In this document: piece after piece, positions 1 through 64,000 of the stretch
Layout of the letters: every line of letters starts with the position of its first letter
Position numbering within the stretch: the stretch's first letter is position 1
Assembly: GCF_040546815.1 (NCBI RefSeq)
Contig: NZ_JBEPOO010000001.1
Location: 2,666,001-2,730,000 of the forward strand
Direction: 5' to 3'
Source: Devosia sp. 2618
GTDB taxonomy: Bacteria > Pseudomonadota > Alphaproteobacteria > Rhizobiales > Devosiaceae
DNA length: 64,000 nt
Notes under the pieces: model-generated
The model's input: the letters and a program-made list of their open reading frames with translations, nothing else
The model's database searches: none
Told to the model about the DNA's origin: nothing
Position numbers and translations under genes: made by a program

Positions 1-2285
1 GCACTTGCGCCACCACGCCCCTGACCTGGCAGGACGGCCAGAACGTTTTGCTGGTGGTCGGGGTCGACCCGATTGCGCCCGAGATTTTGGAAGCGGCCGG
101 TGAGTCGAAGCAGCCTGGGCCCGCTCCGGTGGCAGAGGTGGCAACACCAGTTGTCGTTGCCGACGCTCCAACTGATTCTCCGCTGAGCGACGACATCCCT
201 GAAGACAGCCTTGCCGCTGCGCAGGCCGCGCTCGATGAGGCGGACAATGAGGCGTCACAGCCTGACGAGGACCATGTCGCAGCGATCATCGTTGCCGACG
301 AGGATGCCTATGCGCGTGAGCTGGAAAACTGGCGCGAGGCCGAACAAGATTCGCGGCCAGCGTTCGAACTGGTGCCGCAGGCTGCCCCAGAGGCGGAGAT
401 TGAGCCTGCCGCCGAGCTTGATGCCGATGTGCCCGCAGTCACGACAAGCAGCCGGCTGAGTCGGCTTGTCGATCGGCTGGCCGATGATGACGCGCTTTAT
501 TCGCCGCTGACGGATGAAGACGACGTGCCGCCGGTTCTCGCGCTGAAGGAAGATGCTGCGCCGAAACAGTTCTATCGCCTGACCGGAAGCGGCTTTGTGG
601 CGGATGAGCCGGAGCAGACCGAGGCTGAAGCCGATCTCGATGATCTGGTGACGCTCGATGGGTCGGTGACCGAGGACGAAGTGCCGGTTGTCGAAGACAT
701 CCAGAACACCGCAGAAGAGACGCCGCAGCCGGATGTGGAATCGGTCGAGCGCGTATCGCGCTACAATTTCGATGAGCTGTCGCGCATTCTCAATGACCGG
801 GTCGGCGATCCGCAGCAATCGGCTGTGATGACTGCCGCTCCCTCTGAGCCTGCCCGCACTGGCGCGCTGATCAATCTTGGTGGCGAGACGCTGGTGCTTA
901 ACCGACTGCCGCTGGGCATTCTGGTGTTCCGCGATCAGCAGATCCTGTTTGCCAACCGGGCCATCACCGAAATGGTGGGCTATGACTCGGTGGAAAATCT
1001 GCGCGCTGCAGGCCTCGCCGCCGTATTCCCCGCTGCCGGCAATGACAGCGCGGGGGCCGGACCGGTCAATCATCTGATGCAGCGCGATGGTACGCTGGTG
1101 CCCGTCACGGCGCGGCTGCAGTCGATTTCGTGGCAGGGGCGCCCTGCCCTGATGCTGTCGGCCAGCACCACCGAAGTGCGCACGGGCCATGAGGCTGCCG
1201 TCAACGCCTTCGCACAGAGCTTTGCAGAAGTGCGCGGCGACGGATTCCTGGAAGCGACGCGTGCGGGCGTGGTCAGCGCCATCACCCCGCTGGGCGCCAC
1301 GCTGCTCGATACCGACGGCATGGTGGAAGGCAAGGCGCTATCAGCGCTGGTCGGTCCTAAGGACGTGCCGCATCTGCAGGAATTCCTTGAACGCCCGGCG
1401 CGCTTCGCTGAAACCGCCCGTCCCTGCCTCACACTGCGGTCAGCGTCAGGACGTGCGGAGATCATTCTGTTTGCCCAGGGCCAGGCGGGTGTCGTCACCG
1501 GCTATTTCGGGTTTGTGCGCACTCGCGAAGCGGCTCCCGTCCGGTTGTCGGCGCCATCTGATGTCGATCCGGCGCTGCTCGCGCGGATCAGCCGTGGCGT
1601 GCGGCGTCCGCTCAACACAATCATCGGTTTCTCCGACCTGATCCGCAGCGAAGCCTTCGGCAAGCTGCAGAACGAGCGCTACGAAATCTATGCGCAGGAT
1701 ATCACCACTGCCGGGCAGGAGATCGCCGCGCTGGTCGATGAACTCGACGACTATGCCCGCCTCCGCGATGGCCGTTACCTGCCACAGCGTGCCAGCATCG
1801 AATTGACGGCGCTGCTTGAAAGCTGCGTGCTGCGAATTCGCCAGCAGGCGAGCAATGCGCGCGTCATCGTGCGCAACGCGATTTCGGAAAGCCTGCCGCG
1901 CATCACGGCGGACCGCGCCTCGCTGGCTCAGGCGGTGCTCAATCTTTTGGCGAGCGCCATCGACCAGACGCCGACCGGTGCTGCCGTGGTGATTTCGGCG
2001 CAGCGCGAGGATGACGGCGGCATTGCTATTCATGTGCGCGACAGCTCCAACACCGTGGTCGACATGGCCGAGCGGTTTGTCGTGTTCCGCGATGGCGTGG
2101 GCAAGGACGGGCAGATGATGACGCCAGTTCGCTCTAGTGTCGGGCTGGCGCTGACCCGCTCGCTGCTGGCGGTCAACGCCTTCTCGCTATCGGTCGATCC
2201 AGCCGGCGAACGCGGCATGTTGTTTACGCTGATTATTCCGCCCGATCTGGTTGATCGACCGGCTTTGCCACCAGCAACAGAGTAA
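1..2285 (+). CDS. PdhS-like PAS/histidine-kinase-fold protein, 5' partial, probable pseudokinase
   Basis: The reading frame is already open at base 3, so the true start lies before the window. The visible N-terminal half is very acidic and low in complexity. A PAS domain follows at about 895-1110 (core LGILVFRDQQILFANRA). The C-terminal part aligns by eye with alphaproteobacterial PdhS/DivJ-type kinases: the helix reads RISRGVRRPLNTIIGFSDL where active members have SHE(I/L)RTPLN, so the phospho-accepting His is Arg (codon 1593-1595). In the ATPase-like domain the N-box Asn position reads LLASAI and the G1 DxGxG reads RDSSNT, while the G2-like VGLALTRSL survives. It is therefore likely a non-catalytic signalling or scaffold protein, in the manner of Caulobacter DivL. 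It ends about 215 bases before the iron transporter gene and shows no operon link to it. Family level is well supported; its partner is unknown. Confidence 0.8.
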   Translation, partial: TCATTPLTWQDGQNVLLVVGVDPIAPEILEAAGESKQPGPAPVAEVATPVVVADAPTDSPLSDDIPEDSLAAAQAALDEADNEASQPDEDHVAAIIVADEDAYARELENWREAEQDSRPAFELVPQAAPEAEIEPAAELDADVPAVTTSSRLSRLVDRLADDDALYSPLTDEDDVPPVLALKEDAAPKQFYRLTGSGFVADEPEQTEAEADLDDLVTLDGSVTEDEVPVVEDIQNTAEETPQPDVESVERVSRYNFDELSRILNDRVGDPQQSAVMTAAPSEPARTGALINLGGETLVLNRLPLGILVFRDQQILFANRAITEMVGYDSVENLRAAGLAAVFPAAGNDSAGAGPVNHLMQRDGTLVPVTARLQSISWQGRPALMLSASTTEVRTGHEAAVNAFAQSFAEVRGDGFLEATRAGVVSAITPLGATLLDTDGMVEGKALSALVGPKDVPHLQEFLERPARFAETARPCLTLRSASGRAEIILFAQGQAGVVTGYFGFVRTREAAPVRLSAPSDVDPALLARISRGVRRPLNTIIGFSDLIRSEAFGKLQNERYEIYAQDITTAGQEIAALVDELDDYARLRDGRYLPQRASIELTALLESCVLRIRQQASNARVIVRNAISESLPRITADRASLAQAVLNLLASAIDQTPTGAAVVISAQREDDGGIAIHVRDSSNTVVDMAERFVVFRDGVGKDGQMMTPVRSSVGLALTRSLLAVNAFSLSVDPAGERGMLFTLIIPPDLVDRPALPPATE

Positions 2286-2375
2286 ATCCGACGATCTGAA
2301 CTATTTGTCGCACCTTGTGAAGCTGACTTTGACGATCAGCTAACAAGTTGAATCCGCTTGCTATTCAGGCTGGAT

Positions 2376-2396
2376 GTTTGAACAGTTCTAAACTGT
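2376..2396. promoter_or_regulatory. Irr (ICE)-like box / inverted repeat upstream of iron transporter
   Basis: GTTTGAA-CAG-TTCTAAA (2376-2392) matches the rhizobial iron control element (TTTAGAA-N3-TTCTAAA) at 12 of 14 arm positions. Overlapping it is a perfect inverted repeat ACAGTT-CTA-AACTGT (2382-2396). A TTGACA hexamer follows at 2422-2427. The site is about 105 bases before the ferric-iron binding protein start, so iron-responsive control by Irr is a reasonable inference. Confidence 0.45.
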
Positions 2397-2499
2397 AAGT
2401 CATTGTAATTATTAAGTTTTATTGACACCCAGCGGCAAAATGTAAACAAGGACGCCATTCGGACGGGACCTTGAACCCCGTTCTCAATGGGAGAATGAC

Positions 2500-3546
2500 A
2501 TGAACAAGACCACGCGCCTTGCCCTTGCCCTGCTCAGCACGGTCGCTTTGACCGGGATTGCAGCCCCAGCTTTCGCCCAGAGCGGCGAAGTCAACATTTA
2601 CAGCTATCGCGAGCAGAGCCTGTTGCAGCCACTGCTGGATAAGTTCAGCGCCGAAACCGGCATCAAGCCAAATGTGCTGTTCGCGGGCGACGGCCTGCTG
2701 GAACGCGTTGCGGCCGAGGGCGAACTGTCGCCAGCCGACGTCGTCCTCACCGTCGACATCGGCAATCTGGTCGGTGCTGAAGAGCAGGGCCTGACCCAGA
2801 AGATCACCACCCCAGTGCTCGACGAGCGCGTGCCACAGGCATTCCGCGCCACGGACGACAACTGGACCGCGCTGTCGCTGCGTTCGCGCGTGTTCTACGT
2901 GTCCAAAGATCGCGTCGACGCCACCGCGCTGACCTATGACGATCTGGCCACCCCAGAGTGGAAGGGCCGCATCTGCACCCGTTCGGGCAACCATGCCTAC
3001 AATATCGGCCTGATCGCCCACTACATCGCCGAGCACGGCATTGACGCGGCCCGCGTGTGGCTCGGCAAGGTGCGTGACAATCTGGCCATGGCGCCGAGCG
3101 GCAATGACCGCATTCAGGTCAAGAACATCCTCGAAGGCACCTGCGATCTGGCCATCACCAACACCTATTACATGGGTGCGATGCTGCACAACGAAGCTGA
3201 GCCAGAGCAGAAGGACTGGGCCAATTCCGCCCGGATCATCTACCCGGACGCAGAGACCGATGGCACTCAGGTGAACGTGGCCGGCGGCTTCATTGCCAAG
3301 TATGCGCCAAACGTAGAAAACGCCAACACGCTGATCGCCTTCCTCCTCTCGGATGAAGCTCAGGCAATCTATGCCGACACCAACTACGAGTTCCCCGTCG
3401 TGCCAAGCGCACCAATCAACGAGCTGGTTGCCAGCTGGGGCACGCTGAAGCCATCGCAGGTTTCGCTGGTTGACGTCGCATCGCACCGCGCCGAAGCTGC
3501 CGCTCTGGTTGACGAGCTGAAGTTCGACGAAGGTCCGCAGAACTAA
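2500..3546 (+). CDS. fbpA: Fe(3+) ABC transporter periplasmic binding protein (FbpA/FutA type)
   Basis: A 348-residue secreted binding protein. It has a Sec signal peptide (MNKTTRLAL to AFA-Q, about residues 1-26) and then the type-2 binding fold. NIYSYR near the mature N-terminus and NTYYMG in the middle match the tyrosine-bearing motifs that bind ferric iron in FutA/IdiA/FbpA proteins. VVLTVDIGNL and the closing VPSAP segment are also typical. The start is supported by a GGGAG Shine-Dalgarno sequence about 9 bases upstream. The matching permease begins 35 bases downstream, and an Irr-like box lies upstream. It should deliver Fe(3+) in the periplasm to the inner-membrane permease. The iron substrate is inferred from family motifs and could be another chelate. 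Confidence 0.88.
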   Translation: MNKTTRLALALLSTVALTGIAAPAFAQSGEVNIYSYREQSLLQPLLDKFSAETGIKPNVLFAGDGLLERVAAEGELSPADVVLTVDIGNLVGAEEQGLTQKITTPVLDERVPQAFRATDDNWTALSLRSRVFYVSKDRVDATALTYDDLATPEWKGRICTRSGNHAYNIGLIAHYIAEHGIDAARVWLGKVRDNLAMAPSGNDRIQVKNILEGTCDLAITNTYYMGAMLHNEAEPEQKDWANSARIIYPDAETDGTQVNVAGGFIAKYAPNVENANTLIAFLLSDEAQAIYADTNYEFPVVPSAPINELVASWGTLKPSQVSLVDVASHRAEAAALVDELKFDEGPQN

Positions 3547-3581
3547 GGAACACGCGCATCGCGACCCAAGACAGCATCGCG

Positions 3582-5216
3582 GTGACGAAACAGACCGGCA
3601 GGGGATTTCCTCTGCCGGTCGCTTCGCTTTTTCTGGTGGCCGTGATGGGCCTGCCGGTTTTATGGCTGGCCTATAGCGGGCTGGTTGCCACCAGCAGCGG
3701 CAGCAACGGGCTCGCCGCCACCATGTTGCCCACCGCCCTGCGCGAGACCGGGCTGCTGATGGCCTCGGTCGGCATCATTACCGGCGTTACGGGCCTGTTG
3801 GCGGCGTGGCTGGTGTCACATTTCGAGTTTCCGCTGCGGCGCGTGTTTGACTGGGCACTGGTACTGCCGCTGGCGGTGCCGACCTATCTTGCCGCCTATA
3901 GCTACGTGGAATTTCTGGGCTTTACCGGCCCGATCCAGACCTTCATCCGCTCGATCAACGGCGCGACGACGCTCAAGGAATACTGGTTCCCCGACATCAA
4001 GAGCCAGTGGGGCGGCGCGCTGGTGCTGTCCAGCGTGCTGTACCCCTATGTCTATGTGGCGTGCCGCAGCTTTTTCCTGATGCAGTCCACGAGCCTGACC
4101 ATTGCGGCACGCACGCTGGGTGCGGGTAGCCTGCGCACGTTTTTTACGGTGACGCTGCCCCTATCGCGGCCGCCTCTCGTGGTGGGCATGACGCTGGCCA
4201 TGATGGAAGTGGTCAACGATCTGGGAGCGGTGCAGTATTTCGGCATCAACGCCATTACCGCGATCATCTATTCCACCTGGATCAACCGCTCGGACTTTGG
4301 CGGCGCGGCGCAGCTTGCCGTCACCGTCGTGCTGGTGATTGGCCTCCTGATCATCGCCGAGCAGCGGGCTCGACGTGACCGGGTTTATCTCGCCAATCGC
4401 GACAACCGCGTGCCGCCAGCGCGGGCGCAATTGCGGGGCGCGGGCAAATGGGTGGCATTTGGCTTCTGCCTCGTGCTGTTCGCGTTCGGATTCGGTATTC
4501 CGGCCGGTGAATTGTTCTATCTCGCCTTCCGGCTGGTGCTGCCCGAAACGGTCAGCATGACGCTGACGGCGCTGGTGCCGACTGTGATGCTGGCCACCAG
4601 CGGCGCTGTTCTGACCGTCATCATCGGGCTTTTTGCCGCCAAGCAGGGACGCCGTGGGTCGGTCAGCGGCGGCGCGATCCGGCTGGCGACGCTGGGCTAT
4701 GCCATTCCCGGAACGGTGCTGGCTTTGGGTCTGCTGCAACCGCTGGGGCAGGCCGATCTGTGGTTCAACCGTATGACCATGGCGCTGTGGGACTGGCGGC
4801 CGGGATTGATCCTGTCGGGCTCGATTGCGGCGCTGCTCTATGTCTATTCGATCCGTTTCCTTGCGGTCAGCCACTCAACGCTCGATGCCGCGATGAAAAA
4901 GCGGGGCGATGGCATGCTCGACGCCGGGCGTGTGCTGGGTGCGGGACGGCTGGAACTGCTGTTCAAGATTGATCTGCCGACGCTCTCCCCTGCGATCCTG
5001 AGCGCAGCCACCTTGGTGTTTGTCGAGATCGTCAAGGAACTGCCCGCGACGCTACTATTGCGGCCGCTCGGAATCGATACGCTGGCGACGATGGTCTACT
5101 CCCGCGCCAATGTCGGGCTTTTTGCCCAGGCGGCCCTACCGGCGCTGTTCATTGTGCTGGCGGGGCTAATTCCGGTCGTTCTTGCTACGCGGCTGGGTGA
5201 TCGTAGGAAAGTATAA
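3582..5216 (+). CDS. fbpB: Fe(3+) ABC transporter permease (FbpB type, fused two-domain)
   Basis: A 544-residue inner-membrane permease with about 12 predicted helices in two homologous halves, as in FbpB/SfuB. Each half carries an EAA-like loop for ATPase docking: AARTLGAGSLRTFFTVTLPL (near 4111) and AGRVLGAGRLELLFKIDLP (near 4924). The start used is GTG at 3582. No good Shine-Dalgarno sequence precedes it, but no other start codon lies in frame after the upstream stop. It follows the binding-protein gene by 35 bases and is surely co-transcribed. The ATP-binding subunit (FbpC) that should complete the importer is absent: the next gene belongs to a peptide transporter. The ATPase must be encoded elsewhere or borrowed. 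Confidence 0.87.
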   Translation: MTKQTGRGFPLPVASLFLVAVMGLPVLWLAYSGLVATSSGSNGLAATMLPTALRETGLLMASVGIITGVTGLLAAWLVSHFEFPLRRVFDWALVLPLAVPTYLAAYSYVEFLGFTGPIQTFIRSINGATTLKEYWFPDIKSQWGGALVLSSVLYPYVYVACRSFFLMQSTSLTIAARTLGAGSLRTFFTVTLPLSRPPLVVGMTLAMMEVVNDLGAVQYFGINAITAIIYSTWINRSDFGGAAQLAVTVVLVIGLLIIAEQRARRDRVYLANRDNRVPPARAQLRGAGKWVAFGFCLVLFAFGFGIPAGELFYLAFRLVLPETVSMTLTALVPTVMLATSGAVLTVIIGLFAAKQGRRGSVSGGAIRLATLGYAIPGTVLALGLLQPLGQADLWFNRMTMALWDWRPGLILSGSIAALLYVYSIRFLAVSHSTLDAAMKKRGDGMLDAGRVLGAGRLELLFKIDLPTLSPAILSAATLVFVEIVKELPATLLLRPLGIDTLATMVYSRANVGLFAQAALPALFIVLAGLIPVVLATRLGDRRKV

Positions 5217-5366
5217 CAGGGCGACGTACTGCCATGTTAGTGACGATCCCTTATATGATCGGGCCACGGGAGCCGGAGCCTCATGCGCCGGCACGGTTAT
5301 GTGGCTATACGGGGCAATCCGGCCAACAGATCGACGGCGGTTTCCGCCGAAAATGGGAGCTACCCT

Positions 5367-6848
5367 ATGAACAAGACGACGAAGGCTTTCGGGCTGGCGC
5401 TGGCGCTGACTACGGCAATGGCCGGGGCGGCCATGGCGCAGCCGACCGAAGTGCGGATCGGCGTGGCGCTGGAGCCACCAATTCTCGATCCCACGGCAGG
5501 CGCCGCTGAGGCCATCGATATTGTCGTCTATCAAAACATTTTCGAGGGTCTGGTTCGTGTCGACCAGAACGGCGAAGTCGAGCCGTCACTGGCCAAGGAA
5601 TGGACCATTTCCGACGATCAGCTGACCTATACGTTCAAGCTCAACGAAGGCGTGACCTTCCATGACGGAACCAGCTTTGATGCTGACGATGTCAAGTTCA
5701 CCTTCGACCGCATCGTGGCTGAAGACAGCGCCAATGCGCACAAGGAATTCTACACCCCGATCACCTCGGTGACGGTGATCGACCCGCTGACGGTCGAGTT
5801 CAAGCTCGATGAAGTCATCGGCCGTTTCCTGTTCGATCTGGCGCGTGGTGACGCAGTGATCGTGGCGCCGGAAAGCGCCGACAACAATGCCAATGAACCC
5901 ATCGGCACCGGCCCCTTTGCCTTCGTGCAATGGGACAAGGGCAGCCGCGTGATCCTTGAGGCCTACCAGCCCTATTGGGGCACACCTGTGCACCTGACCA
6001 AGGCGACTTATGTCTTTATCAGCGACACCGCGACGATGACCAATGCGTTGCTGGCCGGCGACATTGACGGCGTCAACAATTTTGCCCCCGAAGCGCTGGC
6101 GGTGTTTGAGAACAATCCGCAGTTCCATGTGCTGGTCGGCACGACGGAAGGCGAGACGATCCTCGCCACCAACAACAAGAAGCCGCCCTTCGACAACCTC
6201 AAGGTTCGCCAGGCCATGGCGCATGCCCTTAACCGGCAGGCGATCATCGACGGCGCAACCTATGGCTACGGCACCCCAATCGGCGCGCCGTTTGCACCGC
6301 ACAACCCCTACTATGTCGACCTGACGGCGACCTATCCGTTCGACCCGGAAGCTGCCAAGGCGCTGCTGGCTGAAGCTGGTTATCCAGATGGTTTCAGCGC
6401 CACGCTCAAGCTGCCACCGGTCGCCTATGCGCGCCTTTCGGGGCAGATCATTGCCAGCCAGTTTGCCGCCGTCGGCATCAAGCTGGAGCTGATCAATGTG
6501 GAGTTCGCGCAGTGGCTTGAGGACGTGTACACCAACAAGGATTATGACCTGTCGATCATCAGCCATGTTGAACCCTTCGACATTGGAAATTACGCAAATC
6601 CCGACTATTACTTTAACTACGACAACCCCACATTCCAGGCGCTGATCAGGACTTTGAATGGCACGACTGACGAAGCCAAGCGCAAGGAACTGGCCATCGA
6701 GGCCCAGACCATCCTCGCCAAGGATGCCGTCAACGGCTACCTGTTCGAGCTCGCCCAGACCGGCGTGTGGAACGCCAAGCTCACCGGCATGTGGCAGAAC
6801 TCGCCCATCGAAGGCCTGGTTCTCCGCGACATCCGGTGGACTGAATAG
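5367..6848 (+). CDS. Peptide/nickel-type ABC transporter substrate-binding protein (SBP family 5)
   Basis: The start is taken as ATG 5367, with GGGAG 7 bases upstream and a clean signal peptide (MNKTTKAFGL to AMA-Q). The frame is open further 5', but that extension is not signal-like. The mature protein of about 470 residues has the DppA/OppA fold: EPPILDPT near the N-terminus, VYQNIFEGLV, YTFKLNEGVTFHDGTSFDADDVKFT (family signature region, around 5626-5703), and PIGTGPFAF. It binds oligopeptide- or glycoside-like ligands in the periplasm and hands them to the permeases encoded at 7011-8800. A 117-bp palindromic repeat separates it from the permease genes, but the order binding protein, two permeases, ATPase is that of one importer. 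The exact ligand cannot be read from the sequence. Confidence 0.88.
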   Translation: MNKTTKAFGLALALTTAMAGAAMAQPTEVRIGVALEPPILDPTAGAAEAIDIVVYQNIFEGLVRVDQNGEVEPSLAKEWTISDDQLTYTFKLNEGVTFHDGTSFDADDVKFTFDRIVAEDSANAHKEFYTPITSVTVIDPLTVEFKLDEVIGRFLFDLARGDAVIVAPESADNNANEPIGTGPFAFVQWDKGSRVILEAYQPYWGTPVHLTKATYVFISDTATMTNALLAGDIDGVNNFAPEALAVFENNPQFHVLVGTTEGETILATNNKKPPFDNLKVRQAMAHALNRQAIIDGATYGYGTPIGAPFAPHNPYYVDLTATYPFDPEAAKALLAEAGYPDGFSATLKLPPVAYARLSGQIIASQFAAVGIKLELINVEFAQWLEDVYTNKDYDLSIISHVEPFDIGNYANPDYYFNYDNPTFQALIRTLNGTTDEAKRKELAIEAQTILAKDAVNGYLFELAQTGVWNAKLTGMWQNSPIEGLVLRDIRWTE

Positions 6849-6873
6849 TCTTTCCAACATTGAACGCCTGACG

Positions 6874-6990
6874 CCCCCCCACCCAACCTCCCCCTTAAGG
6901 GGGGAGGTGCTGTTCAGAGTCTGGGGCGCGATGTTGCCCTACATGCGGACCGGCACCCTCCCCCTTGCGGGGAGGGCTGGGGTGGGGGTC
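6874..6990. repeat. 117-bp GC-rich palindromic element (family A)
   Basis: Long imperfect inverted repeat with CCCCCACCCAACCTCCCCCT at the left end and the complementary GGGCTGGGGTGGGGG at the right, each arm also forming its own small CCTCCCC/GGGGAGG hairpin. It has the same size and architecture as the elements at 10357 and 38604. It lies between the binding protein and first permease genes of the peptide transporter. Confidence 0.75.
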
Positions 6991-7010
6991 GACGGGCCAC
7001 AAACGAACGC

Positions 7011-7964
7011 ATGATCCTCTTTACACTCCGCCGCTTTCTTGGCTTCGCCGCGACGCTGTTCGTTGCGGCGCTGGTTATTTTCTGGCTGCTCGATCAACTG
7101 CCGGGCGATCCCGCGCAGTTCATGCTCGGCATCAATGCGACGCCCGCTTCCGTCGCGAAACTCCGTATCCAGATGGGGCTCGACGCCCCGGCCTATGAGC
7201 GGTTCTTTGGCTGGATCTGGGGCATGCTGCAGGGCGACTTCGGCACGTCCTATTCGCAGCGTGCGCCTGTCGCCGGACTGATCTGGGGCCGCCTCGGCGT
7301 CACCCTGCCACTGTCGATTTTTGCCATGATTATTTCGATCGTGGTTGGTCTGCCACTGGGCATTCTTGCGGCCCGCCGTCGCGGCAAGGCGCTCGATACC
7401 ATCGTCATGGTGACAGCCCAGACCGGCATCGCCGTTCCCAATTTCTGGTTCGGCATGTTGCTGACGCTGCTGTTTGCCGTGGTGCTGCGCTGGCTGCCGC
7501 CGGGCGGCTTTACGCCATGGCATGAAAATCCGGGCCTGGCGTTCCGCGGGCTGATCCTGCCCAGTCTGGCGCTTGCATTGCCGCAAGCCTCGATCCTGGC
7601 GCGTGTGATGCGCACTGCGCTCGTCGATGTCACCAATCAGGATTACATCCGCACCGCGCGGGCCAAGGGGCTCACCATGGGTGAGGCCGTGTGGCGGCAT
7701 GGCGTGCGCAATGCGCTGCTGCCGGTCCTGACCATTCTGGGGCTGCAGTTTGCCTATCTGGTGGCGGGCACGGTCATCGTCGAGAACGTGTTTTACCTGC
7801 CCGGTATCGGGAAGCTGATCTTTACCGCGATCTCCGAGCGCGACCTGATCCTGGTGCGTGGCGCGACGATCATTCTCATCATCACGGTTACGGCGACTAT
7901 GCTGCTGACCGATCTGGCCTATGCAGTGGTCGACCCCCGCCTGCGGGAAAGGAGCGCGCCATGA
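7011..7964 (+). CDS. Peptide-type ABC transporter permease 1 (DppB type)
   Basis: A 317-residue permease with about six membrane helices. It starts MILFTLRRFLGFAATLFVAALVIFWLL and carries the DppB-family features: LPGDPAQFMLG after helix 1, YERFFGWIWGMLQGDFGTSY in the periplasmic loop region, and the docking loop IRTARAKGLTMGEAVWRHGVRNALLP. It pairs with the second permease to form the channel for the ligand carried by the protein encoded at 5367-6848. The second permease start overlaps this stop by 4 bases (ATGA), so translation is coupled. No strong Shine-Dalgarno sequence precedes ATG 7011. Confidence 0.9.
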   Translation: MILFTLRRFLGFAATLFVAALVIFWLLDQLPGDPAQFMLGINATPASVAKLRIQMGLDAPAYERFFGWIWGMLQGDFGTSYSQRAPVAGLIWGRLGVTLPLSIFAMIISIVVGLPLGILAARRRGKALDTIVMVTAQTGIAVPNFWFGMLLTLLFAVVLRWLPPGGFTPWHENPGLAFRGLILPSLALALPQASILARVMRTALVDVTNQDYIRTARAKGLTMGEAVWRHGVRNALLPVLTILGLQFAYLVAGTVIVENVFYLPGIGKLIFTAISERDLILVRGATIILIITVTATMLLTDLAYAVVDPRLRERSAP

Positions 7965-8800
7965 AGCGGTTTTTTGCGCATCCGAGCCTTGCCATTGGGC
8001 TGATTGCCACTGTGATTTTTCTCGCTATCGGGCTGATCTCTCTGGTCTGGACGCCCTACCCCATCGAGCAGATCGACATCCCGCGTCGTTTCCTTGCGCC
8101 GAGCGCGGCCCATTGGCTGGGCACGGATAATCTGGGCCGTGACATGGCATCGCTGATCATGTCGGGAACCTGGACCAGCTTTCTGGTTGCAGCGGTTGCC
8201 GTGGCGATTGGCGTGGGCATCGGCGTGCCGATGGGGCTTGCGGCTGCGGCATGGGGTGGGCCGGTCGAATGGGCGGTACTGCGGCTGTCCGATTTCGTGT
8301 TCGCCTTTCCATCGGTGATCGTTGCGATCCTCATCACCACGTTGGTCGGCCCCGGCGCCGTCAACGCCGTCGTTGCCATTGGCGTGTTCAACATCCCGGT
8401 GTTTGCCCGCGTGGCCCGTGGCGGCGCATTGAGTGTGGCAACGCTCGATTTCGTCGCGGCGGGCCGGCTGGCCGGGCTGGGCAGTGCCGCGATCGCCTAT
8501 CGGCACCTACTGCCCAACATCATGAGCCTGATCATCGTGCAGGGCACCATCCAGATGTCGCTGGGCATTCTGGCTGAGGCGGGGCTCAGCTATATCGGAT
8601 ATGGCACGCAGCCGCCCGCGACCAGCCTTGGCCTGATGCTCAAAGACGCGCAAGGCCTGTTCCTGATCCACCCCTGGCTGACCCTGGCGCCGGGCATTGC
8701 CATCGTACTGATCGTCATTGCACTCAACATTGCCGGTGACGGTTTGCGCGACGCCATCGACCCACGCCTCAAGCAGGGAAATACCAATGTCCTTGCTTGA
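7961..8800 (+). CDS. Peptide-type ABC transporter permease 2 (DppC type)
   Basis: A 279-residue permease. The start is ATG 7961, which overlaps the upstream stop by 4 bases and gives the family-typical N-terminus MKRFFAHPSLAIG. It shows the DppC hallmarks HWLGTDNLGRDMASLIMSGTW, the docking loop FVAAGRLAGLGSAAIAYRHLLPN, and the C-terminal GDGLRDAIDPRLK. About six helices are predicted. The reading frame stays open further upstream inside the first permease gene, but that stretch is not protein-like. The ATPase gene begins 14 bases before this gene ends. Confidence 0.9.
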   Translation: MKRFFAHPSLAIGLIATVIFLAIGLISLVWTPYPIEQIDIPRRFLAPSAAHWLGTDNLGRDMASLIMSGTWTSFLVAAVAVAIGVGIGVPMGLAAAAWGGPVEWAVLRLSDFVFAFPSVIVAILITTLVGPGAVNAVVAIGVFNIPVFARVARGGALSVATLDFVAAGRLAGLGSAAIAYRHLLPNIMSLIIVQGTIQMSLGILAEAGLSYIGYGTQPPATSLGLMLKDAQGLFLIHPWLTLAPGIAIVLIVIALNIAGDGLRDAIDPRLKQGNTNVLA

Positions 8801-10346
8801 AGTTTCCGGCCTTTCGGTGCGCTTCGGCGCGAGCGAAGCGGTGGCCGATGTCAGCTTTTCGCTGGAGCGCGGCGAGCGCTTCGGCATCATCGGGGAAAGC
8901 GGCTCGGGCAAGACCCTGACCGCCATGGCCATCACTGGTCTTCTGCCCGAAGGCGCAGCCATGGGCGGCACGATCACGCTCGACGGCGCGCCGATGCCAA
9001 CGAACGAGCGCGCCATGGCGCGGCTGCGCGGCAAGCGCATCGGCATGGTGTTTCAGGAGCCGATGACGGCGCTCAACCCGCTGATGCGGGTAACCGAGCA
9101 GATCGAGGAATCCATCCGCCTCAACACCCAGCATGGCGCGACCCATATCGAGGTTCCAAACCTGCTGACCGAAGTGGGGCTGGAGCAAAAGCACGGCGAC
9201 CGCTATCCCCATCAACTGTCCGGTGGGCAGCGACAGCGCGTGATGATCGCCATGGCGCTGGCCAGTCGGCCCGACATTCTGATCGCCGACGAGCCGACAT
9301 CAGCGCTCGACCTTATCACGCAGCGGCGCGTGCTCGATCTGATCGCCGAGATTTGCTCGCGGCGGCAGATGGCCTTGCTATTCATCAGCCATGACCTCAA
9401 GGCCGTTGGCGCGCTCTGTTCGCGTGTCGCGGTGATGCACAAGGGACGATTGGTTGAGAGTGGACCGGTCAGGACGGTGTTCGCGGCCCCGACCCAGCCC
9501 TATACGCAAAAGCTGGTGGCGGCCTCGCGGTTTGACGTGCCGACGCCGGCGCGTCCGCCCATCGGCGAGACGCTACTTGAGGTCGACGGCATCAGCCGCG
9601 ACTACCATCAGGGCGGCACGTTTCTGTTCAGGCAAAAGCCGATACGAGCGGTCGATACCGCGCGCTTTAGTGTCGCGTCGGGGGAATGCCTGGCCCTGGT
9701 CGGCCCGTCGGGTTGCGGCAAGACGACCTTGGCAAAGATCATTGTCGGACTGGACAAAGCGACGTCCGGCGAGGTGCGGTTGGAGGGCGTGACCTATCAC
9801 GGCTCCGACCTGCCCAAGACGCTGCGGCGCGATATTTCGCTGGTGTTTCAGGACCCGTTTGGCAGCTTCAATCCGCGCCTGACTGTGGCCAATTCGGTGA
9901 GCGAGCCGCTGCGACTGGTGCCGGGGCTAAGCCGGGAAACAGCGCGCGAGCGGCTGGTGGAATCGGTCGAGGCCGTGGGGCTGAGCGCGGCGATGCTGGA
10001 ACGCTATCCGCATGAATTCTCCGGCGGGCAGCGGCAGCGGCTGGCGATTGCCCGGGCGCTGGTGACACGCCCTCGCCTGCTGGTGCTCGACGAGCCGGTC
10101 TCGGCGCTCGACGTGTCGGTGCGCGGCGAGGTGCTGGCGCTGCTGGCGCGGTTGCAGGCCGATTTCGGGCTGACTTATCTCATCATCAGCCACGACCTCG
10201 ACATGGTGCGCGCCATGGCCGACCGGGTGCTGGTGATGGATGCCGGCAAGATCGTCGAAGAGGGCAAGCCCGAGCAGATCTTTGCCAATCCGCACCATAG
10301 ACTGACGCGGGATCTGGTGAGCGCACGGCTGCCGGATATTGGGTGA
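8787..10346 (+). CDS. Dual-domain peptide-type ABC transporter ATP-binding protein (DppD-DppF fusion)
   Basis: A 519-residue protein holding two complete ABC ATPases in tandem. Half 1 (about residues 1-255) has Walker A GESGSGKT, signature LSGGQRQRV and Walker B ILIADEPTSALD. Half 2 (about 265-519) has GPSGCGKT, FSGGQRQRLAIARAL and LLVLDEPVSALD. ATG 8787 is chosen because it gives the standard MSLLEVSGLSVRF start and overlaps the permease stop by 14 bases. It energises uptake through the two upstream permeases. Fused DppDF ATPases are common in Rhizobiales glycoside and peptide importers. Confidence 0.92.
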   Translation: MSLLEVSGLSVRFGASEAVADVSFSLERGERFGIIGESGSGKTLTAMAITGLLPEGAAMGGTITLDGAPMPTNERAMARLRGKRIGMVFQEPMTALNPLMRVTEQIEESIRLNTQHGATHIEVPNLLTEVGLEQKHGDRYPHQLSGGQRQRVMIAMALASRPDILIADEPTSALDLITQRRVLDLIAEICSRRQMALLFISHDLKAVGALCSRVAVMHKGRLVESGPVRTVFAAPTQPYTQKLVAASRFDVPTPARPPIGETLLEVDGISRDYHQGGTFLFRQKPIRAVDTARFSVASGECLALVGPSGCGKTTLAKIIVGLDKATSGEVRLEGVTYHGSDLPKTLRRDISLVFQDPFGSFNPRLTVANSVSEPLRLVPGLSRETARERLVESVEAVGLSAAMLERYPHEFSGGQRQRLAIARALVTRPRLLVLDEPVSALDVSVRGEVLALLARLQADFGLTYLIISHDLDMVRAMADRVLVMDAGKIVEEGKPEQIFANPHHRLTRDLVSARLPDIG

Positions 10347-10356
10347 GGGATCTCAG

Positions 10357-10472
10357 TACCCCCACCTAACCTCCCCCTGATAGGGGGAGGAACCCGGCCG
10401 GTGATAGGGTCGAGATTGGGCTTCAAGCTAGATCAATTCCTCCCCCTATCAGGGTGAGATTAGGTGGGGGTA
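10357..10472. repeat. 116-bp palindromic element with 36-bp inverted ends (family A)
   Basis: The left end starts TACCCCCACCTAACCTCCCC and the right end is its complement (GATTAGGTGGGGGTA). Each 36-base arm also holds a CCTCCCCCTgatAGGGGGAGG-like hairpin. It sits between the convergent ATPase and alpha-glucosidase genes and could fold into a bidirectional transcript end. A second copy of exactly the same length is at 38604-38719. Confidence 0.8.
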
Positions 10473-10478
10473 TCCCCG

Positions 10479-12146
10479 CTAGATCAAACCCAAATAAGCC
10501 GCAAACGGCCCCAGTGCGATCTTGCCGTTATTGGGCACTGCAGTCACGCCCGGGCATCCCGCATCGCGCGGGGAGAGACCGCCGGGCAGGCTATATTCAA
10601 CCGGGTCGTGGCCCATGTTGAACACGCACAACATGCTTTCGTTGTCGTCTTCGCGGGTGAAGGCGAGGACATTGCCGGTGGTATCGAGCACGGTGATGGT
10701 GCCCTTGGCCAAAGCAGGGTGTTCGCGGCGGAAGCGCAGCATCGCGCGGTAGTATTCCAGCACCGAACCATCGACGCCGTCCTGCGTATCGACGGCATGG
10801 GTCAGGTGTTCGGCTGGGACTGGCAACCAGGTGCGGTTGGCGGTCGAGAAGGCGCCGTTGGAAGCGTGTGACTGCCAGACCATTGGTGTGCGGCAGCCGT
10901 CGCGGCCCTTGAATTCGGGCCAGAACTCTATGCCGTAGGGATCGACCAGATCGGCGAAGGAGAGCTCGGCTTCCTTTAGGCCCAACTCTTCGCCCTGATA
11001 GAGGCAGACCGAACCGCGCATCGACAGGATCAGCGTTGCGGTGAGTCGGGTGAACTCGGCTTCCTGCCCGTGCACACCCCAGCGGCTGATATGGCGCACC
11101 ACGTCGTGGTTGGAGAAGGCGAGGCAAATCCAGCCATCCGGCGCATAGCGTTCGGTGGCCTCGATCGATTCCTTGAAGTGATCGGCCGAGAAGGCGCCGC
11201 CGAGATAATCGAAGGTGTAGGCCATGTGCAGGTGGTCATCGCCCGAGGTGTATTGGGCCATGATTTCAAGCTGATGCTGACTATCGCCGATTTCGCCGAC
11301 CGTGGTGCGGCCGGGATATTCGTCCATCAGCGAACGCAAACGCTTGAGGAAACCAAGGTTTTCCGGTTGCGACTTGTCGTAGAGATGTTCCTGAAAATTG
11401 TAAGGGTTCACCGCCGGCGCGGTCGAGGCGTTGAAGTCTTCTGGCTTGACCACCGGATTGTTTTCAAAGGCCAGCGAGCAGAAGTAGAAATTGACCGTGT
11501 CGAGGCGGAAGCCGTCGACGCCGCGTTCGAGCCAGAAGCGCATTTCGCCCAGCAGCGCGTCCTGAACTTCGGGATTGTGGAAGTTGAGGTCGGGCTGGGA
11601 AACCAGGAAATTGTGCTGGTAATATTGCATGCGGCGGCTGTCCCACTGCCAGGCCGAGCCGCCAAATATTGAGAGCCAGTTATTGGGCGGCGTGCCATCG
11701 GGCTTGGGGTCAGCCCAGACATACCAATCGGACTTGGCATTGGTGCGCGACTGGCGGCTTTCCGAGAACCAGGCATGTTTGTCGGACGAGTGCGAAATCA
11801 CCTGATCGATGATGACCTTGAGACCACGCGAATGGGCCTTCTGGACCAGATTGTCGAAGTCTTCGAGCGTGCCAAAGCTGGGATCGATGTCGCGATAGTT
11901 CGAGACGTCGTAGCCAAAGTCCTTCATCGGCGAGGTGAAAACAGGCGACAGCCAGATGGCGTCGACGCCGAGATCAGCCACGTAATCGAGGCGGCTGGTT
12001 ATGCCCACCAGATCGCCGACACCGTCCCCATCCTGATCCTGAAACGAGCGCGGATAGATCTGGTAGATCACCGCGCCACGCCACCAATCGCTATCAATTG
12101 CGGCGTCTTCGATCGTCTTCTGCTCAGTCATCAATGGAGACGTCAT
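10479..12146 (-). CDS. aglA: Alpha-glucosidase, glycoside hydrolase family 13
   Basis: A 555-residue cytoplasmic GH13 enzyme (no signal peptide) hydrolysing alpha-glucosidic bonds of imported disaccharides. All family regions are seen: WWRGAVIYQIYPRSFQD at the N-terminus, the nucleophile region DGFRLDTVN, acid/base region TVGEIGD, and FSNHDVVRH with the transition-state-stabilising Asp. SVCLYQGEELGL and RDGCRTPMVW are typical of oligo-1,6-/alpha-glucosidases. The start ATG 12146 has GGAG 9 bases upstream. It lies downstream of the GH1 gene on the same strand with a 103-base gap, probably in one transcript. A paralogue of about the same length is at 22823-24460. The symbol follows the Sinorhizobium agl gene and is tentative, since no agl transporter genes are present here. 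Confidence 0.9.
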   Translation of the reverse strand: MTSPLMTEQKTIEDAAIDSDWWRGAVIYQIYPRSFQDQDGDGVGDLVGITSRLDYVADLGVDAIWLSPVFTSPMKDFGYDVSNYRDIDPSFGTLEDFDNLVQKAHSRGLKVIIDQVISHSSDKHAWFSESRQSRTNAKSDWYVWADPKPDGTPPNNWLSIFGGSAWQWDSRRMQYYQHNFLVSQPDLNFHNPEVQDALLGEMRFWLERGVDGFRLDTVNFYFCSLAFENNPVVKPEDFNASTAPAVNPYNFQEHLYDKSQPENLGFLKRLRSLMDEYPGRTTVGEIGDSQHQLEIMAQYTSGDDHLHMAYTFDYLGGAFSADHFKESIEATERYAPDGWICLAFSNHDVVRHISRWGVHGQEAEFTRLTATLILSMRGSVCLYQGEELGLKEAELSFADLVDPYGIEFWPEFKGRDGCRTPMVWQSHASNGAFSTANRTWLPVPAEHLTHAVDTQDGVDGSVLEYYRAMLRFRREHPALAKGTITVLDTTGNVLAFTREDDNESMLCVFNMGHDPVEYSLPGGLSPRDAGCPGVTAVPNNGKIALGPFAAYLGLI

Positions 12147-12249
12147 AGTCTGCTCCAGCGCGCGGAATAACAGCAGTTAGCCCGGCTCGCTGGGCATAAG
12201 CAAGGCAGTGAAATACTTGCCTTTTTCTTTGACCAAGACGTCGCCTATT

Positions 12250-13557
12250 TTAGCGGGTGTTGTGAAGCATGCCCTGGAAGGCGCGGTAGCTGGATTTTGG
12301 GGTGCGGACCTGGGTTTGGTAGTCGACATGGACAATGCCGAAGCGCTTGTTGTAGCCCTCGGCCCATTCGAAATTGTCGAGCAGCGACCAGGCGAAGTAT
12401 CCGCGCACATCCGCGCCCTGTTCGCGCGCTGCCAGCACGGCCTTGAGATGGTCGTCATAGTATGTGACGCGGCGTGGATCGTCGTCGCCCTCGACCTCGG
12501 CCATGCCGTTCTCGGTCACGTAGAGCGGGATCTTGGTGTATTCGTTGGAGACGCGGACCAACAGGTCGGTCAGGCCCTTAGGGTAGATTTCCCAGCCGAT
12601 GTCGGTGCGCTCGAGCGGTCCATCGACCTTTTGCGGCAGGCCGGCGGGCGAGGCTTTGTAGATGCCGCGCGTGTAGTAATTGATGCCCAGCCAATCGAGC
12701 GGGCGAGACACGACTTCCATGTCGCGCTCGTAGCCGGACGGGAGGTGTTCGCCGAGCCAGTTGGTGACTTCCTCGGGATATTTGCCCTTGAGCACGCCGC
12801 CCAGATACCAGCGATTAGCCAGCGCATCGCCCATATTGGCCGCGGCAAGATCTCCCGGCGCGTCGCCGGCGGGTTCGGACTTTTCGAGATTGAGCACGAT
12901 GCCGAGGTTCCTGGCGCCATTGGCGCGGAGCGCATCGACGGCGGTGCCGTGGGCGTAAAGCACGTGGTGCATGGCGCGGGCGGCGGCGCGAATATCGCGA
13001 TAGCCCGGGGCGTGCGCGCCGATGAAGTGGCTGAGGAAAGCGACGCACCATGGCTCGTTGATGGTGGCGGTAGCTTCGAGGCGGTCGCCGAACTTGGTGG
13101 CGACAAGGGCCGCATAGTCGCCAAACCAGCCGGCAATGTCGCGGTTCATCCAGCCGCCGCGATCCTGCAGCGTCGATGGCAGGTCCCAGTGGTAGAGCGT
13201 GGCATAGGGCTTGATGCCGCGTTCGAGCATGCCGTCGATCAGACGATCATAAAAGTCGAGCCCAGCCTGATTGACGGCGCCCGTGCCTTCGGGGATCAGG
13301 CGCGGCCAGGCGAAGGAAAAACGGTAGCCGTCAAAGCCACCGTCGCGGATAAGATCGAGATCCTGCGGCCAGAGTTCATAGTGATCGCAGGCATTGCGGC
13401 CGGTATCACCGTTGTGGACGTTGCCGGGGGTGGCAGAAAAGCTGTCCCAGATCGAGGGGCCGCGTCCATCGCCCTGCCCGCCTTCAATCTGATAGGCGGC
13501 CGTGGCGACACCGAAGGTGAAACCGGGACCGAAATCCTTGCGATCAATGGAAAACAC
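12250..13557 (-). CDS. Beta-glucosidase, glycoside hydrolase family 1
   Basis: A 435-residue cytoplasmic GH1 enzyme, the usual length for bacterial beta-glucosidases. The N-terminus FGVATAAYQIEGG is the GH1 N-terminal signature. TINEPW contains the acid/base Glu, YVTENGMA the nucleophile Glu, and FAWSLLDNFEWAEGY the aglycone-side loop. The start is GTG 13557 with GAGGAG about 8 bases upstream. It should cleave beta-linked glucosides such as cellobiose taken up by the cell. A perfect LacI-type palindrome lies 64 bases before the start, so sugar-dependent repression is likely. The alpha-glucosidase gene follows on the same strand. Confidence 0.92.
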   Translation of the reverse strand: MFSIDRKDFGPGFTFGVATAAYQIEGGQGDGRGPSIWDSFSATPGNVHNGDTGRNACDHYELWPQDLDLIRDGGFDGYRFSFAWPRLIPEGTGAVNQAGLDFYDRLIDGMLERGIKPYATLYHWDLPSTLQDRGGWMNRDIAGWFGDYAALVATKFGDRLEATATINEPWCVAFLSHFIGAHAPGYRDIRAAARAMHHVLYAHGTAVDALRANGARNLGIVLNLEKSEPAGDAPGDLAAANMGDALANRWYLGGVLKGKYPEEVTNWLGEHLPSGYERDMEVVSRPLDWLGINYYTRGIYKASPAGLPQKVDGPLERTDIGWEIYPKGLTDLLVRVSNEYTKIPLYVTENGMAEVEGDDDPRRVTYYDDHLKAVLAAREQGADVRGYFAWSLLDNFEWAEGYNKRFGIVHVDYQTQVRTPKSSYRAFQGMLHNTR

Positions 13558-13620
13558 GGGCGCGCTCCTCAGGCTGCAATTGCCGATGAGCTAGCGGAAT
13601 AGCGCAGCCGTGAGCGTTAC

Positions 13621-13632
13621 GCAATCGATTGC
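13621..13632. promoter_or_regulatory. LacI-family operator-like palindrome
   Basis: GCAATCGATTGC is a perfect 12-base palindrome with the central CG and outer TTGC/GCAA bases typical of LacI/GalR-family operators. It lies 64 bases upstream of the beta-glucosidase start, on the minus strand. No LacI-family regulator is encoded in the window. Confidence 0.5.
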
Positions 13633-13653
13633 ATAGCAGAGTTGATAGCGCGG

Positions 13654-13884
13654 TCAGGCGGTCTTGTTGATCGCGTTGAGCTTGACCTTGGCGCTATCGG
13701 CGGATTTCGAGCGCAGCAATTGGGCGGTCAGATCGACCTGGCCCTGCACGGCCGAATTGATGTTGCCGACCATGGCTGAGCGCAGCGATTGCGACTGGGA
13801 CAGGCCGTGCTGCGCCAGCTGACGGCGCTTGGCCGTCTGCTGCATATGGGCGCCATAGATCGATAGTTTTTGAACACCAGCCAT
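13654..13884 (-). CDS. Small conserved-looking hypothetical protein
   Basis: A 76-residue protein starting at ATG 13884 (MAGVQKLSIYG); a TTG two codons further upstream is also possible. It is soluble, rich in Gln, Ser and Ala, predicted mostly helical, with a basic patch TAKRR and no cysteines, signal or membrane segment. It lies between the Mrp-family gene (upstream on the same strand, 30 bases away) and the glucosidase operon. The Shine-Dalgarno sequence is weak. I do not recognise a family. Amino-acid composition and absence of a better frame support a real gene, but this is moderate evidence. Confidence 0.5.
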   Translation of the reverse strand: MAGVQKLSIYGAHMQQTAKRRQLAQHGLSQSQSLRSAMVGNINSAVQGQVDLTAQLLRSKSADSAKVKLNAINKTA

Positions 13885-13914
13885 CCCCAAGGGTGGCCGG
13901 TGATGCTTAAGATA

Positions 13915-14988
13915 TCATGAATGCGGGCTGGGCGTGGATGCCAGGATGTTGCGGGCAATGGCGCGGAAGGCCTGGGCCTCCGGACCATCGGGGTTTGCCA
14001 CCATGGGCGGCAGACCGGCATCGGAGTTCTCGCGGATCGACATCACCAGCGGCACCGCGCCCAGGAAGGCCAGCTTGAGTTCAGCCGCAGCAGCCTCGGC
14101 GCCGCCGCTACCGAAAATGTCGTAGCGAGTGCCGGTATCGGGGGCGATGAAATAGCTCATGTTCTCGACCATGCCGAACAGCGGCACATTGAGCCGGTGC
14201 AGCATGTCGATGGCCTTTTTGGCATCGATCAGCGCCAGTTGCTGGGGCGTCGACACGATGACGACGCCATCGACCTCGGCCTGCTGGAACAGCGAGATAT
14301 GGATGTCGCCGGTGCCCGGTGGCAGGTCGACGACCAGAACGTCGATGCCGCCCCAATCGGTTTCGCGCAGCAGTTGGCGAAGGGCAGACGTGGCCATGGG
14401 ACCGCGCCAGACGACGGCCTGATCGGGATTGAGCATGGAGCCAATCGACATGGCCTTGATACCAAAGGCTTCGTGCGGGGTGAAGATGCCATCTTCGCGG
14501 ATGGCTGGGCGGCCTTCTATGCCCAGCAGCTTGGGAATGGATGGGCCATAGAGGTCAGCGTCGAGCATGCCAACCTTGAGGCCTTCGGCGGCAAGCGCCA
14601 GCGCGATATTGACCGCGACAGTGGACTTGCCGACGCCGCCCTTGCCCGAGCCAACCGCGATAATGCGCTTGATGCCGGGTACGGGGGTCTTGCCAGCTGG
14701 GACCGGTTTGCCGTGCGAGAAAGTGGGGCCGGCCGGTGGCTTGCCGCCGGTCAGCGAGACCATGACCTTGCGCGTGCCAGCAACCTTTTGGGTAACGGCA
14801 ACGGCCTGTTCGCGGGCGGGGCCGAAAGCGGCCTCCATGCCTGTGGCGACAGCAATCGCGAAGGCGACGGCGCCGGGCGTGACGATGATTTCGGATAGGC
14901 CGGCATAGCCCGCCAGATCACCCCCGCCGGGGATTTCGACGGCGGAGAGTGCGGACTTGATGGCGGCGGCGAGTTCGGTATCGGCCAT
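13915..14988 (-). CDS. mrp: Mrp/ApbC/NBP35-family P-loop ATPase (iron-sulfur carrier)
   Basis: A 357-residue cytoplasmic ATPase of the MinD-like Mrp family, proposed to carry Fe-S clusters to apoproteins. The N-terminal part (about 1-90) resembles the MIP18/DUF59 domain, and the P-loop domain follows a Pro/Gly-rich linker. Visible motifs are the deviant Walker A VGSGKGGVGKS, the switch region DADLYGPSIPKLLG, Walker B DVLVVDLPPGTGD, and ENMSYF. The usual CxxC cluster ligands are not evident after ENMSYF, where the protein reads IAPDTGTRYDIFG, an unusual feature compared with ApbC. The start is ATG 14988. The frame continues upstream into a repeat, which is not coding. The small gene at 13654 lies directly downstream. 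Confidence 0.85.
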   Translation of the reverse strand: MADTELAAAIKSALSAVEIPGGGDLAGYAGLSEIIVTPGAVAFAIAVATGMEAAFGPAREQAVAVTQKVAGTRKVMVSLTGGKPPAGPTFSHGKPVPAGKTPVPGIKRIIAVGSGKGGVGKSTVAVNIALALAAEGLKVGMLDADLYGPSIPKLLGIEGRPAIREDGIFTPHEAFGIKAMSIGSMLNPDQAVVWRGPMATSALRQLLRETDWGGIDVLVVDLPPGTGDIHISLFQQAEVDGVVIVSTPQQLALIDAKKAIDMLHRLNVPLFGMVENMSYFIAPDTGTRYDIFGSGGAEAAAAELKLAFLGAVPLVMSIRENSDAGLPPMVANPDGPEAQAFRAIARNILASTPSPHS

Positions 14989-15015
14989 GGGCAGGGTCCC
15001 TATTGCTGGCCGTCG

Positions 15016-15148
15016 TCCCCTCTCCCCTTGTGGGAGAGGGTGGATCGGCCGCAGGCCGAGACGGGTGAGGGGCGGTTCAGCTCGCATATGGCGGCAGAAG
15101 ACCCCTCATCCGCCCTACGGGCACCTTCTCCCACGAGGGGAGAAGGGA
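15016..15148. repeat. RIME-like intergenic palindromic element
   Basis: Imperfect inverted repeat: CCCCTCTCCCCTTGTGGGAG at one end against CTTCTCCCACGAGGGGAGAA at the other, with inner GGCCGCAGGCCGAGACGGG and CATCCGCCCTACGGGCAC segments that are themselves palindromic. It closely resembles the RIME-type mosaic elements known from rhizobial intergenic regions. It lies just before the mrp start, in the short gap after the aldolase stop. Confidence 0.65.
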
Positions 15149-15157
15149 AGAGGAAGA

Positions 15158-15811
15158 CTAGAGGATCGACTGACCCGTGGCTTTCCAGTCCTTGAGGAAG
15201 CCATCGATGCCCGAATTGGTCAGCGGGTGGTTAGCCAGCTTGCGGATCACGTCGGGTGGGATGGTGGCAACGTCGGCGCCGGCCAGCGCGACCTGGGTCA
15301 CGTGGTTTGGCGAGCGGATCGAAGCGGCCAAGATTTCGGTCTCGTAGCCATAGTTGTCGTAGATCTGACGAATGTTTTCGATCAGTTCAACGCCATCGAG
15401 GTTGATGTCATCGAGACGGCCGAGGAATGGCGAGATGTAGGTCGCGCCGACCTTGGCAGCGAGCAGTGCCTGGTTGGCCGAGAAGCACAGCGTGACGTTG
15501 GTCTTGATGCCGCGTTCCTTGAACGACTTGGCAGCCTTGAGACCATTCAGCGTCAGCGGCAGCTTGACGACGACGTTGTCGGCGATCTTGGCGAGGTGCT
15601 CGCCTTCGGCGATCATGCCGTCATATTCGAGCGAGGCGACTTCGGCCGAAACCGGACCTGGCACCAGCGCGCAGATCTCTGCGATCACTTCCTTGAAGTC
15701 ACGACCGGACTTGGCGATCAGCGATGGATTGGTGGTCACACCGTCGAGGAGACCGGTCTCGTAGAGCTCCTTGATGTCCTTGATTTCCGCAGTATCGACG
15801 AAGAACTTCAT
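15158..15811 (-). CDS. fsa: Transaldolase-like fructose-6-phosphate aldolase
   Basis: A 217-residue protein of the short transaldolase/FSA (TalC) subfamily, half the size of classical Tal[11 protein letters not shown] at the N-terminus, DGVTTNPSL, and VVKLPLT with the Schiff-base lysine are diagnostic, followed by TNVTLCFS and [10 protein letters not shown]. The family either transfers dihydroxyacetone units in the non-oxidative pentose phosphate pathway or cleaves fructose 6-phosphate; the sequence alone does not decide which. The start has a strong AGGAGGG Shine-Dalgarno sequence 6 bases upstream. The gene is on the minus strand between the aminotransferase and mrp genes and may be read together with them. 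Confidence 0.92.
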
Positions 15812-15881
15812 GGTTCCCTCCTAAATGGCTTTAATTGAGATGTAGCACGACCCGACCCCTCTGCAAGGGTCGGCGCCGGGC

Positions 15882-17066
15882 TTATTTGATGGCAGCAAGC
15901 ATGGCATCGGCCAAATCGTCGATGCGATCTTCCGGGATGCCTGCGACATTGATGCGACTGTCGCCGATCATATACACGCCGTTGTTGGCCTTAAGATGTT
16001 CAACAACCGAATTTTCAAGGCCAAGCAGCGAGAACATGCCGCGATGGTCGGCGATGAAATCGAAGTCTTCCGAGTTCGATTTCTGGCGAATTGCTTCGCT
16101 GAGCTTTTCGCGCAGACGGATCATGCGGGCCCGCATGGCGTTGAGTTCGGTTTCCCACTCGGCACGCAGTTCGGCATCTTCGAGAATGGTGCGGATGATT
16201 TCCGCGCCATGATCGGGTGGCTGCGAATAGGCGCCACGGATAATGTTGAGCAGCTGCGAATTGGTGACGTCCGCTTCGGCCGCATCGCGGGCGACGAGGA
16301 TGGCAGCACCAACGCGCTCACGATAGAGGCCGAAATTCTTGGAGCCCGAGAATGCTACCAGAGCTTCAGGCACCGAGGATAAGATTTTGCGCGTGCCATA
16401 GGCGTCTTCGAGCAGGCCATCGCCAAAGCCGAGATAAGCCAGGTCGATGAACGGCAGAGCGCCGGTGCGTGCAAGGCTGGCAGCAACCTTATCCCATTGA
16501 TCGTTCGACAGATTTGCGCCGGTCGGGTTGTGGCAGCAGCCATGCAGCAGCACGACGTCGTCCTTGCCCAGCTTGTCGAGCGTGGCAAGCATTTCGGCAA
16601 ATTTGACGCCGCGCGTCTCGGTGTCGAAATAGGGATAGGTTTTGACCGCAAGGCCGGAATTGATGGCGATCGGGTTGTGGTTTGGCCAGGTTGGGTCAGA
16701 GACCCAAACGGTGGCGCCGGGCTTGGCGCGGTTGATCAGCTGCATCAGGACCCAGAGCGAGCCGGTGCCGCCGGGAGCCTGTGCGATGCGCACGCGGCTG
16801 CGGTCGACGCTATCGGCCAGAGCAAGATCGAGCACGGCCGCGCCATAGCCCTTGTTGCCGGCGATGCCGAGGTAAGTCTTGGTCTTTTCGTTTTCCAGAA
16901 TGCGCTGTTCGGCTTTGCGAACAGCCGACATGACGGCGGTAACGCCCTTTTCGTCTTTGTAGACGCCGACGCCGAGGTCGATCTTGGTGGGGCGCGGGTC
17001 GGCCGCGTATTCGCCCATCAGCGCCAAAATCTTGTCGCCGGGGGCCTTCGTGAGGGTCTCGAACAT
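15882..17066 (-). CDS. Aromatic/aspartate aminotransferase, class I PLP enzyme
   Basis: A 394-residue class I aminotransferase of the TyrB/AspC subgroup (Ia-beta). Motifs are KIDLGVGVYKDE at the N-terminus, GGTGSLWV for cofactor phosphate binding, HGCCHNPTGANL, and SGSKNFGLYRERVGA, which carries the PLP lysine. The start ATG 17066 gives the standard MFETL N-terminus; the open frame 5' of it is rich in repeat sequence. It transfers amino groups between aromatic or acidic amino acids and 2-oxoglutarate/oxaloacetate. It is on the same strand as etfA but a palindromic repeat of about 75 bases separates them, so it may have its own promoter. Confidence 0.9.
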   Translation of the reverse strand: MFETLTKAPGDKILALMGEYAADPRPTKIDLGVGVYKDEKGVTAVMSAVRKAEQRILENEKTKTYLGIAGNKGYGAAVLDLALADSVDRSRVRIAQAPGGTGSLWVLMQLINRAKPGATVWVSDPTWPNHNPIAINSGLAVKTYPYFDTETRGVKFAEMLATLDKLGKDDVVLLHGCCHNPTGANLSNDQWDKVAASLARTGALPFIDLAYLGFGDGLLEDAYGTRKILSSVPEALVAFSGSKNFGLYRERVGAAILVARDAAEADVTNSQLLNIIRGAYSQPPDHGAEIIRTILEDAELRAEWETELNAMRARMIRLREKLSEAIRQKSNSEDFDFIADHRGMFSLLGLENSVVEHLKANNGVYMIGDSRINVAGIPEDRIDDLADAMLAAIK

Positions 17067-17136
17067 GTCAGGGTCGTTCCGAAAAGAGAGCGGGGTCTTT
17101 ATAGGCGGCAGGCAGGAATTTGCAACGTTTTGCAGG

Positions 17137-17210
17137 GCCTCATCCTGAGTGTGTCGAAGGACCAAAGCCGGTGTGCCCGACCTCGCAGTTCGACAGGCTC
17201 ACCATGAGGT
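17137..17210. repeat. Family C intergenic palindrome (CTCACCATGAGG type)
   Basis: Degenerate inverted repeat: CCTCATCCTGAGTGTGTCGA at one end and TTCGACAGGCTCACCATGAG at the other. It is related to the elements at 27846, 34143 and 46492 and lies between the etfA stop and the aminotransferase start. Confidence 0.6.
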
Positions 17211-17211
17211 C

Positions 17212-18135
17212 CTACGGGATGCGCTGATTCAATTCCGAGATCAATTGCGGGATGATTTCGAACAGGTCGCCGATCAGCGCGACATCGGCCAGCTTGACCA
17301 GCGGGGCTTCGGCGTCGGTGTTGATGGCGATGATTTTTTTGGCGCCCTGGATGCCGGCGAGATGCTGCAAAGCGCCGGAAATGCCGATGGCGATATAGAG
17401 ATCGGGCGCGATGATCTTACCGGTCTGGCCGATTTGCCAGTCATTGGGGGCGTAGCCCGCATCGACCGCAGCGCGGGTGGCGCCGACCGCTGCACCGAGC
17501 TTTTTGGCAAGGTTTTCAATGAGCTGGAAGTTTTCGGCTGAGCCGAGTGCGACACCGCCGCCGACCACGATCTGTGCGGTTGCGAGGTCTGGCGTGTCGC
17601 TTTCGGTACGGTGTTCGGCGATCAGACGGGCGGCGGAGGCCACAGCGCCATCAATGGCTTCGATGGGTGCGGCGTTGCCGGTTGCGGCGGGGCGGAAGGC
17701 CGAGGCGCGCAGCGTGAGGATATGCCTGGCCTGATTGTCGGTAACGGTTTGCACCGCGTTGCCGGCATAGATCGGGCGCTCGAACCGGTTGGGGCCGAGA
17801 ATGGCGACCACGTCAGTGACCGGCATCAGATCGAGTTTGGCGGCGAGGCGCGGGATGACATCCTTGCCAACACTTCCGGCGCTTGCGGCTACATAATGAT
17901 AACGGACTGCTAACCCCGACAGTAGCACTTCGAGGCTATCTGCTAACACATTGCCCTTGGCAGTCAGCACTTTGGCGACGCCAGCAAGGGTCGAAACGGA
18001 CTGTGCGATTGCGGTTGCATCGTCGGCGACGACCAGCACATCGACCGGGCCCAGTGCGCTGACGCCGGCAATGATGCGGGCAGTGGCGGGCGAGAGGACA
18101 CCGAGGTCGTGATCGGCGAGGACGAGTACGCTCAT
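17212..18135 (-). CDS. etfA: Electron transfer flavoprotein alpha subunit
   Basis: A 307-residue ETF alpha subunit. The N-terminal nucleotide-binding-fold domain starts MSVLVLADHD. The C-terminal FAD-binding domain carries IVVGGGVALGSAENFQLI, GATRAAVDAGYAPNDWQIGQTGK and the segment IAIGISGALQHLAGIQGAKK, the family signature. With EtfB it carries electrons from acyl-CoA and other dehydrogenases to ETF:quinone oxidoreductase. The start ATG 18135 overlaps the etfB stop (TGATG), giving translational coupling. The GTG one codon earlier is less likely. Confidence 0.96.
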   Translation of the reverse strand: MSVLVLADHDLGVLSPATARIIAGVSALGPVDVLVVADDATAIAQSVSTLAGVAKVLTAKGNVLADSLEVLLSGLAVRYHYVAASAGSVGKDVIPRLAAKLDLMPVTDVVAILGPNRFERPIYAGNAVQTVTDNQARHILTLRASAFRPAATGNAAPIEAIDGAVASAARLIAEHRTESDTPDLATAQIVVGGGVALGSAENFQLIENLAKKLGAAVGATRAAVDAGYAPNDWQIGQTGKIIAPDLYIAIGISGALQHLAGIQGAKKIIAINTDAEAPLVKLADVALIGDLFEIIPQLISELNQRIP

Positions 18136-18893
18136 CACAGCGCCTCCATCTGGGAAACTTCGGAGGCGATGTAGGCGGCGAGCTCGGAGACGGAGCCGAC
18201 AGTCTTTCCTGCCACTCGCTCGGCGGGCGGGGATATCTTTTCGACGGTCAGGCGCGGCACCAGATCAACCCCGAACTCGGCGCCGGTGCGAACGGCCAGC
18301 GGCTTGGAGCGCGCCTTCATCACCATGGGGAGCGCAGCGTTGCGCGGGGTATTGAGGCGCAAATCGGCGGTGACGATGGCGGGTAGCGGCACGGAGATGG
18401 TCTCGCGGCCGGTATCGACTTCGCGGGTGACTTCGAGCGACTGGCCGGTGACCTTGATCTCGGAGGCGAAAGTGGCCTGCGGACGACTGGTCAACGCTGC
18501 CAGCATCTGGCCGACATGATTGCTGTCGTCGTCGACGGCCTGCTTGCCGAGCAGCACAATGTCCGGGTTTTCCTCGGCAACAACCTTGGCTAGCAGTTTG
18601 GCGATAGCGAGGGTTTCGAGCGCGGCATCGGTTTCGATCAGGATGCCGCGATGAGCGCCCATGGCGAGCGCTGTCAGGATCACATCATTGGCGACTTTGG
18701 GGCCGATCGAGACGATGACGATTTCATCGCCGTGCCCGGCTTCCGACAGCTGCACCGCAGCCTCGACCGCGTGCTTGCAGAACGGGTTCATCGACATGCG
18801 AACGCCAGTGGTTTCGACGCCACTGCCATCGGGACGAACCCGGATGCGAACGTTGTGATCGACGACGCGCTTGATGGCGACCAGGATTTTCAT
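18135..18893 (-). CDS. etfB: Electron transfer flavoprotein beta subunit
   Basis: A 252-residue ETF beta subunit, normal length. MKILVAIKRVVDHNVRIRV, the conserved MNPFCKHAVEAAVQL, GKQAVDDDSNHVGQML and VTADLRLNTPRNAALPMVMKA are family hallmarks (AMP-binding side). Shine-Dalgarno GGAG lies 7 bases before ATG 18893. It forms the heterodimer with EtfA, encoded directly downstream with overlapping stop and start codons. Confidence 0.96.
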   Translation of the reverse strand: MKILVAIKRVVDHNVRIRVRPDGSGVETTGVRMSMNPFCKHAVEAAVQLSEAGHGDEIVIVSIGPKVANDVILTALAMGAHRGILIETDAALETLAIAKLLAKVVAEENPDIVLLGKQAVDDDSNHVGQMLAALTSRPQATFASEIKVTGQSLEVTREVDTGRETISVPLPAIVTADLRLNTPRNAALPMVMKARSKPLAVRTGAEFGVDLVPRLTVEKISPPAERVAGKTVGSVSELAAYIASEVSQMEAL

Positions 18894-19163
18894 GGGCAGC
18901 TCCGCAAGTTGGGCGTGTCATGGCAAATATGGCCGATGCGGGCAAGCCGCGCGGGCAGAAATTTGGGCTAGTTGAGTCAGGTTTGTTGGAAAAGGGTACT
19001 GGGGGGGTATGGGGCACGCCCCCTCATGCGGCAAGTCTGCTGAACGCAGAATTGCATCCCTCTCTCACAAGGGGCGAGGGGAAGAACAGAAAACCATGCT
19101 AAGGTTGACGGCAACGATTGGGGCAGCGAAACTGACCCAGAATTGACCGCTTTGGACTATTTT
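18894..19163. other. Divergent intergenic region, etfB / M20 hydrolase
   Basis: About 270 bases between divergently transcribed genes, so both promoters should lie here. The only structure seen is a degraded GC-rich repeat near 19015-19085 (CCCTCTCTCACAAGGGGCGA). No convincing operator was recognised. Confidence 0.5.
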
Positions 19164-20333
19164 ATGCCCGTTCTTAACCGTATCGCCGAGTTCCACGAAG
19201 AGATCGCCGCCTGGCGACAGGACTTTCACGCCCATCCGGAAATTCTCTACGAGGTGGTGCGGACGGCCGGGATCGTCGAGCAGAAGTTGCGGGAGTTTGG
19301 CTGCGACGAGGTTGTTCCCGGAATCGGGCGGACGGGTGTCGTTGGCATCATCAACGGGCGCACAAATACCAGCGGCCGTACCATTGGCCTGCGCGCCGAT
19401 ATGGACGCCCTGCCCGTCACCGAAAAGACCGGCAAGGACTATGCCTCGACCGTCGACGGCAAAATGCATGCCTGTGGCCATGACGGGCACACCGCCATGC
19501 TGTTGGGCGCAGCGAAGTATCTCGCCGAGACGCGCAATTTCGATGGCCGGATCGCGGTGATTTTCCAGCCGGCGGAAGAAGGCGGCGCGGGCGGCAAGGC
19601 CATGCTCGATGACGGGCTGGTCGACCGGTTCGGCATTGAAGAATTTTACGGCATGCACAATTGGCCCGGCATGCCCGTCGGCCATTTCGGCATCCGCGCC
19701 GGCGGCATCATGGCGGCGACGGACAGGTTTTATATCGACATCACCGGTCTGGGCGGTCATGCGGCGCGGCCGCAGACCACGATTGATCCGATCGTGGTGG
19801 CGGCCAACATGATTGTCGGGCTGCAGTCGATCGTCTCGCGCAATGTGGACCCACTGGCCAATGCTGTGCTGTCGGTGACGATGGTTGAGGCTGGCGAGGC
19901 GGACAATGTGATTTCGCGCACGGCCAAGATCACCGGCACGGTGCGCACGCTTGATTTGGGCATCCAGGATCTGATCGAGCAGCGGCTGGTCGATTTCGTG
20001 CCGCAGTTTGCCAGGAGCTTTGGCGCTGAAGCCAGCGTTCGCTATGCGCGCGGCTATCCGGTGACGGTCAATGCCGTCGAGCAGACGGCGTTTGCCGCCA
20101 AGGTTGCCGCCGAAGTAGTGGGCGCGGACCGGGTGGACGCCGATGCGCCACCATCAATGGGCGGCGAGGATTTCTCGTTCATGCTCGAAGAGCGGCCGGG
20201 CGCGTATATTTTCATCGGCAATGGCGACAGTTCCGAGCTGCATACCAATACTTATGACTTCAATGATGACGCGATCCCGGTGGGCGCGAGCTATTGGGTG
20301 AAGCTGGCGGAGCGGGCATTGCCGGTGGGGTAG
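19164..20333 (+). CDS. M20-family amidohydrolase (hippurate hydrolase-like)
   Basis: A 389-residue metallo-amidohydrolase of the M20D group (HipO/AbgB/IAA-amino-acid hydrolase). The start is ATG 19164 (MPVLNRIAEFHEEIAAWRQD). It shows the metal-binding motif HACGHDGHTAML, FQPAEEGGAGGKAML with the catalytic Glu pair, the lid-domain GHAARP, and a C-terminal GGEDFSFML. It should hydrolyse N-acyl amino acids or similar amides in the cytoplasm; the acyl group cannot be predicted. It is single or leads the plus-strand group at 19-22 kb, being followed by repeat elements rather than a tight operon partner. Confidence 0.9.
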   Translation: MPVLNRIAEFHEEIAAWRQDFHAHPEILYEVVRTAGIVEQKLREFGCDEVVPGIGRTGVVGIINGRTNTSGRTIGLRADMDALPVTEKTGKDYASTVDGKMHACGHDGHTAMLLGAAKYLAETRNFDGRIAVIFQPAEEGGAGGKAMLDDGLVDRFGIEEFYGMHNWPGMPVGHFGIRAGGIMAATDRFYIDITGLGGHAARPQTTIDPIVVAANMIVGLQSIVSRNVDPLANAVLSVTMVEAGEADNVISRTAKITGTVRTLDLGIQDLIEQRLVDFVPQFARSFGAEASVRYARGYPVTVNAVEQTAFAAKVAAEVVGADRVDADAPPSMGGEDFSFMLEERPGAYIFIGNGDSSELHTNTYDFNDDAIPVGASYWVKLAERALPVG

Positions 20334-20376
20334 GTTTGCTCGGTTTGTGGGTGGTCCACAGGCCGGTGTTTTTGGC

Positions 20377-20529
20377 TCACCCCCTCCCTGCCCTCCCCTC
20401 AAGGGGGAGGGTCAGATCGAGTGTTTTGGACGATTGTGCCACATAGTGCATAGGCGTGAATTTGACTGGATAGTGCCGCTGAGTGGAGTTCACCCTCCCC
20501 CTTGAGGGGAGGGCCAGGGAGGGGGTGGG
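20377..20529. repeat. Palindromic element abutting the DUF559 gene (left copy)
   Basis: Inverted repeat of about 152 bp. The left arm CCCCCTCCCTGCCCTCCCCT is complementary to the right arm AGGGGAGGGCCAGGGAGGGG. The loop contains GGACGATTGTGCCAC (20428-20442). The right end stops immediately before the ATG of the DUF559 gene and supplies its purine-rich ribosome binding site. Confidence 0.75.
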
Positions 20530-20901
20530 ATGTCGACGCGGGCGCAGCGTTTGAGGAAGAACCCGACCCCTGCCGAAGTCCGGTTTTGGCGCCTCATCGA
20601 ACCGCTTAGGCTTGGCGGTTATCACTTTCGCAAGCAGGTTCCGCTTGGGCCCTATGTTGCTGATTTCGCCTGCCATCGCGTCAAGCTGGTCATCGAGATC
20701 GATGGCGATACCCACTTTACTGAAACAGCGTTGGCCAAGGATCGTGAGCGCGAGGCGGCGTTAGCCAAGCATGGCTTTGCTGTTTTGCGGTTTACCAATG
20801 ATGAGATCATGAGCAATGGCGAGGGTGTGTATGCCGTGCTGACCTCTGCGTTGGCGGAGCGAAGTCCCCCTCCCTGGCCCTCCCCTCAAGGGGGCGGGTG
20901 A
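20530..20901 (+). CDS. DUF559 (Vsr-like fold) endonuclease-domain protein
   Basis: A 123-residue protein with the complete DUF559 core, a PD-(D/E)xK nuclease fold related to very-short-patch-repair endonuclease. ARKNP-like N-terminus (RLRKNPTPAEVRFWRLI), then YHFRKQVPLGPYVADFACH with the catalytic Asp, VIEIDGDTH with the E-x-D pair, and GFAVLRFTNDEI. Nothing is truncated in the core. Its ATG is directly next to one palindromic element. Its last dozen codons (SPPPWPSPQGGG) and stop are written by another copy of that element, so the whole gene is framed by the repeat. No methyltransferase or other Vsr partner is adjacent. The biological role of DUF559 proteins is unknown; a link with the spread of the repeat is my inference. 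Confidence 0.85.
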   Translation: MSTRAQRLRKNPTPAEVRFWRLIEPLRLGGYHFRKQVPLGPYVADFACHRVKLVIEIDGDTHFTETALAKDREREAALAKHGFAVLRFTNDEIMSNGEGVYAVLTSALAERSPPPWPSPQGGG

Positions 20902-20930
20902 GTTCGGTGGTGGTGGGACGATAGTGCCAC
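20866..20930. repeat. Palindromic element at the DUF559 3' end (right half-copy)
   Basis: CCCCCTCCCTGGCCCTCCCC and the following CTCAAGGGGG repeat the left arm of the element at 20377. About 16 bases later GGACGATAGTGCCAC (20916-20930) matches the loop of that element at 14 of 15 bases. The complementary right arm is missing. It overlaps the last codons of the DUF559 gene. Confidence 0.7.
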
Positions 20931-20975
20931 TAGCAAGGGCTTGCGGATCACCGCGTCCGACGCCAAAACAATTTC

Positions 20976-22028
20976 ATGTTCCTCACCACCCTCCTCCCCA
21001 CGCTGCTGACCATTGCCATTTCTGCCATCGGCGGCGGGTTGGCGACGTTTGTTGGCATCCCGGCCGGGTGGTTGATGGGTGGGGCGGTGGCCGTGACGGT
21101 GGCGGCGATGATCGGGGTGCCGATTGCGCTGCCGGGGTGGCTGCGGGATGTGACCTTTGTTTTGATCGGCATGTCGATGGGCGCCAGCGTGGCGCCCGAT
21201 AGTCTGACGCTGATTTCGAGCTGGCCGGTGAGTCTGGTGGCGCTGGCGCTTGAACTGGTGCTGATCATTACGCTGACCGGGTGGATGCTGGCCAAAGTGT
21301 TCAAGCTCGATGCGGGAACGGCCTATCTGAGCTCGTTTCCGGGGCATTTGTCGTTTGTGCTGGGCATTGCGGCGGCGGGGGTGGGTAATCCGCACCAGAT
21401 CGTGATCATTCAGGTGATCCGGATTTTGATGCTGACGATCTGCGTGCCGATCGGGGCGGTGTTTTTGCCGATCGATCACTTTGCGCCAGCGGTGACGACT
21501 GAGTTTTTGAGCGTCTGGCAATTGCTGGCGCTGGCGGCAGGCTGTGTGGCGGTGGGGCTGGTGTTCATCCGCCTCAAGGTGCCGGCGGGTCTGGTGCTGG
21601 GCGCGATGGCGGCGGCAACGGTCGCCAAGCTGGGCGGGCTCTATGTCGAGGCGGTGCCGACCCCGCTGGTAACGGCGACCTTTATCTGCACCGGGGCGTT
21701 GATCGGATCGCGTTTTGTCGGCATCACGCGTGCCGAGTTTTTGACGGCGGCAAAGGGCGGGCTGATCGCCACGTTGATGACCGTCGCCATCGTGACGCTG
21801 ATGGCCTATGGCGTCAGCCTTCTGGTAGACATGCCGTTTGGCCAGATCTGGCTGGGGCTGGCGCCCGGGGCGTTGGAGGGCATGGGCGCGCTGGGCATCG
21901 CGCTGGGTTATGATACGGCGTTCATTGCGGCGCATCACGTGATCCGGCTATTGTTGCTGAGTTTTGCTATTCCGGCGGTCGCATTGCTGCTGCGCCGGCG
22001 CGAGGCCGCCACAATCGCACGGCAGTAG
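20976..22028 (+). CDS. AbrB-family (duplicated AbrB) integral membrane protein
   Basis: A 350-residue hydrophobic protein with about nine to ten helices arranged as two homologous halves, matching the Gram-negative AbrB-duplication membrane family. This family was historically mislabelled ammonia monooxygenase and is not related to the AbrB DNA-binding protein. Typical pieces are PAGWLMGGA, SSFPGHLSFVLGIA, VIQVIRIL, VPAGLVLGAMA and a near-C-terminal LAPGALEGMGALGIALG. Function is not established and a transporter role is likely. ATG 20976 lacks a clear Shine-Dalgarno sequence. Confidence 0.82.
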   Translation: MFLTTLLPTLLTIAISAIGGGLATFVGIPAGWLMGGAVAVTVAAMIGVPIALPGWLRDVTFVLIGMSMGASVAPDSLTLISSWPVSLVALALELVLIITLTGWMLAKVFKLDAGTAYLSSFPGHLSFVLGIAAAGVGNPHQIVIIQVIRILMLTICVPIGAVFLPIDHFAPAVTTEFLSVWQLLALAAGCVAVGLVFIRLKVPAGLVLGAMAAATVAKLGGLYVEAVPTPLVTATFICTGALIGSRFVGITRAEFLTAAKGGLIATLMTVAIVTLMAYGVSLLVDMPFGQIWLGLAPGALEGMGALGIALGYDTAFIAAHHVIRLLLLSFAIPAVALLLRRREAATIARQ

Positions 22029-22049
22029 ATCGGCAAAGGAGATTCTCGA

Positions 22050-22352
22050 ATGCTTAGAACTGCACTCCCCCTCGTCGTCGTCGGGCTGCTTGCCAGCGTT
22101 GCGCCCGCCATGGCCGGGCCGATGTGTTTTGGCAGCAGCAGCGGCGTTCAGGTCAGCGTCGGCGCAGCCTTTGGCGGCAAGTTTACCGAGGACGACCAGA
22201 ACAAGTTCGACCAGATGCGCCTCAACCAGATGGGCATCGAGGCGACGCGTGTCGAGCGCTGGAACAATTGTATCCGCGCCTGGGTGCGGCAGGCCGATGG
22301 TCGCGAGACCATGGAATTTTATGATCCGCAGTCCTATGAGCGCGTGCAGTAA
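22050..22352 (+). CDS. Small secreted PepSY-like protein, paralogue 1
   Basis: A 100-residue exported protein: signal peptide MLRTALPLVVV to AMA-G, about 76 mature residues. The C-terminal part reads MRLNQMGIEATRVERWNNCI, then RAWVRQADGRETMEFYDP, which resembles PepSY_2-type domains (helix, Gly, strand, acidic residue, Cys, strand, DG turn, strand, DP). It shares VExWNNCxRA and the strand pattern with the next gene, so the two are tandem duplicates. It carries two cysteines in the mature part (C26 and the WNNC cysteine), which might pair. Role unknown; PepSY-like proteins often act as inhibitors or ligand binders in the periplasm. Confidence 0.7.
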   Translation: MLRTALPLVVVGLLASVAPAMAGPMCFGSSSGVQVSVGAAFGGKFTEDDQNKFDQMRLNQMGIEATRVERWNNCIRAWVRQADGRETMEFYDPQSYERVQ

Positions 22353-22502
22353 AGTCCGCGCCGAAATAAGATGAATATAACAGTCATCTAATTGACGAGC
22401 ACGATCGGCTAGGTCGTTCCAACTGTTGCAGTTTTTGGAACCAAGTGGCGTGGCATTGAGTTACAGTGCCAACCACTGCAATCCAAACAAAGGATGGACG
22501 GA

Positions 22503-22781
22503 ATGATCAAGATCATCATGGCAACTGCTGTTGCTGCAACCAGCCTTGCCTTCGTCACCCTGCCCGCGCAGGCCCAATCCGAGATGGCCTGCAATGCCAG
22601 CCATTCGATCGTGGGACGCGAGAACACCATTTCGCGCCAGCTTGAGCGCATGGGCTATGACGTGCAGAGCGTGGAGGCCTGGAACAATTGCGTCCGGGCC
22701 TATCTGGTGAACCCGGACGGGTCGCTTGAGATGGCGTTCTTCCAACCGGGCTCTCTAACCCGGATCAACATCAACGACTGA
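22503..22781 (+). CDS. Small secreted PepSY-like protein, paralogue 2
   Basis: A 92-residue exported protein. The start is ATG 22503, with AGGA 8 bases upstream; an in-frame ATG at 22494 is possible. The signal peptide ends AQA-Q. The mature part has ISRQLERMGYDVQSVEAWNN, then CVRAYLVNPDGSLEMAFFQP, the same fold and spacing as the gene 150 bases upstream, and also two cysteines. A strong intrinsic terminator follows directly. The gap between the paralogues is long enough for a separate promoter. Confidence 0.7.
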   Translation: MIKIIMATAVAATSLAFVTLPAQAQSEMACNASHSIVGRENTISRQLERMGYDVQSVEAWNNCVRAYLVNPDGSLEMAFFQPGSLTRININD

Positions 22782-22787
22782 TCATTG

Positions 22788-22819
22788 ATCGCCCCGGCTA
22801 AAACCGGGGCGATTTTTTT
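22788..22819. terminator. Intrinsic terminator, bidirectional position
   Basis: Perfect 10-bp stem ATCGCCCCGG / CCGGGGCGAT with a 6-base loop, followed by a run of seven T on the plus strand. It ends the plus-strand PepSY-like gene. The A-rich loop and position 4 bases before the convergent alpha-glucosidase stop suggest it limits read-through from both sides. Confidence 0.92.
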
Positions 22820-22822
22820 GGC

Positions 22823-24460
22823 TTATGCAGAGGCGACCGTGACGCCAGCCGAGACCGGGATGAAGGCATAGCCATTGGCGGTGAGGGTCAGCGTGTCGTC
22901 GGCCAGTGCGGCGTTTTGCGAGACGGGCTCCAGCACTGTGGTCGGGCCCAAGCCGCCGATCTTGATCTGCTGCGGTTCGGCCGAGAGGTTGAACAGACAA
23001 AGCAGGCTCGCATTGCCCTCGGTGCGCAGGAATGAGAGCACCGGCTCGGCCGTGTCGTAGAACAGGATATCGCCGGTTTTGAGCACGGGCTGGGTTTTGC
23101 GCCAGGCAAGAATGGCGCGGTAAAAGGCGAGCGTCGAGCCTGCGTCAGTGTTCTGGGTGGCGACGTTAAGCACCGATTGGGCCGACTTGACCGGCAGCCA
23201 TGGCGTGCCGGTGGTAAAGCCATTTGGGGCAGAGCCGCCATCCCATGGAATGGGCGTACGGCAGCCATCGCGGCCCTTGTCTTCGGGCCAGAAGCGGATG
23301 CCGCGCGGATCGGTCAGTTCTTCAAACAGCAGGTCGGTTTCGGGCAGTCCGAGCTCTTCGCCCTGATAGAGGCAGACCGAGCCCTTAAGCGACAGCACGA
23401 GCGCCGCCGACTGGCGGGCCAGCGCGTTTTGCGCCTCGGCATGGGGCGCCCAGCGGGTGACGTGACGCGGCACGTCGTGATTGGAAAAGCTCCAGCACGG
23501 CCAGCCATCGGGGCCTTCGCGGAAGAACTGTTCGATGCGGGTGCGAAAGTGGGCGGCGGTGAAATCGTCGCCAAGGAAATCAAAGCCGTAGCACATGTGC
23601 AGCGTGTCGCCGCCCGAGGTGTATTCGGCCATCAGCGCCACGGACTTATGGCTATCGCCGACCTCTCCGACCGAGGTGGCGCCGGGAAATTCGTTGAGCA
23701 GCGAACGGACGCGGCGCAGGAAATCGACATTTTCCGGCTGGCTCTTGGAATAGACATGCTCCTGCATGTCATAGGGGTTCACGGCATAGGCGAGGTGTTC
23801 GCTCTTGATCTTGTTGGGCGGATTGGAGCGCAGCTGCTTGTCGTGGAAGTAGTAGTTGACGGTATCGAGGCGGAAGCCATCGATGCCGCGCTCGAGCCAG
23901 AACCGCATGATATCGAGCACCGCGTCCTGCACGTCCGGATTGTGGAAGTTCAGGTCAGGCTGGCTGGCGAGGAAATTGTGCATGTAATATTGGCCGCGCG
24001 TCGGGTTCCATTCCCAGGCGCGGCCACCGAACACGGCGGGCCAATTGTTTGGTGGGGAGCCATCGGGCAGCGGATCGGCCCAGACATACCAGTCGGCTTT
24101 GTGATTGGTGCGGTTGAGGCGCGATTCCTGGAACCACGGATGCTGGTCGGAGCTGTGGCTCACCACCTGATCCATGATGACCTTGAGGCCGCGGGCATGG
24201 GCCTGGGCGACGAGGCTGTCGAAATCCTGCAGCGAGCCGAACAGCCGATCAACCTCGCGATAATCGGACACGTCATAGCCCATATCGGCCTGTGGCGACT
24301 GGGTGATCGGCGAGAGCCAGATGCAGTCGACACCAAGGCCGGCAATGTGATCGAGGCGCGCGATGATGCCCGGCAGATCGCCGATGCCGTCGCCATTGCT
24401 GTCCTGAAACGAGCGGGGGTAAACCTGATAGATCACTCCGCCGCGCCACCATTCGGTCAT
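22823..24460 (-). CDS. Alpha-glucosidase, glycoside hydrolase family 13 (second copy)
   Basis: A 545-residue cytoplasmic GH13 enzyme and clear paralogue of the protein encoded at 10479-12146. It shares WWRGGVIYQVYPRSFQD, DGFRLDTVN (nucleophile Asp), SVGEVGD (acid/base Glu), FSNHDVPRH (third Asp), SVCLYQGEELGL and RDGCRTPIPW. The start ATG 24460 has AGGAG 7 bases upstream. The two copies differ in the inserted loop after the nucleophile (CSLAFENNPVVKPED versus HDKQLRSNPPNKIKSEH), which lines the active site, so their substrate ranges may differ. This copy is monocistronic here, facing the GNAT gene on its 5' side. Confidence 0.9.
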   Translation of the reverse strand: MTEWWRGGVIYQVYPRSFQDSNGDGIGDLPGIIARLDHIAGLGVDCIWLSPITQSPQADMGYDVSDYREVDRLFGSLQDFDSLVAQAHARGLKVIMDQVVSHSSDQHPWFQESRLNRTNHKADWYVWADPLPDGSPPNNWPAVFGGRAWEWNPTRGQYYMHNFLASQPDLNFHNPDVQDAVLDIMRFWLERGIDGFRLDTVNYYFHDKQLRSNPPNKIKSEHLAYAVNPYDMQEHVYSKSQPENVDFLRRVRSLLNEFPGATSVGEVGDSHKSVALMAEYTSGGDTLHMCYGFDFLGDDFTAAHFRTRIEQFFREGPDGWPCWSFSNHDVPRHVTRWAPHAEAQNALARQSAALVLSLKGSVCLYQGEELGLPETDLLFEELTDPRGIRFWPEDKGRDGCRTPIPWDGGSAPNGFTTGTPWLPVKSAQSVLNVATQNTDAGSTLAFYRAILAWRKTQPVLKTGDILFYDTAEPVLSFLRTEGNASLLCLFNLSAEPQQIKIGGLGPTTVLEPVSQNAALADDTLTLTANGYAFIPVSAGVTVASA

Positions 24461-24569
24461 ACCGGACTCCTGCCCCGATTCATTGCCACGTTGAGGCGAC
24501 GCTATCTGGTTGCTGGTTCAGATGGAATCGCCGTCTGGTGCAGGTAAGCCGTGCGAGAGAGGCAGGACG

Positions 24570-25031
24570 ATGGCGCTTGAAACAGGATTATTGATCGACC
24601 ACGCAGAGACCATCGAGCGGCTGACGGCGCTGCTCGATGCGCAATGGCCCGATTGGTACAATCCCCGCGGGGCATCGGCGCGGACGGATCTAAGCGAACG
24701 AATGCGACGGGATGGATTGCCGCTGGGCATAGTGGCGCTGGTGGATGGCGAGGTGGCGGGCACCTGTGCGGTGACAGCCGGATCGGGTGGCGTGGTGACG
24801 GAACGGTCGCCGTGGCTCAGCGGGCTGGTAGTGGCGCCGGAAATGCGGCGACGGGGCGTGGGGCGGGCGATGCTGGGTCGGGCCCGGCAGGAGGCGCGGC
24901 GGCTGGGGCATCAGTGGATTTATGCACTGACAGCGGATGCGGCGGGGTTGTTTGAGGCCGAGGGGTGGGTGGAGGTCGATCGGATCGAGGTTGCCGGAGT
25001 GCCGCACCGGGTGTTTCGGGCGCGGGCTTGA
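24570..25031 (+). CDS. GNAT-family N-acetyltransferase
   Basis: A 153-residue GNAT fold protein. The start ATG 24570 is chosen for AGGACG directly upstream and the homologous-looking MALETGLLIDHAETI; an upstream TTG would add a charged non-conserved stretch. The acetyl-CoA loop is LVVAPEMRRRGVGRAMLGRA (R/QxxGxG/A pattern RRRGVGRA). The LPLGIVALVDGEVAGTCAV strand pair precedes it and LFEAEGWVEV follows. It transfers an acetyl group from acetyl-CoA to an unknown amine. It is divergent from the second alpha-glucosidase gene. Confidence 0.85.
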   Translation: MALETGLLIDHAETIERLTALLDAQWPDWYNPRGASARTDLSERMRRDGLPLGIVALVDGEVAGTCAVTAGSGGVVTERSPWLSGLVVAPEMRRRGVGRAMLGRARQEARRLGHQWIYALTADAAGLFEAEGWVEVDRIEVAGVPHRVFRARA

Positions 25032-25073
25032 GGGGCGGTGGTCCGCGAGGTTTACAGTGGGCGCGGGTGGGCC

Positions 25074-25252
25074 TTCACCCCTCACCCTAGCCCTCTCCCC
25101 TGAGGGGCGAGGGGATACGATCGGGGGGTGGGGCGGTATTGACGGTCGAATTGAACGGGCTGCTTCCGAGCTGCCCCCGGGTTAAGCCCGAAGGCAAGCC
25201 CGGGGATTTGGAATCGCGCGCCACCCTTGATCCCTCCCCGCAAGGGGGAGGG
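25074..25252. repeat. Composite GC-rich palindromic region (family A related)
   Basis: The 258-base gap between the GNAT and dehydrogenase genes holds CCCTAGCCCTCTCCCCTGAG near 25084 and CCCTCCCCGCAAGGGGGAGG near 25231, with a CCCGGGTTAAGCCCGAAGGC segment between them. They are related in type to the family A palindromes but less regular. No gene is seen here. Confidence 0.55.
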
Positions 25253-25290
25253 TGTTGACTGCTCTATCCAGCTACTTTCAAGAAAGCCCC

Positions 25291-26220
25291 TTACACCACC
25301 GCGCTGATCAGTGGTTCGCCCGCGAAATGGGCGTCGAGGTTGGCCACCAATAGGGCGCCCATGGCGTCGCGGGTTTGGACTGTGGCGCTGCCCTGGTGGG
25401 GGGAGAGGACGACGTTTTCGAGGGCGAAGAAGGCTTCGGGGACGTTGGGTTCGTCGTCGAAGACATCGAGCGCCGCGCCGCCGAGGGCGCCGGACTGGAG
25501 GAGTTCGAGCAGGACCGGTTCATCGACGAGGCTCCCGCGGGAGATGTTGACGAGGTTGCCCTTGGGGCCGAGCGCTTCGAGCACTTCGCGGTTGACGATG
25601 TGTTGGGTGCCTTTGCCGCCGGGGGCGATCAGGACCAGCCAGTCGCTGTCGCGGGCCATGTCGACCAGCTTGTCGTAAAAAACATGCGGTTCGTTGGGCT
25701 GGCGTTTGCGGCCGTGATAGACGACGCGCATTTTCATGGCCTGGGCACGGCTGGCGATTTCCTTGCCGATACGGCCGAGGCCGACAATGCCGACGGTCTT
25801 GCCGGTGAGTTCGCTGAACAGGCCAATCTGGCCCTTGGTCCATTTGCCCTGCCGCACGAACTGGTCGGCCTGGGGAATGCGGCGGGCCAGCGCGATCATC
25901 ATGCCGATGGTCAACTCGGCGACGGCATCGTTGAGCACGTCCGGGGTATTGGTGACGCGGATGTTGCGGGCCTTGGCGGTCTTGGTGTCGATATTGTCGT
26001 AGCCGACGCCGAAACCGGCAATGATTTCAAGATTTGGCAAAGCATCCATCATATCGGCCTGCACGCCTGAACCGGCATGGGCGCGAATACGCGCACCGTT
26101 CTCGGCCAGCCAAGCCTTGGGGTCTGCCTGCTCAAAGAGTTTGTGCACTGTATAGCGCTCGGCCAATGCGGCTTCACAACTGGCAAGCAGCTTGCCGGTC
26201 TGGACAATCTCGATGGTCAT
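25291..26220 (-). CDS. D-2-hydroxyacid dehydrogenase (NAD(P)-dependent, GhrB/hydroxypyruvate reductase-like)
   Basis: A 309-residue D-isomer-specific 2-hydroxyacid dehydrogenase. The N-terminal catalytic domain has AGFGVGYDNID. The nucleotide-binding domain has GKTVGIVGLGRIGKEIA with the GxGxxG loop followed by YHGRKRQ, where basic residues after the second strand favour NADPH. NISRGSLVDE carries the catalytic-loop Arg, DVFDDEPNVPE the Glu region, and LSPHQGSAT the catalytic His. It reduces glyoxylate, hydroxypyruvate or similar 2-oxoacids in the cytoplasm. The gene is monocistronic and divergent from the CPT2 operon. Confidence 0.9.
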   Translation of the reverse strand: MTIEIVQTGKLLASCEAALAERYTVHKLFEQADPKAWLAENGARIRAHAGSGVQADMMDALPNLEIIAGFGVGYDNIDTKTAKARNIRVTNTPDVLNDAVAELTIGMMIALARRIPQADQFVRQGKWTKGQIGLFSELTGKTVGIVGLGRIGKEIASRAQAMKMRVVYHGRKRQPNEPHVFYDKLVDMARDSDWLVLIAPGGKGTQHIVNREVLEALGPKGNLVNISRGSLVDEPVLLELLQSGALGGAALDVFDDEPNVPEAFFALENVVLSPHQGSATVQTRDAMGALLVANLDAHFAGEPLISAVV

Positions 26221-26394
26221 GGGAACTCTCTACACAGGTCAGGAATTGAAAAGAAATAACCGTGACTTCCATTCAAGTCGACCCGCGCTACACAAAAAGC
26301 AAGTCTAACGCACAAGTCAGCGGCTGGACGCGGCTCTACAAATGTGTAGCAATGTGAAGGCGATGGGACGCGCCGCATTACCACTCGGAGCACA
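26221..26394. promoter_or_regulatory. Divergent promoter region, dehydrogenase / CPT2 operon
   Basis: A 174-base AT-richer region between divergent starts. It contains repeated CTACACA (26231, 26290) and the related CTACAAATGTGTAG (26335-26348), a near-palindrome. GGAG lies 5 bases before the ATG at 26395. No known operator class was recognised. Confidence 0.4.
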
Positions 26395-27816
26395 ATGGCC
26401 GATAAACCGCCGTTCGACGAAATGTACAATCCGGATGGTTCCGTCCGAGAACCATATCGCGCTCTAGCGCAATGGCTTGAGGAGCAACCGGACAAGGCAC
26501 TGACGCTGATGCAGTCCGATGCCGAGGCAATTTTCCGCAAACTGGGCATTACCTTTGCCGTTTACGGGTCTGAAGAAGGCACAGAGAAGGTCATTCCCTT
26601 CGACGTGATCCCCCGCATCATAGCGGCGCAGGAATGGCGCCGGCTGTCTAAGGGCATCGAGCAGCGCGTCAAAGCGCTCAATGCCTTTCTCTACGACATC
26701 TACCACCGCCAGGAGATCCTCAAGGCCGGTCGGGTGCCCGAGAAACTGATCCTGCAGAACTCCGCCTTTGCGCCGGAAATGATGGGGCTGGAGCCCGCCA
26801 AGGGCGTTTATGCCCACATTATCGGCGTCGATATCGTGCGGGTTGGGCCGGACGAATTCTATGTGCTGGAAGACAATCTGCGCACGCCGTCGGGCGTTTC
26901 CTACATGCTGGAAGACCGCGAGGCGATGATGATGCTGGCGCCGGACCTGTTCCAGCGCAGCAAGGTTGCTCCGGTCGAAAACTACCCAGAAAACCTGCGA
27001 CGGACACTGGAAAGCGTGGCGCCGGCGGGTGCCGGAAGCTCGCCCAATATCGTGGTGCTGACCCCCGGCATCTATAACTCGGCCTATTTCGAGCACTCGT
27101 TTTTGGCCGACCAGATGGGCGCGACGCTATGCGAAGGGCCGGACCTGTTTGTCGATGGCGGCAAGGTTTACATGCGGACCACGATGGGCCCCGAGCGGGT
27201 CGACGTGATCTACCGCCGCATCGACGATGATTACATCGATCCACTGACCTTCCGGTCGGACTCGATGCTGGGCGTGCCGGGGCTGTTCAATGCCTATCGC
27301 GCTGGCAATGTGACGCTGGTCAATGCGCCGGGCACGGGCATTGCCGACGACAAGGCGGTCTATACCTATGTGCCGGAAATCATCGAGTTCTATCTCGGTG
27401 AAAAGGCGCTGTTGCAGAACGTACCGACCTATAATTGCACCGACGACGACCAGCGCAACTGGGTGCTGGAAAACATCGCCGATCTGGTGGTGAAGGAAGT
27501 GCACGGTTCGGGCGGCTACGGCATGATGGTGGGGCCGACTTCGACCAAGGCCATGCATGCCGAGTTCAAGAAAAAGATCGAGGCGCGGCCGGACAACTAT
27601 ATCGTCCAGCCAACCTTGGCGCTCTCCACCTGCCCCACGTACGTCAATGCCGGCATCGCGCCGCGTCACGTCGATCTGCGGCCTTATGTGCTGGTGGGTG
27701 ACGAGGTGCGGATCACGCCGGGCGGCCTGACACGTGTGGCACTCAAGAAAGGCTCGCTGGTGGTCAATTCAAGCCAGGGCGGCGGCACGAAGGATACGTG
27801 GGTGCTGGAAGATTGA
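26395..27816 (+). CDS. Circularly permuted type 2 (CPT2) ATP-grasp protein
   Basis: A 473-residue protein of the circularly permuted ATP-grasp family (DUF404/DUF407). Family landmarks are FDEMYNPDGSVREPYRALAQWL at the N-terminus, YDIYHRQEIL, GVDIVRVGPDEFYVLEDNLRTPSGVSY (central, around 26824-26904), YKxxxxSYF-type YNSAYFEHSFLADQMG, VKEVHGSGGYGMMVGP as the glycine-rich nucleotide loop, and YIVQPTLALSTCP. It probably ligates a carboxylate to an amine with ATP. It heads the conserved three-gene set with an alpha-E protein and a transglutaminase-like protein, which Iyer and colleagues proposed to synthesise or attach a peptide-like product. A 130-bp palindrome separates it from the second gene. 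No substrate is known. Confidence 0.92.
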   Translation: MADKPPFDEMYNPDGSVREPYRALAQWLEEQPDKALTLMQSDAEAIFRKLGITFAVYGSEEGTEKVIPFDVIPRIIAAQEWRRLSKGIEQRVKALNAFLYDIYHRQEILKAGRVPEKLILQNSAFAPEMMGLEPAKGVYAHIIGVDIVRVGPDEFYVLEDNLRTPSGVSYMLEDREAMMMLAPDLFQRSKVAPVENYPENLRRTLESVAPAGAGSSPNIVVLTPGIYNSAYFEHSFLADQMGATLCEGPDLFVDGGKVYMRTTMGPERVDVIYRRIDDDYIDPLTFRSDSMLGVPGLFNAYRAGNVTLVNAPGTGIADDKAVYTYVPEIIEFYLGEKALLQNVPTYNCTDDDQRNWVLENIADLVVKEVHGSGGYGMMVGPTSTKAMHAEFKKKIEARPDNYIVQPTLALSTCPTYVNAGIAPRHVDLRPYVLVGDEVRITPGGLTRVALKKGSLVVNSSQGGGTKDTWVLED

Positions 27817-27845
27817 TGATGGATCAGCACGCAACGACGTTAGAC

Positions 27846-27975
27846 GCCACGCCCTCGTGGTTCGAGGCTCGCAAAGAGCTCGCACCTCACCATGAGGGCT
27901 ACTTTGAACTCGATGCTCCAACAGCCCTCATGGTGAGGCGGGAGCGCAGCGACCCTCGAACCACGAGGGCGTGGC
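27846..27975. repeat. 130-bp near-perfect palindromic element (family C)
   Basis: The outer 22 bases form a perfect inverted repeat (GCCACGCCCTCGTGGTTCGA and complement). A second perfect 16-base pair inside reads CCTCACCATGAGGGCT / AGCCCTCATGGTGAGG. The loop is about 22 bases. It is inserted between the first and second genes of the CPT2 operon. Confidence 0.85.
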
Positions 27976-27994
27976 AAAGTGATCGGGTGTCGCC

Positions 27995-28945
27995 ATGAGC
28001 ATGCTCGGACGGACTGCACAGAACCTGTTCTGGCTCAGCCGCTATGTCGAGCGGGCGGAGAATATGGCGCGCCTGCTTGAGGTGGGCTATCGCATGAGCC
28101 TGACCAGCCGCCGTGAGGGTGGCTCGTCGGAGCATCTGATTTCGATGATGAAGGCCGCCGAGGTGGACGAGGACTTCGCCAAGAAGGACAAGCCCGCCGA
28201 CGTCGATACCGTCGCCAATTTCATGATGTTCGACCCGACCAATCCGAGCTCGGTCTATTCGTGCCTGCAGGCGGCGCGGACCAATGCGCGCTCGGTGCGC
28301 ACGGCCATCACCAGCGACATGTGGGAAAGCATCAACTCAGCCTGGCTGGAATTTTCCCAGATCAAGCCGCGCGATGTGCGGGGGGCAAAGCTGCTGGGCC
28401 TGCTTGAATGGGTCAAGCATACCAGCCACCAGTTTCGCGGGGCGCTGCTCGGCACCATTCTGCGCGACGATGGCTATGCGTTTTTGCAGGCGGGCAATTT
28501 CATCGAGCGGGCGGACAACACCGCGCGTATTCTCGACATGAAATATTACGTGCTGCTGCCGCGCGCAAAAATGGTGGGCGGGGATCTCGACATCCAGCAA
28601 TGGACGCTGATCCTGCGGGCCGCTTCGGCGCATCGCAGCTACCGGCATGTTTATCATGACCGCTACAAGGCCCATAACATTGCCGATTTCCTGATCCTGC
28701 GGCCCGAAATGCCGCGCTCGCTGATCTCCTGTGCTCGCTTTGTCGAGCAGCAGGTGGACACGCTGGCCGACTTTTACGGCAAGAAGCAGGACTGCAACAA
28801 TTCGGCCGGCAAGCTGCGCGCCATGGTCGAAAGCACCACGATGGATTCCATTTTCGCCAACGGCCTGCACGAGTTTTTGACCGAGTTCATGGCTCGAAAC
28901 AATCGCGTGTCAGACAGCCTTTCGGAAAGCTACAACTTCTACTGA
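27995..28945 (+). CDS. Alpha-E domain-containing protein (CPT2 operon)
   Basis: A 316-residue all-helical protein of the alpha-E family (DUF403). The start MSMLGRTAQNLFWLSRYVERAENMARLLEV is diagnostic of the family, as are NARSVRTAITSDMWESINSAW, the second ERADNTARILDMKYY motif and HRSYRHVYHDRYKAHNIADF. The paired ERAEN / ERADN motifs suggest an internal duplication of a helical bundle. It always accompanies CPT2 ATP-grasp proteins and its biochemical role is undetermined. Its last base overlaps the start of the next gene (A of ATG 28945), so the two are translationally coupled. Confidence 0.92.
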   Translation: MSMLGRTAQNLFWLSRYVERAENMARLLEVGYRMSLTSRREGGSSEHLISMMKAAEVDEDFAKKDKPADVDTVANFMMFDPTNPSSVYSCLQAARTNARSVRTAITSDMWESINSAWLEFSQIKPRDVRGAKLLGLLEWVKHTSHQFRGALLGTILRDDGYAFLQAGNFIERADNTARILDMKYYVLLPRAKMVGGDLDIQQWTLILRAASAHRSYRHVYHDRYKAHNIADFLILRPEMPRSLISCARFVEQQVDTLADFYGKKQDCNNSAGKLRAMVESTTMDSIFANGLHEFLTEFMARNNRVSDSLSESYNFY

Positions 28946-29775
28946 TGCGTATTTCCATCCGACACCAATTGAGCGTTACGCCACCACCGGGCAGTGCCCA
29001 TGCGGTGCTGCAACTGTTGCTGACCCCGCAGGGCGCATCCACGCAGAGCGTGGAAAGCTGGAGCGTGGAAAGCTGGAGCGTGGAAATGGCCGGCATTGGC
29101 AATGCCGGGCGTTTTCAGGATGCCTATGGCAATCAGGTGCATCTGGTGAACCAGACCAAGCCGGAAGGTGCGCTGCTGGTGACGGTCAAAGGCGTGGTGG
29201 AAACCACCGATAGGCACGGCGTGCTGGGCAAAGGCGGCGTCGGGCCGGTTCCGGCGCTGTTCCGGCGCGTGACGCCCCTGACCAAGGCGCCGGTGACGCT
29301 TTATGGCAAGTATCGCGGCAGCAAGGACAGCCGCCTCGATATCCTCCACGCGCTGATGGCGCGGGTGGGCGAAACGCTGGGCGTGATCGAGCAGGCCCAG
29401 ACGCAAAGCCAGATGGGCGCCGACGGTTCGCAGTCGCAGTCGCAAAGCCAGGGTAGCGAGGCCAAGCCTTTGCCGCCGGCCAGCGACTACGCGCATGCCT
29501 TTATCGGTGCAGCGAGGGCACTCGAAATTCCGGCGCGCTATGTGACTGGCTATCTAGCCGGAGCCGAAGAGGGCCAAGCGCCATTTCACGCCTGGGCCGA
29601 AGCCTATGACGAGGGGCTAGGCTGGATCGGCTTTGATCCGCTGCTACAGCTGTGTCCGACTGACCGGCATGTCCGGCTGGCGGCGGGGCTCGATGGGCTG
29701 TCGACGGCGCCGATCCGCGTGGTTCCGGCCGGCGATGGCGTCAGCACGATTGAGGTCAGCGTCGAGGCCGAATAG
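28945..29775 (+). CDS. Transglutaminase-like protein of the CPT2 operon, catalytic cysteine missing
   Basis: A 276-residue member of the bacterial transglutaminase-like family that forms the third gene of CPT2 operons. In active members the core reads G-V-C-x-D-[FY]-[AS]-H; here it reads PPASDYAHAFIGAARALEIP, so the nucleophilic Cys is Ala. The His (FHAWAEAY) and Asp (GWIGFDP) regions remain. The N-terminal beta domain is atypically short and contains a 15-bp tandem repeat (about 29045-29083, SVESW repeated). A Gln/Ser-rich insert (QSQSQSQ, around 29401-29460) sits just before the core. The fold is probably kept while thiol chemistry is lost, or the gene is decaying. No frameshift is seen. 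It is the last gene of the operon. Confidence 0.82.
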   Translation: MRISIRHQLSVTPPPGSAHAVLQLLLTPQGASTQSVESWSVESWSVEMAGIGNAGRFQDAYGNQVHLVNQTKPEGALLVTVKGVVETTDRHGVLGKGGVGPVPALFRRVTPLTKAPVTLYGKYRGSKDSRLDILHALMARVGETLGVIEQAQTQSQMGADGSQSQSQSQGSEAKPLPPASDYAHAFIGAARALEIPARYVTGYLAGAEEGQAPFHAWAEAYDEGLGWIGFDPLLQLCPTDRHVRLAAGLDGLSTAPIRVVPAGDGVSTIEVSVEAE

Positions 29776-29781
29776 CAGGCC

Positions 29782-30591
29782 TTAGGGGCCGACGAGTTTA
29801 GGCCATTCAGCCAGCAGTGCGTCGCGGGTGCGGAGGCCACCGGAGACGGATTGGCGGACTTCGTCTTGCGTGAGCCGCACGACGATCAGCGTACGGTCAC
29901 CTTTGGTAGCCATGCCGACATACCAGCCCCAGCCGCGCGCCCGATCGAAATTACCGTCGGCTTTGCGCGGAAAGGCGGAGCCGGTCTTGCCGACGAACTG
30001 CCAGCCATTGCTGGTTTCCCGCCGCTGCATGATGGCGATTGTGGTGTCCATGGCCGTGCGCGACACTGGCAGCTGACGGGTGGCGAGCTTTGTCATGAAG
30101 GCCAGTTGCTGGCGCGGCGTGATCTTGAGCGAGGAGCTGATCCAGCTGCGTTCAAGACCGTTATTGGCGCCGGGATCGTCGGCAAAATCGGCATTGCCGT
30201 AGTCGAAGGAGCGGGCATATTGCGCCAATTGGTCGGCGCCCAGCGAGCGGGCGATCACCTGCGAATACCAGACGACGGAATAGTCCATCCAGCGTAGCGG
30301 GTCGGTGGTTTGGCGCCATTCGGCGCCTCCCCAATCGGCATAGCCTTCAACGAAAGGCAAGGCCGGGTTGTGCGCGTCAGCCAGCAGGCGCGCATCAAAT
30401 CCCATCACCGCCAACGGCACTTTAAAGGTCGAGGCTGGGGTGGTGGGCATATCGCAACCACCGCCCTCTTCGATCAGAACCTGCCCCGTCGTCGCATCGG
30501 CCACCAGCGTGCAAAGCGTTGCCGCCTGCGCGGGGATGGTCAGCATCAGTGCGGCGAGGGCAAGGGAAATCAGGGTTTGGACTAGACGCAT
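29782..30591 (-). CDS. Class D (OXA-type) beta-lactamase
   Basis: A 269-residue exported serine hydrolase with signal peptide MRLVQTLISL to AQA-A. All class D motifs are present in order: S54-T-F-K57 (nucleophile and the carboxylatable Lys), S105-V-V, Y131-G-N and K202-T-G. The spacing matches OXA enzymes. It should hydrolyse penicillins in the periplasm, and the spectrum cannot be read from sequence. It ends 6 bases from the convergent transglutaminase-like gene. No integron, cassette site or insertion sequence is nearby, so it looks like a resident chromosomal gene rather than an acquired one. Confidence 0.9.
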   Translation of the reverse strand: MRLVQTLISLALAALMLTIPAQAATLCTLVADATTGQVLIEEGGGCDMPTTPASTFKVPLAVMGFDARLLADAHNPALPFVEGYADWGGAEWRQTTDPLRWMDYSVVWYSQVIARSLGADQLAQYARSFDYGNADFADDPGANNGLERSWISSSLKITPRQQLAFMTKLATRQLPVSRTAMDTTIAIMQRRETSNGWQFVGKTGSAFPRKADGNFDRARGWGWYVGMATKGDRTLIVVRLTQDEVRQSVSGGLRTRDALLAEWPKLVGP

Positions 30592-30672
30592 TGAGCCAAC
30601 TCACGAATTTGGCCCTGAAACGCAGGTCCGACCAGAACATGAAGCGACGATGGCAAAGGAAAACGGCTGCCG

Positions 30673-31626
30673 TTAGGCAGAGCTCACCGCGTTGACGATG
30701 TAGTCGGCAATCATGAGATCGAGGTGTGCGCCGCCGCCGTTTTTGAACAGGGTAATCTGGTCGTCAGACTGACGGCTTGAGGCATTGGCGGCGACGAGGT
30801 CGTAGAGATCGCCCCGCACATGATCGCGCGTGATGACGCCGGCGGCGATTGGCTGCATTAGTTCGCCGATCTGGTCGACGACAGTGTCGACGTAGTCCAC
30901 ATAGACCAACGCTGACGCGATCAGGTCGTCGTCGGCCTCGCGCATGTCGGGGGTGAACGCGCCGATCAGGTCGATATGGGTGCCGGGGCGCACCCACTGG
31001 CCAAGGACGACGGGCTGTTGGGCCATGGTCGCGGCCGCAACGATGTCGGCCTCGGCGACGGCCTTGGGAAGATTGACCACGGCTGAGACATTGGACCGGA
31101 GTGTGTTGAGGCTGGCGGCCAACGCCTGCGCCTGTTCCGGGCGACGCGACCAGATCGAGATGCGCTCGATGCTCTGAAAGGCGGCGTCATAGGCCTTGGC
31201 CAGAGTGGACGCGACCATGCCGGCGCCGATAATGACCAGATGGCGACTATCAGGGCGGGCAAGGCATTGGGCGCCCAAAACGGAGTCTGCGGCCGTTTTG
31301 AACTGCGTCACCAACCGGCTTTCGATGATGGCGCGGAGCGAGCCGTTTTCTGGATCATAGAGCAAGACCGCGCCCTGTATGGATGGCAGGCCTTCCTGTG
31401 CATTTTGAGGGAAGACGCTTTCGCCCTTGATGGCAAAGCCGAGGCCGTCCACCTGTGCGGCGCGGTTGACCAGCCTGGCGTTGGGCGAGCCAAGGAACAG
31501 ATCGCCCTGCTGGGGAGGCGTGAGCTTGTGTCCCTGGCGCAAAGCGTCGACAGCGCCAGCCCAGGTCAGCGACTTCACGCAGTCGTCATAGGTCAGGAGT
31601 TGCGGCAGTCCGGAATAAGGAGTCAA
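30673..31626 (-). CDS. Ornithine cyclodeaminase / mu-crystallin family protein
   Basis: A 317-residue NAD(P)-dependent member of the ornithine cyclodeaminase, alanine dehydrogenase and ketimine reductase family. Seen are FAIKGESVFPQNAQEGLPS, GSLRAIIESRLVTQFKTAADS (substrate-binding region), LVIIGAGMVASTLAKAY (Rossmann loop, GAGMVA), ISIWSRRPEQA and HIDLIGAFTPDMREADDDL. The start is TTG 31626, overlapping the stop of the upstream gene by 4 bases (TTGA). No ATG lies near, and coupling supports this start. The reaction may be cyclodeamination, amino acid dehydrogenation or imine reduction. Confidence 0.85.
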   Translation of the reverse strand: MTPYSGLPQLLTYDDCVKSLTWAGAVDALRQGHKLTPPQQGDLFLGSPNARLVNRAAQVDGLGFAIKGESVFPQNAQEGLPSIQGAVLLYDPENGSLRAIIESRLVTQFKTAADSVLGAQCLARPDSRHLVIIGAGMVASTLAKAYDAAFQSIERISIWSRRPEQAQALAASLNTLRSNVSAVVNLPKAVAEADIVAAATMAQQPVVLGQWVRPGTHIDLIGAFTPDMREADDDLIASALVYVDYVDTVVDQIGELMQPIAAGVITRDHVRGDLYDLVAANASSRQSDDQITLFKNGGGAHLDLMIADYIVNAVSSA

Positions 31627-32261
31627 CGCAGGGGGCCGTCTCGTTCGAACTCTTCCCAGCCGAGCAGTTTGGGACGGGGCGCGGTGTCGCTGTCTTCGGG
31701 CGTGGCTACCATCTTTTCGGCGGCCTTTTCTGACCGTTTCAGCTTTGCCTTCCAGGCGGCACGACGGCGGTTTTCGGCGGCGGTTTCAACGTCATCTTCG
31801 CGCCAGGTGGCAATCAGTTCGCCGTCGAGCATGTCCTCGACCTTGCGTGGATCAAAGACGTGGAACGTGATCTTTTTGGCGCGACCGCGCAGTTTGACGG
31901 TGCGCGTTCCGGCGCTTGGCAGACGGCCATCCTTGAGCCAGCGATGGCGCTCGGTGGTGGAGATGGTCAGGATGTCTTCGATCTCACGCGGGATCACGGG
32001 CAGGTTTTCGATGCCTTCAAGCGTTTTGACGACGGTTGTTGAGACGGCGCGAAACTCGTCGGCTGAGTTCTCCGGCAGCTTAAGGACGAGCACCCCGGCC
32101 TCGACATCGAGCGACTTCTTGAGCGGCGACGGCAGGCGCGCCCGGATTTCGAGCAAAATGCCTTTGATCCGCACCGACGAGCCGAGCGTGGCGGCGGCGG
32201 GCAATGTCCACTGCTGAACCAGCCACGCATCTGTATTCGGTTTTGGTTTGGGCTTAGCCAT
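31623..32261 (-). CDS. Uncharacterised protein with HTH-like segment
   Basis: A 212-residue protein starting at ATG 32261 (MAKPKPKPNTDAW). The middle reads REIEDILTISTTERHRWLKD, then GRLPSAGTRT and FHVFDPRKVEDML, which resembles a MerR/excisionase-type winged helix: a helix-turn-helix with a WLKDGRLP wing and a closing helix. The C-terminal 60 residues are strongly charged and probably coiled (ENRRRAAWKAKLKRSEKAAEK). No signal or membrane segment is present. It overlaps the cyclodeaminase-like gene by 4 bases, so the two are coupled. DNA binding is inference only and I do not recognise a named family. Confidence 0.6.
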   Translation of the reverse strand: MAKPKPKPNTDAWLVQQWTLPAAATLGSSVRIKGILLEIRARLPSPLKKSLDVEAGVLVLKLPENSADEFRAVSTTVVKTLEGIENLPVIPREIEDILTISTTERHRWLKDGRLPSAGTRTVKLRGRAKKITFHVFDPRKVEDMLDGELIATWREDDVETAAENRRRAAWKAKLKRSEKAAEKMVATPEDSDTAPRPKLLGWEEFERDGPLR

Positions 32262-32332
32262 GAGCGCAAAGTAGTGACTTCGCGCTGCAGCTTCAACAGA
32301 GCGCTTGGGGTATCGGCTGTCGCGCCAAGAGT

Positions 32333-33031
32333 TTAGGCAGGCAGGACGATCACCTTCGTGTCGACCGGGGTCTTGCTGTAGAGATCGACCATGTCCTGCG
32401 TCAGCAGGCCAACGCAGCCGCTCGACACACCCTTGCCGATCGTTTCGGGCATGATGGTGCTGTAGATCGTATAGAGCGTGTATTTGCCATTTTGGTAGAG
32501 GTAGAGCGTGCGCGCGCCGAGTGGATTGTTGAGGCCGGGTGGCATGCCGCGCGCATAAGGGGCCGCTTCGGGCTGACGAAGGATCATTTCCCGCGGTGGC
32601 GTCCAGATCGGCCACTCCGCCTTGCGGCCGATATAGGCATCGCCGCTCCACAGGAAGCCAGCGCGGCCCACATTGGCCCCATAGCGCGTGGCCATGCCGT
32701 TGCCTTCGATGCGGTAAACGTAATAATGGCGCGGGTCGATAATGATGGTGCCGACGGCTTCCTTTGACGGGTAGCTCACTGTCCGGCGAAGATATTTCGG
32801 ATCAACCTTGGCGATATTGACGGCGGGGACCGGGAAGCGCTCGTTGGGCAGCGCGCCGTAAACTCGCGCGGCTTCTGCCGGGCTCATACCGCCGGTGGTG
32901 GCGCAACCGGCCAGACCCACCGCGCCGAGAATAGCGGCAGAGCCGACGAGAAACGAGCGACGGTTCATCGGCCCGGGGCGAGCTGTTGAGTCCATCGCGC
33001 CCTCACCCAAAACATCACCGTTCATGCTCAT
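32333..33031 (-). CDS. L,D-transpeptidase (YkuD/ErfK) family lipoprotein with altered active site
   Basis: A YkuD-domain protein. Starts are possible at 33031, 33025 or 32968; the last gives MNRRSFLVGSAAILGAVGLA-GC, a twin-arginine-like signal with a lipobox (LAGC), so the mature protein is probably a lipoprotein. The catalytic Cys is in GVSSGCVGLLTQDM. In typical members the stretch reads I-H-G-T-N ... SSGC-I-R; here the His region is IYSTI and the Arg after the cysteine is Gly. Cross-link formation in peptidoglycan is therefore not assured. The promoter side holds an inverted repeat at 33080-33100. The gene is alone on its strand. Confidence 0.75.
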   Translation of the reverse strand: MSMNGDVLGEGAMDSTARPGPMNRRSFLVGSAAILGAVGLAGCATTGGMSPAEAARVYGALPNERFPVPAVNIAKVDPKYLRRTVSYPSKEAVGTIIIDPRHYYVYRIEGNGMATRYGANVGRAGFLWSGDAYIGRKAEWPIWTPPREMILRQPEAAPYARGMPPGLNNPLGARTLYLYQNGKYTLYTIYSTIMPETIGKGVSSGCVGLLTQDMVDLYSKTPVDTKVIVLPA

Positions 33032-33079
33032 GACGAATGCCCCTCCGGACTCGACAACCCAATGTCCTGCTGCTGCGAG

Positions 33080-33100
33080 ATTGATCCAACACAGATCAAT
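33080..33100. promoter_or_regulatory. Inverted repeat upstream of the L,D-transpeptidase-like gene
   Basis: ATTGATC-N7-GATCAAT, perfect 7-base arms, about 50 bases before the possible start at 33031. It recalls FNR-type half sites (TTGAT/ATCAA) but the spacing is 3 bases too long, so the regulator is unassigned. The rest of the 33032-33340 gap shows no gene. Confidence 0.35.
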
Positions 33101-33340
33101 TGGCAAGCGGGGTTACCGCCGTCATTGTTCGGAATACAGCATCGATAAATGTTAACGGCCGGAGACTGTTTGGCTTACTCATGATGACAAAAGCTATGCT
33201 GGTGAGTTTGCGGTCCACGGCCTACTAGACCGCGTTTATCGAGGAATTTCTTCTCCAATAAGCTCTTACCCCTAGGCCATGGATGCACTACACAGGCGTG
33301 CCGCTGTTAACTATTCGCAGTGGTTGCACTGGGGGGACAA

Positions 33341-33595
33341 GTGCCGGGACTGAATAAGCTGATCAGCATCGAGGGGCGCGGAAAATTCCGGCTGCTGGAG
33401 CGCTCAATTTCAACGACCACCGACATCGACACCATGACCGAAAAGCACGTGTATCACTTTCGGGTGGCGTTCTCTCCCGGCATTTCGGTGGGCCATCGCG
33501 TGGTCTATATGGGGCGCCGCTATACGATCACGGCCGTGGACGACACCGACCAATCCAATGGCCTGACGCTGACGACCGCACTGCAAAAGGCGTAG
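33341..33595 (+). CDS. Stand-alone phage head-closure (head-tail joining)-like protein
   Basis: An 84-residue protein starting at GTG 33341, preceded by GGGGGGA. The C-terminal part reads HFRVAFSPGISVGHRVVYMG, then RRYTITAVDDTDQSNGLTLT, which matches the pattern of small phage head-closure/head-tail joining proteins (R-V-x-Y-x-G-R-x-Y-x-I-x-A-V-x-[ND]-x-D followed by a closing strand). No capsid, portal, terminase or tail gene is nearby. It may be a relic, a gene-transfer-agent stray or a domesticated copy. Length is slightly below the usual 100-110 residues. Assignment is by motif only. Confidence 0.5.
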   Translation: MPGLNKLISIEGRGKFRLLERSISTTTDIDTMTEKHVYHFRVAFSPGISVGHRVVYMGRRYTITAVDDTDQSNGLTLTTALQKA

Positions 33596-33666
33596 GCTGG
33601 CGGCTGCGATCTGGGAAGCCCGCACCGATCGGCTGGAACAATTCGTCACCAATAGGGAGACGCAAA

Positions 33667-34137
33667 ATGACGCTTGATGCAGAACGCGACCTCGAAATTA
33701 CCCGTGTCATCAAGGCCCCGCGCAGCGCGATCTGGGCGGCCTGGACGACGCCGGAGCAGTTTGCAAAGTGGTGGATTCCCGCGCCCATGACCTGCAAGAT
33801 CGTCGAACTGGATGTTCGGCCTGGCGGCGCGATGGTGACGGAGATGAGCGAGGACGGCACGACTTTTGGGCCGCATATGGACGCCTGCTACCTAGTGGTC
33901 GAGCCCGAGCGCCGGATCGTCTTCACCAACAATCTGGTGGGCGGCTGGCGGCCGGCGGACAATCCGTTTCTCGCCATGAGCGCGGAAATCACGCTGGAAG
34001 ATCATCCCGACGGCACGCTCTATCGTGCCGTGGCCAAGCACGGATCAGCTGAAGCGCGCGACAAGCATGCGGAACTCGGTTTTTACGACGGCTGGGGCGC
34101 GGTGACGGAACAGCTTGCAGCGCTGGTGGAGAGATAA
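33667..34137 (+). CDS. SRPBCC / AHSA1-like START-fold protein
   Basis: A 156-residue protein of the AHSA1 (activator of Hsp90 ATPase homologue) bacterial group within the SRPBCC superfamily. ITRVIKAPRSAIWAAWTTPEQFAKWW is the signature N-terminal strand and helix, with VRPGGAMVTEM, RRIVFTNNL and the C-terminal helix FYDGWGAVTEQLAAL. GGGAG precedes the ATG. Such proteins bind small hydrophobic ligands or act in stress responses, and many are encoded with ArsR-type regulators, but none is present here. Confidence 0.88.
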   Translation: MTLDAERDLEITRVIKAPRSAIWAAWTTPEQFAKWWIPAPMTCKIVELDVRPGGAMVTEMSEDGTTFGPHMDACYLVVEPERRIVFTNNLVGGWRPADNPFLAMSAEITLEDHPDGTLYRAVAKHGSAEARDKHAELGFYDGWGAVTEQLAALVER

Positions 34138-34142
34138 GGGTA

Positions 34143-34224
34143 CGCCCTCGTGGTTCGACAAGCTCACCATGAGGGCTATTTGTGTGCCATACCAGGGCAG
34201 CCCTGAGGGTAAGGCGGGCGCGTG
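34143..34224. repeat. Family C intergenic palindrome
   Basis: CGCCCTCGTGGTTCGACAAG and CTCACCATGAGGGCT open the element, and AGCCCTGAGGGTAAGGCGGG closes it as a degraded complement. It sits between the AHSA1 gene and the convergent AEC transporter gene. Confidence 0.65.
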
Positions 34225-34262
34225 GCGACGTTTGAGTCACAAGGTCTTGGCACGGATAGCGG

Positions 34263-35198
34263 CTACAAGCTCAACACATATAACCAGCCAGACACCGTTA
34301 TCGCCGAAGCAATCGTGCCGATGAGGATGGCGTTGGCGGCGACGCTGGTGCCGCGATTGTAGTAGGTGGCGAAAACGTAGACGTTGACGCCGGCGGGCAT
34401 GGCGGCCAGCAGGATGCCGTAGCGGGCGATTTCCATGGGGACGTGGAACACCCAGATCATCAGCACATAGGCAATGGCCGGGTGGACGATCAGCTTGATG
34501 ATGGCAGCGACCAGCGCCTGTTTCCAGTTGTCGGATAGCTTGAACTCGTTGAGCGCGCCGCCGATGCCGAACAGTGCTGCCGGAACGACGGCAGAACTCA
34601 TCATGATGAAGAAGGCTTCGGCCGGCTCGATCAGGGTAAGGCCGGAGAAATAGCCGATCATGCCGGCGGCAATGCCCCAGATCAGCGGATTGGACGCGAC
34701 GCGACGAACAGCGGTGAGCAGGGTCTTGCCGAGCGAGGCGCCATCGCGACGCATCAGCTCCATGGTGATCATGCCGATGGTGAGCAGGATCGCGCCATGA
34801 AGGCCGATGATCGAGAGCGTCACCGGCAGGGATTCCACGCCATAGGCGCGTTGCATGATGGGCAGGCCGACCAGCACCGTATTGGTGAAGGTGCCGGCAA
34901 AACCGACCGACACCCCCTCGCACCGCGTATTGCCGAACAGTTTAACGGCGATAACGATGCCGATGACGAAGCAGATCAGCGCGCCCAGATAGAACGGGCC
35001 GATAATGGCGGGGTTGAACGCGGCGCTGAAATCGCTGGTAATCAGCGAGTAGAACAGCAGGCACGGTGTCGCGAAATTGTTGACGAAAGCGATTAGGCTT
35101 TTGATGCCATCGGCGGGGAACAGGCGAAAGCGCACCGCGCCATATCCGAGTGCCATCAACGCGAAAATGGGCGCGATGACAGTAAGAATGGCAAGCAT
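34263..35198 (-). CDS. AEC (auxin efflux carrier) family transporter
   Basis: A 311-residue inner-membrane protein with about ten helices in two inverted halves. Family features are IAPIFALMALGYGAVRFRLF, FVNNFATPCLLFYSL with the characteristic N-x-x-x-P in the broken helix, GFAGTFTNTVLVGLPIM, and the C-terminal half AAMPAGVNVYVFATYY. Bacterial AEC proteins such as MdcF or YfdV-like carriers move carboxylates, but the substrate here is unknown. The gene is divergent from glpD. Confidence 0.88.
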   Translation of the reverse strand: MLAILTVIAPIFALMALGYGAVRFRLFPADGIKSLIAFVNNFATPCLLFYSLITSDFSAAFNPAIIGPFYLGALICFVIGIVIAVKLFGNTRCEGVSVGFAGTFTNTVLVGLPIMQRAYGVESLPVTLSIIGLHGAILLTIGMITMELMRRDGASLGKTLLTAVRRVASNPLIWGIAAGMIGYFSGLTLIEPAEAFFIMMSSAVVPAALFGIGGALNEFKLSDNWKQALVAAIIKLIVHPAIAYVLMIWVFHVPMEIARYGILLAAMPAGVNVYVFATYYNRGTSVAANAILIGTIASAITVSGWLYVLSL

Positions 35199-35302
35199 GG
35201 CCGCGAACTTCCCGGAAAGGACAGACCCCCTGCCCTAGCCTCCTGAGACGGAGCGGTCAATTGCGGTCTGGTATGGCAGTCTTCATGCTGGACAATCGCA
35301 AT

Positions 35303-35352
35303 AAACGAAAGCCTGATGCTTGAAAACGAAAGCCAAGCGCGTATAAACGAAA
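35303..35352 (+). promoter_or_regulatory. Triple AAACGAAA direct repeat, probable DeoR-family (GlpR) operator
   Basis: AAACGAAA occurs at 35303, 35324 and 35345, exactly 21 bases apart (two helical turns). Repeats containing TTTCGTTT are typical operators of DeoR-family repressors, which include GlpR. The last copy ends 17 bases before the glpD start, so bound repressor would block initiation. glpR itself is not in the window. Confidence 0.65.
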
Positions 35353-35369
35353 TGACTGGAGACCGCAGC

Positions 35370-36866
35370 ATGGCCACGAGCGACAGCGTCGACATTTTCG
35401 TTATTGGCGGGGGCATAAACGGCGCGAGCATTGCCCGCGACGCAGTGGGGCGCGGCTATAGCGTGGCGCTGGCCGAGATGAACGATCTGGCCTCGGGCAC
35501 CTCGTCGGCCGCCACCAAGTTGGTGCATGGCGGGCTGCGCTATCTCGAGCACTACGAATTCCGGCTGGTGCATGAGGCATTGGCCGAACGTGAAGTGCTG
35601 TGGGCCGAAGCGCCGCACATCATCAAGCCGCTGCGGTTTGTGCTGCCGCATCACAAGGGCCTGCGCCCTGCCCTGGTGCTGCGCGCGGGGCTGGCCATGT
35701 ATGACTATATGGGCGGCCGTCGCCTGTTGCCGCCGACCAAGACGCTAGACCTGACCAAAGACATCACCGGCAAGCCGCTGAAACCCGGCTATCGGCTGGG
35801 CTTTGAATATTCGGACTGCTGGGTGGACGATGCGCGCTTTGTGGTGCTGAACGCGCGCGATGCCGCCGACAAGGGCGCGGCGGTGCATGTGCGCACCAAG
35901 GTGACCAGCGTGCGCCGCGATGCAGGCGGCTGGCTGATCGAGCTGGATGGAGAGGCCGGGCGGCAGAGTGTGCGGGCAAAGCTGGTCGTCAACGCGGCGG
36001 GGCCATGGGTCGACCACGTCATCACCGGGGCGATGGGCAGGAACGGCGCGCATAATGTGCGGCTGGTCAAAGGCAGCCATATCGTGGTGCGCAAGCTCTA
36101 TGACCACGACCGCTGCTACATGTTCCAGAACGCTGACGGCCGCATCATTTTCTCCATCCCCTATGAGGATGATTTCACCCTGATCGGCACCACCGACGAG
36201 GATTATCCGGGCGATCCGAAGGACGTTAAAATCTCGGACGCCGAAACCGATTACCTGCTGGGCGCGGCCAGCGAATATTTCGCCAAGCCGGTGACGCGCG
36301 ACCAGATCCACTGGACCTATTCGGGTGTGCGACCGCTGTTTGATGACGGCGCCAGCGCTGCGCAGGAAGCGACGCGCGATTATGTGCTCAAGGTGGATGG
36401 CGACGCGGAGGCCGGCGCCGCAATCAATGTGTTTGGCGGCAAGCTGACCACGTCGCGGCGGCTGGCGGAATCGGTGCTGGAAAAGATCGAGGGCGTGCTG
36501 GGCGCCAAGGGCAAGCCATGGACCAAGACCAGCCGTCTGCCGGGTGGCGGGTTTGAGCCGCTGGCGTTTGACGCCGAAGTGCGTCGGCTGGGCATGGAAT
36601 ATAGCGGGCTGCCGGGTACGCTATTGCGCCGGTTGATGCGGCAATATGGGACCAAGGCCAGGGACGTGCTTGGCGATGCCAAATCGGTGGACGATCTGGG
36701 GCGGCACTTCGGCTGGGATCTCTATGCACGCGAAGTGGTTTATCTGGTTGAACACGAGTGGGCACGCACGGCACAAGATGTGTTGTGGCGGCGAACCAAG
36801 GTTGGGCTGCGGGTGAGTGCCGAGGACGTGGCGGCGCTGGAGGCGTATCTGGCTAGCCGGAAGTAG
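35370..36866 (+). CDS. glpD: Glycerol-3-phosphate dehydrogenase, aerobic, FAD-dependent
   Basis: A 498-residue membrane-associated flavoprotein oxidising sn-glycerol 3-phosphate to dihydroxyacetone phosphate and passing electrons to quinone. The start ATG 35370 has GGAG 9 bases upstream; earlier in-frame starts are less supported. FVIGGGINGASIARDAVGRG is the FAD Rossmann motif. DLASGTSSAATKLVHGGLRYLEHYEFRLV (about 35490-35570) is the family signature, with VNAAGPWVDH and IGTTDEDYPGD further on. Usual length. glpK follows after about 200 bases containing a 147-bp repeat. Three DeoR-type repeats lie in the promoter. Confidence 0.95.
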   Translation: MATSDSVDIFVIGGGINGASIARDAVGRGYSVALAEMNDLASGTSSAATKLVHGGLRYLEHYEFRLVHEALAEREVLWAEAPHIIKPLRFVLPHHKGLRPALVLRAGLAMYDYMGGRRLLPPTKTLDLTKDITGKPLKPGYRLGFEYSDCWVDDARFVVLNARDAADKGAAVHVRTKVTSVRRDAGGWLIELDGEAGRQSVRAKLVVNAAGPWVDHVITGAMGRNGAHNVRLVKGSHIVVRKLYDHDRCYMFQNADGRIIFSIPYEDDFTLIGTTDEDYPGDPKDVKISDAETDYLLGAASEYFAKPVTRDQIHWTYSGVRPLFDDGASAAQEATRDYVLKVDGDAEAGAAINVFGGKLTTSRRLAESVLEKIEGVLGAKGKPWTKTSRLPGGGFEPLAFDAEVRRLGMEYSGLPGTLLRRLMRQYGTKARDVLGDAKSVDDLGRHFGWDLYAREVVYLVEHEWARTAQDVLWRRTKVGLRVSAEDVAALEAYLASRK

Positions 36867-36884
36867 CGCTGAAGCATCAGTCAA

Positions 36885-37031
36885 TACCCTCCCCCTTGAG
36901 GGGAGGGATCAAGGGTGGGGGTGAGTCAGGACCACCGGACTCGCGGAGAGATACCCCTTCCCTGCTCGATTCAACGGACTTAGCTGAAGCTAAGTCCTAT
37001 CTCACTTCCCTCCCCTCAAGGGGGAGGGTGG
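36885..37031. repeat. 147-bp composite palindromic element with internal stem (family A2)
   Basis: The ends ACCCTCCCCCTTGAGGGGAG and CTCCCCTCAAGGGGGAGGGT are complementary. Inside lies a perfect 10-bp stem GGACTTAGCT-GA-AGCTAAGTCC (36976-36997) and the shared words GACTCGCGGAGAGA and CCTTCCCTGCTCGAT. A close copy is at 43251-43395. It lies between glpD and glpK. Confidence 0.8.
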
Positions 37032-37067
37032 ACGACTGAGAGACCGGGAAGCGGTCCTGGAGGAACT

Positions 37068-38555
37068 ATGAGCGACTACATTCTGGCGATCGACCAGGGG
37101 ACCACATCGAGCCGGGCTATTGTTTTCAACAAGGACCGCACGATTGCCGGCGTCGGCCAGAAGGAATTCACTCAGATTCTTCCGCGCGATGGCTGCGTGG
37201 AGCATGACCCGGAGGAAATCTGGGAGAGCGTGGTCTGGGCGGTGAAAAAGGCGCTCGCGGCGGCCAAGGTCGAGGGCAAGGACATTGCCGCGATCGGCAT
37301 TACCAACCAACGCGAGACGACGCTGATCTGGGACCGCAAAACCGGCAAGGCGATCCACAATGCTATTGTGTGGCAGGATCGGCGGACGGCGTCCCATTGC
37401 GCCAAGCTCAAGAAGACCGGGCACGAAAAGGTCGTGACCAAAAAGACCGGGCTGCTGCTCGACCCCTATTTCAGTGGCACCAAGGTCAAATGGCTGCTCG
37501 ACAATGTGAAGGGCGCGCGCAAGCGGGCCGAGAAGGGTGAGCTGGCTTTTGGGACGGTCGACAGCTTCCTGATCTGGCGGCTGACCGGTGGCAAGAGCCA
37601 TGTGACCGACGCGACCAATGCCGGGCGGACGCTGCTGTTCGATATCGGCAAGAACGCTTGGGACAAGGGCCTTCTGGAGCTGTTCGAGGTGCCGGCCGCG
37701 CTGCTGCCCGAGGTCAAGGATTGTGCGGCCGATTTTGGCGTCACGGACGAGAGCCTGTTTGGCGCGGCTATTCCGATTTTGGGCGTTGCGGGCGATCAGC
37801 ATGCGGCGACTATCGGGCAAGCGTGTTTTGAGCCGGGCATGTTGAAATCAACCTATGGCACGGGCTGCTTTGCGCTGCTCAATACCGGCAAGGACATGGT
37901 GCGCAGCAAGAACCGGCTGCTGACGACCATTGCGTACCGGCTCGATGGCAAGACGAGTTATGCGCTGGAAGGCTCGATCTTTATCGCGGGTGCGGCGGTG
38001 CAATGGATCCAGGATGGTCTGAAACTGGTGAAGAATGCCAGCGAAACCGGGCCTTTGGCGCAGACGGCCGACCCGAGCCAGAACGTTTATATGGTGCCCG
38101 CCTTTGTGGGTCTGGGCGCGCCGTGGTGGGATGCCGAGGCGCGGGGCGCAATCTATGGGCTGACGCGCAATTCGGGGCCGGCGGAAATCGCCAAGGCGGC
38201 GCTGGAAGCGGTTTGCTATCAGACGCGCGACCTGCTGGAGGCCATGCGCAAGGACTGGAAGGGCGGGCAGGACACGGTTTTGCGCGTCGATGGCGGCATG
38301 GTGGCTTCGGACTGGACCATGCAGTTTTTGGCAGATGTGCTGGATGCGCCGGTGGATCGACCGGTGATTTTGGAGACCACGGCGCTGGGGGCGGCTTGGC
38401 TGGCGGGATCGCGGGCCGGGGTGTGGCCGGGAATGGCAGAGTTTGCCAAGAGCTGGGCACGGGATCAGCGGTTTGAGCCGGTGATGGGGGCGAAGGAGCG
38501 CCGGGCGAAGATCAAGGGGTGGGATGTGGCGGTGCGGCGGACGTTGAGTGTTTGA
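37068..38555 (+). CDS. glpK: Glycerol kinase
   Basis: A 495-residue FGGY-family kinase phosphorylating glycerol to sn-glycerol 3-phosphate. [20 protein letters not shown] is the ATP phosphate-binding start. [28 protein letters not shown] (around 37309-37386) contains the family signature 1 area. [14 protein letters not shown] and [20 protein letters not shown] follow, then DGGMVASDW near the C-terminus. Length and order match E. coli GlpK. It supplies the substrate of GlpD encoded upstream. No glpF facilitator or glycerol ABC transporter is in the window. Confidence 0.96.
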
Positions 38556-38603
38556 GCGCTACTGATCGCAGGCTGGCGAACTACGCTTTAGGCTGAAAGT
38601 GGA

Positions 38604-38719
38604 TACCCCCACCTAACCTCCCCCTGATAGGGGGAGGAATCTGGCTGGTGGTGAGAGATGATTTTGCCCCATGCACGATCTAGTTCCTCCCCTTTTCAGG
38701 AGGAGGCTAGGTGGGGGTA
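38604..38719. repeat. 116-bp palindromic element with 36-bp inverted ends (family A)
   Basis: Starts TACCCCCACCTAACCTCCCC and ends GGCTAGGTGGGGGTA, the same arms and exactly the same length as the element at 10357-10472, with a diverged 44-base loop. It lies between the convergent glpK and CAP-protein genes and could end both transcripts. Confidence 0.8.
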
Positions 38720-38738
38720 TTCTTTCTAATCTAGCTTC

Positions 38739-39242
38739 CTACCCTCGCCACGCATCAAAGCTACCACCGGCAATCATCGTCCAATAGACCTTGCCACTCG
38801 ACGCGCGGGCGCTGGCCAGGCCGAATTCGGTGAACTTGCTGCTGAGCAAAGTGGACCTGTGGCCGGAGGAGTTCATCCAGCCTTCGATAGCGCCCTGCAG
38901 GTTGGTGTAACCCTTGGCCACGTTTTCGCCGACGGCGCCGAGATAGCCAGCAGTCGTAACGCGCTGGCGAAGGGTGACGCCGAGGTCGTGGCTCATGGTG
39001 TCTTTTTGCGCCATCAGGCGGGCCTGTGATCTGGCAGCGTCTTCAAGACGTGGATTATAGGTCCAGTCTGGCGCGCCATTGGCTTTGCGGACGGTGTTGA
39101 TCGCCGTCAGGATTTCGGACTGGGTCAGTTCTTCCGGGCGGCTGGCGGCGGCTTTGGGCAGCACCGGGACGGTGGTCGAGCAGGCAGCTAGAACGGCAGC
39201 GGCGCTGACAAAGAGAAAACCGCGTCGGGTCGGATTGAGCAT
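38739..39242 (-). CDS. CAP/SCP-domain (YkwD-like) lipoprotein
   Basis: A 167-residue exported protein. Signal MLNPTRRGFLFVSAAAVLAA-C ends in a lipobox (LAAC), with an RR pair that may allow Tat export. The CAP domain covers residues 42-165: ILTAINTVRKANGAPDWTYN, HDLGVTLRQRVTTAGY, VGENVAKGY, WMNSSGHRSTLLS and FGLASAR. The conserved His and Glu of the CAP cavity are present (SHD, GEN, SGHR). Molecular function of bacterial CAP proteins is unsettled. It lies 12 bases downstream of the APH(6)-like gene, so the two form an operon. Confidence 0.88.
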   Translation of the reverse strand: MLNPTRRGFLFVSAAAVLAACSTTVPVLPKAAASRPEELTQSEILTAINTVRKANGAPDWTYNPRLEDAARSQARLMAQKDTMSHDLGVTLRQRVTTAGYLGAVGENVAKGYTNLQGAIEGWMNSSGHRSTLLSSKFTEFGLASARASSGKVYWTMIAGGSFDAWRG

Positions 39243-39254
39243 TCTGGCTCCGGA

Positions 39255-40106
39255 TTAGGCCTGATCGTAGGCGCTGAGCAGATGGGGCAGCACGGCAAGA
39301 TCGGTGGTAATGGGATTGCCGGCGGCCAGATCCCAGCAGGCACTGAGCGCTGAGTGGGCGGCAGCATAGCCTAGGACGCGCTTGCGCGGAAAGCCCAGCC
39401 GGGTTTCGAAGGCTTCGACCAGCGCATTGATCCGCTTGGGATTGGCGGACAGTTGGATAGCGCCGGGCGGATTGCGGAACACGTTGGCCACTTCATAGAG
39501 CGGGTCGCCGATCAGCCCCTTGGGGTCGATGGCCAGCCAGCCGCGGTCGGAGCTGAGGATATTGTCGTGGTGCAGATCGCCATGCAGCGGGATTTGTGCG
39601 CTGGGGCGGTCGAAGAGTTTGAGCGCTATGCCGCTGGCGCGGGCATAGAGATCGCGGGCGGTGTGGGGCCAGGCGCGGACATCGGTATCAAACAGCGCCT
39701 TGAAGCGCTGTGGCAGCGGCATTAGGCCTTCGGGGGCATCGGCGCGGGGGCGGTGGAGATTTGTGACGACGGTGCAGATGGCGATAGTGCCTTCGTCATC
39801 ATGGCCGGCGCGGACCGGTTCGCTCAACGTGCCGCCATCGAGCCATTCCATGAATATGGTGTCGCCATGCATGTCAAAGACAGTGGCGGCACCCTCCCCG
39901 CCATACCAGTTCATCAACTGGGCGCCGCGACGTTCTTCCTCGGCGGCGAGGGATTTGAGGATTTTGAGGGCGGCGAAATTGCGCCCGTTCTGTTCGACGC
40001 GGAAAATCCAGCTGGTCGCGGTTTCGGCCACGAGCGTCGACTTGGTCAGGGACCAACGGATCATGGCACGGTTGAGCGCGGTTTCGGCGGGCGACTGATT
40101 CATCAT
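39255..40106 (-). CDS. APH(6)/hydroxyurea-type phosphotransferase family kinase
   Basis: A 283-residue protein of the aminoglycoside 6-phosphotransferase (streptomycin kinase, StrB/Aph(6)) family. Start ATG 40106 is chosen (a second ATG follows at 40103); the frame extends upstream without conserved sequence. SWIFRVEQNGRNFAALKIL holds the ATP-binding Lys, QIPLHGDLHHDNIL the Brenner catalytic motif with Asp and Asn, and WLAIDPKGLIGDPLYEVANVFRNP the Mg-binding Asp. Members may phosphorylate streptomycin or unknown metabolites; resistance should not be assumed. It is co-transcribed with the CAP lipoprotein gene. Confidence 0.85.
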   Translation of the reverse strand: MMNQSPAETALNRAMIRWSLTKSTLVAETATSWIFRVEQNGRNFAALKILKSLAAEEERRGAQLMNWYGGEGAATVFDMHGDTIFMEWLDGGTLSEPVRAGHDDEGTIAICTVVTNLHRPRADAPEGLMPLPQRFKALFDTDVRAWPHTARDLYARASGIALKLFDRPSAQIPLHGDLHHDNILSSDRGWLAIDPKGLIGDPLYEVANVFRNPPGAIQLSANPKRINALVEAFETRLGFPRKRVLGYAAAHSALSACWDLAAGNPITTDLAVLPHLLSAYDQA

Positions 40107-40320
40107 GGAGCCATTAGAGCAGAAGGAGCGGCGAGTTTCGACAGCCAGCCGCTTATGGACGGTAAAGTTGATGAGATGGTGGCGGTAGCGGTCGGTTAAG
40201 CCTATGCGTTGGCCGGATGGCAACCCTAATGACGGGAACAGCTCGGGGCGCAAGGTTTCATTACAATTGTAGGTTCAGCATGGCCTCAGGCGAAACGACG
40301 ACCTGCAGGGAGGCATCTGG

Positions 40321-40497
40321 ATGGCGCATCTACCTTATGACGACCAGCGTGGCGCGAGCCGGCTCGACGATATCATCGCGGCCGACGAGGCCCATCCTAC
40401 ACTGGGCAAGCAAATGCTCAACGGGCTGGGTGGCCTCGTGGTGCTGCTGGCGACCGGCGTGGTGATTGTGCTGCTGGTGCTGTGGAAGTCGCCGTAA
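40321..40497 (+). CDS. Tiny one-helix membrane protein
   Basis: A 58-residue protein with a strong ribosome binding site (AGGGAGG, 6 bases before ATG). MAHLPYDDQRGASRLDDIIA is a charged N-terminal half. GGLVVLLATGVVIVLLVLW is a single C-terminal membrane helix, followed by KSP. It is monocistronic between the divergent APH(6)-like gene and convergent uxaC. The sequence is coding-like despite its size. A second protein of the same plan is encoded at 42294. Function unknown. Confidence 0.7.
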   Translation: MAHLPYDDQRGASRLDDIIAADEAHPTLGKQMLNGLGGLVVLLATGVVIVLLVLWKSP

Positions 40498-40534
40498 GCG
40501 CATTCCGCTGGGCGCACCTGGCCCCATCCGGCAT

Positions 40535-40615
40535 CGTCATCACCCGGCTTGTCCGGGTGATCCATTCTACCGCAGCGCAACAGCTGGATTGCCCGGACGA
40601 GCCGGGCAATGACGG
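40535..40615. repeat. 81-bp REP-like palindrome (family B)
   Basis: ATCACCCGGCTTGTCCGGGT at the left and GCCCGGACGAGCCGGGCAAT at the right. Each arm is a hairpin (CCCGGcttgtCCGGG) and the arms also pair with each other. A copy of nearly the same length is at 46389-46470. The same type is frequent in Bradyrhizobium-like genomes. Confidence 0.75.
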
Positions 40616-40643
40616 CTGAACGATAACGCTGCGGAGCGGACAT

Positions 40644-40663
40644 CCTCTCCCAAAAGGGAGAGG
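40644..40663. repeat. Short CCTCTCCC/GGGAGAGG hairpin after uxaC
   Basis: Perfect 8-bp stem with an AAAA loop, 8 bases past the uxaC stop on the minus strand. There is no T run, so it may be a repeat fragment rather than a classical terminator. Confidence 0.45.
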
Positions 40664-40670
40664 GGAAGAG

Positions 40671-42077
40671 TTACTTGATCCGATAGGCGTCTTTGGCGGC
40701 TTGGTAACTGAGGTGTTTGGCTATTTCCCGCGCGGTGGATTTGCTGAGGCGGTTTTCGCCGACCCAACGGCCGAGGAAGCCGCAGACTTCACGGCGCCAG
40801 ACGTCGTGGCGGGCGGGGATGGACAGTAAAGCGCGGGTGTCGTCATTGAAGCCGGCGAGGTTGTAGAAGCCGGCGGATTCAACCACCTGATCGAGATAGC
40901 GACGAATACCCTGCGGGCTATCGTGGAACCACCAGGGCGGGCCAACCATCAGCGATGGCCAGTAGCCAGCCATGGGCGCGAGCTCGCGGGCATAAGTGGT
41001 TTCGTCGAGCACGAACATGATGATGCGCAGGTTCGGCTCGTTGCCGCAGCGCGACAGCAGGGCCTTGAGGCCGTTCACATAATCGGTGGTGCCGGGGATA
41101 TCGGCGCCAAGGTCTGGGCCGCGTTCGCCAAACAAGAGCGGATCGGTGTTGCGGCGCGAACCGGCATGGATCTGCATGACCATGCCGTCTTCGACCGAGA
41201 GCAGCGCCATTTCGGTTAGCATCTGGGCACGGAACAGTTCGGCGTCCGCCGCGTCATGCTTGCCCGACAGCACCTTGTCGAGCAGGGCTTGCTTGTCGAC
41301 CAGCGGCAGGTCGGCGGTGTTGGCGCTGGGCACGCCGTGGTCGGTGGCGACGGCGCCGAAGCGGCGGAAATATTCGCGGCGCTTGCGGTGCGCGTTGATC
41401 AGGCCATCCCAGGTGGTGATGTCTTCGCCGGTGATTTCGCCGAACTTTTTGAGGTTTTCGACGATTGCCGGGCGGCTCGGATCGGTCACGTCATCGGGGC
41501 GGTAGGTGGTACGAACGCGGCCTATGGTGCCGTTGGTTTCCATCTTCTGGTGGTGCACCAGCGGATCGAGCGCAAATTCGGTGGTGGCGATGACCTCGAC
41601 GCGGGCGCGGTCGAGCAGGGCGTGCGGCAGCAGGTCGGGCGTGGCCAAAGCGGCGTCGATCTTGTCGTAAATGGCGTCGGCGGTATCGGGCGACGGTTCA
41701 TCGGTTATGCCGAAGGCCCAATCGAGCGAGTGGTCGATCCAGGTTTTCGATGGGGTGCCGGCGAACAGGTAATAGTTGGCGGCAAACAGGCGCCAGGCCG
41801 CCCTGCCCTCGGCGACGGGCTTGCCATCCTTACGGGGCACGCCCAGATCGTCATAGCTCAGGCCCCGGCTGCGCAGCATACGCAACACGTAATGATCCGG
41901 CGTCAGGAACAGCGCGGCCGGATCGGAAAACCGGCCATTGTTAGCGAACCATGCCGGATCGGTATGCCCATGCGGGCAGATCAGCGGCAGGTCGGCCACA
42001 TCGGGATAAAGCTCGCGCGCGATGGACTGGGCGGGCTCGGAAGCGGGGAACAGACGGTCTGGGTGCAGGTGGGTCAT
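40671..42077 (-). CDS. uxaC: Glucuronate isomerase (uronate isomerase)
   Basis: A 468-residue amidohydrolase-fold isomerase converting D-glucuronate to D-fructuronate and D-galacturonate to D-tagaturonate. The start ATG 42077 gives the family-typical MTHLHPDRLFP; an ATG at 42116 would add 13 residues. CPHGHTDPAWFANN carries the metal-binding HxH-type residues. HAGSRRNTDPLLFGERGPDLGADIPGTTDYVNGLKALLSR (around 41035-41160) is conserved, as is the C-terminal DTRALLSIPARHDVWRREVCGF. No other hexuronate genes (uxuA, uxaB, TRAP transporter) are adjacent. The 215-base upstream region is AT-richer, but no ExuR-type site is certain. Confidence 0.94.
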   Translation of the reverse strand: MTHLHPDRLFPASEPAQSIARELYPDVADLPLICPHGHTDPAWFANNGRFSDPAALFLTPDHYVLRMLRSRGLSYDDLGVPRKDGKPVAEGRAAWRLFAANYYLFAGTPSKTWIDHSLDWAFGITDEPSPDTADAIYDKIDAALATPDLLPHALLDRARVEVIATTEFALDPLVHHQKMETNGTIGRVRTTYRPDDVTDPSRPAIVENLKKFGEITGEDITTWDGLINAHRKRREYFRRFGAVATDHGVPSANTADLPLVDKQALLDKVLSGKHDAADAELFRAQMLTEMALLSVEDGMVMQIHAGSRRNTDPLLFGERGPDLGADIPGTTDYVNGLKALLSRCGNEPNLRIIMFVLDETTYARELAPMAGYWPSLMVGPPWWFHDSPQGIRRYLDQVVESAGFYNLAGFNDDTRALLSIPARHDVWRREVCGFLGRWVGENRLSKSTAREIAKHLSYQAAKDAYRIK

Positions 42078-42293
42078 GCGATGTTTTTGCCATGAAGTGC
42101 GCGGCAGATCAATCATCTTCCATACAAGATAAGCGCCTGTGGTATTTTATGTAAATTAACTGCATTCCGAGGATCGAATTCGCTGAAATCCAATGCCGCG
42201 CTAGCTTCCTTGCAGCGGGTGAGAAACAGCGCAAAAGCGGCTGCCCAAATGTGAAGTCTGGCCATGATGGCCGGGGCAACGGAGGGCGATCCG

Positions 42294-42458
42294 ATGGCAC
42301 ATATTTACGGCAGCGACGACACCGCAATCATGGCCGCGCGGCGTATAGCGCGCCAATCCACCCATGTGCAGCGCGCAAAGATGATGCTGGCGGCAGCAGG
42401 CATCGCCGCCTTCGGCATTGTGGTGGTTGCAGCAACCATGATGACGACGCTGTTTTAG
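42294..42458 (+). CDS. Tiny one-helix membrane protein
   Basis: A 54-residue protein, ATG 42294 preceded by GGAGG 8 bases upstream. MAHIYGSDDTAIMAARRIAR is the hydrophilic half. MLAAAGIAAFGIVVVAATMM is a single C-terminal helix ending TTLF. It has the same plan as the 58-residue protein encoded at 40321 (MAH-x-Y start, acidic stretch, terminal helix), on the other side of uxaC. It lies 94 bases before the response regulator gene on the same strand. Function unknown. Confidence 0.65.
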   Translation: MAHIYGSDDTAIMAARRIARQSTHVQRAKMMLAAAGIAAFGIVVVAATMMTTLF

Positions 42459-42552
42459 AACACGACACTTGTTTGTCGGGGCGGGATCAAAAACCCAGTC
42501 CCACTTTGTTGCTGCTTGCTCTAGTGTGCGCCGGGGAGAACACCGGCCGCTC

Positions 42553-43224
42553 ATGCGAATATTGCTCGTTGAAGACAATGAAGATCTGGGCGAGGCGATT
42601 GAAAAACGCCTGCGCAGCGCCGGTCATTCGGTGGAATGGGTGCGCGACGGCAATGACGTGGTTTCGGCCGCCGAGGGCGATGATTTCGATGCCGTAGCGC
42701 TCGACCTGATGCTGCCCAATCGGGATGGCATTTCGCTGATTGCCGAATTGCGGCGCCACAAGTTCAATGCGCCGATCCTGGTTATTACAGCCCGTTCGGA
42801 AATCGACGACAAGGTGAGCCTGCTCGATCTGGGCGCGGACGATTATCTGGTCAAGCCGTTCGACCTGCGCGAACTCGAAGCACGGCTGCGGGCGCTGATC
42901 CGGCGCACCGGCGGGCAGACCACAAGCACGCTGGGCGTGGGCAATCTCGAAATGGATCTGGCGGGGCTCAATGCGAGCGTCGAGGGACGCTCGCTGGAGC
43001 TGGGGCGGCGCGAATTCCGGCTGCTGGAAATCCTCGTCACCAATGCCGGCAAAGTGGTGCCCAAGGAGCGGCTGATGAACCAGTTGTTCAATTTCGATGA
43101 GGCGGTGTCGGTCAACGCGCTGGAGCTGCATATCTCGCGGCTGCGCAAGAAGCTGGAAGCGGCCAATATCGAGATCGGGACGGTGCGCGGGGTTGGCTAT
43201 GTGGTGCGGGCGCCGAATGGGTAG
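42553..43224 (+). CDS. OmpR/TctD-type response regulator
   Basis: A 223-residue response regulator. The receiver domain (1-115) has acidic pocket E7-D8, phospho-acceptor D51 (ALDLMLPNRDG), the Thr switch (VITARS) and the Lys in DYLVKPFD. A winged-helix DNA-binding domain of OmpR type follows (RREFRLLEILVTNAGKVVPK, and ELHISRLRKKLEAANIEIGT ending GVGYV). Start ATG 42553; longer in-frame starts upstream are not conserved in type. It is followed, after a 145-bp repeat, by the TctE-type kinase, so they form a two-component system. Targets may include tctCBA at 46.6-49.6 kb, by analogy with TctD. Confidence 0.93.
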   Translation: MRILLVEDNEDLGEAIEKRLRSAGHSVEWVRDGNDVVSAAEGDDFDAVALDLMLPNRDGISLIAELRRHKFNAPILVITARSEIDDKVSLLDLGADDYLVKPFDLRELEARLRALIRRTGGQTTSTLGVGNLEMDLAGLNASVEGRSLELGRREFRLLEILVTNAGKVVPKERLMNQLFNFDEAVSVNALELHISRLRKKLEAANIEIGTVRGVGYVVRAPNG

Positions 43225-43250
43225 CGGGATTTGGCCGCAACCACGAAGCG

Positions 43251-43395
43251 GTACCTCCCCCTTGATGGGGGAGGCTAGGTGGGGGTGGAGCCACAAGCGC
43301 CGGGTTCGCGGAGAGAGCCCCCCTTCCTGCTCGATCACGGACTTAGCTGAAGCTAAGTCCTATCTCGCTTCCCTCCCCTCAAGGGGGAGGGTGGG
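43251..43395. repeat. 145-bp composite palindromic element with internal stem (family A2)
   Basis: A close copy of the element at 36885-37031: ends ACCTCCCCCTTGATGGGGGA and CTCCCCTCAAGGGGGAGGGT, the same 22-base stem-loop GGACTTAGCT-GA-AGCTAAGTCC (43339-43360), and shared TTCGCGGAGAGAG and TTCCTGCTCGAT. It splits the response regulator and kinase genes. Confidence 0.8.
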
Positions 43396-43416
43396 CCCTG
43401 TGGTTGGGGTGCGATA

Positions 43417-45885
43417 GTGGCAGTTCCGCAGAAATCTTTCTCCATCCGCCGTCGCATCCTCGCGCTGGCGCTTGCCTTGCTGCTCGCGGCGGCGGTCATC
43501 CTGATCGTCTTTATCCGCGACTATGCCGAGCGGGCGGCGGATCGGGCGTTTGATCGGTTACTGGCGGCTTCGGCGCTGACGATTGCGGGTGCGGTGCAGG
43601 TGGAGGACGACAATGTGATCGTCGAACTGCCGTTCGCATCCTTCGGCATGTTTTCGGGGCGGGACCGGGTGTTTTATGCGGTCGAGACGCCGAATGGTCG
43701 GGCGGTGACTGGGTATGAAGACCTGTCGGCGACGCTGCCGGAGCTGACATCGGCAGGACCGGTTTTTGCCGATACGATGTATCGCGGCGAATTAGTGCGG
43801 GTGGCCAGCGTTGGGCGCCTGACCTCGTCGGGCGGCGATGCGGATTGGGTGACGATCCATGTGGCCGAAACCCAGAATGAGCGCGAGGCGCTGGCGGCGG
43901 AGATTTTGGGCAATGCCATTGTGCCGGTGGTGGCACTAACGCTGCTGGCGATTGCACTGGTGTGGTTTGGCATCGGGCGCATGTTTGCGCCGCTTTATCA
44001 GCTGGAACGCGAATTGCGCGGGCGGGCGCCCGATGATCTGAGCCCGGTGGATGTGCCGGTGCCGACCGAGGTGCGGCAGCTGGTGGCGGGGCTAAACGCC
44101 TTCATGGCGCGGTTGGGCAGCGCGATGGAACGGGTGAGCGGGCTGGTGGCCGAGGCGGCCCATGAAGTGCGGACGCCGCTGGCCTCGTTACGCGCTCAAG
44201 CGGAAGTGGCGATGGATGAGCAGGACCCTGAGGCGCTGCGGCGACGGGTGGGGCGCATTCATCAGGGCGCGATCCAGGCGAGCCAGCTGGTCAGCCAGTT
44301 GCTGATGGAAGCGACGATTACCCATCGCCTCGAAAATCAGGAAACGGACGCCACTGTGTTTGGCACGGTGGTGGACGAGGTGGTGCAGCGGCTGGACCCC
44401 GATCAGGCTGGGCGCGTGACGGCCAGCTTGCCCGAGGGCGTGGCGACGGCGCTGATCCGGGGCGACAGGGTGGCGCTGCGCGAGATGGTGCGCAATGTGG
44501 TGGACAATGCGCTGGTCTATTCGGACGGCCCGGTGCAGATCGGCGGCAGCGTGGGAGATGGCACGATGATGCTGACCGTCAGCGACCGGGGGCCGGGCAT
44601 TGCCGACGCGGAAAAGCCACTGGTGCTGGAGCGGTTCAAGCGCGGCGCGACGAGCGGGGCAAAGGCAGGGTCCGGGCTGGGACTATCCATCGTCAAGCGG
44701 GTGGCGGAGGCGCATGGTGGCGCGCTGCGGCTAACCGATCGCGCGGGTGGCGGGCTGGTGGTGGAGATTGACCTGCCGCTGGTGGGTCGCAATGCAAAGG
44801 TGGAGCAATTGCGCAAAGCCTTGGGGAGCCTCTCGGCGCTGGTGATCTGCGTGTTGCTGATCGATCCGCGTGGGGCGCAGGCGGCGACCTCGACCTATCC
44901 GGCACCCGATGGCAGCGCCGAAACGGTACTGACCATTGTGGGCACGACGGACACGCCGCTGTTTGCCGATTTCGTGGCCGGATTTCAGAGCCAGCGGCCC
45001 GACGTGACAGTGGAATATGACGAGCAGGATTCCCTGCCGATGTATGAGAATTTTCTGTCCGGCGTGATGGCGCCGCCAGACCTTTTGATCAGCTCGGCGG
45101 CGGACCTGCAGATCAAGCTGGCCAATGATGGCTATGCCACCGCCTATGACAGCCAGTGGCTGGGCGATCTGCCGGATTGGGCGCATTGGCGCAATGAGGT
45201 GTTTGGCTTCACCTTCGAGCCGGCGGTGATCATTTATAACCCCGACCGGATCAGCGCCGCCGAAGTGCCGCGCACGCATTTGACACTGGCGGAAATGCTG
45301 GAAACGCAGACCGAGCGGTTCCGGGGGCGGATTGCGACCTATGACATCGCGCTGAGTGGCGTAGGCTATCTGCTGGCGTCACAGGATCAGGTGATTTCGT
45401 CGAACTTCTGGCGGCTGGCGGCAGCTTTTGGGCGGGTCAATGCGCAGTTTTCGGGGTCGAGCCCGGCCATTCTCAACGGTGTGGCCGATGGATCGCTGTC
45501 ACTGGGCTACAATGTGCTGGGCTCCTATGCCTTCGCGCGCAAATCGGCTGGGGCCAATATCGAAATCGTGGTTCCCGATGACTATGTTCTGGTGCTGACG
45601 CGCTCGATGCTGATCCCGCGAGACGCCAAATTCCCCGACCTCGGCCGGGCGTTTGTTGACTTTGCGCTGTCGCCCAGTGGACAGGCGATTGCGGCGGGGC
45701 GAACGGCGCTTGGGTCGGTGGTGCGGGGCGCTGACGGCGAATGGACCAGCGAGGCGATTTCGGCGCGGGGGCGCGGCGTGATCCAGCCCATTCCGCTCGG
45801 GCCGGCGCTGATGGTGTCGCTCGACCAGCAGCGGCGCAGCCGTTTCCTTGAAAGCTGGGGCGAGATCGTCTCGCCCAAGCCATGA
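43417..45885 (+). CDS. TctE-type sensor histidine kinase fused to a periplasmic ABC-type solute-binding protein
   Basis: An 822-residue fusion, in order. Membrane helix 1 (about 10-33) and a 2CSK_N-type sensor segment (ADRAFDRLLAASALTIAGAV, then DRVFYAVETPNGRAVTGYEDL). Helix 2 (about 168-188), HAMP-like linker, and HisKA with H249 in AEAAHEVRTPLASL. HATPase with N-box VRNVVDNALVYS, G1 VSDRGPGIAD and G2 GSGLGLSIVK. All catalytic boxes are intact. After the ATPase comes a third hydrophobic stretch ending in AQA-A (about 466-489), which looks like a signal peptide. A complete FbpA/spermidine-type binding domain follows (490-822: TIVGTTDTPLFADFVAGFQS, PPDLLISSAADLQIK, YNVLGSYAFARK). The last domain must be periplasmic. 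Start GTG 43417. Related TctE kinases lack this domain. It pairs with the regulator encoded at 42553. Confidence 0.88.
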   Translation: MAVPQKSFSIRRRILALALALLLAAAVILIVFIRDYAERAADRAFDRLLAASALTIAGAVQVEDDNVIVELPFASFGMFSGRDRVFYAVETPNGRAVTGYEDLSATLPELTSAGPVFADTMYRGELVRVASVGRLTSSGGDADWVTIHVAETQNEREALAAEILGNAIVPVVALTLLAIALVWFGIGRMFAPLYQLERELRGRAPDDLSPVDVPVPTEVRQLVAGLNAFMARLGSAMERVSGLVAEAAHEVRTPLASLRAQAEVAMDEQDPEALRRRVGRIHQGAIQASQLVSQLLMEATITHRLENQETDATVFGTVVDEVVQRLDPDQAGRVTASLPEGVATALIRGDRVALREMVRNVVDNALVYSDGPVQIGGSVGDGTMMLTVSDRGPGIADAEKPLVLERFKRGATSGAKAGSGLGLSIVKRVAEAHGGALRLTDRAGGGLVVEIDLPLVGRNAKVEQLRKALGSLSALVICVLLIDPRGAQAATSTYPAPDGSAETVLTIVGTTDTPLFADFVAGFQSQRPDVTVEYDEQDSLPMYENFLSGVMAPPDLLISSAADLQIKLANDGYATAYDSQWLGDLPDWAHWRNEVFGFTFEPAVIIYNPDRISAAEVPRTHLTLAEMLETQTERFRGRIATYDIALSGVGYLLASQDQVISSNFWRLAAAFGRVNAQFSGSSPAILNGVADGSLSLGYNVLGSYAFARKSAGANIEIVVPDDYVLVLTRSMLIPRDAKFPDLGRAFVDFALSPSGQAIAAGRTALGSVVRGADGEWTSEAISARGRGVIQPIPLGPALMVSLDQQRRSRFLESWGEIVSPKP

Positions 45886-46092
45886 CACCCATGCACCCAA
45901 CGCATGGATTAGCCCTTGGTCGTAGCGATTTTGCCCATTTGGGGTGAATATTGTGGTTAGCGCCGCGTTAATTGCATTGAGCGCATGGCTGCGATGAGGT
46001 TTGCGGCCTAGCAAAACAAAGGCATTGGCCCCATCTGTCTACTCATGAAAGCGGCCCGGCAATTCGGTTGGGCCTTTTGAGGACCTGGACAA

Positions 46093-46263
46093 ATGAGCAC
46101 CCCCCGCAAGTCGATCTTTGCGACCCTTGGCACCTTCGTTGAAGTGTTCGGCAGCGCTGCTGCCGTCTCCAACGCCGTCGAGGCTGGGCGTACTCCAAAG
46201 GCCAAGCACCTCAAGGCCCTCGGTATCGATGCCGACGCTTTCCGTTCGATCGGCAAGCGCTAA
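46093..46263 (+). CDS. Small basic hypothetical protein
   Basis: A 56-residue protein, ATG 46093, preceded by GAGGA 9 bases upstream. MSTPRKSIFATLGTFVEVFG is followed by an Ala-rich helix and LKALGIDADAFRSIGKR. Net charge is basic, with no signal and no clear membrane helix. A strong intrinsic terminator follows 64 bases after the stop, so it is a separate short transcript. The 206-base gap before it (45886-46092) should hold its promoter; nothing else was recognised there. Function unknown. Confidence 0.68.
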   Translation: MSTPRKSIFATLGTFVEVFGSAAAVSNAVEAGRTPKAKHLKALGIDADAFRSIGKR

Positions 46264-46327
46264 AGTCTCCTTGGCTTAGGGCGCCGCACCCTCCGCGACC
46301 TGAGCCGCGCTATCGATTGACGTGAGA

Positions 46328-46373
46328 AAGCCCGGATGCCCTGAACAGGGGCATCCGGGCTTTTGCTTTTTTG
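46328..46373 (+). terminator. Intrinsic terminator
   Basis: A 14-bp perfect stem AAGCCCGGATGCCC / GGGCATCCGGGCTT with a 7-base loop, followed by TTTTGCTTTTTT. It ends the transcript of the small gene at 46093. Confidence 0.93.
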
Positions 46374-46388
46374 GAGTGTATGTCTGGT

Positions 46389-46470
46389 CGTCACTACCCG
46401 GCTTGTCCGGGTGATCCATCGTTCAGCGCGTGCTGCGATATGGATTGCCCGGACAAGCCGGGCAATGACG
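46389..46470. repeat. 82-bp REP-like palindrome (family B)
   Basis: ACTACCCGGCTTGTCCGGGT at the left and GCCCGGACAAGCCGGGCAAT at the right, homologous to the element at 40535-40615. Confidence 0.75.
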
Positions 46471-46491
46471 GGGGGTGGAGGCTTTGGTTGC

Positions 46492-46580
46492 CCGACCTCG
46501 CCCTTCGACGGACTGAGGATGAGGTCTACTGCTGAATCAACAGTAGACCTCATGGTGAGCTTGTCGAACCACGAGGGGGT
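46492..46580. repeat. Family C intergenic palindrome
   Basis: GACCTCGCCCTTCGACGGAC at the left, and GTAGACCTCATGGTGAGCTT with GTCGAACCACGAGG at the right. The inner part has a perfect CTACTG/CAGTAG stem. It follows the tctA stop on the minus strand. Confidence 0.7.
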
Positions 46581-46585
46581 GACCC

Positions 46586-48133
46586 CTAGTCTTCGTCGCT
46601 TGCGAGTTGGCCCAGGACCTGACCCTTGCCGCAGAGGCGGAAGTAGACGGGGACGAGGACTACGGCGGCGGCCAGCACATAGAGTGTGATGGCAATGGGC
46701 GAGTGGAACAGGATCAGCGGGTCACCCTGGCTGATTGCCAGTGCACGGCGGAGCTGTTGTTCGGCCATGGGGCCAAGGATCAGCCCGACCACCACCGGGG
46801 CAATCGGATAGCCGAAGCGGCGCAGCAGATAGCCCAGCACACCAAACACCAGCAGCAGCATCAACTCGAACGAAAAGCGGATGCCAAAGATATTGCCCGA
46901 CATGGCGCCATTGGCACCCAGCGTGCCGAGCGTCGCGAACACCAGAATGCCGCCATAGAGCCATGGCTTTGGAATGGTCAGCAGCTTCACCCACAGCCCG
47001 ATCAGCGGCAGATTGAGCACGATCAGCATGAAGTTGGCGACGAGCAGGCTGGCGATCAGCGCCCAGACGAGGCTTGCATTGTTGGTGAACAGCAATGGGC
47101 CGGGCTGAAGGCCAAACTGCTGGAAACCGGCCAGCATGATGGCGGCGGTTGCCGTGGTGGGCAGGCCCAGCGTCAGCAGCGGCACGAGCGTACCGGCAGC
47201 AGACGCGTTGTTGGCCGCTTCCGGCCCCGCGACACCTTCGATGGCGCCGTGGCCGAACTCTTCGGGACGCTTGGCGAAGGTCTTTTCGGCGCTGTAGGAC
47301 AGGAAGCTCGAGACGTCGGCGCCGCCCGCCGGCATTGCGCCGATGGGGAAGCCGATGGCCGTGCCGCGCAGCCACGGAACCCAGCTGCGCTTCCAGTCTT
47401 CCTTGGTCATCCAGACCGAGCCCTTGACCGCCAGAACCCCTTCGTTGACCGCAGAACGGTCCGAAGCGATCTTGAGCGTTTCGCCGATGGCGAACAGCGC
47501 CACGGCAAGGGTGGTGACCTCGATGCCGTCGAGCAGATCGGGAATACCGAAGGACATGCGGGCCTGACCGGTCTGCAGGTCGATGCCAATAATGCCAAGA
47601 CCCAGACCGATGAACAGTGCCGTCAGACCACGCAGCGCGCTATCGCCAAAGGCGGCGGATACGGTGACGAAGGCCAGCACCATCAGGGCGAAATATTCGG
47701 CTGGACCGAAGGCCAGCGCGAATTTGACGACCCATGGCGCGACGAAGGCCAGCGCCAGCGTCGCGATCAAACCAGCAACGAACGAGCCGATGGCGGCGGT
47801 AGCCAAAGCGGGTCCGCCCCTGCCCTTGCGGGCCATTTTGTTGCCTTCGAGCGCGGTAACGATCGAGGCGCTTTCGCCCGGCGTGTTGAGCAGGATGGAG
47901 GTGGTGGAGCCGCCATACATGCCGCCGTAGTAGATGCCGGCAAACATGATGAGCGAGCCGGCCGGATCGAGCTTGTAGGTAACCGGCAGCAGCAGCGCCA
48001 CGGTGAGCGCGGGGCCAATGCCGGGCAGCACGCCAACGGCCGTGCCGAGCGTTACGCCGACCAGCGCATAGAGCAGGTTCTGCCACTGCAGTGCAGCGAC
48101 AAGGCCCTGGGCCAGAAGTCCGAAAGTGTCCAT
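46586..48133 (-). CDS. tctA: Tripartite tricarboxylate transporter, large membrane subunit
   Basis: A 515-residue TctA protein with about 11-12 membrane helices. [25 protein letters not shown] is the first conserved glycine-rich segment. [21 protein letters not shown] is the family signature, and [26 protein letters not shown] is the second. It forms the carboxylate channel with TctB and takes substrate from TctC. The gene is last in the tctC-tctB-tctA order, 15 bases after tctB. Carboxylate substrate (citrate, glutarate, terephthalate and others in the family) is not determinable. Confidence 0.95.
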
Positions 48134-48148
48134 GTCAGGGTCTTCCGA

Positions 48149-48634
48149 TCAGGGAATGAGACGTTCGATGGGACCGGCTGGCAGCGACAGCTGCAGGCCC
48201 TTGGCAAAGGCGATCCAGACGATGAACGCAAACAGCGCACCGGCAGGAATGGTCTTCCACAGGGGGCCGCGCCCAAAACCCTTGGCGGTGAACGCAAACA
48301 GCACGCCCGTGGCGATGGAGAAGCCGGTCGTCGAGAGCAGCAGGATCTGGCCGATCAGCCCACCCAGAATCCACAGCATCGGGATGTAGTTGTCGTTGGT
48401 CCGCTCCGGAAAGCCATTGCGCAGGGCCGAAAACACCGTGCCGATGGCGAGCAGGATCAGGGCGCCCGCGATGATGTAAGGAAACACCGTGGGGCCGACG
48501 CGTGCCTGGATCGGGGGGACGCGCATCTGGCTGGTCTGCCAGATGATCACCGCCGCGATGCCAGCCAGAATGGCCGCTATGACAAGCGCCGCCCCATCGG
48601 GGCGGCGCGAGAGATTTGGTTGGCCGGAGCTCAT
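48149..48634 (-). CDS. tctB: Tripartite tricarboxylate transporter, small membrane subunit
   Basis: A 161-residue protein with four predicted helices, the usual TctB topology: AALVIAAILAGIAAVIIW, PTVFPYIIAGALILLAIG with the family-typical R-V-G-P-x-x-F-P, PMLWILGGLIGQILLL and a final AGALFAFIVWIAFA. The start overlaps the tctC stop by 4 bases (ATGA). It stabilises TctA in the inner membrane. Confidence 0.92.
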   Translation of the reverse strand: MSSGQPNLSRRPDGAALVIAAILAGIAAVIIWQTSQMRVPPIQARVGPTVFPYIIAGALILLAIGTVFSALRNGFPERTNDNYIPMLWILGGLIGQILLLSTTGFSIATGVLFAFTAKGFGRGPLWKTIPAGALFAFIVWIAFAKGLQLSLPAGPIERLIP

Positions 48635-49575
48635 TGGACGAGGCCAATGTCTTTCAGGATGGTTTCAGTGGCGGCGGTGTCAGCAGCGAGCTGAGCATCG
48701 AACGCGTCACCGGCGAGGTAGGTGTTGACCCAGCCCTTGGTCTCAAGCGTTGCCTTCCAGGCGTCGGAATTGACCATCTTTTCGATGTCGGCCGAGATCG
48801 CAGCCTTCTGCTCGGCAGTGATGCCGGGGGCAGCGGCAACCATGCGCCAGTTCTGCAGCGCCATATCGACGCCAGCTTCACGCAGGGTCGGTGCGTCAAC
48901 GCCGGGGATGCGCTCGTCGCTGGAAACAGCGAGCAGACGCAGTTCGCCCGCAGCGATCTGGCTGGAGAACTCGGAGTAGCCCGAGATACCCACAGTCACC
49001 TGGCCGCCGAGAAGGGCTGCGAGAGCTTCGCCACCGCCCGAATAGGCGATGTAGTTGACGGTGGTTGGATCGACACCAACGGTCTTGGCGATGAGGCCAG
49101 CCGTGATGTGGTCGGCGCCACCAGCCGAGCCACCAGCCCACGAAACCGAACCGGCATCGGCCTTGAGCTTGGTGATCAGGTCGTCGAGGGTCTTGAGCTC
49201 GGACGCGGCTGGCACGACGATGACCACGGATTCACCGGTCAGACGAGCGATCGGGGTAACCTGCTCGAGGGTAACCGGGGATGCGTTGGTGAGGATTGCG
49301 CCGACCATCACGTAGCCGCCAACGATGAGTGCGTTTGGATTGCCTTCTTCCTGATTGACGAACTGGGCAAGGCCAATGGTGCCACCAGCGCCGGGAACGT
49401 TGGTGACCTGCACATTGCCCGAGATGCCGTCGGCCTGAAGGGCTTCCTGCATCGAGCGGGCCGTCTGGTCCCATCCGCCGCCGGGGGCAGCAGGCGCCAT
49501 GATGGTATAGTCAGCGGCAAAAGCGGGGACAGCCATTGCGCCAGACAGCAGCGCAGCCAAGAACAGCTTATTCAT
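48631..49575 (-). CDS. tctC: Tripartite tricarboxylate transporter, periplasmic binding protein
   Basis: A 314-residue secreted TctC/Bug-type protein. Start ATG 49575 with GGGAGG 5 bases upstream; a TTG-started version 4 codons longer is unlikely. The signal peptide ends AFA-A. The mature protein starts DYTIMAPAAPGGGWDQTARSM, the conserved first ligand loop of TctC proteins, followed by VPGAGGTIGLAQFV and SWAGGSAGGADHITAGLIA. It binds the carboxylate and feeds TctA/TctB. It is the first gene of the operon, and the two-component system at 42.5-45.9 kb is a plausible regulator. Confidence 0.94.
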   Translation of the reverse strand: MNKLFLAALLSGAMAVPAFAADYTIMAPAAPGGGWDQTARSMQEALQADGISGNVQVTNVPGAGGTIGLAQFVNQEEGNPNALIVGGYVMVGAILTNASPVTLEQVTPIARLTGESVVIVVPAASELKTLDDLITKLKADAGSVSWAGGSAGGADHITAGLIAKTVGVDPTTVNYIAYSGGGEALAALLGGQVTVGISGYSEFSSQIAAGELRLLAVSSDERIPGVDAPTLREAGVDMALQNWRMVAAAPGITAEQKAAISADIEKMVNSDAWKATLETKGWVNTYLAGDAFDAQLAADTAATETILKDIGLVQ

Positions 49576-50100
49576 AAGTCCTCCCATGTAAAATCCTGAA
49601 CGTCGTTGCGTCCGTGGGAGGAACCATAGGCTCGGTCCCTGTCACCGTCCTGTCATGGGGGCGGGAGTTTTGAGGTGCGGATACTGCACGCGAAGCTGCG
49701 GGTTTCCGGTGGCGCCAAGGCTTGGGGAGCCCTTGCCGATCAACTTGTCGACAAGATCGCATTAGACTTTAGTCGGATCCCCCCTACCCCACACTGCCTA
49801 AAAGACAGGACCGTTGTCATAAAACCAAGCAATTTCCAGTGTCTGGCAGCGACTCCGTCAGCGGCGGGAATTGGCTTTATGTGTTTGACTGACCAAGAAA
49901 AACTACATCCGCGCGTCTTGCTAGCGGAGTTCGGGCGTCTTATCGTCCGGGCCGGAGGATAGCTGAAAGTTAGGCCAGCAGATTGCGACACTATATGTGT
50001 TGACGGACTGACGGCCTTTGGGCTTTCCACGGTGACCGCACGGGCGGGCGGCGTGTTGTCTATGTTGCGCGTGAAAGCGCATTAATCAGGAGTATTCAAC
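49576..50100. other. 525-base divergent intergenic region, tctC / pseudoazurin
   Basis: No convincing gene was found. It must contain the tctCBA and pseudoazurin promoters. Near 49986-49998 there is ACAC-TATAT-GTGT, an almost symmetric motif about 100 bases before the pseudoazurin start. Closer to that start, GCGC-GTGAAA-GCGC (50068-50081) is a short inverted repeat. Neither matches a regulator class I can name with confidence. Confidence 0.4.
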
Positions 50101-50544
50101 TTGAAGTTTTTTGGTCTTCTTGCATTCGCGGTCGCCACGGCCGCATCGACCCTGTCGCTGTCGGCGGCTGAGTTCGAAGTGCACATGCTCAATAAAGATG
50201 CCGCTGGCAATACGATGGTGTTCGAGCCTGCGTTCCTGCAGATCGCTGTTGGCGACACCGTCAAGTTTATCCCGACCGACAAGGGCCACAATGCCGAGAC
50301 CATCAAGGGCATGTTCCCTGAGGGCGGCAATGAGTTCAAGGGCAAGATCAACGAAGAGTTCAGCGTGACCTTCGACGTCGCCGGTGCATATGGCTACAAG
50401 TGCGCGCCGCACCTGGCCATGGGCATGGTTGGCCTGATCGTCGTTGGCGACGATCCAGCAAACCTGGCTGACATCGAAGCTGCCCGCGTGCCGCCAAAGG
50501 CCAAGGCAACCTTCGAAGAACTGGTCGCCCTGATCGGTCAGTAA
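50101..50544 (+). CDS. Pseudoazurin (type 1 blue copper protein)
   Basis: A 147-residue periplasmic cupredoxin, signal peptide [10 protein letters not shown] to about SLSAA. Copper ligands are all present in the right spacing: His63 (DKGHNAET), Cys101, His104 and Met109 ([14 protein letters not shown]). The C-terminal helix ([14 protein letters not shown]) is typical for pseudoazurin and separates it from plastocyanin or amicyanin. The start is TTG 50101, with AGGAG 8 bases upstream. It shuttles electrons in the periplasm, classically to copper nitrite reductase or other oxidases. No nirK, nor or nos gene is in the window, so its partner here is unknown. Confidence 0.92.
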
Positions 50545-50557
50545 GACTTTGCGCTTC

Positions 50558-50584
50558 ATGCCGGGGCATTGATGGCCTCGGCAT
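50558..50584 (+). terminator. Hairpin after the pseudoazurin gene
   Basis: ATGCCGgGGC / GCCtCGGCAT stem with a 7-base loop, 14 bases past the stop codon. There is no T run, so termination efficiency is doubtful. Confidence 0.4.
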
Positions 50585-50891
50585 GAGCCTTATCATCGCG
50601 GCGCATGTTCAGCGTGGCCATCCGAAATCCCACATTCCCCGCAGCATTTGCACAACCGACCCGACGAGGTCGCGATTGCGGGGGTATTGTTCGTGACCTG
50701 CTGCGCTAAGGCGCGATGGTTCAGAAAACAGATTGTGCTGATCGGCTGGGGGCCGATGAAAACCTCGATTTCCGTGCCTGCGTCTATAAGGTGAGCGTCA
50801 ACGAGCGCCGACATGGCATCAAAGCCAGACTGACGGGCACAGATCGCAGGCTAGGTGTTCGCGGGGCGGCGAACCGTAGAGGGGAGACTTC
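50585..50891. other. Intergenic region before the NitT/TauT-type transporter operon
   Basis: About 307 bases without a supported gene. A small ATCGGC-N5-GCCGAT stem is at 50740-50756. GAGGGGAG lies just before the permease start. No riboswitch class was recognised. Confidence 0.4.
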
Positions 50892-51644
50892 ATGAGGATT
50901 GCGGTTTATCGCCTGCTGTTTCTGGCTGGCCTGATCGCACTGTGGTGGCTGGCGTCCACCATGGTGACGCGCAATCTGGTGCCTTCTCCCTGGGCGACGG
51001 TGGAAGCGGCGCAGCGGTTGATTGCCGAGGGGCGGCTGCTGACGGCGCTGGGCGATAGCCTGTCGATTTATCTGGGTGGCTATGCCATCGCCATTCTGGT
51101 CGGCGTGCCGCTGGGCCTGATCATGGGCACCATCAAGCCGCTGGGCAAAACGCTCGAGATTTTCGTCTATGCGCTGTCGGCAACGCCTCGCGTGGCGTTC
51201 ATTCCGCTGATCATCGTTTTTCTGGGGCTTGGACCGCAGGCGAAAATCCTGATCATCTTCCTTGGCGCGGTGATGCCGATCCTGATCAATACCTATGCCG
51301 GTGCGCTCAATTCCGATCAGGAACTGGTGGAGATGGCCCGCTCGGTGGGCGCCAAGCAGAAGCGTATTTTTACCCAGATCATGCTGCCGGGTGCGGTGCC
51401 GTTCATCATTGTCGGCCTGCGCGTGGGCGCGACCATCGGGCTGATCAATACAGTGGTGGCCGAACTCTATACCGCCGTCAAAGGGCTGGGTGGGCTATTG
51501 GCGATTTACGGCAATACATTCCGCATGGCGGAGTATTTCGTCATCGTCCTGACGCTGGCGTTGATCGGCGTGCTGGTCACCGAAGCGCTGCGGTTCGTCG
51601 AAGTTCGGCTGGGACGCTGGCGTCGAAGTGAAGTAACTATCTGA
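50892..51644 (+). CDS. NitT/TauT-family ABC transporter permease
   Basis: A 250-residue permease with about six helices, SsuC/TauC type. LIALWWLASTMVTRNLVPSP is the first helix region and GYAIAILVGVPLGLIMG the next. The ATPase-docking loop reads MARSVGAKQKRIFTQIMLPGAVPFI, with the conserved E-x(n)-A-x(n)-G. It is the first gene of a permease, binding protein, ATPase operon, with a GAGGGGAG ribosome binding site. Substrates of this family include sulfonates, nitrate/cyanate, thiamine precursors and aromatics; this one is not assigned. Confidence 0.9.
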   Translation: MRIAVYRLLFLAGLIALWWLASTMVTRNLVPSPWATVEAAQRLIAEGRLLTALGDSLSIYLGGYAIAILVGVPLGLIMGTIKPLGKTLEIFVYALSATPRVAFIPLIIVFLGLGPQAKILIIFLGAVMPILINTYAGALNSDQELVEMARSVGAKQKRIFTQIMLPGAVPFIIVGLRVGATIGLINTVVAELYTAVKGLGGLLAIYGNTFRMAEYFVIVLTLALIGVLVTEALRFVEVRLGRWRRSEVTI

Positions 51645-51676
51645 CAGACCAATAAATAACGCTTGAGGAGATTGTT

Positions 51677-52690
51677 ATGAAGATCACATTGCTGAGCACT
51701 CTGGCCGCTGCGTTGATGGCTTCGACGATGGCCGCACAGGCCGCGCCGTTTCGACTGATCGTCACCGATCTGGAAACGCCGCTGGTGCCGAACTCCGTTA
51801 TGGATCTGGCGCTGCAGGAAGGCTATTTCGAACGCGAAGGCGTGGATGTGGAACTGGTGCGCGTGCAGCAGACACCATCGGCGCTGGCCGCCATTCAGGC
51901 TGGCGATGGCGAGATGGCCAATATAGGCACCGACGCCCTGTTGTTGCTGGTGGCCGGTGGCGCGGACGATCTGCGCGCCGTGGTTTCGCCCAACAAGTCG
52001 CTGCCCTTCCTGATCGCCGCCAAGGATGCGGTCGCAACGCCGGCTGACCTGGCCGGCAAGAGCTTCGGCATTGGCCGGCCGGGGAGTCTCGATCAATCGC
52101 TCAGCACGCGCGTGATGATTGCGCAGGGTGTAGATCCCGAGACTGTCGAGTTCGTCGCGCTCGGCCAGCCCAATGTCCGCGCGCAGGCGCTGATGGCCAA
52201 CCAGATCGACGCGACCACCATTTCCATCGGCGTATGGAGCTCCCTGCCCGACACGACGGGCCTGCATGTGCTGGTGTCGCAGGACGACTATTATGCGGCA
52301 GCGCCCTTGGTCAGCAAGGTCAACATCGTGACCGCCAAGGTGCTCGAAGAGCGCCGTGACGAGGTCAAGGGCGTGATCACCGCGCTGGTCAAGGCGTCGC
52401 GCGACTTCGCCGCCGATCCGGCCGTGTGGGTTGCCGCCATGGAAAAGGCGCGCCCCGATGTCGACAAGGCCACGCTTGAAACGCTGGGCGACAGCTTTGC
52501 CAAGAGCTGGAGCGTCAATGGCGGGCTGAACAAAGCCGAGCTCGATTACACGGCCGGCTCGCTCTATGAGGGCGAAGACTTCGCCAGCGTGCGCAAGGTG
52601 GAACTGTCCGAATGGGCCGATTTCAGCGTGCTCGATGAGGTGCTGGCCGAGCTTGGCACCGATGCCGCCGCGGACAGCGTTTCGCGATGA
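51677..52690 (+). CDS. NMT1/THI5-like ABC transporter substrate-binding protein
   Basis: A 337-residue secreted protein, signal peptide MKITLLSTLAAALM to AQA-A. DLALQEGYFEREGVDVELVR is the usual NMT1/SsuA early segment, followed by AAIQAGDGEMANIGTDALL, DLAGKSFGIGRPGSLDQSLS and ALMANQIDATTIS. GAGGAG lies about 7 bases before the ATG. Periplasmic ligand capture for the permease encoded upstream. It overlaps the ATPase gene start by 4 bases (ATGA). The ligand is unknown. Confidence 0.88.
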   Translation: MKITLLSTLAAALMASTMAAQAAPFRLIVTDLETPLVPNSVMDLALQEGYFEREGVDVELVRVQQTPSALAAIQAGDGEMANIGTDALLLLVAGGADDLRAVVSPNKSLPFLIAAKDAVATPADLAGKSFGIGRPGSLDQSLSTRVMIAQGVDPETVEFVALGQPNVRAQALMANQIDATTISIGVWSSLPDTTGLHVLVSQDDYYAAAPLVSKVNIVTAKVLEERRDEVKGVITALVKASRDFAADPAVWVAAMEKARPDVDKATLETLGDSFAKSWSVNGGLNKAELDYTAGSLYEGEDFASVRKVELSEWADFSVLDEVLAELGTDAAADSVSR

Positions 52691-53550
52691 TCGATGACGC
52701 CCCGCACCGGATCGGATCTGCCAAAGGCGCCGTAGAAGCGCCGCGCATCCTGTTGCAGGGCGTGTCCAAAACCTTCAAGGGCAAGAAAGAGGGCGACGGC
52801 ACCGTCGCCCTCAAAAATGTTGACCTTGCGGTCAAGGACGGGGCCTTCGTGTCGTTGCTTGGCCCGTCGGGCTGCGGCAAGACTACCGTGCTGCGCATGG
52901 TCAACGGGCTGCTGACGCCCGATAGCGGCACCGTCACCGTGTCGGGGCGGACGCCGACACCGGGCCCTGAAATGGGCTTTGTGTTCCAGTCGTTCCGGCT
53001 CATTCCGTGGTCGACGGTGCGCGGCAACGTGGAATTTGCGCTGGTTGAATCCATTCCCGACAAGGCCGAGCGCCGCGAGCGCGCCGACCGCTATATCGAA
53101 CTGGTCGGCCTGCGCCGCTTTGCCGATGCCTATCCGAGCGAGCTTTCGGGCGGCATGAAGCAGCGCGTCGCGCTGGCCCGCGCGCTGGCGTCCGAGCCCG
53201 ATATCTTGCTGATGGACGAGCCGTTTGCCAGCATTGATGCGCAGACGCGCGAGCTGATGCAGATCGAGCTGATGCGGCTGTGGACCGTGCGCAAATCGGT
53301 GGCGCTATTTGTGACGCATAGCGTTGACGAGGCCATCCTGCTGGCCGACCAGATCGTGCTGATGGGCCCCCGCCCCGGCCGCGTGCTGGAGGTGATCGAC
53401 GTCGGGCTGGAACGGCCGCGCTGGACCTATGACGTGCGCGCCGAACCGCGCTTCATCGAGCTCAGAAGCTATTTGTGGGATCGTATCAGGACCCTGGTTC
53501 TGACCGATCCAGAGTCCGATTTCTACGGCCGCGACCTTGGGTCAGCGTAG
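52687..53550 (+). CDS. NitT/TauT-family ABC transporter ATP-binding protein
   Basis: A 287-residue ATPase of the SsuB/TauB/NrtD group. Walker A is GPSGCGKTTV, the Q-loop FVFQSFRLIPWSTV, signature LSGGMKQRVALARAL, Walker B ILLMDEPFASID and the H-loop FVTHSVDEA. The C-terminus carries the extended region typical of the group. It is translationally coupled to the binding-protein gene. Its last 9 bases overlap the 3' end of the convergent gene at 53542, so the two operons collide tail to tail. Confidence 0.93.
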   Translation: MIDDAPHRIGSAKGAVEAPRILLQGVSKTFKGKKEGDGTVALKNVDLAVKDGAFVSLLGPSGCGKTTVLRMVNGLLTPDSGTVTVSGRTPTPGPEMGFVFQSFRLIPWSTVRGNVEFALVESIPDKAERRERADRYIELVGLRRFADAYPSELSGGMKQRVALARALASEPDILLMDEPFASIDAQTRELMQIELMRLWTVRKSVALFVTHSVDEAILLADQIVLMGPRPGRVLEVIDVGLERPRWTYDVRAEPRFIELRSYLWDRIRTLVLTDPESDFYGRDLGSA

Positions 53551-54342
53551 CAGGCTAACGGCGATGCCGTAGTCCTCGGCGAAGCGGGCGATGGTTCCGT
53601 CCTTGTCCATCTGATCGAGCACCTCGTCCATATGCAGACGGAGCGTCGTGTCGCCTTTCCAGAAGCCGAGCGAGATGCCGGTTGACGCTGGTCCGTCCGG
53701 TAGAGGCGCGATCTCGAGACCCGTGTCGCGGAACAGGAAGGCGGCCATGATGGAGTCGGTGATGGCGACGGGTGCTTTGCCCGCATCAATGGCCGTAGCG
53801 ACGTCGGCCGGCGTCTGCTCGGGCAGGATGTGGATACCGGCTTTGCGCAGGTAGCTGCCAAGAGCAACCCGATCCAGTGCGAAGACGCCGGGGGTGAACA
53901 CCACTTCGGCCGGTGGCCAGACTGTGCCGGGCGCGGCGACCTGAACCCAGGAACTGGTCAGATAGGGCTCGCCCAGTTCCATCAGGCTGCGGCTCCACGA
54001 ATTGTCGCGGAGGCCACCGACGATCATGCGGCAGGTCGCGCGGGTGATCCGCCAGTTGGCAGGATTGAACTCACGGGCCATGGCGATATTGGCCGTGACG
54101 GTGGCGCGCCAGCCGGAGCGGCGCGCGGCTTCTTCGACCAGCGCGATCTCAAAGCCCGGGCGATCCCGATCGCGCGTCACCAACGGCCCCATTTCGCGCG
54201 GGGCGCAGACGGTCAGTCGCCCAGCCGCCTGCGTTTCCTCCAGCGCCGTATCGGGCGGCAAGAGGTTGACGGCCAGTACTACCGCGAAGGACACAGCCAG
54301 CGGCGCGATGGTCAGCAGAACGGCGCGGAGCGACAGGGCCAT
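53542..54342 (-). CDS. Membrane-anchored family 3 substrate-binding-like protein (MxaJ/XoxJ-like context)
   Basis: A 266-residue protein with an N-terminal hydrophobic segment (LRAVLLTIAPLAVSFAVVLA) that may be an uncleaved anchor. A type-2 binding domain of the amino-acid (SBP_bac_3) kind follows: GRLTVCAPREMGP, RPGFEIALVEEAARRSGW, CRMIVGGLRDNSWSRSLM, TPADVATAIDAGKAPVAITD. Two cysteines (TVCAP and ATCRM) could pair. It is the last gene of the minus-strand operon, 3 bases after the ABC-2 permease stop. A binding protein beside MoxR and DUF58 genes recalls mxaJ of methanol dehydrogenase clusters, but no dehydrogenase is visible here. Confidence 0.78.
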   Translation of the reverse strand: MALSLRAVLLTIAPLAVSFAVVLAVNLLPPDTALEETQAAGRLTVCAPREMGPLVTRDRDRPGFEIALVEEAARRSGWRATVTANIAMAREFNPANWRITRATCRMIVGGLRDNSWSRSLMELGEPYLTSSWVQVAAPGTVWPPAEVVFTPGVFALDRVALGSYLRKAGIHILPEQTPADVATAIDAGKAPVAITDSIMAAFLFRDTGLEIAPLPDGPASTGISLGFWKGDTTLRLHMDEVLDQMDKDGTIARFAEDYGIAVSLLR

Positions 54343-54345
54343 CGG

Positions 54346-55212
54346 CTAGAGCCTGCGGAATTCGTACATGGCGAAGAGGAACAACACGACGGCCATGCCC
54401 CCGGTGATCTGCCAGCCCAGGATTGCCGGGAATTGGTTGAAGCCGATCAGAATGCCGCGCAGGGTATCAACCGCATAAGTCACCGGATTGGCCTCAACGA
54501 GCGCCACCAGCCAACGCGGATAGGTCACCAGCGTTTGGGCGCGGGTCAGCGCGGGATCAAGCGGGAAAACCGAGGATGAGGTGAAGTAGAGCGGCAAGAC
54601 CAGCGCGTTGGAGAACACGCCAAAGCCCTCAAAGCCCTTCACATAGTTGGCGATGACGATGCCGAGGGACGTCATGCCGAAGGCAAGCAGGAACATCAGC
54701 GCCATGGCGGCGCCGACATCGGGCAGGCTCATCTGGATATTGGCGAAGCGGGCGACGGCCAGCACCAAGAGACCGTGCACGACTGCCGTGGTGGCGCCAC
54801 CCAGAACCTTACCCAGGAGGATGAAGTTACGCGGCAGCGGCGACACCAGCACTTCGCGCAGGAAGCCGAATTCCCGGTCCCAGATAAGCGACACCGCCGA
54901 CTGGATCGAGGTGTAGAGGATGTTGAGGACGATCACGCCTGGGAAGATGTACTGGAGATAGGTGTAGGGCACGATGAAGCGCACATCGCCCATCACCTCG
55001 CCACGGAAGAACGGGTTGAGGCCGACGCCAAGGATCAGCACCCAGAGCAGCGGGCGCGATACGCCGCCGACCAGTTGGCCACGATCGGTCAGCGAGCGTT
55101 TTACTTCGCGCCACCAGATGGCCTGCACGCCGCAGGCGATGTCCCAAATGTCCTTGAACCCACCCGGAGCGGGGCGGCGGCGCATGCCGTTATTCGCCAT
55201 CTCGTTGCTCAT
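54346..55212 (-). CDS. ABC-2 type transporter permease
   Basis: A 288-residue export-type permease with six helices. SRPLLWVLILGVGLNPFF, then PGVIVLNILYTSIQSAVSLI, DREFGFLREVLVSPLPRNFI (the loop characteristic of NodJ/DrrB-like permeases) and VLPLYFTSSSVFPLDPAL. The final helix is near MAVVLFLFAMYEFRRL. It overlaps the ATPase stop by 4 bases. With that ATPase it should export a lipid, polymer or peptide-like substrate. PQQ-dehydrogenase-associated ABC permeases are a related group, so a similar role is possible. Confidence 0.9.
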   Translation of the reverse strand: MSNEMANNGMRRRPAPGGFKDIWDIACGVQAIWWREVKRSLTDRGQLVGGVSRPLLWVLILGVGLNPFFRGEVMGDVRFIVPYTYLQYIFPGVIVLNILYTSIQSAVSLIWDREFGFLREVLVSPLPRNFILLGKVLGGATTAVVHGLLVLAVARFANIQMSLPDVGAAMALMFLLAFGMTSLGIVIANYVKGFEGFGVFSNALVLPLYFTSSSVFPLDPALTRAQTLVTYPRWLVALVEANPVTYAVDTLRGILIGFNQFPAILGWQITGGMAVVLFLFAMYEFRRL

Positions 55213-56204
55213 CTTCGTCCTCCGGCTGGGGGTCTTCCGCGACCCGACGTTGGAGCTTCTTCGCGCAGGGCGCGGCCCGTAAGGTTGAGGAAAACGCTTT
55301 CAAGGCTTGGCGGCTCAAGGGTCGCGAGCCCGATTTTGCCGCGCAGGGCAGCGAGCGCGGTTTCAGCTTCGGGCAGCGTGTCGAAGCGCACGAGGATATT
55401 GCCATCGGGCAAGGTCAGAGCATCAGGATGGACGGCAAGAATTGCGGCGCGGCCCTCGGTGCCTTCTGGCTGCAAGCGCAGGAGTGTTGTGCCATGCGCG
55501 GCCTTGAGGTCCGCTGGCGTGCCTTCAACGAGGATCTTGCCCTTTTCGATGACGCAGACCCGGTCGGCGCCGCCCACTTCGTCAATGTAATGGGTGGTGA
55601 CGACGATGGTGAGGCCGGTCTTTTCGCGCAGGTCGGACAGGTATTGCCAGATATTGGCGCGCGACTGCGGATCGAGCCCGACGGTCGGTTCGTCCATGAA
55701 GAGAATTTCGGGGTCGTGCAGCAGACCGCGCGCGATCTCCAGGCGCCGTTTCATACCGGCAGAAAGCGTGCGCGCCGGGGCATTGCGCCACTCGGACAGT
55801 TGCACGAGTTCGAGCATTTCGTCGATCCGCTGCCGTCGTTCGGCGCGACCCATGGCGTGCACGCGACCGTGGAATTCGAGATTGTCGAACACCGACAGGC
55901 GGGTGTCCAAGGTGGAGTTTTGGAAGATCACGCCGATACGACGACGCACGCCGCGTGGATCGCGCGATACGTCCAACCCGGCCACCAGAGCGCGACCGGA
56001 GAGCGGCGCGCGGATGGTGCAGAGGATATCGATCAAGGTCGATTTTCCCGCGCCGTTCGGCCCGATCAGGGCAAACAGGCTGCCCATGGGCACGGTTAGG
56101 CTGACATCGTCGAGCGCGAGCATGCGGCCATAGCGTTGCGAGACGCCTTCGATGGAAATGGCGGAGAGGATTTCCCCGTTTTGCGGGGTCGCAGCTTGGC
56201 TCAT
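55209..56204 (-). CDS. ABC-2 type exporter ATP-binding protein (DrrA/CcmA type)
   Basis: A 331-residue ATPase. Walker A is GPNGAGKSTL, Q-loop VIFQNSTLD, signature TLSAGMKRRLEIARGLL, Walker B ILFMDEPTVGLDP and H-loop VVTTHYIDE. An extended C-terminal domain of about 90 residues (LRLQPEGTEGRAAILAVHPD onward) resembles DrrA. Both ends overlap neighbouring genes by 4 bases, so it is tightly coupled within the operon. It pairs with the permease encoded at 54346. The last residues (SGRGRPPAGGRR) are basic and probably disordered. Confidence 0.93.
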   Translation of the reverse strand: MSQAATPQNGEILSAISIEGVSQRYGRMLALDDVSLTVPMGSLFALIGPNGAGKSTLIDILCTIRAPLSGRALVAGLDVSRDPRGVRRRIGVIFQNSTLDTRLSVFDNLEFHGRVHAMGRAERRQRIDEMLELVQLSEWRNAPARTLSAGMKRRLEIARGLLHDPEILFMDEPTVGLDPQSRANIWQYLSDLREKTGLTIVVTTHYIDEVGGADRVCVIEKGKILVEGTPADLKAAHGTTLLRLQPEGTEGRAAILAVHPDALTLPDGNILVRFDTLPEAETALAALRGKIGLATLEPPSLESVFLNLTGRALREEAPTSGRGRPPAGGRR

Positions 56205-57132
56205 GCAATCACTCCCGCCACAGGCAGCCGCTCGAGGCAGACATCGCTGAGCTGCGCTTCGGCGTCAACTGGAAGAAAAACGTTCCACCCCGACAGCGAT
56301 TCGACAAGCGTATCGGTGTGGCGACCGAGCGCAGCGCGGTAGCCGGTCAGGGTGGTTTCGTCGATGGTCATATCGCGCTCGCGGCCAGTTTCGGCATCCA
56401 CGAGCCGGATGATGCCCTGCCCCAGCGACGATGGATCGCGTTCGGACGCTGACAGAACATGGAGCGCCGTCACCGTGGCAGGGGTCGATGCAAGCGACGC
56501 CAGAGCTACCGCCACGTCGGCCTCCCAGAAGTCAGACACGATGAAAATCAGTGAGCCGGCGTCGCTGCTGGGGATGAGTTCGGTGAGGGCCGCCGCCAGC
56601 GATGCCGAGGCGTCGCGCTTGCTGGCGTCTTCCCGGTCACGGGGGGCCTCGATTTGTGGTTCGGCGAAGGCGAACATGTCGGGGGCACGGGTGCGGCCCT
56701 GCCATAGGGGCGAACGCCGGATGCCGTTTTCGCCTTCCAGCACGACCAGACGCACCTTGTCCTGTCCGGACAAAGCCACGAAACCCAGCGCCCGGGCAAC
56801 GCCGGTGGCGAGCGCGGCTTTGGTGTCAGGCTGCACCATCATCGACGCCGTCAGATCCAGCACGATGGTGACAACGAACTGGCGACGTTGCACATATTTG
56901 CGGGTGAACGGATCGCCGCGCGCGATACTGCGCGGATCGACATGACGCAGATCATCGCCGGCCCGATAGGTCCGGAAATCGGCGAACTCCATGCCCGGCC
57001 CGCTGGTGCGCGACGCGCGTTCGCCAACGCCCGTCGTGGCGCGCGCGCCCGGCGGCACGAACCGCATTGTTGACAGTCGATCCATCAACTCGGGCGACGG
57101 CATTGCCCGCCCTGATGCGGCTGGTCTTGCCA

Positions 57133-57133
<1 letters not shown>
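56201..57133 (-). CDS. DUF58 (VWA-like) protein, MxaS type
   Basis: A 310-residue DUF58 protein. The core signature is GPGMEFADFRTYRAGDDLRHVDPRSIARGDPFTRKYVQRR (around 56890-57010). A VWA-like strand with VTIVLDLTASM follows, where D-x-T-x-S replaces the usual MIDAS D-x-S-x-S, then DKVRLVVLEG and FIVSDFWE. No membrane helix is seen. It overlaps the ATPase start by 4 bases and the MoxR stop by 1. DUF58 proteins work with MoxR ATPases in assembling or activating periplasmic or membrane complexes; the client here is unknown. Confidence 0.9.
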
Positions 57134-58127
<994 letters not shown>

Positions 58128-58131
<4 letters not shown>

Positions 58132-61100
58132 GAGGCAATTCCTTCGTCTGAGCGGGTATGAGCGTCTGGCACGGTGCGACGAGAAGTTGGACGGGCGGGA
58201 CGCATGTAAAAAACGAGAGCAGTCAAAAAGGCGAGCAGAGCCAGCACGAGCCAAGGGGCCGTAACGCCGGGAACCAGACGAACGCCCCAGCCCGTGGGCA
58301 CGGACGCGGCGCCGCCCGCGACGAGCAGCGGCTGGTCGACCAAAGGCTCGGCCCAGAATGGCCGGGAGCGATAATAGGCGGTTTCAGCGATCTCTTCGGT
58401 CGGGGCGGTCTGGCCGCTGACGGGGCGGCGTGATTCGGCCGGCAGAGCGACGCGGGCGGCGATGCGACCGGCCTTTTCGGGAGCAAATGAAGCTTCGTAG
58501 ATGCCGGGTTTGATTTCGGTCATCTGTAGATTGAGTGCGGCAGCGCCGTCGATCTCGATGGCTGCGATGGCGGCAAGACCTTCGCGGGGCGCGCCTTCGG
58601 AATCGAGGGCCTCAAGCGTGAGCAGCATCTGCTCGCCGGTGTCGGCGAGACGCAGCCATGGGCCATTTGCGGGGCGGGTGGGACGGATCTGGCGCAGGAC
58701 ATGTGGCCAGAGCGCCGCCAAAGACGGATCGGCCTGCCAGTTGCGGGTCCAGTTGCCGGTGACATCGCTGGAAAACGCAAGGACCTGACCATTGCCCTGA
58801 CGCCAGGTGGCAAGGAGCGGCGCTTCTTCGCCATCCGGCGTGGTGGTGGTGAGGGCAACGCGCGCGTCGGGCTTGGCCGTGGTCAAGACAACGCCATCGA
58901 CCGGCGGCAACCGGGTGGGCAGGCCGCGCAGGAGCGGGTCGGACAGATCGCCGAGTTGTGGCTGCCCCTGCCCTTCGCGAACCGGCGACGACAGCAGCAT
59001 CGCTTCCTGCGAGAGGATGGACGGTAGCGTGGCGAAATCGTCGGAGGCATGCACGGAACCGCCGCCTGCCGCGGCGATTTCCGCAACGGCCTTTGCGTCG
59101 GCGCCGGTGCCGACGGCCACGGCGGAAACGGTGATCCCTTCGGCCCGCATAGCGGTCGCGATGCCGGTGAAGTCGCCCGGCGTGCTCAGACCATCAGTCA
59201 TCACGATCATATGGCGGGCCTGCGCCTCTGAGCCACGGAGCAATTCCCAGCCGGCCAGAAGACCCGGCGCGATGGCGGTGCCGCCGCCGGTATCGACGGT
59301 GGCCAATGCGGCGCGCACTGCGTCGGCGTCGCTGGCAATGGTCAGTGGCAGGACAATGCGGGCTTCGGTGTCGAAGACCACGATGCCGACACGGCTTTCG
59401 GGATTGAGAAGGGCAATGGCGCCTTGCGTCGCCTGTCGCGCCATTTCGAGGCGCGTGCCGCCGGCGACCTGCTGGTTCATGCTGCCGGAGCGGTCGAGCA
59501 CAAAAACCATCGTCACCTCGGGCGCTTCGCGCGGAACGCGGGCCGAAAGGGGGGACAACTTTTCAAACGGCGTGGCAAAATAGCCGCCGGGGCCGAAGGC
59601 GTTGCCGCCACCGAGCATGACCAGTCCAAGGCCGTGACGCGTTACGGCGCTTTCGATCAGTCCGGCTTCGCGGCTGGTGACGGCGCGGGCCGGCATGTTC
59701 AGCAGGACCACGGCGTCGAAATCGAGCCAGTCGCGCAGATAGTCCGGCGCATTGGCAGGGTTGACGACGGCAAGACCGGGCTGGCCGTCGGGAGGTATGC
59801 CGGGAACGGTGGCTGTCGCAAGCTGGGCGAAAGCCTCGCCATGCACAGCGTCGGATGCGAGCACGAGGACGGGACGACCGACACGAGCGATTGCGATGGC
59901 GGACAGCGACGAGGTTCGGCCGCCCGCGATGCTGACCGTGACGGTGAACAGGGTTTCGCCGACGGCCAGTGGCGGCAGTTCGGTTTCGATCCGGTTCATG
60001 CCGTGCTGGAGCGTCGCGTCTTCCACCACAAGCTGAGTGCCATTGGCATGGAAGGCGATCTGGACGGGGATCTCGATGTCGGACTGGACCAGTGCCGTCA
60101 GCCCGAGCCGGTCGCCGGGTGCGGCATCGGCAGGCAGGGCTAGCGCGGTGATCATCGGGCCAGTGGCGGGGCGAAGCGGCAGCGAGGCGGGCTCGAGATA
60201 GGCGTTGGCGGGCAGGTTTAGCTGGCTATTGCTGAAGGCGGGGATGGCGGAGCGGACAGGTGCGCCCGCAACGATGTCTGCCACCTGATGCGATGGGACC
60301 AGAGCTGATGCCAGATTCAGGGCAACGGCGGGATGGGTGATCGTGGTTGGCAGTGGTTCGGATAGGCCGCCGACCTGTGCGGGGGCGGTCGGCGCCTGCA
60401 CTCCGTCTCGCAGGATACGTGGCGATGGGCCTGCGGCAATGGCGAGACCGGTGGCGGCCGCATTGCCGCCTTCGGGAACCAGTTCAACGCGCACGCTGCG
60501 CTCGAAGGGGAGCGGGAATGCGAGGCCAACGAGCGCTGCGGCAACAAGGATCAGTGCGCCAAGGGCAGGCAATGCGCGCTTGCCGCTGCTGCGGAACCGC
60601 AGGGCTGCATCGGCGGCCAGGAACAGGGCAGCGGCGAGCAGCAGGTACCACATGAGGCCGAGGGGGGGCGCATCGACCGGAGTGGTCGCGGGTGCCTCTG
60701 CCAGCGTGTTGCCGAAGCGGTCGGGCGCAGAGTTGATGGCCAACAGATCACCAGATGGAACGCGGAACAGGCCGGATACGAGCGGGGTGAAAACCGTTGC
60801 ATCGGTATTGAACGTGGTGCCGTTCGCGACGGCAACATAGGTGCCCGTTTCGGCTGCGCAGGGCAGACCGACCTGGCAGTTGGCGCGGGGAAGGTCTGTC
60901 AGGCGCAGCCAGTCGGTTATTGCGCCGGTCAGAAGCGGCAGCACGTCGCCGCTGCTCCAGTTGACTCGGCGCGGGTCAAACTTGAGGTGGATGTCCTGAA
61001 ATGCGCCGCGCGTACTGACAGCCAGCAGCGGATAGCTGGCACCAGCAACGAGGACCTCATGGCCATCGGGAAGCGGGCGGGTGGAGACGGAACTGAAGCT

Positions 61101-62366
61101 GGGCGTTTTCCAGTCTTCGGCACCAGTCAGCGGGTGAAACGGGTGCCAGAAATCTGCGTCGGCGACGACGGCCGTATCCCTTAAATCCTCGCCGACACCG
61201 GCGCTGCCGATCCACAGCGTGGGGGCTTTGGGGGCCTCAGGCAGGGTGATGCCATCGACAACCACCAGCGCATAGTCGGCGATATCTTGTGGCAGCGCGT
61301 CGGCGCGGAACACTTCGAGACCATCCTGGGCCATGATGGCACGGACAAGCGGCTGGTCAGATGCGGTGGTCGACGCAATGTAGAGGACACGTTGGGGCGC
61401 CAAGGACGCCGTGAGGAAACGGGCTTCGGCGCCGGGCCATGCCTGCCGATCTTCGGCTTGCGCGTTGACGGAGACGAGGCCGGGTTCCTTGAGGTCGAGC
61501 GTTTCGTCGATCCGGGCAGTCCCGTCAGTCAGCTTGAGATCTAGGCGCTTCCACGGCAGCGGCGGACGTGCGCCGATATCGGCGGTGACGGTGAAGCCAA
61601 TCGAGACTGTGGCGTTGGTGAGGTGCTGATCGGCGCGCAAAGTGCCCTTCAGCGCCCATTTCTGCCCGTCTATCGGGACGAGGCGGAGATCTAGGCTTGG
61701 GGCCAGTGGTGGGACCAGGACAGGCAAGTGGGTGAAGGCAGGTAGTGCGCCGGTTTCCGTGGCGAAAACAGACGGCGTGGCACCGCCAACAATGAGGCCT
61801 GTCGCGGTTTCGGTGGGATCGAGCGTTTGGCGTACTAGGCTTGCGACGGCGGTCCAGTCGGTGGGGCCGTCGCTGGCGCTTGCTTGGTCGAGCAGCGGGA
61901 CGAAGGCCTCGGGCTCATAGGCGTGGCGGGCGGCAAGAAGGCGTGGCTCAGGCCCGGCAAGGATCAGCGACACATGTTGTGGTGGAGCGCCTTTTTGGTC
62001 GGCCAAATTGCGCGCGAGTTCGGCACGGGCGACGTCGAACAGTGTCCCCTGCCCGCTTGCCGTGCGCATTTGCGCCGAGCCGTCGAGCACCACGACCAAA
62101 TGGGCTGGCGGCGGAGCGCCCAAAAAGGGCTGCGCCAAAGCCAACACCAGCGCCGCGAGCGCTGCAAGTTGCAGCAGCAAAAGCGCGGAAAGCTTGGGGA
62201 GCTTGCGGCGGCGACGGGCGGCCCCCGGCAGGTCCGGCAGCGTCAGCCATATTTGGATGCTGGGCACGACCCGGCGCTCGGGGCGCGTTGTGTGCAACCA
62301 GATGACCAGCGCTGCAAATGCGAGCAGCCCAAGCATTGCGGGGGCAAGAAGGCCGAAACTCAACAC
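58128..62366 (-). CDS. Giant double VWA-like membrane protein (BatA-like plus GATase-like/VWA half)
   Basis: A 1412-residue protein that reads like two proteins joined. Half 1 (1-560): BatA-type N-terminus with helices at about 5-25 and 57-80, then a VWA-like domain starting VVVLDGSAQM, where the MIDAS D-x-S-x-S is degenerate (D95-G-S-A-Q). Helices near 571-590 and 602-620 follow. Half 2 (620-1412): beta-rich region, a GATase1-like domain (VLLNMPARAVTSREAGLIES, LVMLGGGNAFGPGGY), a true VWA domain with intact MIDAS D958-R-S-G-S, DTGGGTAIAPGL and MTDG. A C-terminal helix lies near 1370-1390. Start GTG 62366. It is coupled to the MoxR gene by a 4-base overlap. Confidence 0.87.
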
Positions 62367-62433
62367 GCATATACCCCGAAAAGACTTGCATTACCGGGAC
62401 AGGCGTCCCGGCGGTCGGCCAAATAAAGTGCGA

Positions 62434-63822
62434 TCATTCGCCCACCCTCTCGAAATAGCGCGCCAGCGACGGGCGGCTTCCGGCGGGGAGCGATGGGCGT
62501 TCGACGGTGCCATTCGTGGTCGATCCGGCGCCTGCGCCAGCCGCGCCGCCGGCGCCATTGGCAGCCTGTTCGGCTTCGGATGGCGGGAGGGTGACGCGGA
62601 TGCGCCGACCGGTTTCCTGCGCGGATTGCGGCAGGGCCATCGGATCGTCACCGCCAACGCCATCGACCATGGAGTCGCCTTCAAGCGCGCTGGTGCCGGC
62701 GCCGGCCTGATCGGCAGGGCCTTTGCCGGACTCGGCGGCGGCGCCAACGGACTCGCGACCGGCGGCTTGCAATTGCTGGGGTTCGATCTTTTCGGGCGTC
62801 ATGCCCGATCCTGCGGGCTTGTTGTCGCCCGGCACGATCTTGCCCAAAGCCTCGGTTTCTTCATCGGCGCTGCGGCCATCGGCTTCGAGCGTGGCGATTT
62901 CCTGATTGCGGCGGGCGCTTTCGATGTCTTCGAGGTTGATGGCGAAAACGTCGATTCCCTGTTGCACGTCTGGATTGCGCGGGCCTGAACCACCGGCAGT
63001 GGCGGTCGCGCCGTCTGGGAGTTGCGAGGCCTTGCCGCGTTGGTTCAGCCAGCTCGGCGCATTTTCGCCGAAGGCGTCGCGGGCCTGATCGGCGAGTGCG
63101 GACAGCTCGTTTTCCAGGTCCTCGGCGCTGACTTCTGGCGCTGCGTCGGCCACCCGTTCCTCGATGGCGCGGGCGATGGCGGCCAGCATCGGGTCCTGCC
63201 GCAATACGGCTTCGCGGTTCAACCGGTCGGCCAGATCTTGCGCATCGGTACGGATGCTCTCGGCGTCGGTGGACGCTTCCAGAGACGCAGAGGTTTCCAA
63301 CAAGGGGGGCTGTGCAAGGGTGATACCCAGCGCCGCCGCTGCTGCAATGAGCCCGGCGATGAGCATGTTTCGCAGCGGCTTCACGCCGAGCGGCCATAGG
63401 CGGCGGAGATCGAGGTTCGCCGAGCGTTCGCGCGCGCTCGACAGGAGCGATTGGGCGACTGGCCCCTGCGTGGGCGCAGCGGCGACTTCGAGGGCGGTGG
63501 CATAGGCGAGGTCCATGCCGCCGCGTCGATCAATGGCCAGCGCCAGAGAGCCGGGTCGCAGGAGCGCACGGTTCCAGACACAATAGATGGCGGCAGCGAG
63601 CGCACCGAGAATGATGGCGGCGAGGGCTGCTTGCAGGACTGGCAGCGGAGCGGAAAGCGCAGTCCATCCCAAGCGTCGGGCGCCTTCCAGCGCGCCGATG
63701 CCGAGCCAGACGAGAGCGCCAGCCGCCAGGCCGGTGACGGCGACCAGCAGTGCGGCGCGGGTCAGCAATCGGCTGCGGCTGCCGTCCAAAACTGAGAAGA
63801 GTGGGTCTGAATGAACGCTCAT
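62434..63822 (-). CDS. Hypothetical membrane protein of the MoxR/VWA operon
   Basis: A 462-residue protein with two N-terminal helices (AALLVAVTGLAAGALVWLGI and LPVLQAALAAIILGALAAAI) and another near 155-172 (MLIAGLIAAAAALGITLA). A long Glu/Ala-rich, probably coiled, extracytoplasmic part follows, then a low-complexity Gly/Ala/Ser tail. LAIDRRGGMDLAYATALEVA after helix 2 resembles regions of alphaproteobacterial DUF4175-like proteins, but this is weak. It starts where the next upstream gene stops (ATGA overlap) and ends 67 bases before the VWA gene, so it is part of the operon. Function unknown. Confidence 0.75.
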   Translation of the reverse strand: MSVHSDPLFSVLDGSRSRLLTRAALLVAVTGLAAGALVWLGIGALEGARRLGWTALSAPLPVLQAALAAIILGALAAAIYCVWNRALLRPGSLALAIDRRGGMDLAYATALEVAAAPTQGPVAQSLLSSARERSANLDLRRLWPLGVKPLRNMLIAGLIAAAAALGITLAQPPLLETSASLEASTDAESIRTDAQDLADRLNREAVLRQDPMLAAIARAIEERVADAAPEVSAEDLENELSALADQARDAFGENAPSWLNQRGKASQLPDGATATAGGSGPRNPDVQQGIDVFAINLEDIESARRNQEIATLEADGRSADEETEALGKIVPGDNKPAGSGMTPEKIEPQQLQAAGRESVGAAAESGKGPADQAGAGTSALEGDSMVDGVGGDDPMALPQSAQETGRRIRVTLPPSEAEQAANGAGGAAGAGAGSTTNGTVERPSLPAGSRPSLARYFERVGE

Positions 63823-64000
63823 CGCCAGATCCAGATCTTGATCGCGAGGGCCAGCACCAAGGTCAGGCCCGACACGACTGCACCCGTGCTGCGGAGGCGT
63901 TCGGGCAGGAATTCGCGCAGGGCATGGGCGGCGGTCAGCGAGAGAACGGGCAGCAGGTTGAATGCCGCGATGCGTTCGGACATGCGCGCGAAGGTGAACA
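63819..64000 (-). CDS. Membrane protein of the MoxR/VWA operon, 5' part beyond the window
   Basis: Only the last 60 residues are visible. They include TFARMSERIAAFNLLPVLSL and a C-terminal helix (VVSGLTLVLALAIKIWIW). The stop overlaps the downstream start by 4 bases. The start lies past base 64000. Family not identifiable from this fragment. Confidence 0.7.
   Translation of the reverse strand, partial: FTFARMSERIAAFNLLPVLSLTAAHALREFLPERLRSTGAVVSGLTLVLALAIKIWIWR

Follow-up and report, generated by a model that had tools for sequence, protein, structure and literature searches.

Does a histidine kinase whose reading frame runs on into a complete solute-binding protein (SBP, used in this sense throughout) sense its ligand directly, or is it cleaved to release a soluble SBP from the same mRNA? 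This question is raised by a gene of Devosia sp. 2618, which lies in a 64,000-nucleotide stretch of DNA that we refer to as the window. Translation of positions 43417-45885 on the + strand from a GTG start gave 822 residues with zero stops, which are arranged as follows:

43417..45885, + strand: fused gene encoding a TctE-type histidine kinase, an internal signal peptide and an SBP, 822 aa (translation, Pfam, copies within the genus)
43480..43905, + strand: 2CSK_N sensor region of the kinase, residues 22-163 (Pfam PF08521, 3.4e-35)
44140..44322, + strand: HisKA, residues 242-302, with the phospho-acceptor H249 at 44161-44163 (Pfam; H249 invariant)
44461..44781, + strand: HATPase_c, residues 349-455, with the N, G1 and G2 boxes (Pfam; alignment)
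44782..44883, + strand: linker and internal signal peptide, residues 456-489 (junction columns of 59 fused genes; pLDDT <50 at 458-489)
44884..45882, + strand: mature SBP, residues 490-822, with its predicted start directly after the cleavage site (Pfam SBP_bac families; matches to 3c9h and MctA; pLDDT)

All Pfam domains of the fused protein exceeded their own gathering cut-offs, and the combination of 2CSK_N, HisKA and HATPase_c with catalytic residues identifies the first part as a TctE-type kinase. In an alignment of 40 fused proteins, which has the window's protein as its first row, H249, N364, D390/G392/G394 and G418/G420/G422 are invariant and N360 is nearly so, which indicates that the kinase boxes are intact, as the initial annotation had stated. 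The chain runs on past the ATPase domain for 367 more residues, 333 of them past the presumed cut, which makes the protein a variant of the TctE-type kinase. These residues comprise a short basic linker, a hydrophobic segment ending AQA-A and a complete SBP, all in frame. The same annotation had described a full solute-binding domain of approximately 330 residues, which agrees with residues 490-822 and with the Pfam SBP_bac_11/1/6/8 matches that span approximately 513-773. Its placement of the kinase core inside and the SBP outside follows from the domain anatomy.

A full-length, uninterrupted copy of the gene was found in 53 of 75 Devosia genomes (own genome included; identity 69-100%), as counted by hand with the genus called Devosia by the names of close matches. 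Fused copies of approximately 57% identity were also present in 3 of 5 genomes of family f50 and 2 of 3 of family f45. These uninterrupted copies exclude a missed stop codon or frameshift near 44800-44890, and the occurrence of the same fusion in independent genomes and metagenomes rules out a sequencing or assembly artefact, a reading for which we found no point in favour and to which we give practically no credence. The suspicion that all close relatives encode the two parts separately proved false, because close relatives are mostly fused; it does describe more distant ones, among which separate genes are the rule. In an order-level sample of 199 genomes, the SBP was matched in 51, of which 9 (own genome included) were fused and 42 were not. 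Five of the 42 had frames of >600 aa that are shown as separate genes, and the frames of the others, at <=548 aa, are too short for a fusion. Database matches beyond the genus came from other alphaproteobacteria and some betaproteobacteria, with fused matches named Devosia, Labrys, Pseudoxanthobacter, Inquilinus, Mesorhizobium, Alsobacter, Thalassospira, Martelella, Tropicimonas, Achromobacter and others. The earlier statement that ordinary TctE kinases have no such domain is correct as far as ordinary TctE goes; alongside it there is a large family of fused proteins.

We also built trees of each half, using 68 rows for the kinase and 77 for the SBP that were hand-picked from loci and database matches. 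Absent from the kinase tree were short loci with no kinase (G220, G107, G046) or a partial one (G104, G064, G094, G052, G067, G210). The kinase tree recovered a clade of all fused rows together with three split pairs that nest among them (SH-aLRT 95). The free SBP tree needed 4 changes, and this same clade was not rejected (p-AU 0.755), whereas a clade of the fused rows alone was rejected by the tree test. In these secondary splits, the SBP has its own signal peptide. The simplest reading is a single fusion followed by later splits, which falls short of proof because the trees are quick and unrooted, with no fixed root and with long branches in the SBP tree.

The closest relative of the SBP half is 3c9h of A. 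tumefaciens (1.9e-69), followed by entries of MctA, a metal-citrate-binding protein, at about 2e-41 to 4e-40. Comparison of the SBP fold with 3c9h and MctA gave TM-scores on target of 0.86-0.92 at 32-37% identity, which places the SBP in the MctA/3c9h type both by sequence and by fold. Six residues have been mutated in MctA, according to PDB titles; four are identical in the window's SBP and two are Ser/Thr swaps. The mutated residues would be expected to line the pocket, and five of their equivalents are located as follows:

44950..45528, + strand: D512, S560, S647, S682 and Y704, equivalents of residues mutated in MctA (alignment of 214 fused proteins)

Of the 186 fused proteins that do not belong to clade II, 182-186 retain the residue at each of those five positions; P0172 is counted among the 186 although the SBP tree places it in neither clade. 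In the 28 clade II proteins, the positions are mostly replaced. T510, slightly upstream of D512, varies. Our search of open-licence papers found no paper on MctA. The kept residues suggest that the window's SBP is a putative binder of a citrate-like ligand.

The recognised genes from 42553 to 49587 are a regulator, the fused gene and tctABC, which is the context of a TctE-type kinase:

42553..43224, + strand: OmpR-type response regulator, likely partner of the kinase (Response_reg and Trans_reg_C by Pfam; linkage)
46586..49587, - strand: tctCBA tripartite tricarboxylate transporter, convergent with the fused gene and its probable target operon (Pfam TctA, TctB, TctC)
48631-49587, - strand: TctC, a separate gene of tctCBA (Pfam)

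A regulator homologue accompanied the kinase in 38 of 40 Devosia loci viewed with short flanks, and regulator, kinase and SBP occurred together in all 20 wide loci, whether fused or split. Of 10 wide clade I loci, 9 have the tctCBA operon next to the fused gene; the operon was not seen in the locus of the fused relative L129, and TctA was not seen in 7 of 40 loci with flanks of 1.5 kb only. The split SBP loci G220, G107 and G046 showed no kinase within their 1.5 kb flanks, which indicates that linkage of SBP and kinase is not universal at that range.

We propose that the gene probably encodes a three-component sensor made as one precursor: after release by signal peptidase, the SBP would signal the presence of a citrate-like ligand to the kinase, and the kinase would control tctCBA. 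The kinase part would insert by two TM helices that flank 2CSK_N, with its catalytic core in the cytoplasm, and translation would run into the internal signal peptide, leading to export of the C-terminal 333 residues by the Sec pathway. Signal peptidase I is predicted to cut after A489, so that the kinase would retain a membrane stub and the SBP, supplied one-to-one with it, would be soluble in the periplasm. This SBP would be a dedicated sensor, not the transport SBP, that binds a citrate-like, perhaps metal-citrate, ligand and docks on 2CSK_N to set the kinase, which would act through the OmpR-type regulator on the neighbouring tctCBA operon. Docking of an SBP on a kinase was sought in other adjacent pairs (AgtS, AruS) and not found (PMC11113362), which counts against this step.

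The junction has the anatomy of a signal peptidase I substrate, with a basic n-region (R466/K467), a hydrophobic core at approximately 468-482, a small residue at -3 and a c-region that ends A487-Q488-A489. Its letters are GRNAKVEQLRKALGSLSALVICVLLIDPRGAQA followed by A, with residue 489 as the -1 Ala, which bears out the earlier description of a kinase that runs without a stop into a signal-peptide-like segment ending AQA-A. All 59 fused genes encode the -1 Ala, and between them they use all four Ala codons; the -3 residue is A, T, V, S or G in 57 of them and Pro in 2. Columns 455-493 are otherwise variable in these genes, the next best reaching 43 of 59, and an invariant -1 Ala amid variable columns fits a signal peptidase I site under selection. 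Of 214 proteins, 156 have a strict AxA motif past the hydrophobic core, compared with 82 expected from shuffled tails; only 22 have one past TM1, which is oriented alike. A looser motif (212 of 214 observed versus 185 expected) was uninformative because the region is so rich in Ala that shuffles reach 185. In the AlphaFold model, residues 458-489 have pLDDT <50, unlike the TM1 and TM2 helices; the neighbouring domains are confident, with pLDDT mostly >90 from residue 491 on. Taken together, the junction motif, the low-confidence model and the secondary splits with their own signal peptide favour cleavage, short of proof, over the option of direct sensing by an intact protein that had been raised alongside it. 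A cleaved SBP could still be the sensor of its kinase, which means that one option does not strictly rule out the other.

We weighed cleavage against the possibility that the third hydrophobic segment anchors the protein permanently and holds the SBP as a tethered sensor domain at the opposite end from usual sensor domains. The segment could span the membrane by its length (median 23 residues, range 21-31, counted from the final basic residue up to the -1 Ala), and P0168 and similar members have a long, flexible Ala/Pro-rich stretch past the motif that could be a tether. Such an anchor is nonetheless unlikely: the -1 and -3 residues are hard to explain without cleavage, strict AxA is scarce after the similarly oriented TM1, the model shows no stable helix at the junction, and split versions nest among fused ones. 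It is also quite doubtful that most of the SBP in the window's subclade arises by separate translation from an internal start (TTG or ATG) at codon 465, with the long frame partly a by-product of an in-frame overlapping gene:

44809..44811, + strand: in-frame TTG, residue 465, possible internal SBP start in the window's subclade (suggestive only)

Among the 22 closest fused genes (window included), codon 465 is TTG in 14, ATG in 7 and CTG in 1, and the column ranks first of 88 Leu-rich columns for TTG use; the window has AAGGTGGAG directly upstream of this codon. However, Shine-Dalgarno-like pairing is absent in 9 of the 22, and two other Leu columns have 17 and 15 TTG of 22, which suggests that one such column may be chance. 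By a loose rule, 41 of 59 fused genes have a usable in-frame start for a separate SBP, comprising 22 of 22 in the window's subclade and 19 of 37 others. Outside the subclade, the start sits at differing positions and is lacking in 18 of 37 genes, which rules out an internal start conserved across the family and restricts the option to the window's subclade. In those 18 genes, at least, export depends on the fusion.

A further reading, that the SBP works for an ABC importer and is joined to the kinase without any part in signalling, would accord with the description of the nearest solved relatives as ABC-transporter SBPs. We consider it very improbable, given the joint occurrence of regulator, kinase and SBP in every wide locus. 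In addition, the ABC transporter that adjoins the gene in two clade II loci has its own SBP (Phosphonate-bd), and tctCBA in the window has TctC. The window holds no ABC permease between the regulator and tctCBA (42553-49587), and the nearest one, at 50892, sits with another SBP of NMT1 type, which leaves the fused gene without a permease and ATPase of its own alongside.

The precursor reading can be compared with several known systems. Ordinary TctE ends after its ATPase domain, whereas the window's kinase continues into an SBP; the likeness to TctD/TctE lies in the kinase domains, the OmpR-type regulator upstream and the adjoining tctCBA. MctA and 3c9h are stand-alone SBPs, whereas the window's SBP is fused to a kinase. 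The cytochrome b/c1 precursor FbcH of Bradyrhizobium comprises a membrane protein and an exported protein that are split at an internal signal-peptide site, which resembles the two-product precursor proposed here, although FbcH belongs to a respiratory complex and the window's gene to a sensor. Our search of open-licence papers did not find this precedent, nor, beyond the related items cited, any description of a kinase-SBP fusion. In BvgS and EvgS, the SBP domains precede the catalytic core, whereas the SBP of the window is C-terminal. Like the window's gene, BvgS, EvgS and similar kinases have built-in SBP (Venus flytrap) domains in the kinase polypeptide; there, tandem domains form the periplasmic sensor region, in contrast to an SBP behind its own export signal (PMC8534201). 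In Bordetella pertussis, the kinase BctE cannot signal citrate without the SBP BctC; the likeness is that an extracytoplasmic SBP and a two-component system are needed for citrate induction of a tctCBA-type operon (PMC5812351). BctC, however, is encoded by a separate gene and is the TctC-type SBP of the transporter itself, whereas the window's SBP belongs to the 3c9h/MctA family, is distinct from TctC and is fused to the kinase. Finally, a survey of Azospirillum two-component systems counts SBP_bac_1 as an uncommon input domain of classic kinases and tallies it with 2CSK_N in one table, which may reflect the same domain combination; that tally is given without order, topology or cleavage (PMC4618731).

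More broadly, we lean slightly towards the view that these proteins are widespread proteobacterial sensor polyproteins, in which one gene would supply a kinase and its own receptor one-to-one, to be parted by the housekeeping signal peptidase. They would serve at least two ligand classes, one citrate-like beside tctCBA and one with a different pocket beside Phosphonate-bd ABC transporters, and the fusion would have been split again at least twice. Signalling from SBP to kinase is suspected for many gene pairs, with partners usually guessed from neighbourhood. A natural fusion identifies kinase and receptor directly, and furthermore provides a ready system for testing communication between an SBP and 2CSK_N. 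If the proposal is true, signal peptidase is used to part the two halves of a bacterial sensor. Fused proteins are labelled in databases both as 'sensor histidine kinase' and as 'extracellular solute-binding protein', and if cleavage is confirmed, each name would be half right. The finding may also assign a receptor role to SBPs that are labelled transport proteins.

The fused gene forms a single open frame of 822 residues, and the translation, with Pfam-type domains in both halves, bears out the initial annotation in joining a kinase to a solute-binding protein (SBP) in one frame. The locus contains the following features.

42553-43224, upstream of the fused gene: response regulator (Response_reg and Trans_reg_C)
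43339-43348 and 43351-43360: arms of the inner palindrome of a repeat in the regulator-kinase gap
43417-45885, + strand: fused gene
residues 1-455, + strand: complete TctE-type kinase, by domain matches
residues 22-163, + strand: 2CSK_N, kinase half
residues 242-302, + strand: HisKA with H249, kinase half
residues 349-455, + strand: HATPase_c, kinase half
46586-49587, - strand, opposite to the fused gene and downstream: tctC-tctB-tctA operon

After the kinase, a linker of about 10 residues leads to a basic pair (R466/K467), a hydrophobic stretch, D-P with small residues, and A487-Q488-A489 followed by A490, from which the SBP extends to the stop codon. In its own genome the fused gene matched itself at full length, and none of the 19 other matches covered the SBP.

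Matches at 1e-55 or better were found in 63 of 75 searched genomes of the genus, and 53 of the 75, own genome counted, encode the uninterrupted full fusion, which as a stop-free copy in so many genomes indicates a real frame with no missed stop. The remaining matched genomes contain frame breaks in the fused gene (G010 and G256), fused-gene matches cut by contig ends (G259 and G265), SBP and kinase as separate genes (G003 and G264), or distant, unfused relatives only (G019, G024, G223 and G262). The frame breaks, at loci L117 (G010) and L116 (G256), fall within the kinase half, and either sequencing error or real decay could account for them. In G020 and G261 there is an additional fused copy, distant at 35-39% identity, and fused copies were found in 3/5 and 2/3 genomes of two other families (f50 and f45, respectively). 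Across an order-wide sample of 199 genomes, 51 had an SBP match at 1e-20, of which 9 were fused and 42 were not; five of these 42 have frames above 600 aa that are separate genes, and the others reach at most 548 aa. The comparison of fused with split cases raised by the initial annotation depends on scale, as fusion prevails in the genus (53/75) whereas split genes prevail in the order (42/51). Three protein-database searches with the SBP half (targets about 0.55-1.75 times the query length, top 8000 or so candidates) yielded 639, 70 and 620 matches, the best 120, 70 and 120 of which were listed, with overlap. Among the matches listed were Devosia and Pelagibacterium in the first search; Thalassospira, Pelagibacterium lentulum, Martelella, Tropicimonas, Alsobacter and Achromobacter in the 70-match search; and Labrys, Pseudoxanthobacter, Inquilinus, Mesorhizobium and a record named Mycobacterium sp. 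KBS0706 in the other. By taxonomy lookup, Devosia belongs to the Alphaproteobacteria and Achromobacter to the Betaproteobacteria.

The junction was examined in 59 distinct fused genes. The residue before the presumed signal peptidase I cut (-1, A489) is Ala in 59/59, with all four codons in use (26 GCG, 19 GCC, 9 GCA, 5 GCT); apart from this position, no column from 455 to 493 exceeds 43/59, and the -3 residue is A in 43, T in 6, V in 5, S in 2, P in 2 and G in 1. Conservation rises again in the mature SBP at YPA (residues 494-496; 55, 55 and 57 of 59). Among 214 full-length database proteins (226 fetched, 12 dropped as shorter than 760 aa), a strict A-x-A motif lies shortly past the hydrophobic core in 156, compared with 82 expected from shuffled tails and 22 after TM1, a helix that has the same membrane orientation in these proteins. 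A looser rule (212/214; TM1 55; shuffles 185) discriminates poorly because the junction region is Ala-rich. Six fused relatives (P0168, P0169, P0170, P0173, P0174 and P0175), three of them named Achromobacter, carry a long Ala/Pro-rich low-complexity stretch straight after the presumed cleavage site, possibly a flexible tail or tether.

An AlphaFold model was built from a 40-row alignment (mean pLDDT 85.2, pTM 0.65). Most of the SBP and of the sensor region, including the two helices of the latter, exceeds pLDDT 90, and the cytoplasmic kinase is partly lower (48-75 around residues 200-310, about 60 around 401-420). Residues 458-489 fall below 50, with a confident fold again from about 490, directly past the predicted cut; this low-confidence junction is easier to reconcile with removal of a signal peptide than with a permanent transmembrane helix, although as evidence it is soft. 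The SBP gene of G003 and that of G264 have their own start and signal peptide and lie between regulator and kinase. There a separately exported SBP stands in for the fused one, which argues that the fused SBP also ends up separate. An additional internal start for the SBP is possible in the 22 closest fused genes, the window's included. A candidate start, loosely defined as an in-frame ATG, GTG or TTG that lies 18-36 residues ahead of the cut and gives a net positive n-region, is present in 41/59 fused genes and absent from 18/59, with 22/22 in this subclade and 19/37 elsewhere. Codon 465 in the subclade is TTG in 14, ATG in 7 and CTG in 1, and this column ranks first among 88 Leu-rich columns for TTG use. 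No Shine-Dalgarno-like pairing was found for this start in 9/22 of the subclade, and start positions are not conserved across the whole fused family. Cleavage of the fusion by signal peptidase and ligand binding by the SBP are predictions from evidence that is comparative throughout. The cytochrome b/c1 precursor is cut at an internal signal peptide; this precedent was looked for in the open-licence literature and not found.

Trees were built for the SBP part (77 rows) and for the kinase part (68 rows), and each recovered a clade I of fusions from Devosia, f50/Labrys, f45/Pseudoxanthobacter, Inquilinus, Alsobacter and Achromobacter (SH-aLRT 91 and 99, respectively), with G003 and G264, whose genes are separate, nested inside it. 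Clade II, the second fused group, contains Thalassospira, Martelella and others along with the distant G020 and G261 copies. It also includes the split pair of G262, in which kinase gene and SBP gene share an ATGA overlap and the SBP carries a signal peptide of its own. In the kinase tree, one branch unites all fused rows with these three split pairs (SH-aLRT 95), a clade that the SBP data do not reject (p-AU 0.755), whereas fused rows alone as a clade were rejected by both data sets. The simplest history suggested by these trees would be one fusion, long retained and undone at least twice. At the split loci L138 (G003) and L139 (G264), where the order is regulator-SBP-kinase, the terminal tail of the kinase (GRSAVNKLLADAGKRLS in G003) is similar to the first part of the fused linker and may be a remnant of fusion.

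The nearest relatives of the SBP by sequence and structure search are 3c9h of A. tumefaciens (37%) and the metal-citrate-binding protein MctA (32%). The MctA residues named as mutated in PDB titles (S26, D28, S79, S164, T199 and Y221), which presumably line its pocket given that they were chosen for mutation, map with one offset to T510, D512, S560, S647, S682 and Y704, four identical and two Ser/Thr swaps. Of 186 fused proteins that lie outside clade II, counting database protein P0172 and the protein of this window, 182 keep D512, 184 keep S560, 186 keep S647, 184 keep S682 and 184 keep Y704, and position 510 varies. Thirty split relatives largely retain these residues (D512 30, S560 29, Y704 29, S647 24). 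In the 28 clade II proteins, they are mostly replaced, with S647 changed to Asp in 28/28. A ligand resembling citrate in clade I, and another ligand in clade II, would fit the respective neighbors.

The regulator-kinase gap contains a repeat (43232-43412) whose ends are inverted and which encloses a 22-base palindrome. It has 59 genome matches (40 of 95 first-look candidates scored), 18 of which, itself counted, reach 78-100% identity across some 84-181 bases. The element thus resembles a small non-coding mobile repeat and may affect regulator-kinase co-transcription in this strain. A second copy (36888-37031, 84% identity) lies just upstream of an ORF at 37068, which we take by its sequence to encode glycerol kinase.

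The nearest tested precedent for such signaling is BctC/BctE of Bordetella, for which the available text describes induction that needs the citrate SBP together with the two-component system (PMC5812351). Extracts of a further article describe many SBP-activated kinases encoded beside their SBP gene and report no interaction for the P. aeruginosa AgtS and AruS pairs tested (PMC11113362). BvgS and EvgS are described, in the accessible part of another, as kinases with SBP domains in the periplasmic region (PMC8534201). In an excerpt of a 2015 Azospirillum survey, SBP_bac_1 is one of the uncommon input domains counted for classic kinases, and this domain combination may therefore already have been tallied (PMC4618731). 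Neither this architecture nor a cleavable junction was found described in the open-licence literature searched.

Regulator, kinase and SBP occur together in 20/20 wide loci, fused or split, picked among loci already holding a match. The tctCBA operon adjoins 9/10 clade I fusions, both secondary splits and 3/6 other split systems, one of these three with weak TctA and TctC matches only. With 1.5 kb flanks, TctA was seen at 33 and the regulator at 38 of 40 Devosia loci, one of which is the broken G010 copy. No kinase lies within 1.5 kb of the split SBP at G220, G107 and G046, which counts against a strict linkage rule. Linkage and precedent suggest that the kinase may control tctCBA. At the two clade II fusions examined (L136 and L137), the neighboring genes instead encode an ABC transporter, made up of a dedicated Phosphonate-bd SBP, an ABC ATPase and a permease that has two transport domains. 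The transporters found beside the fused SBP thus possess a binding protein already, which would be expected if the fused SBP is a receptor, and this receptor may reveal the ligand of the ABC transporter.
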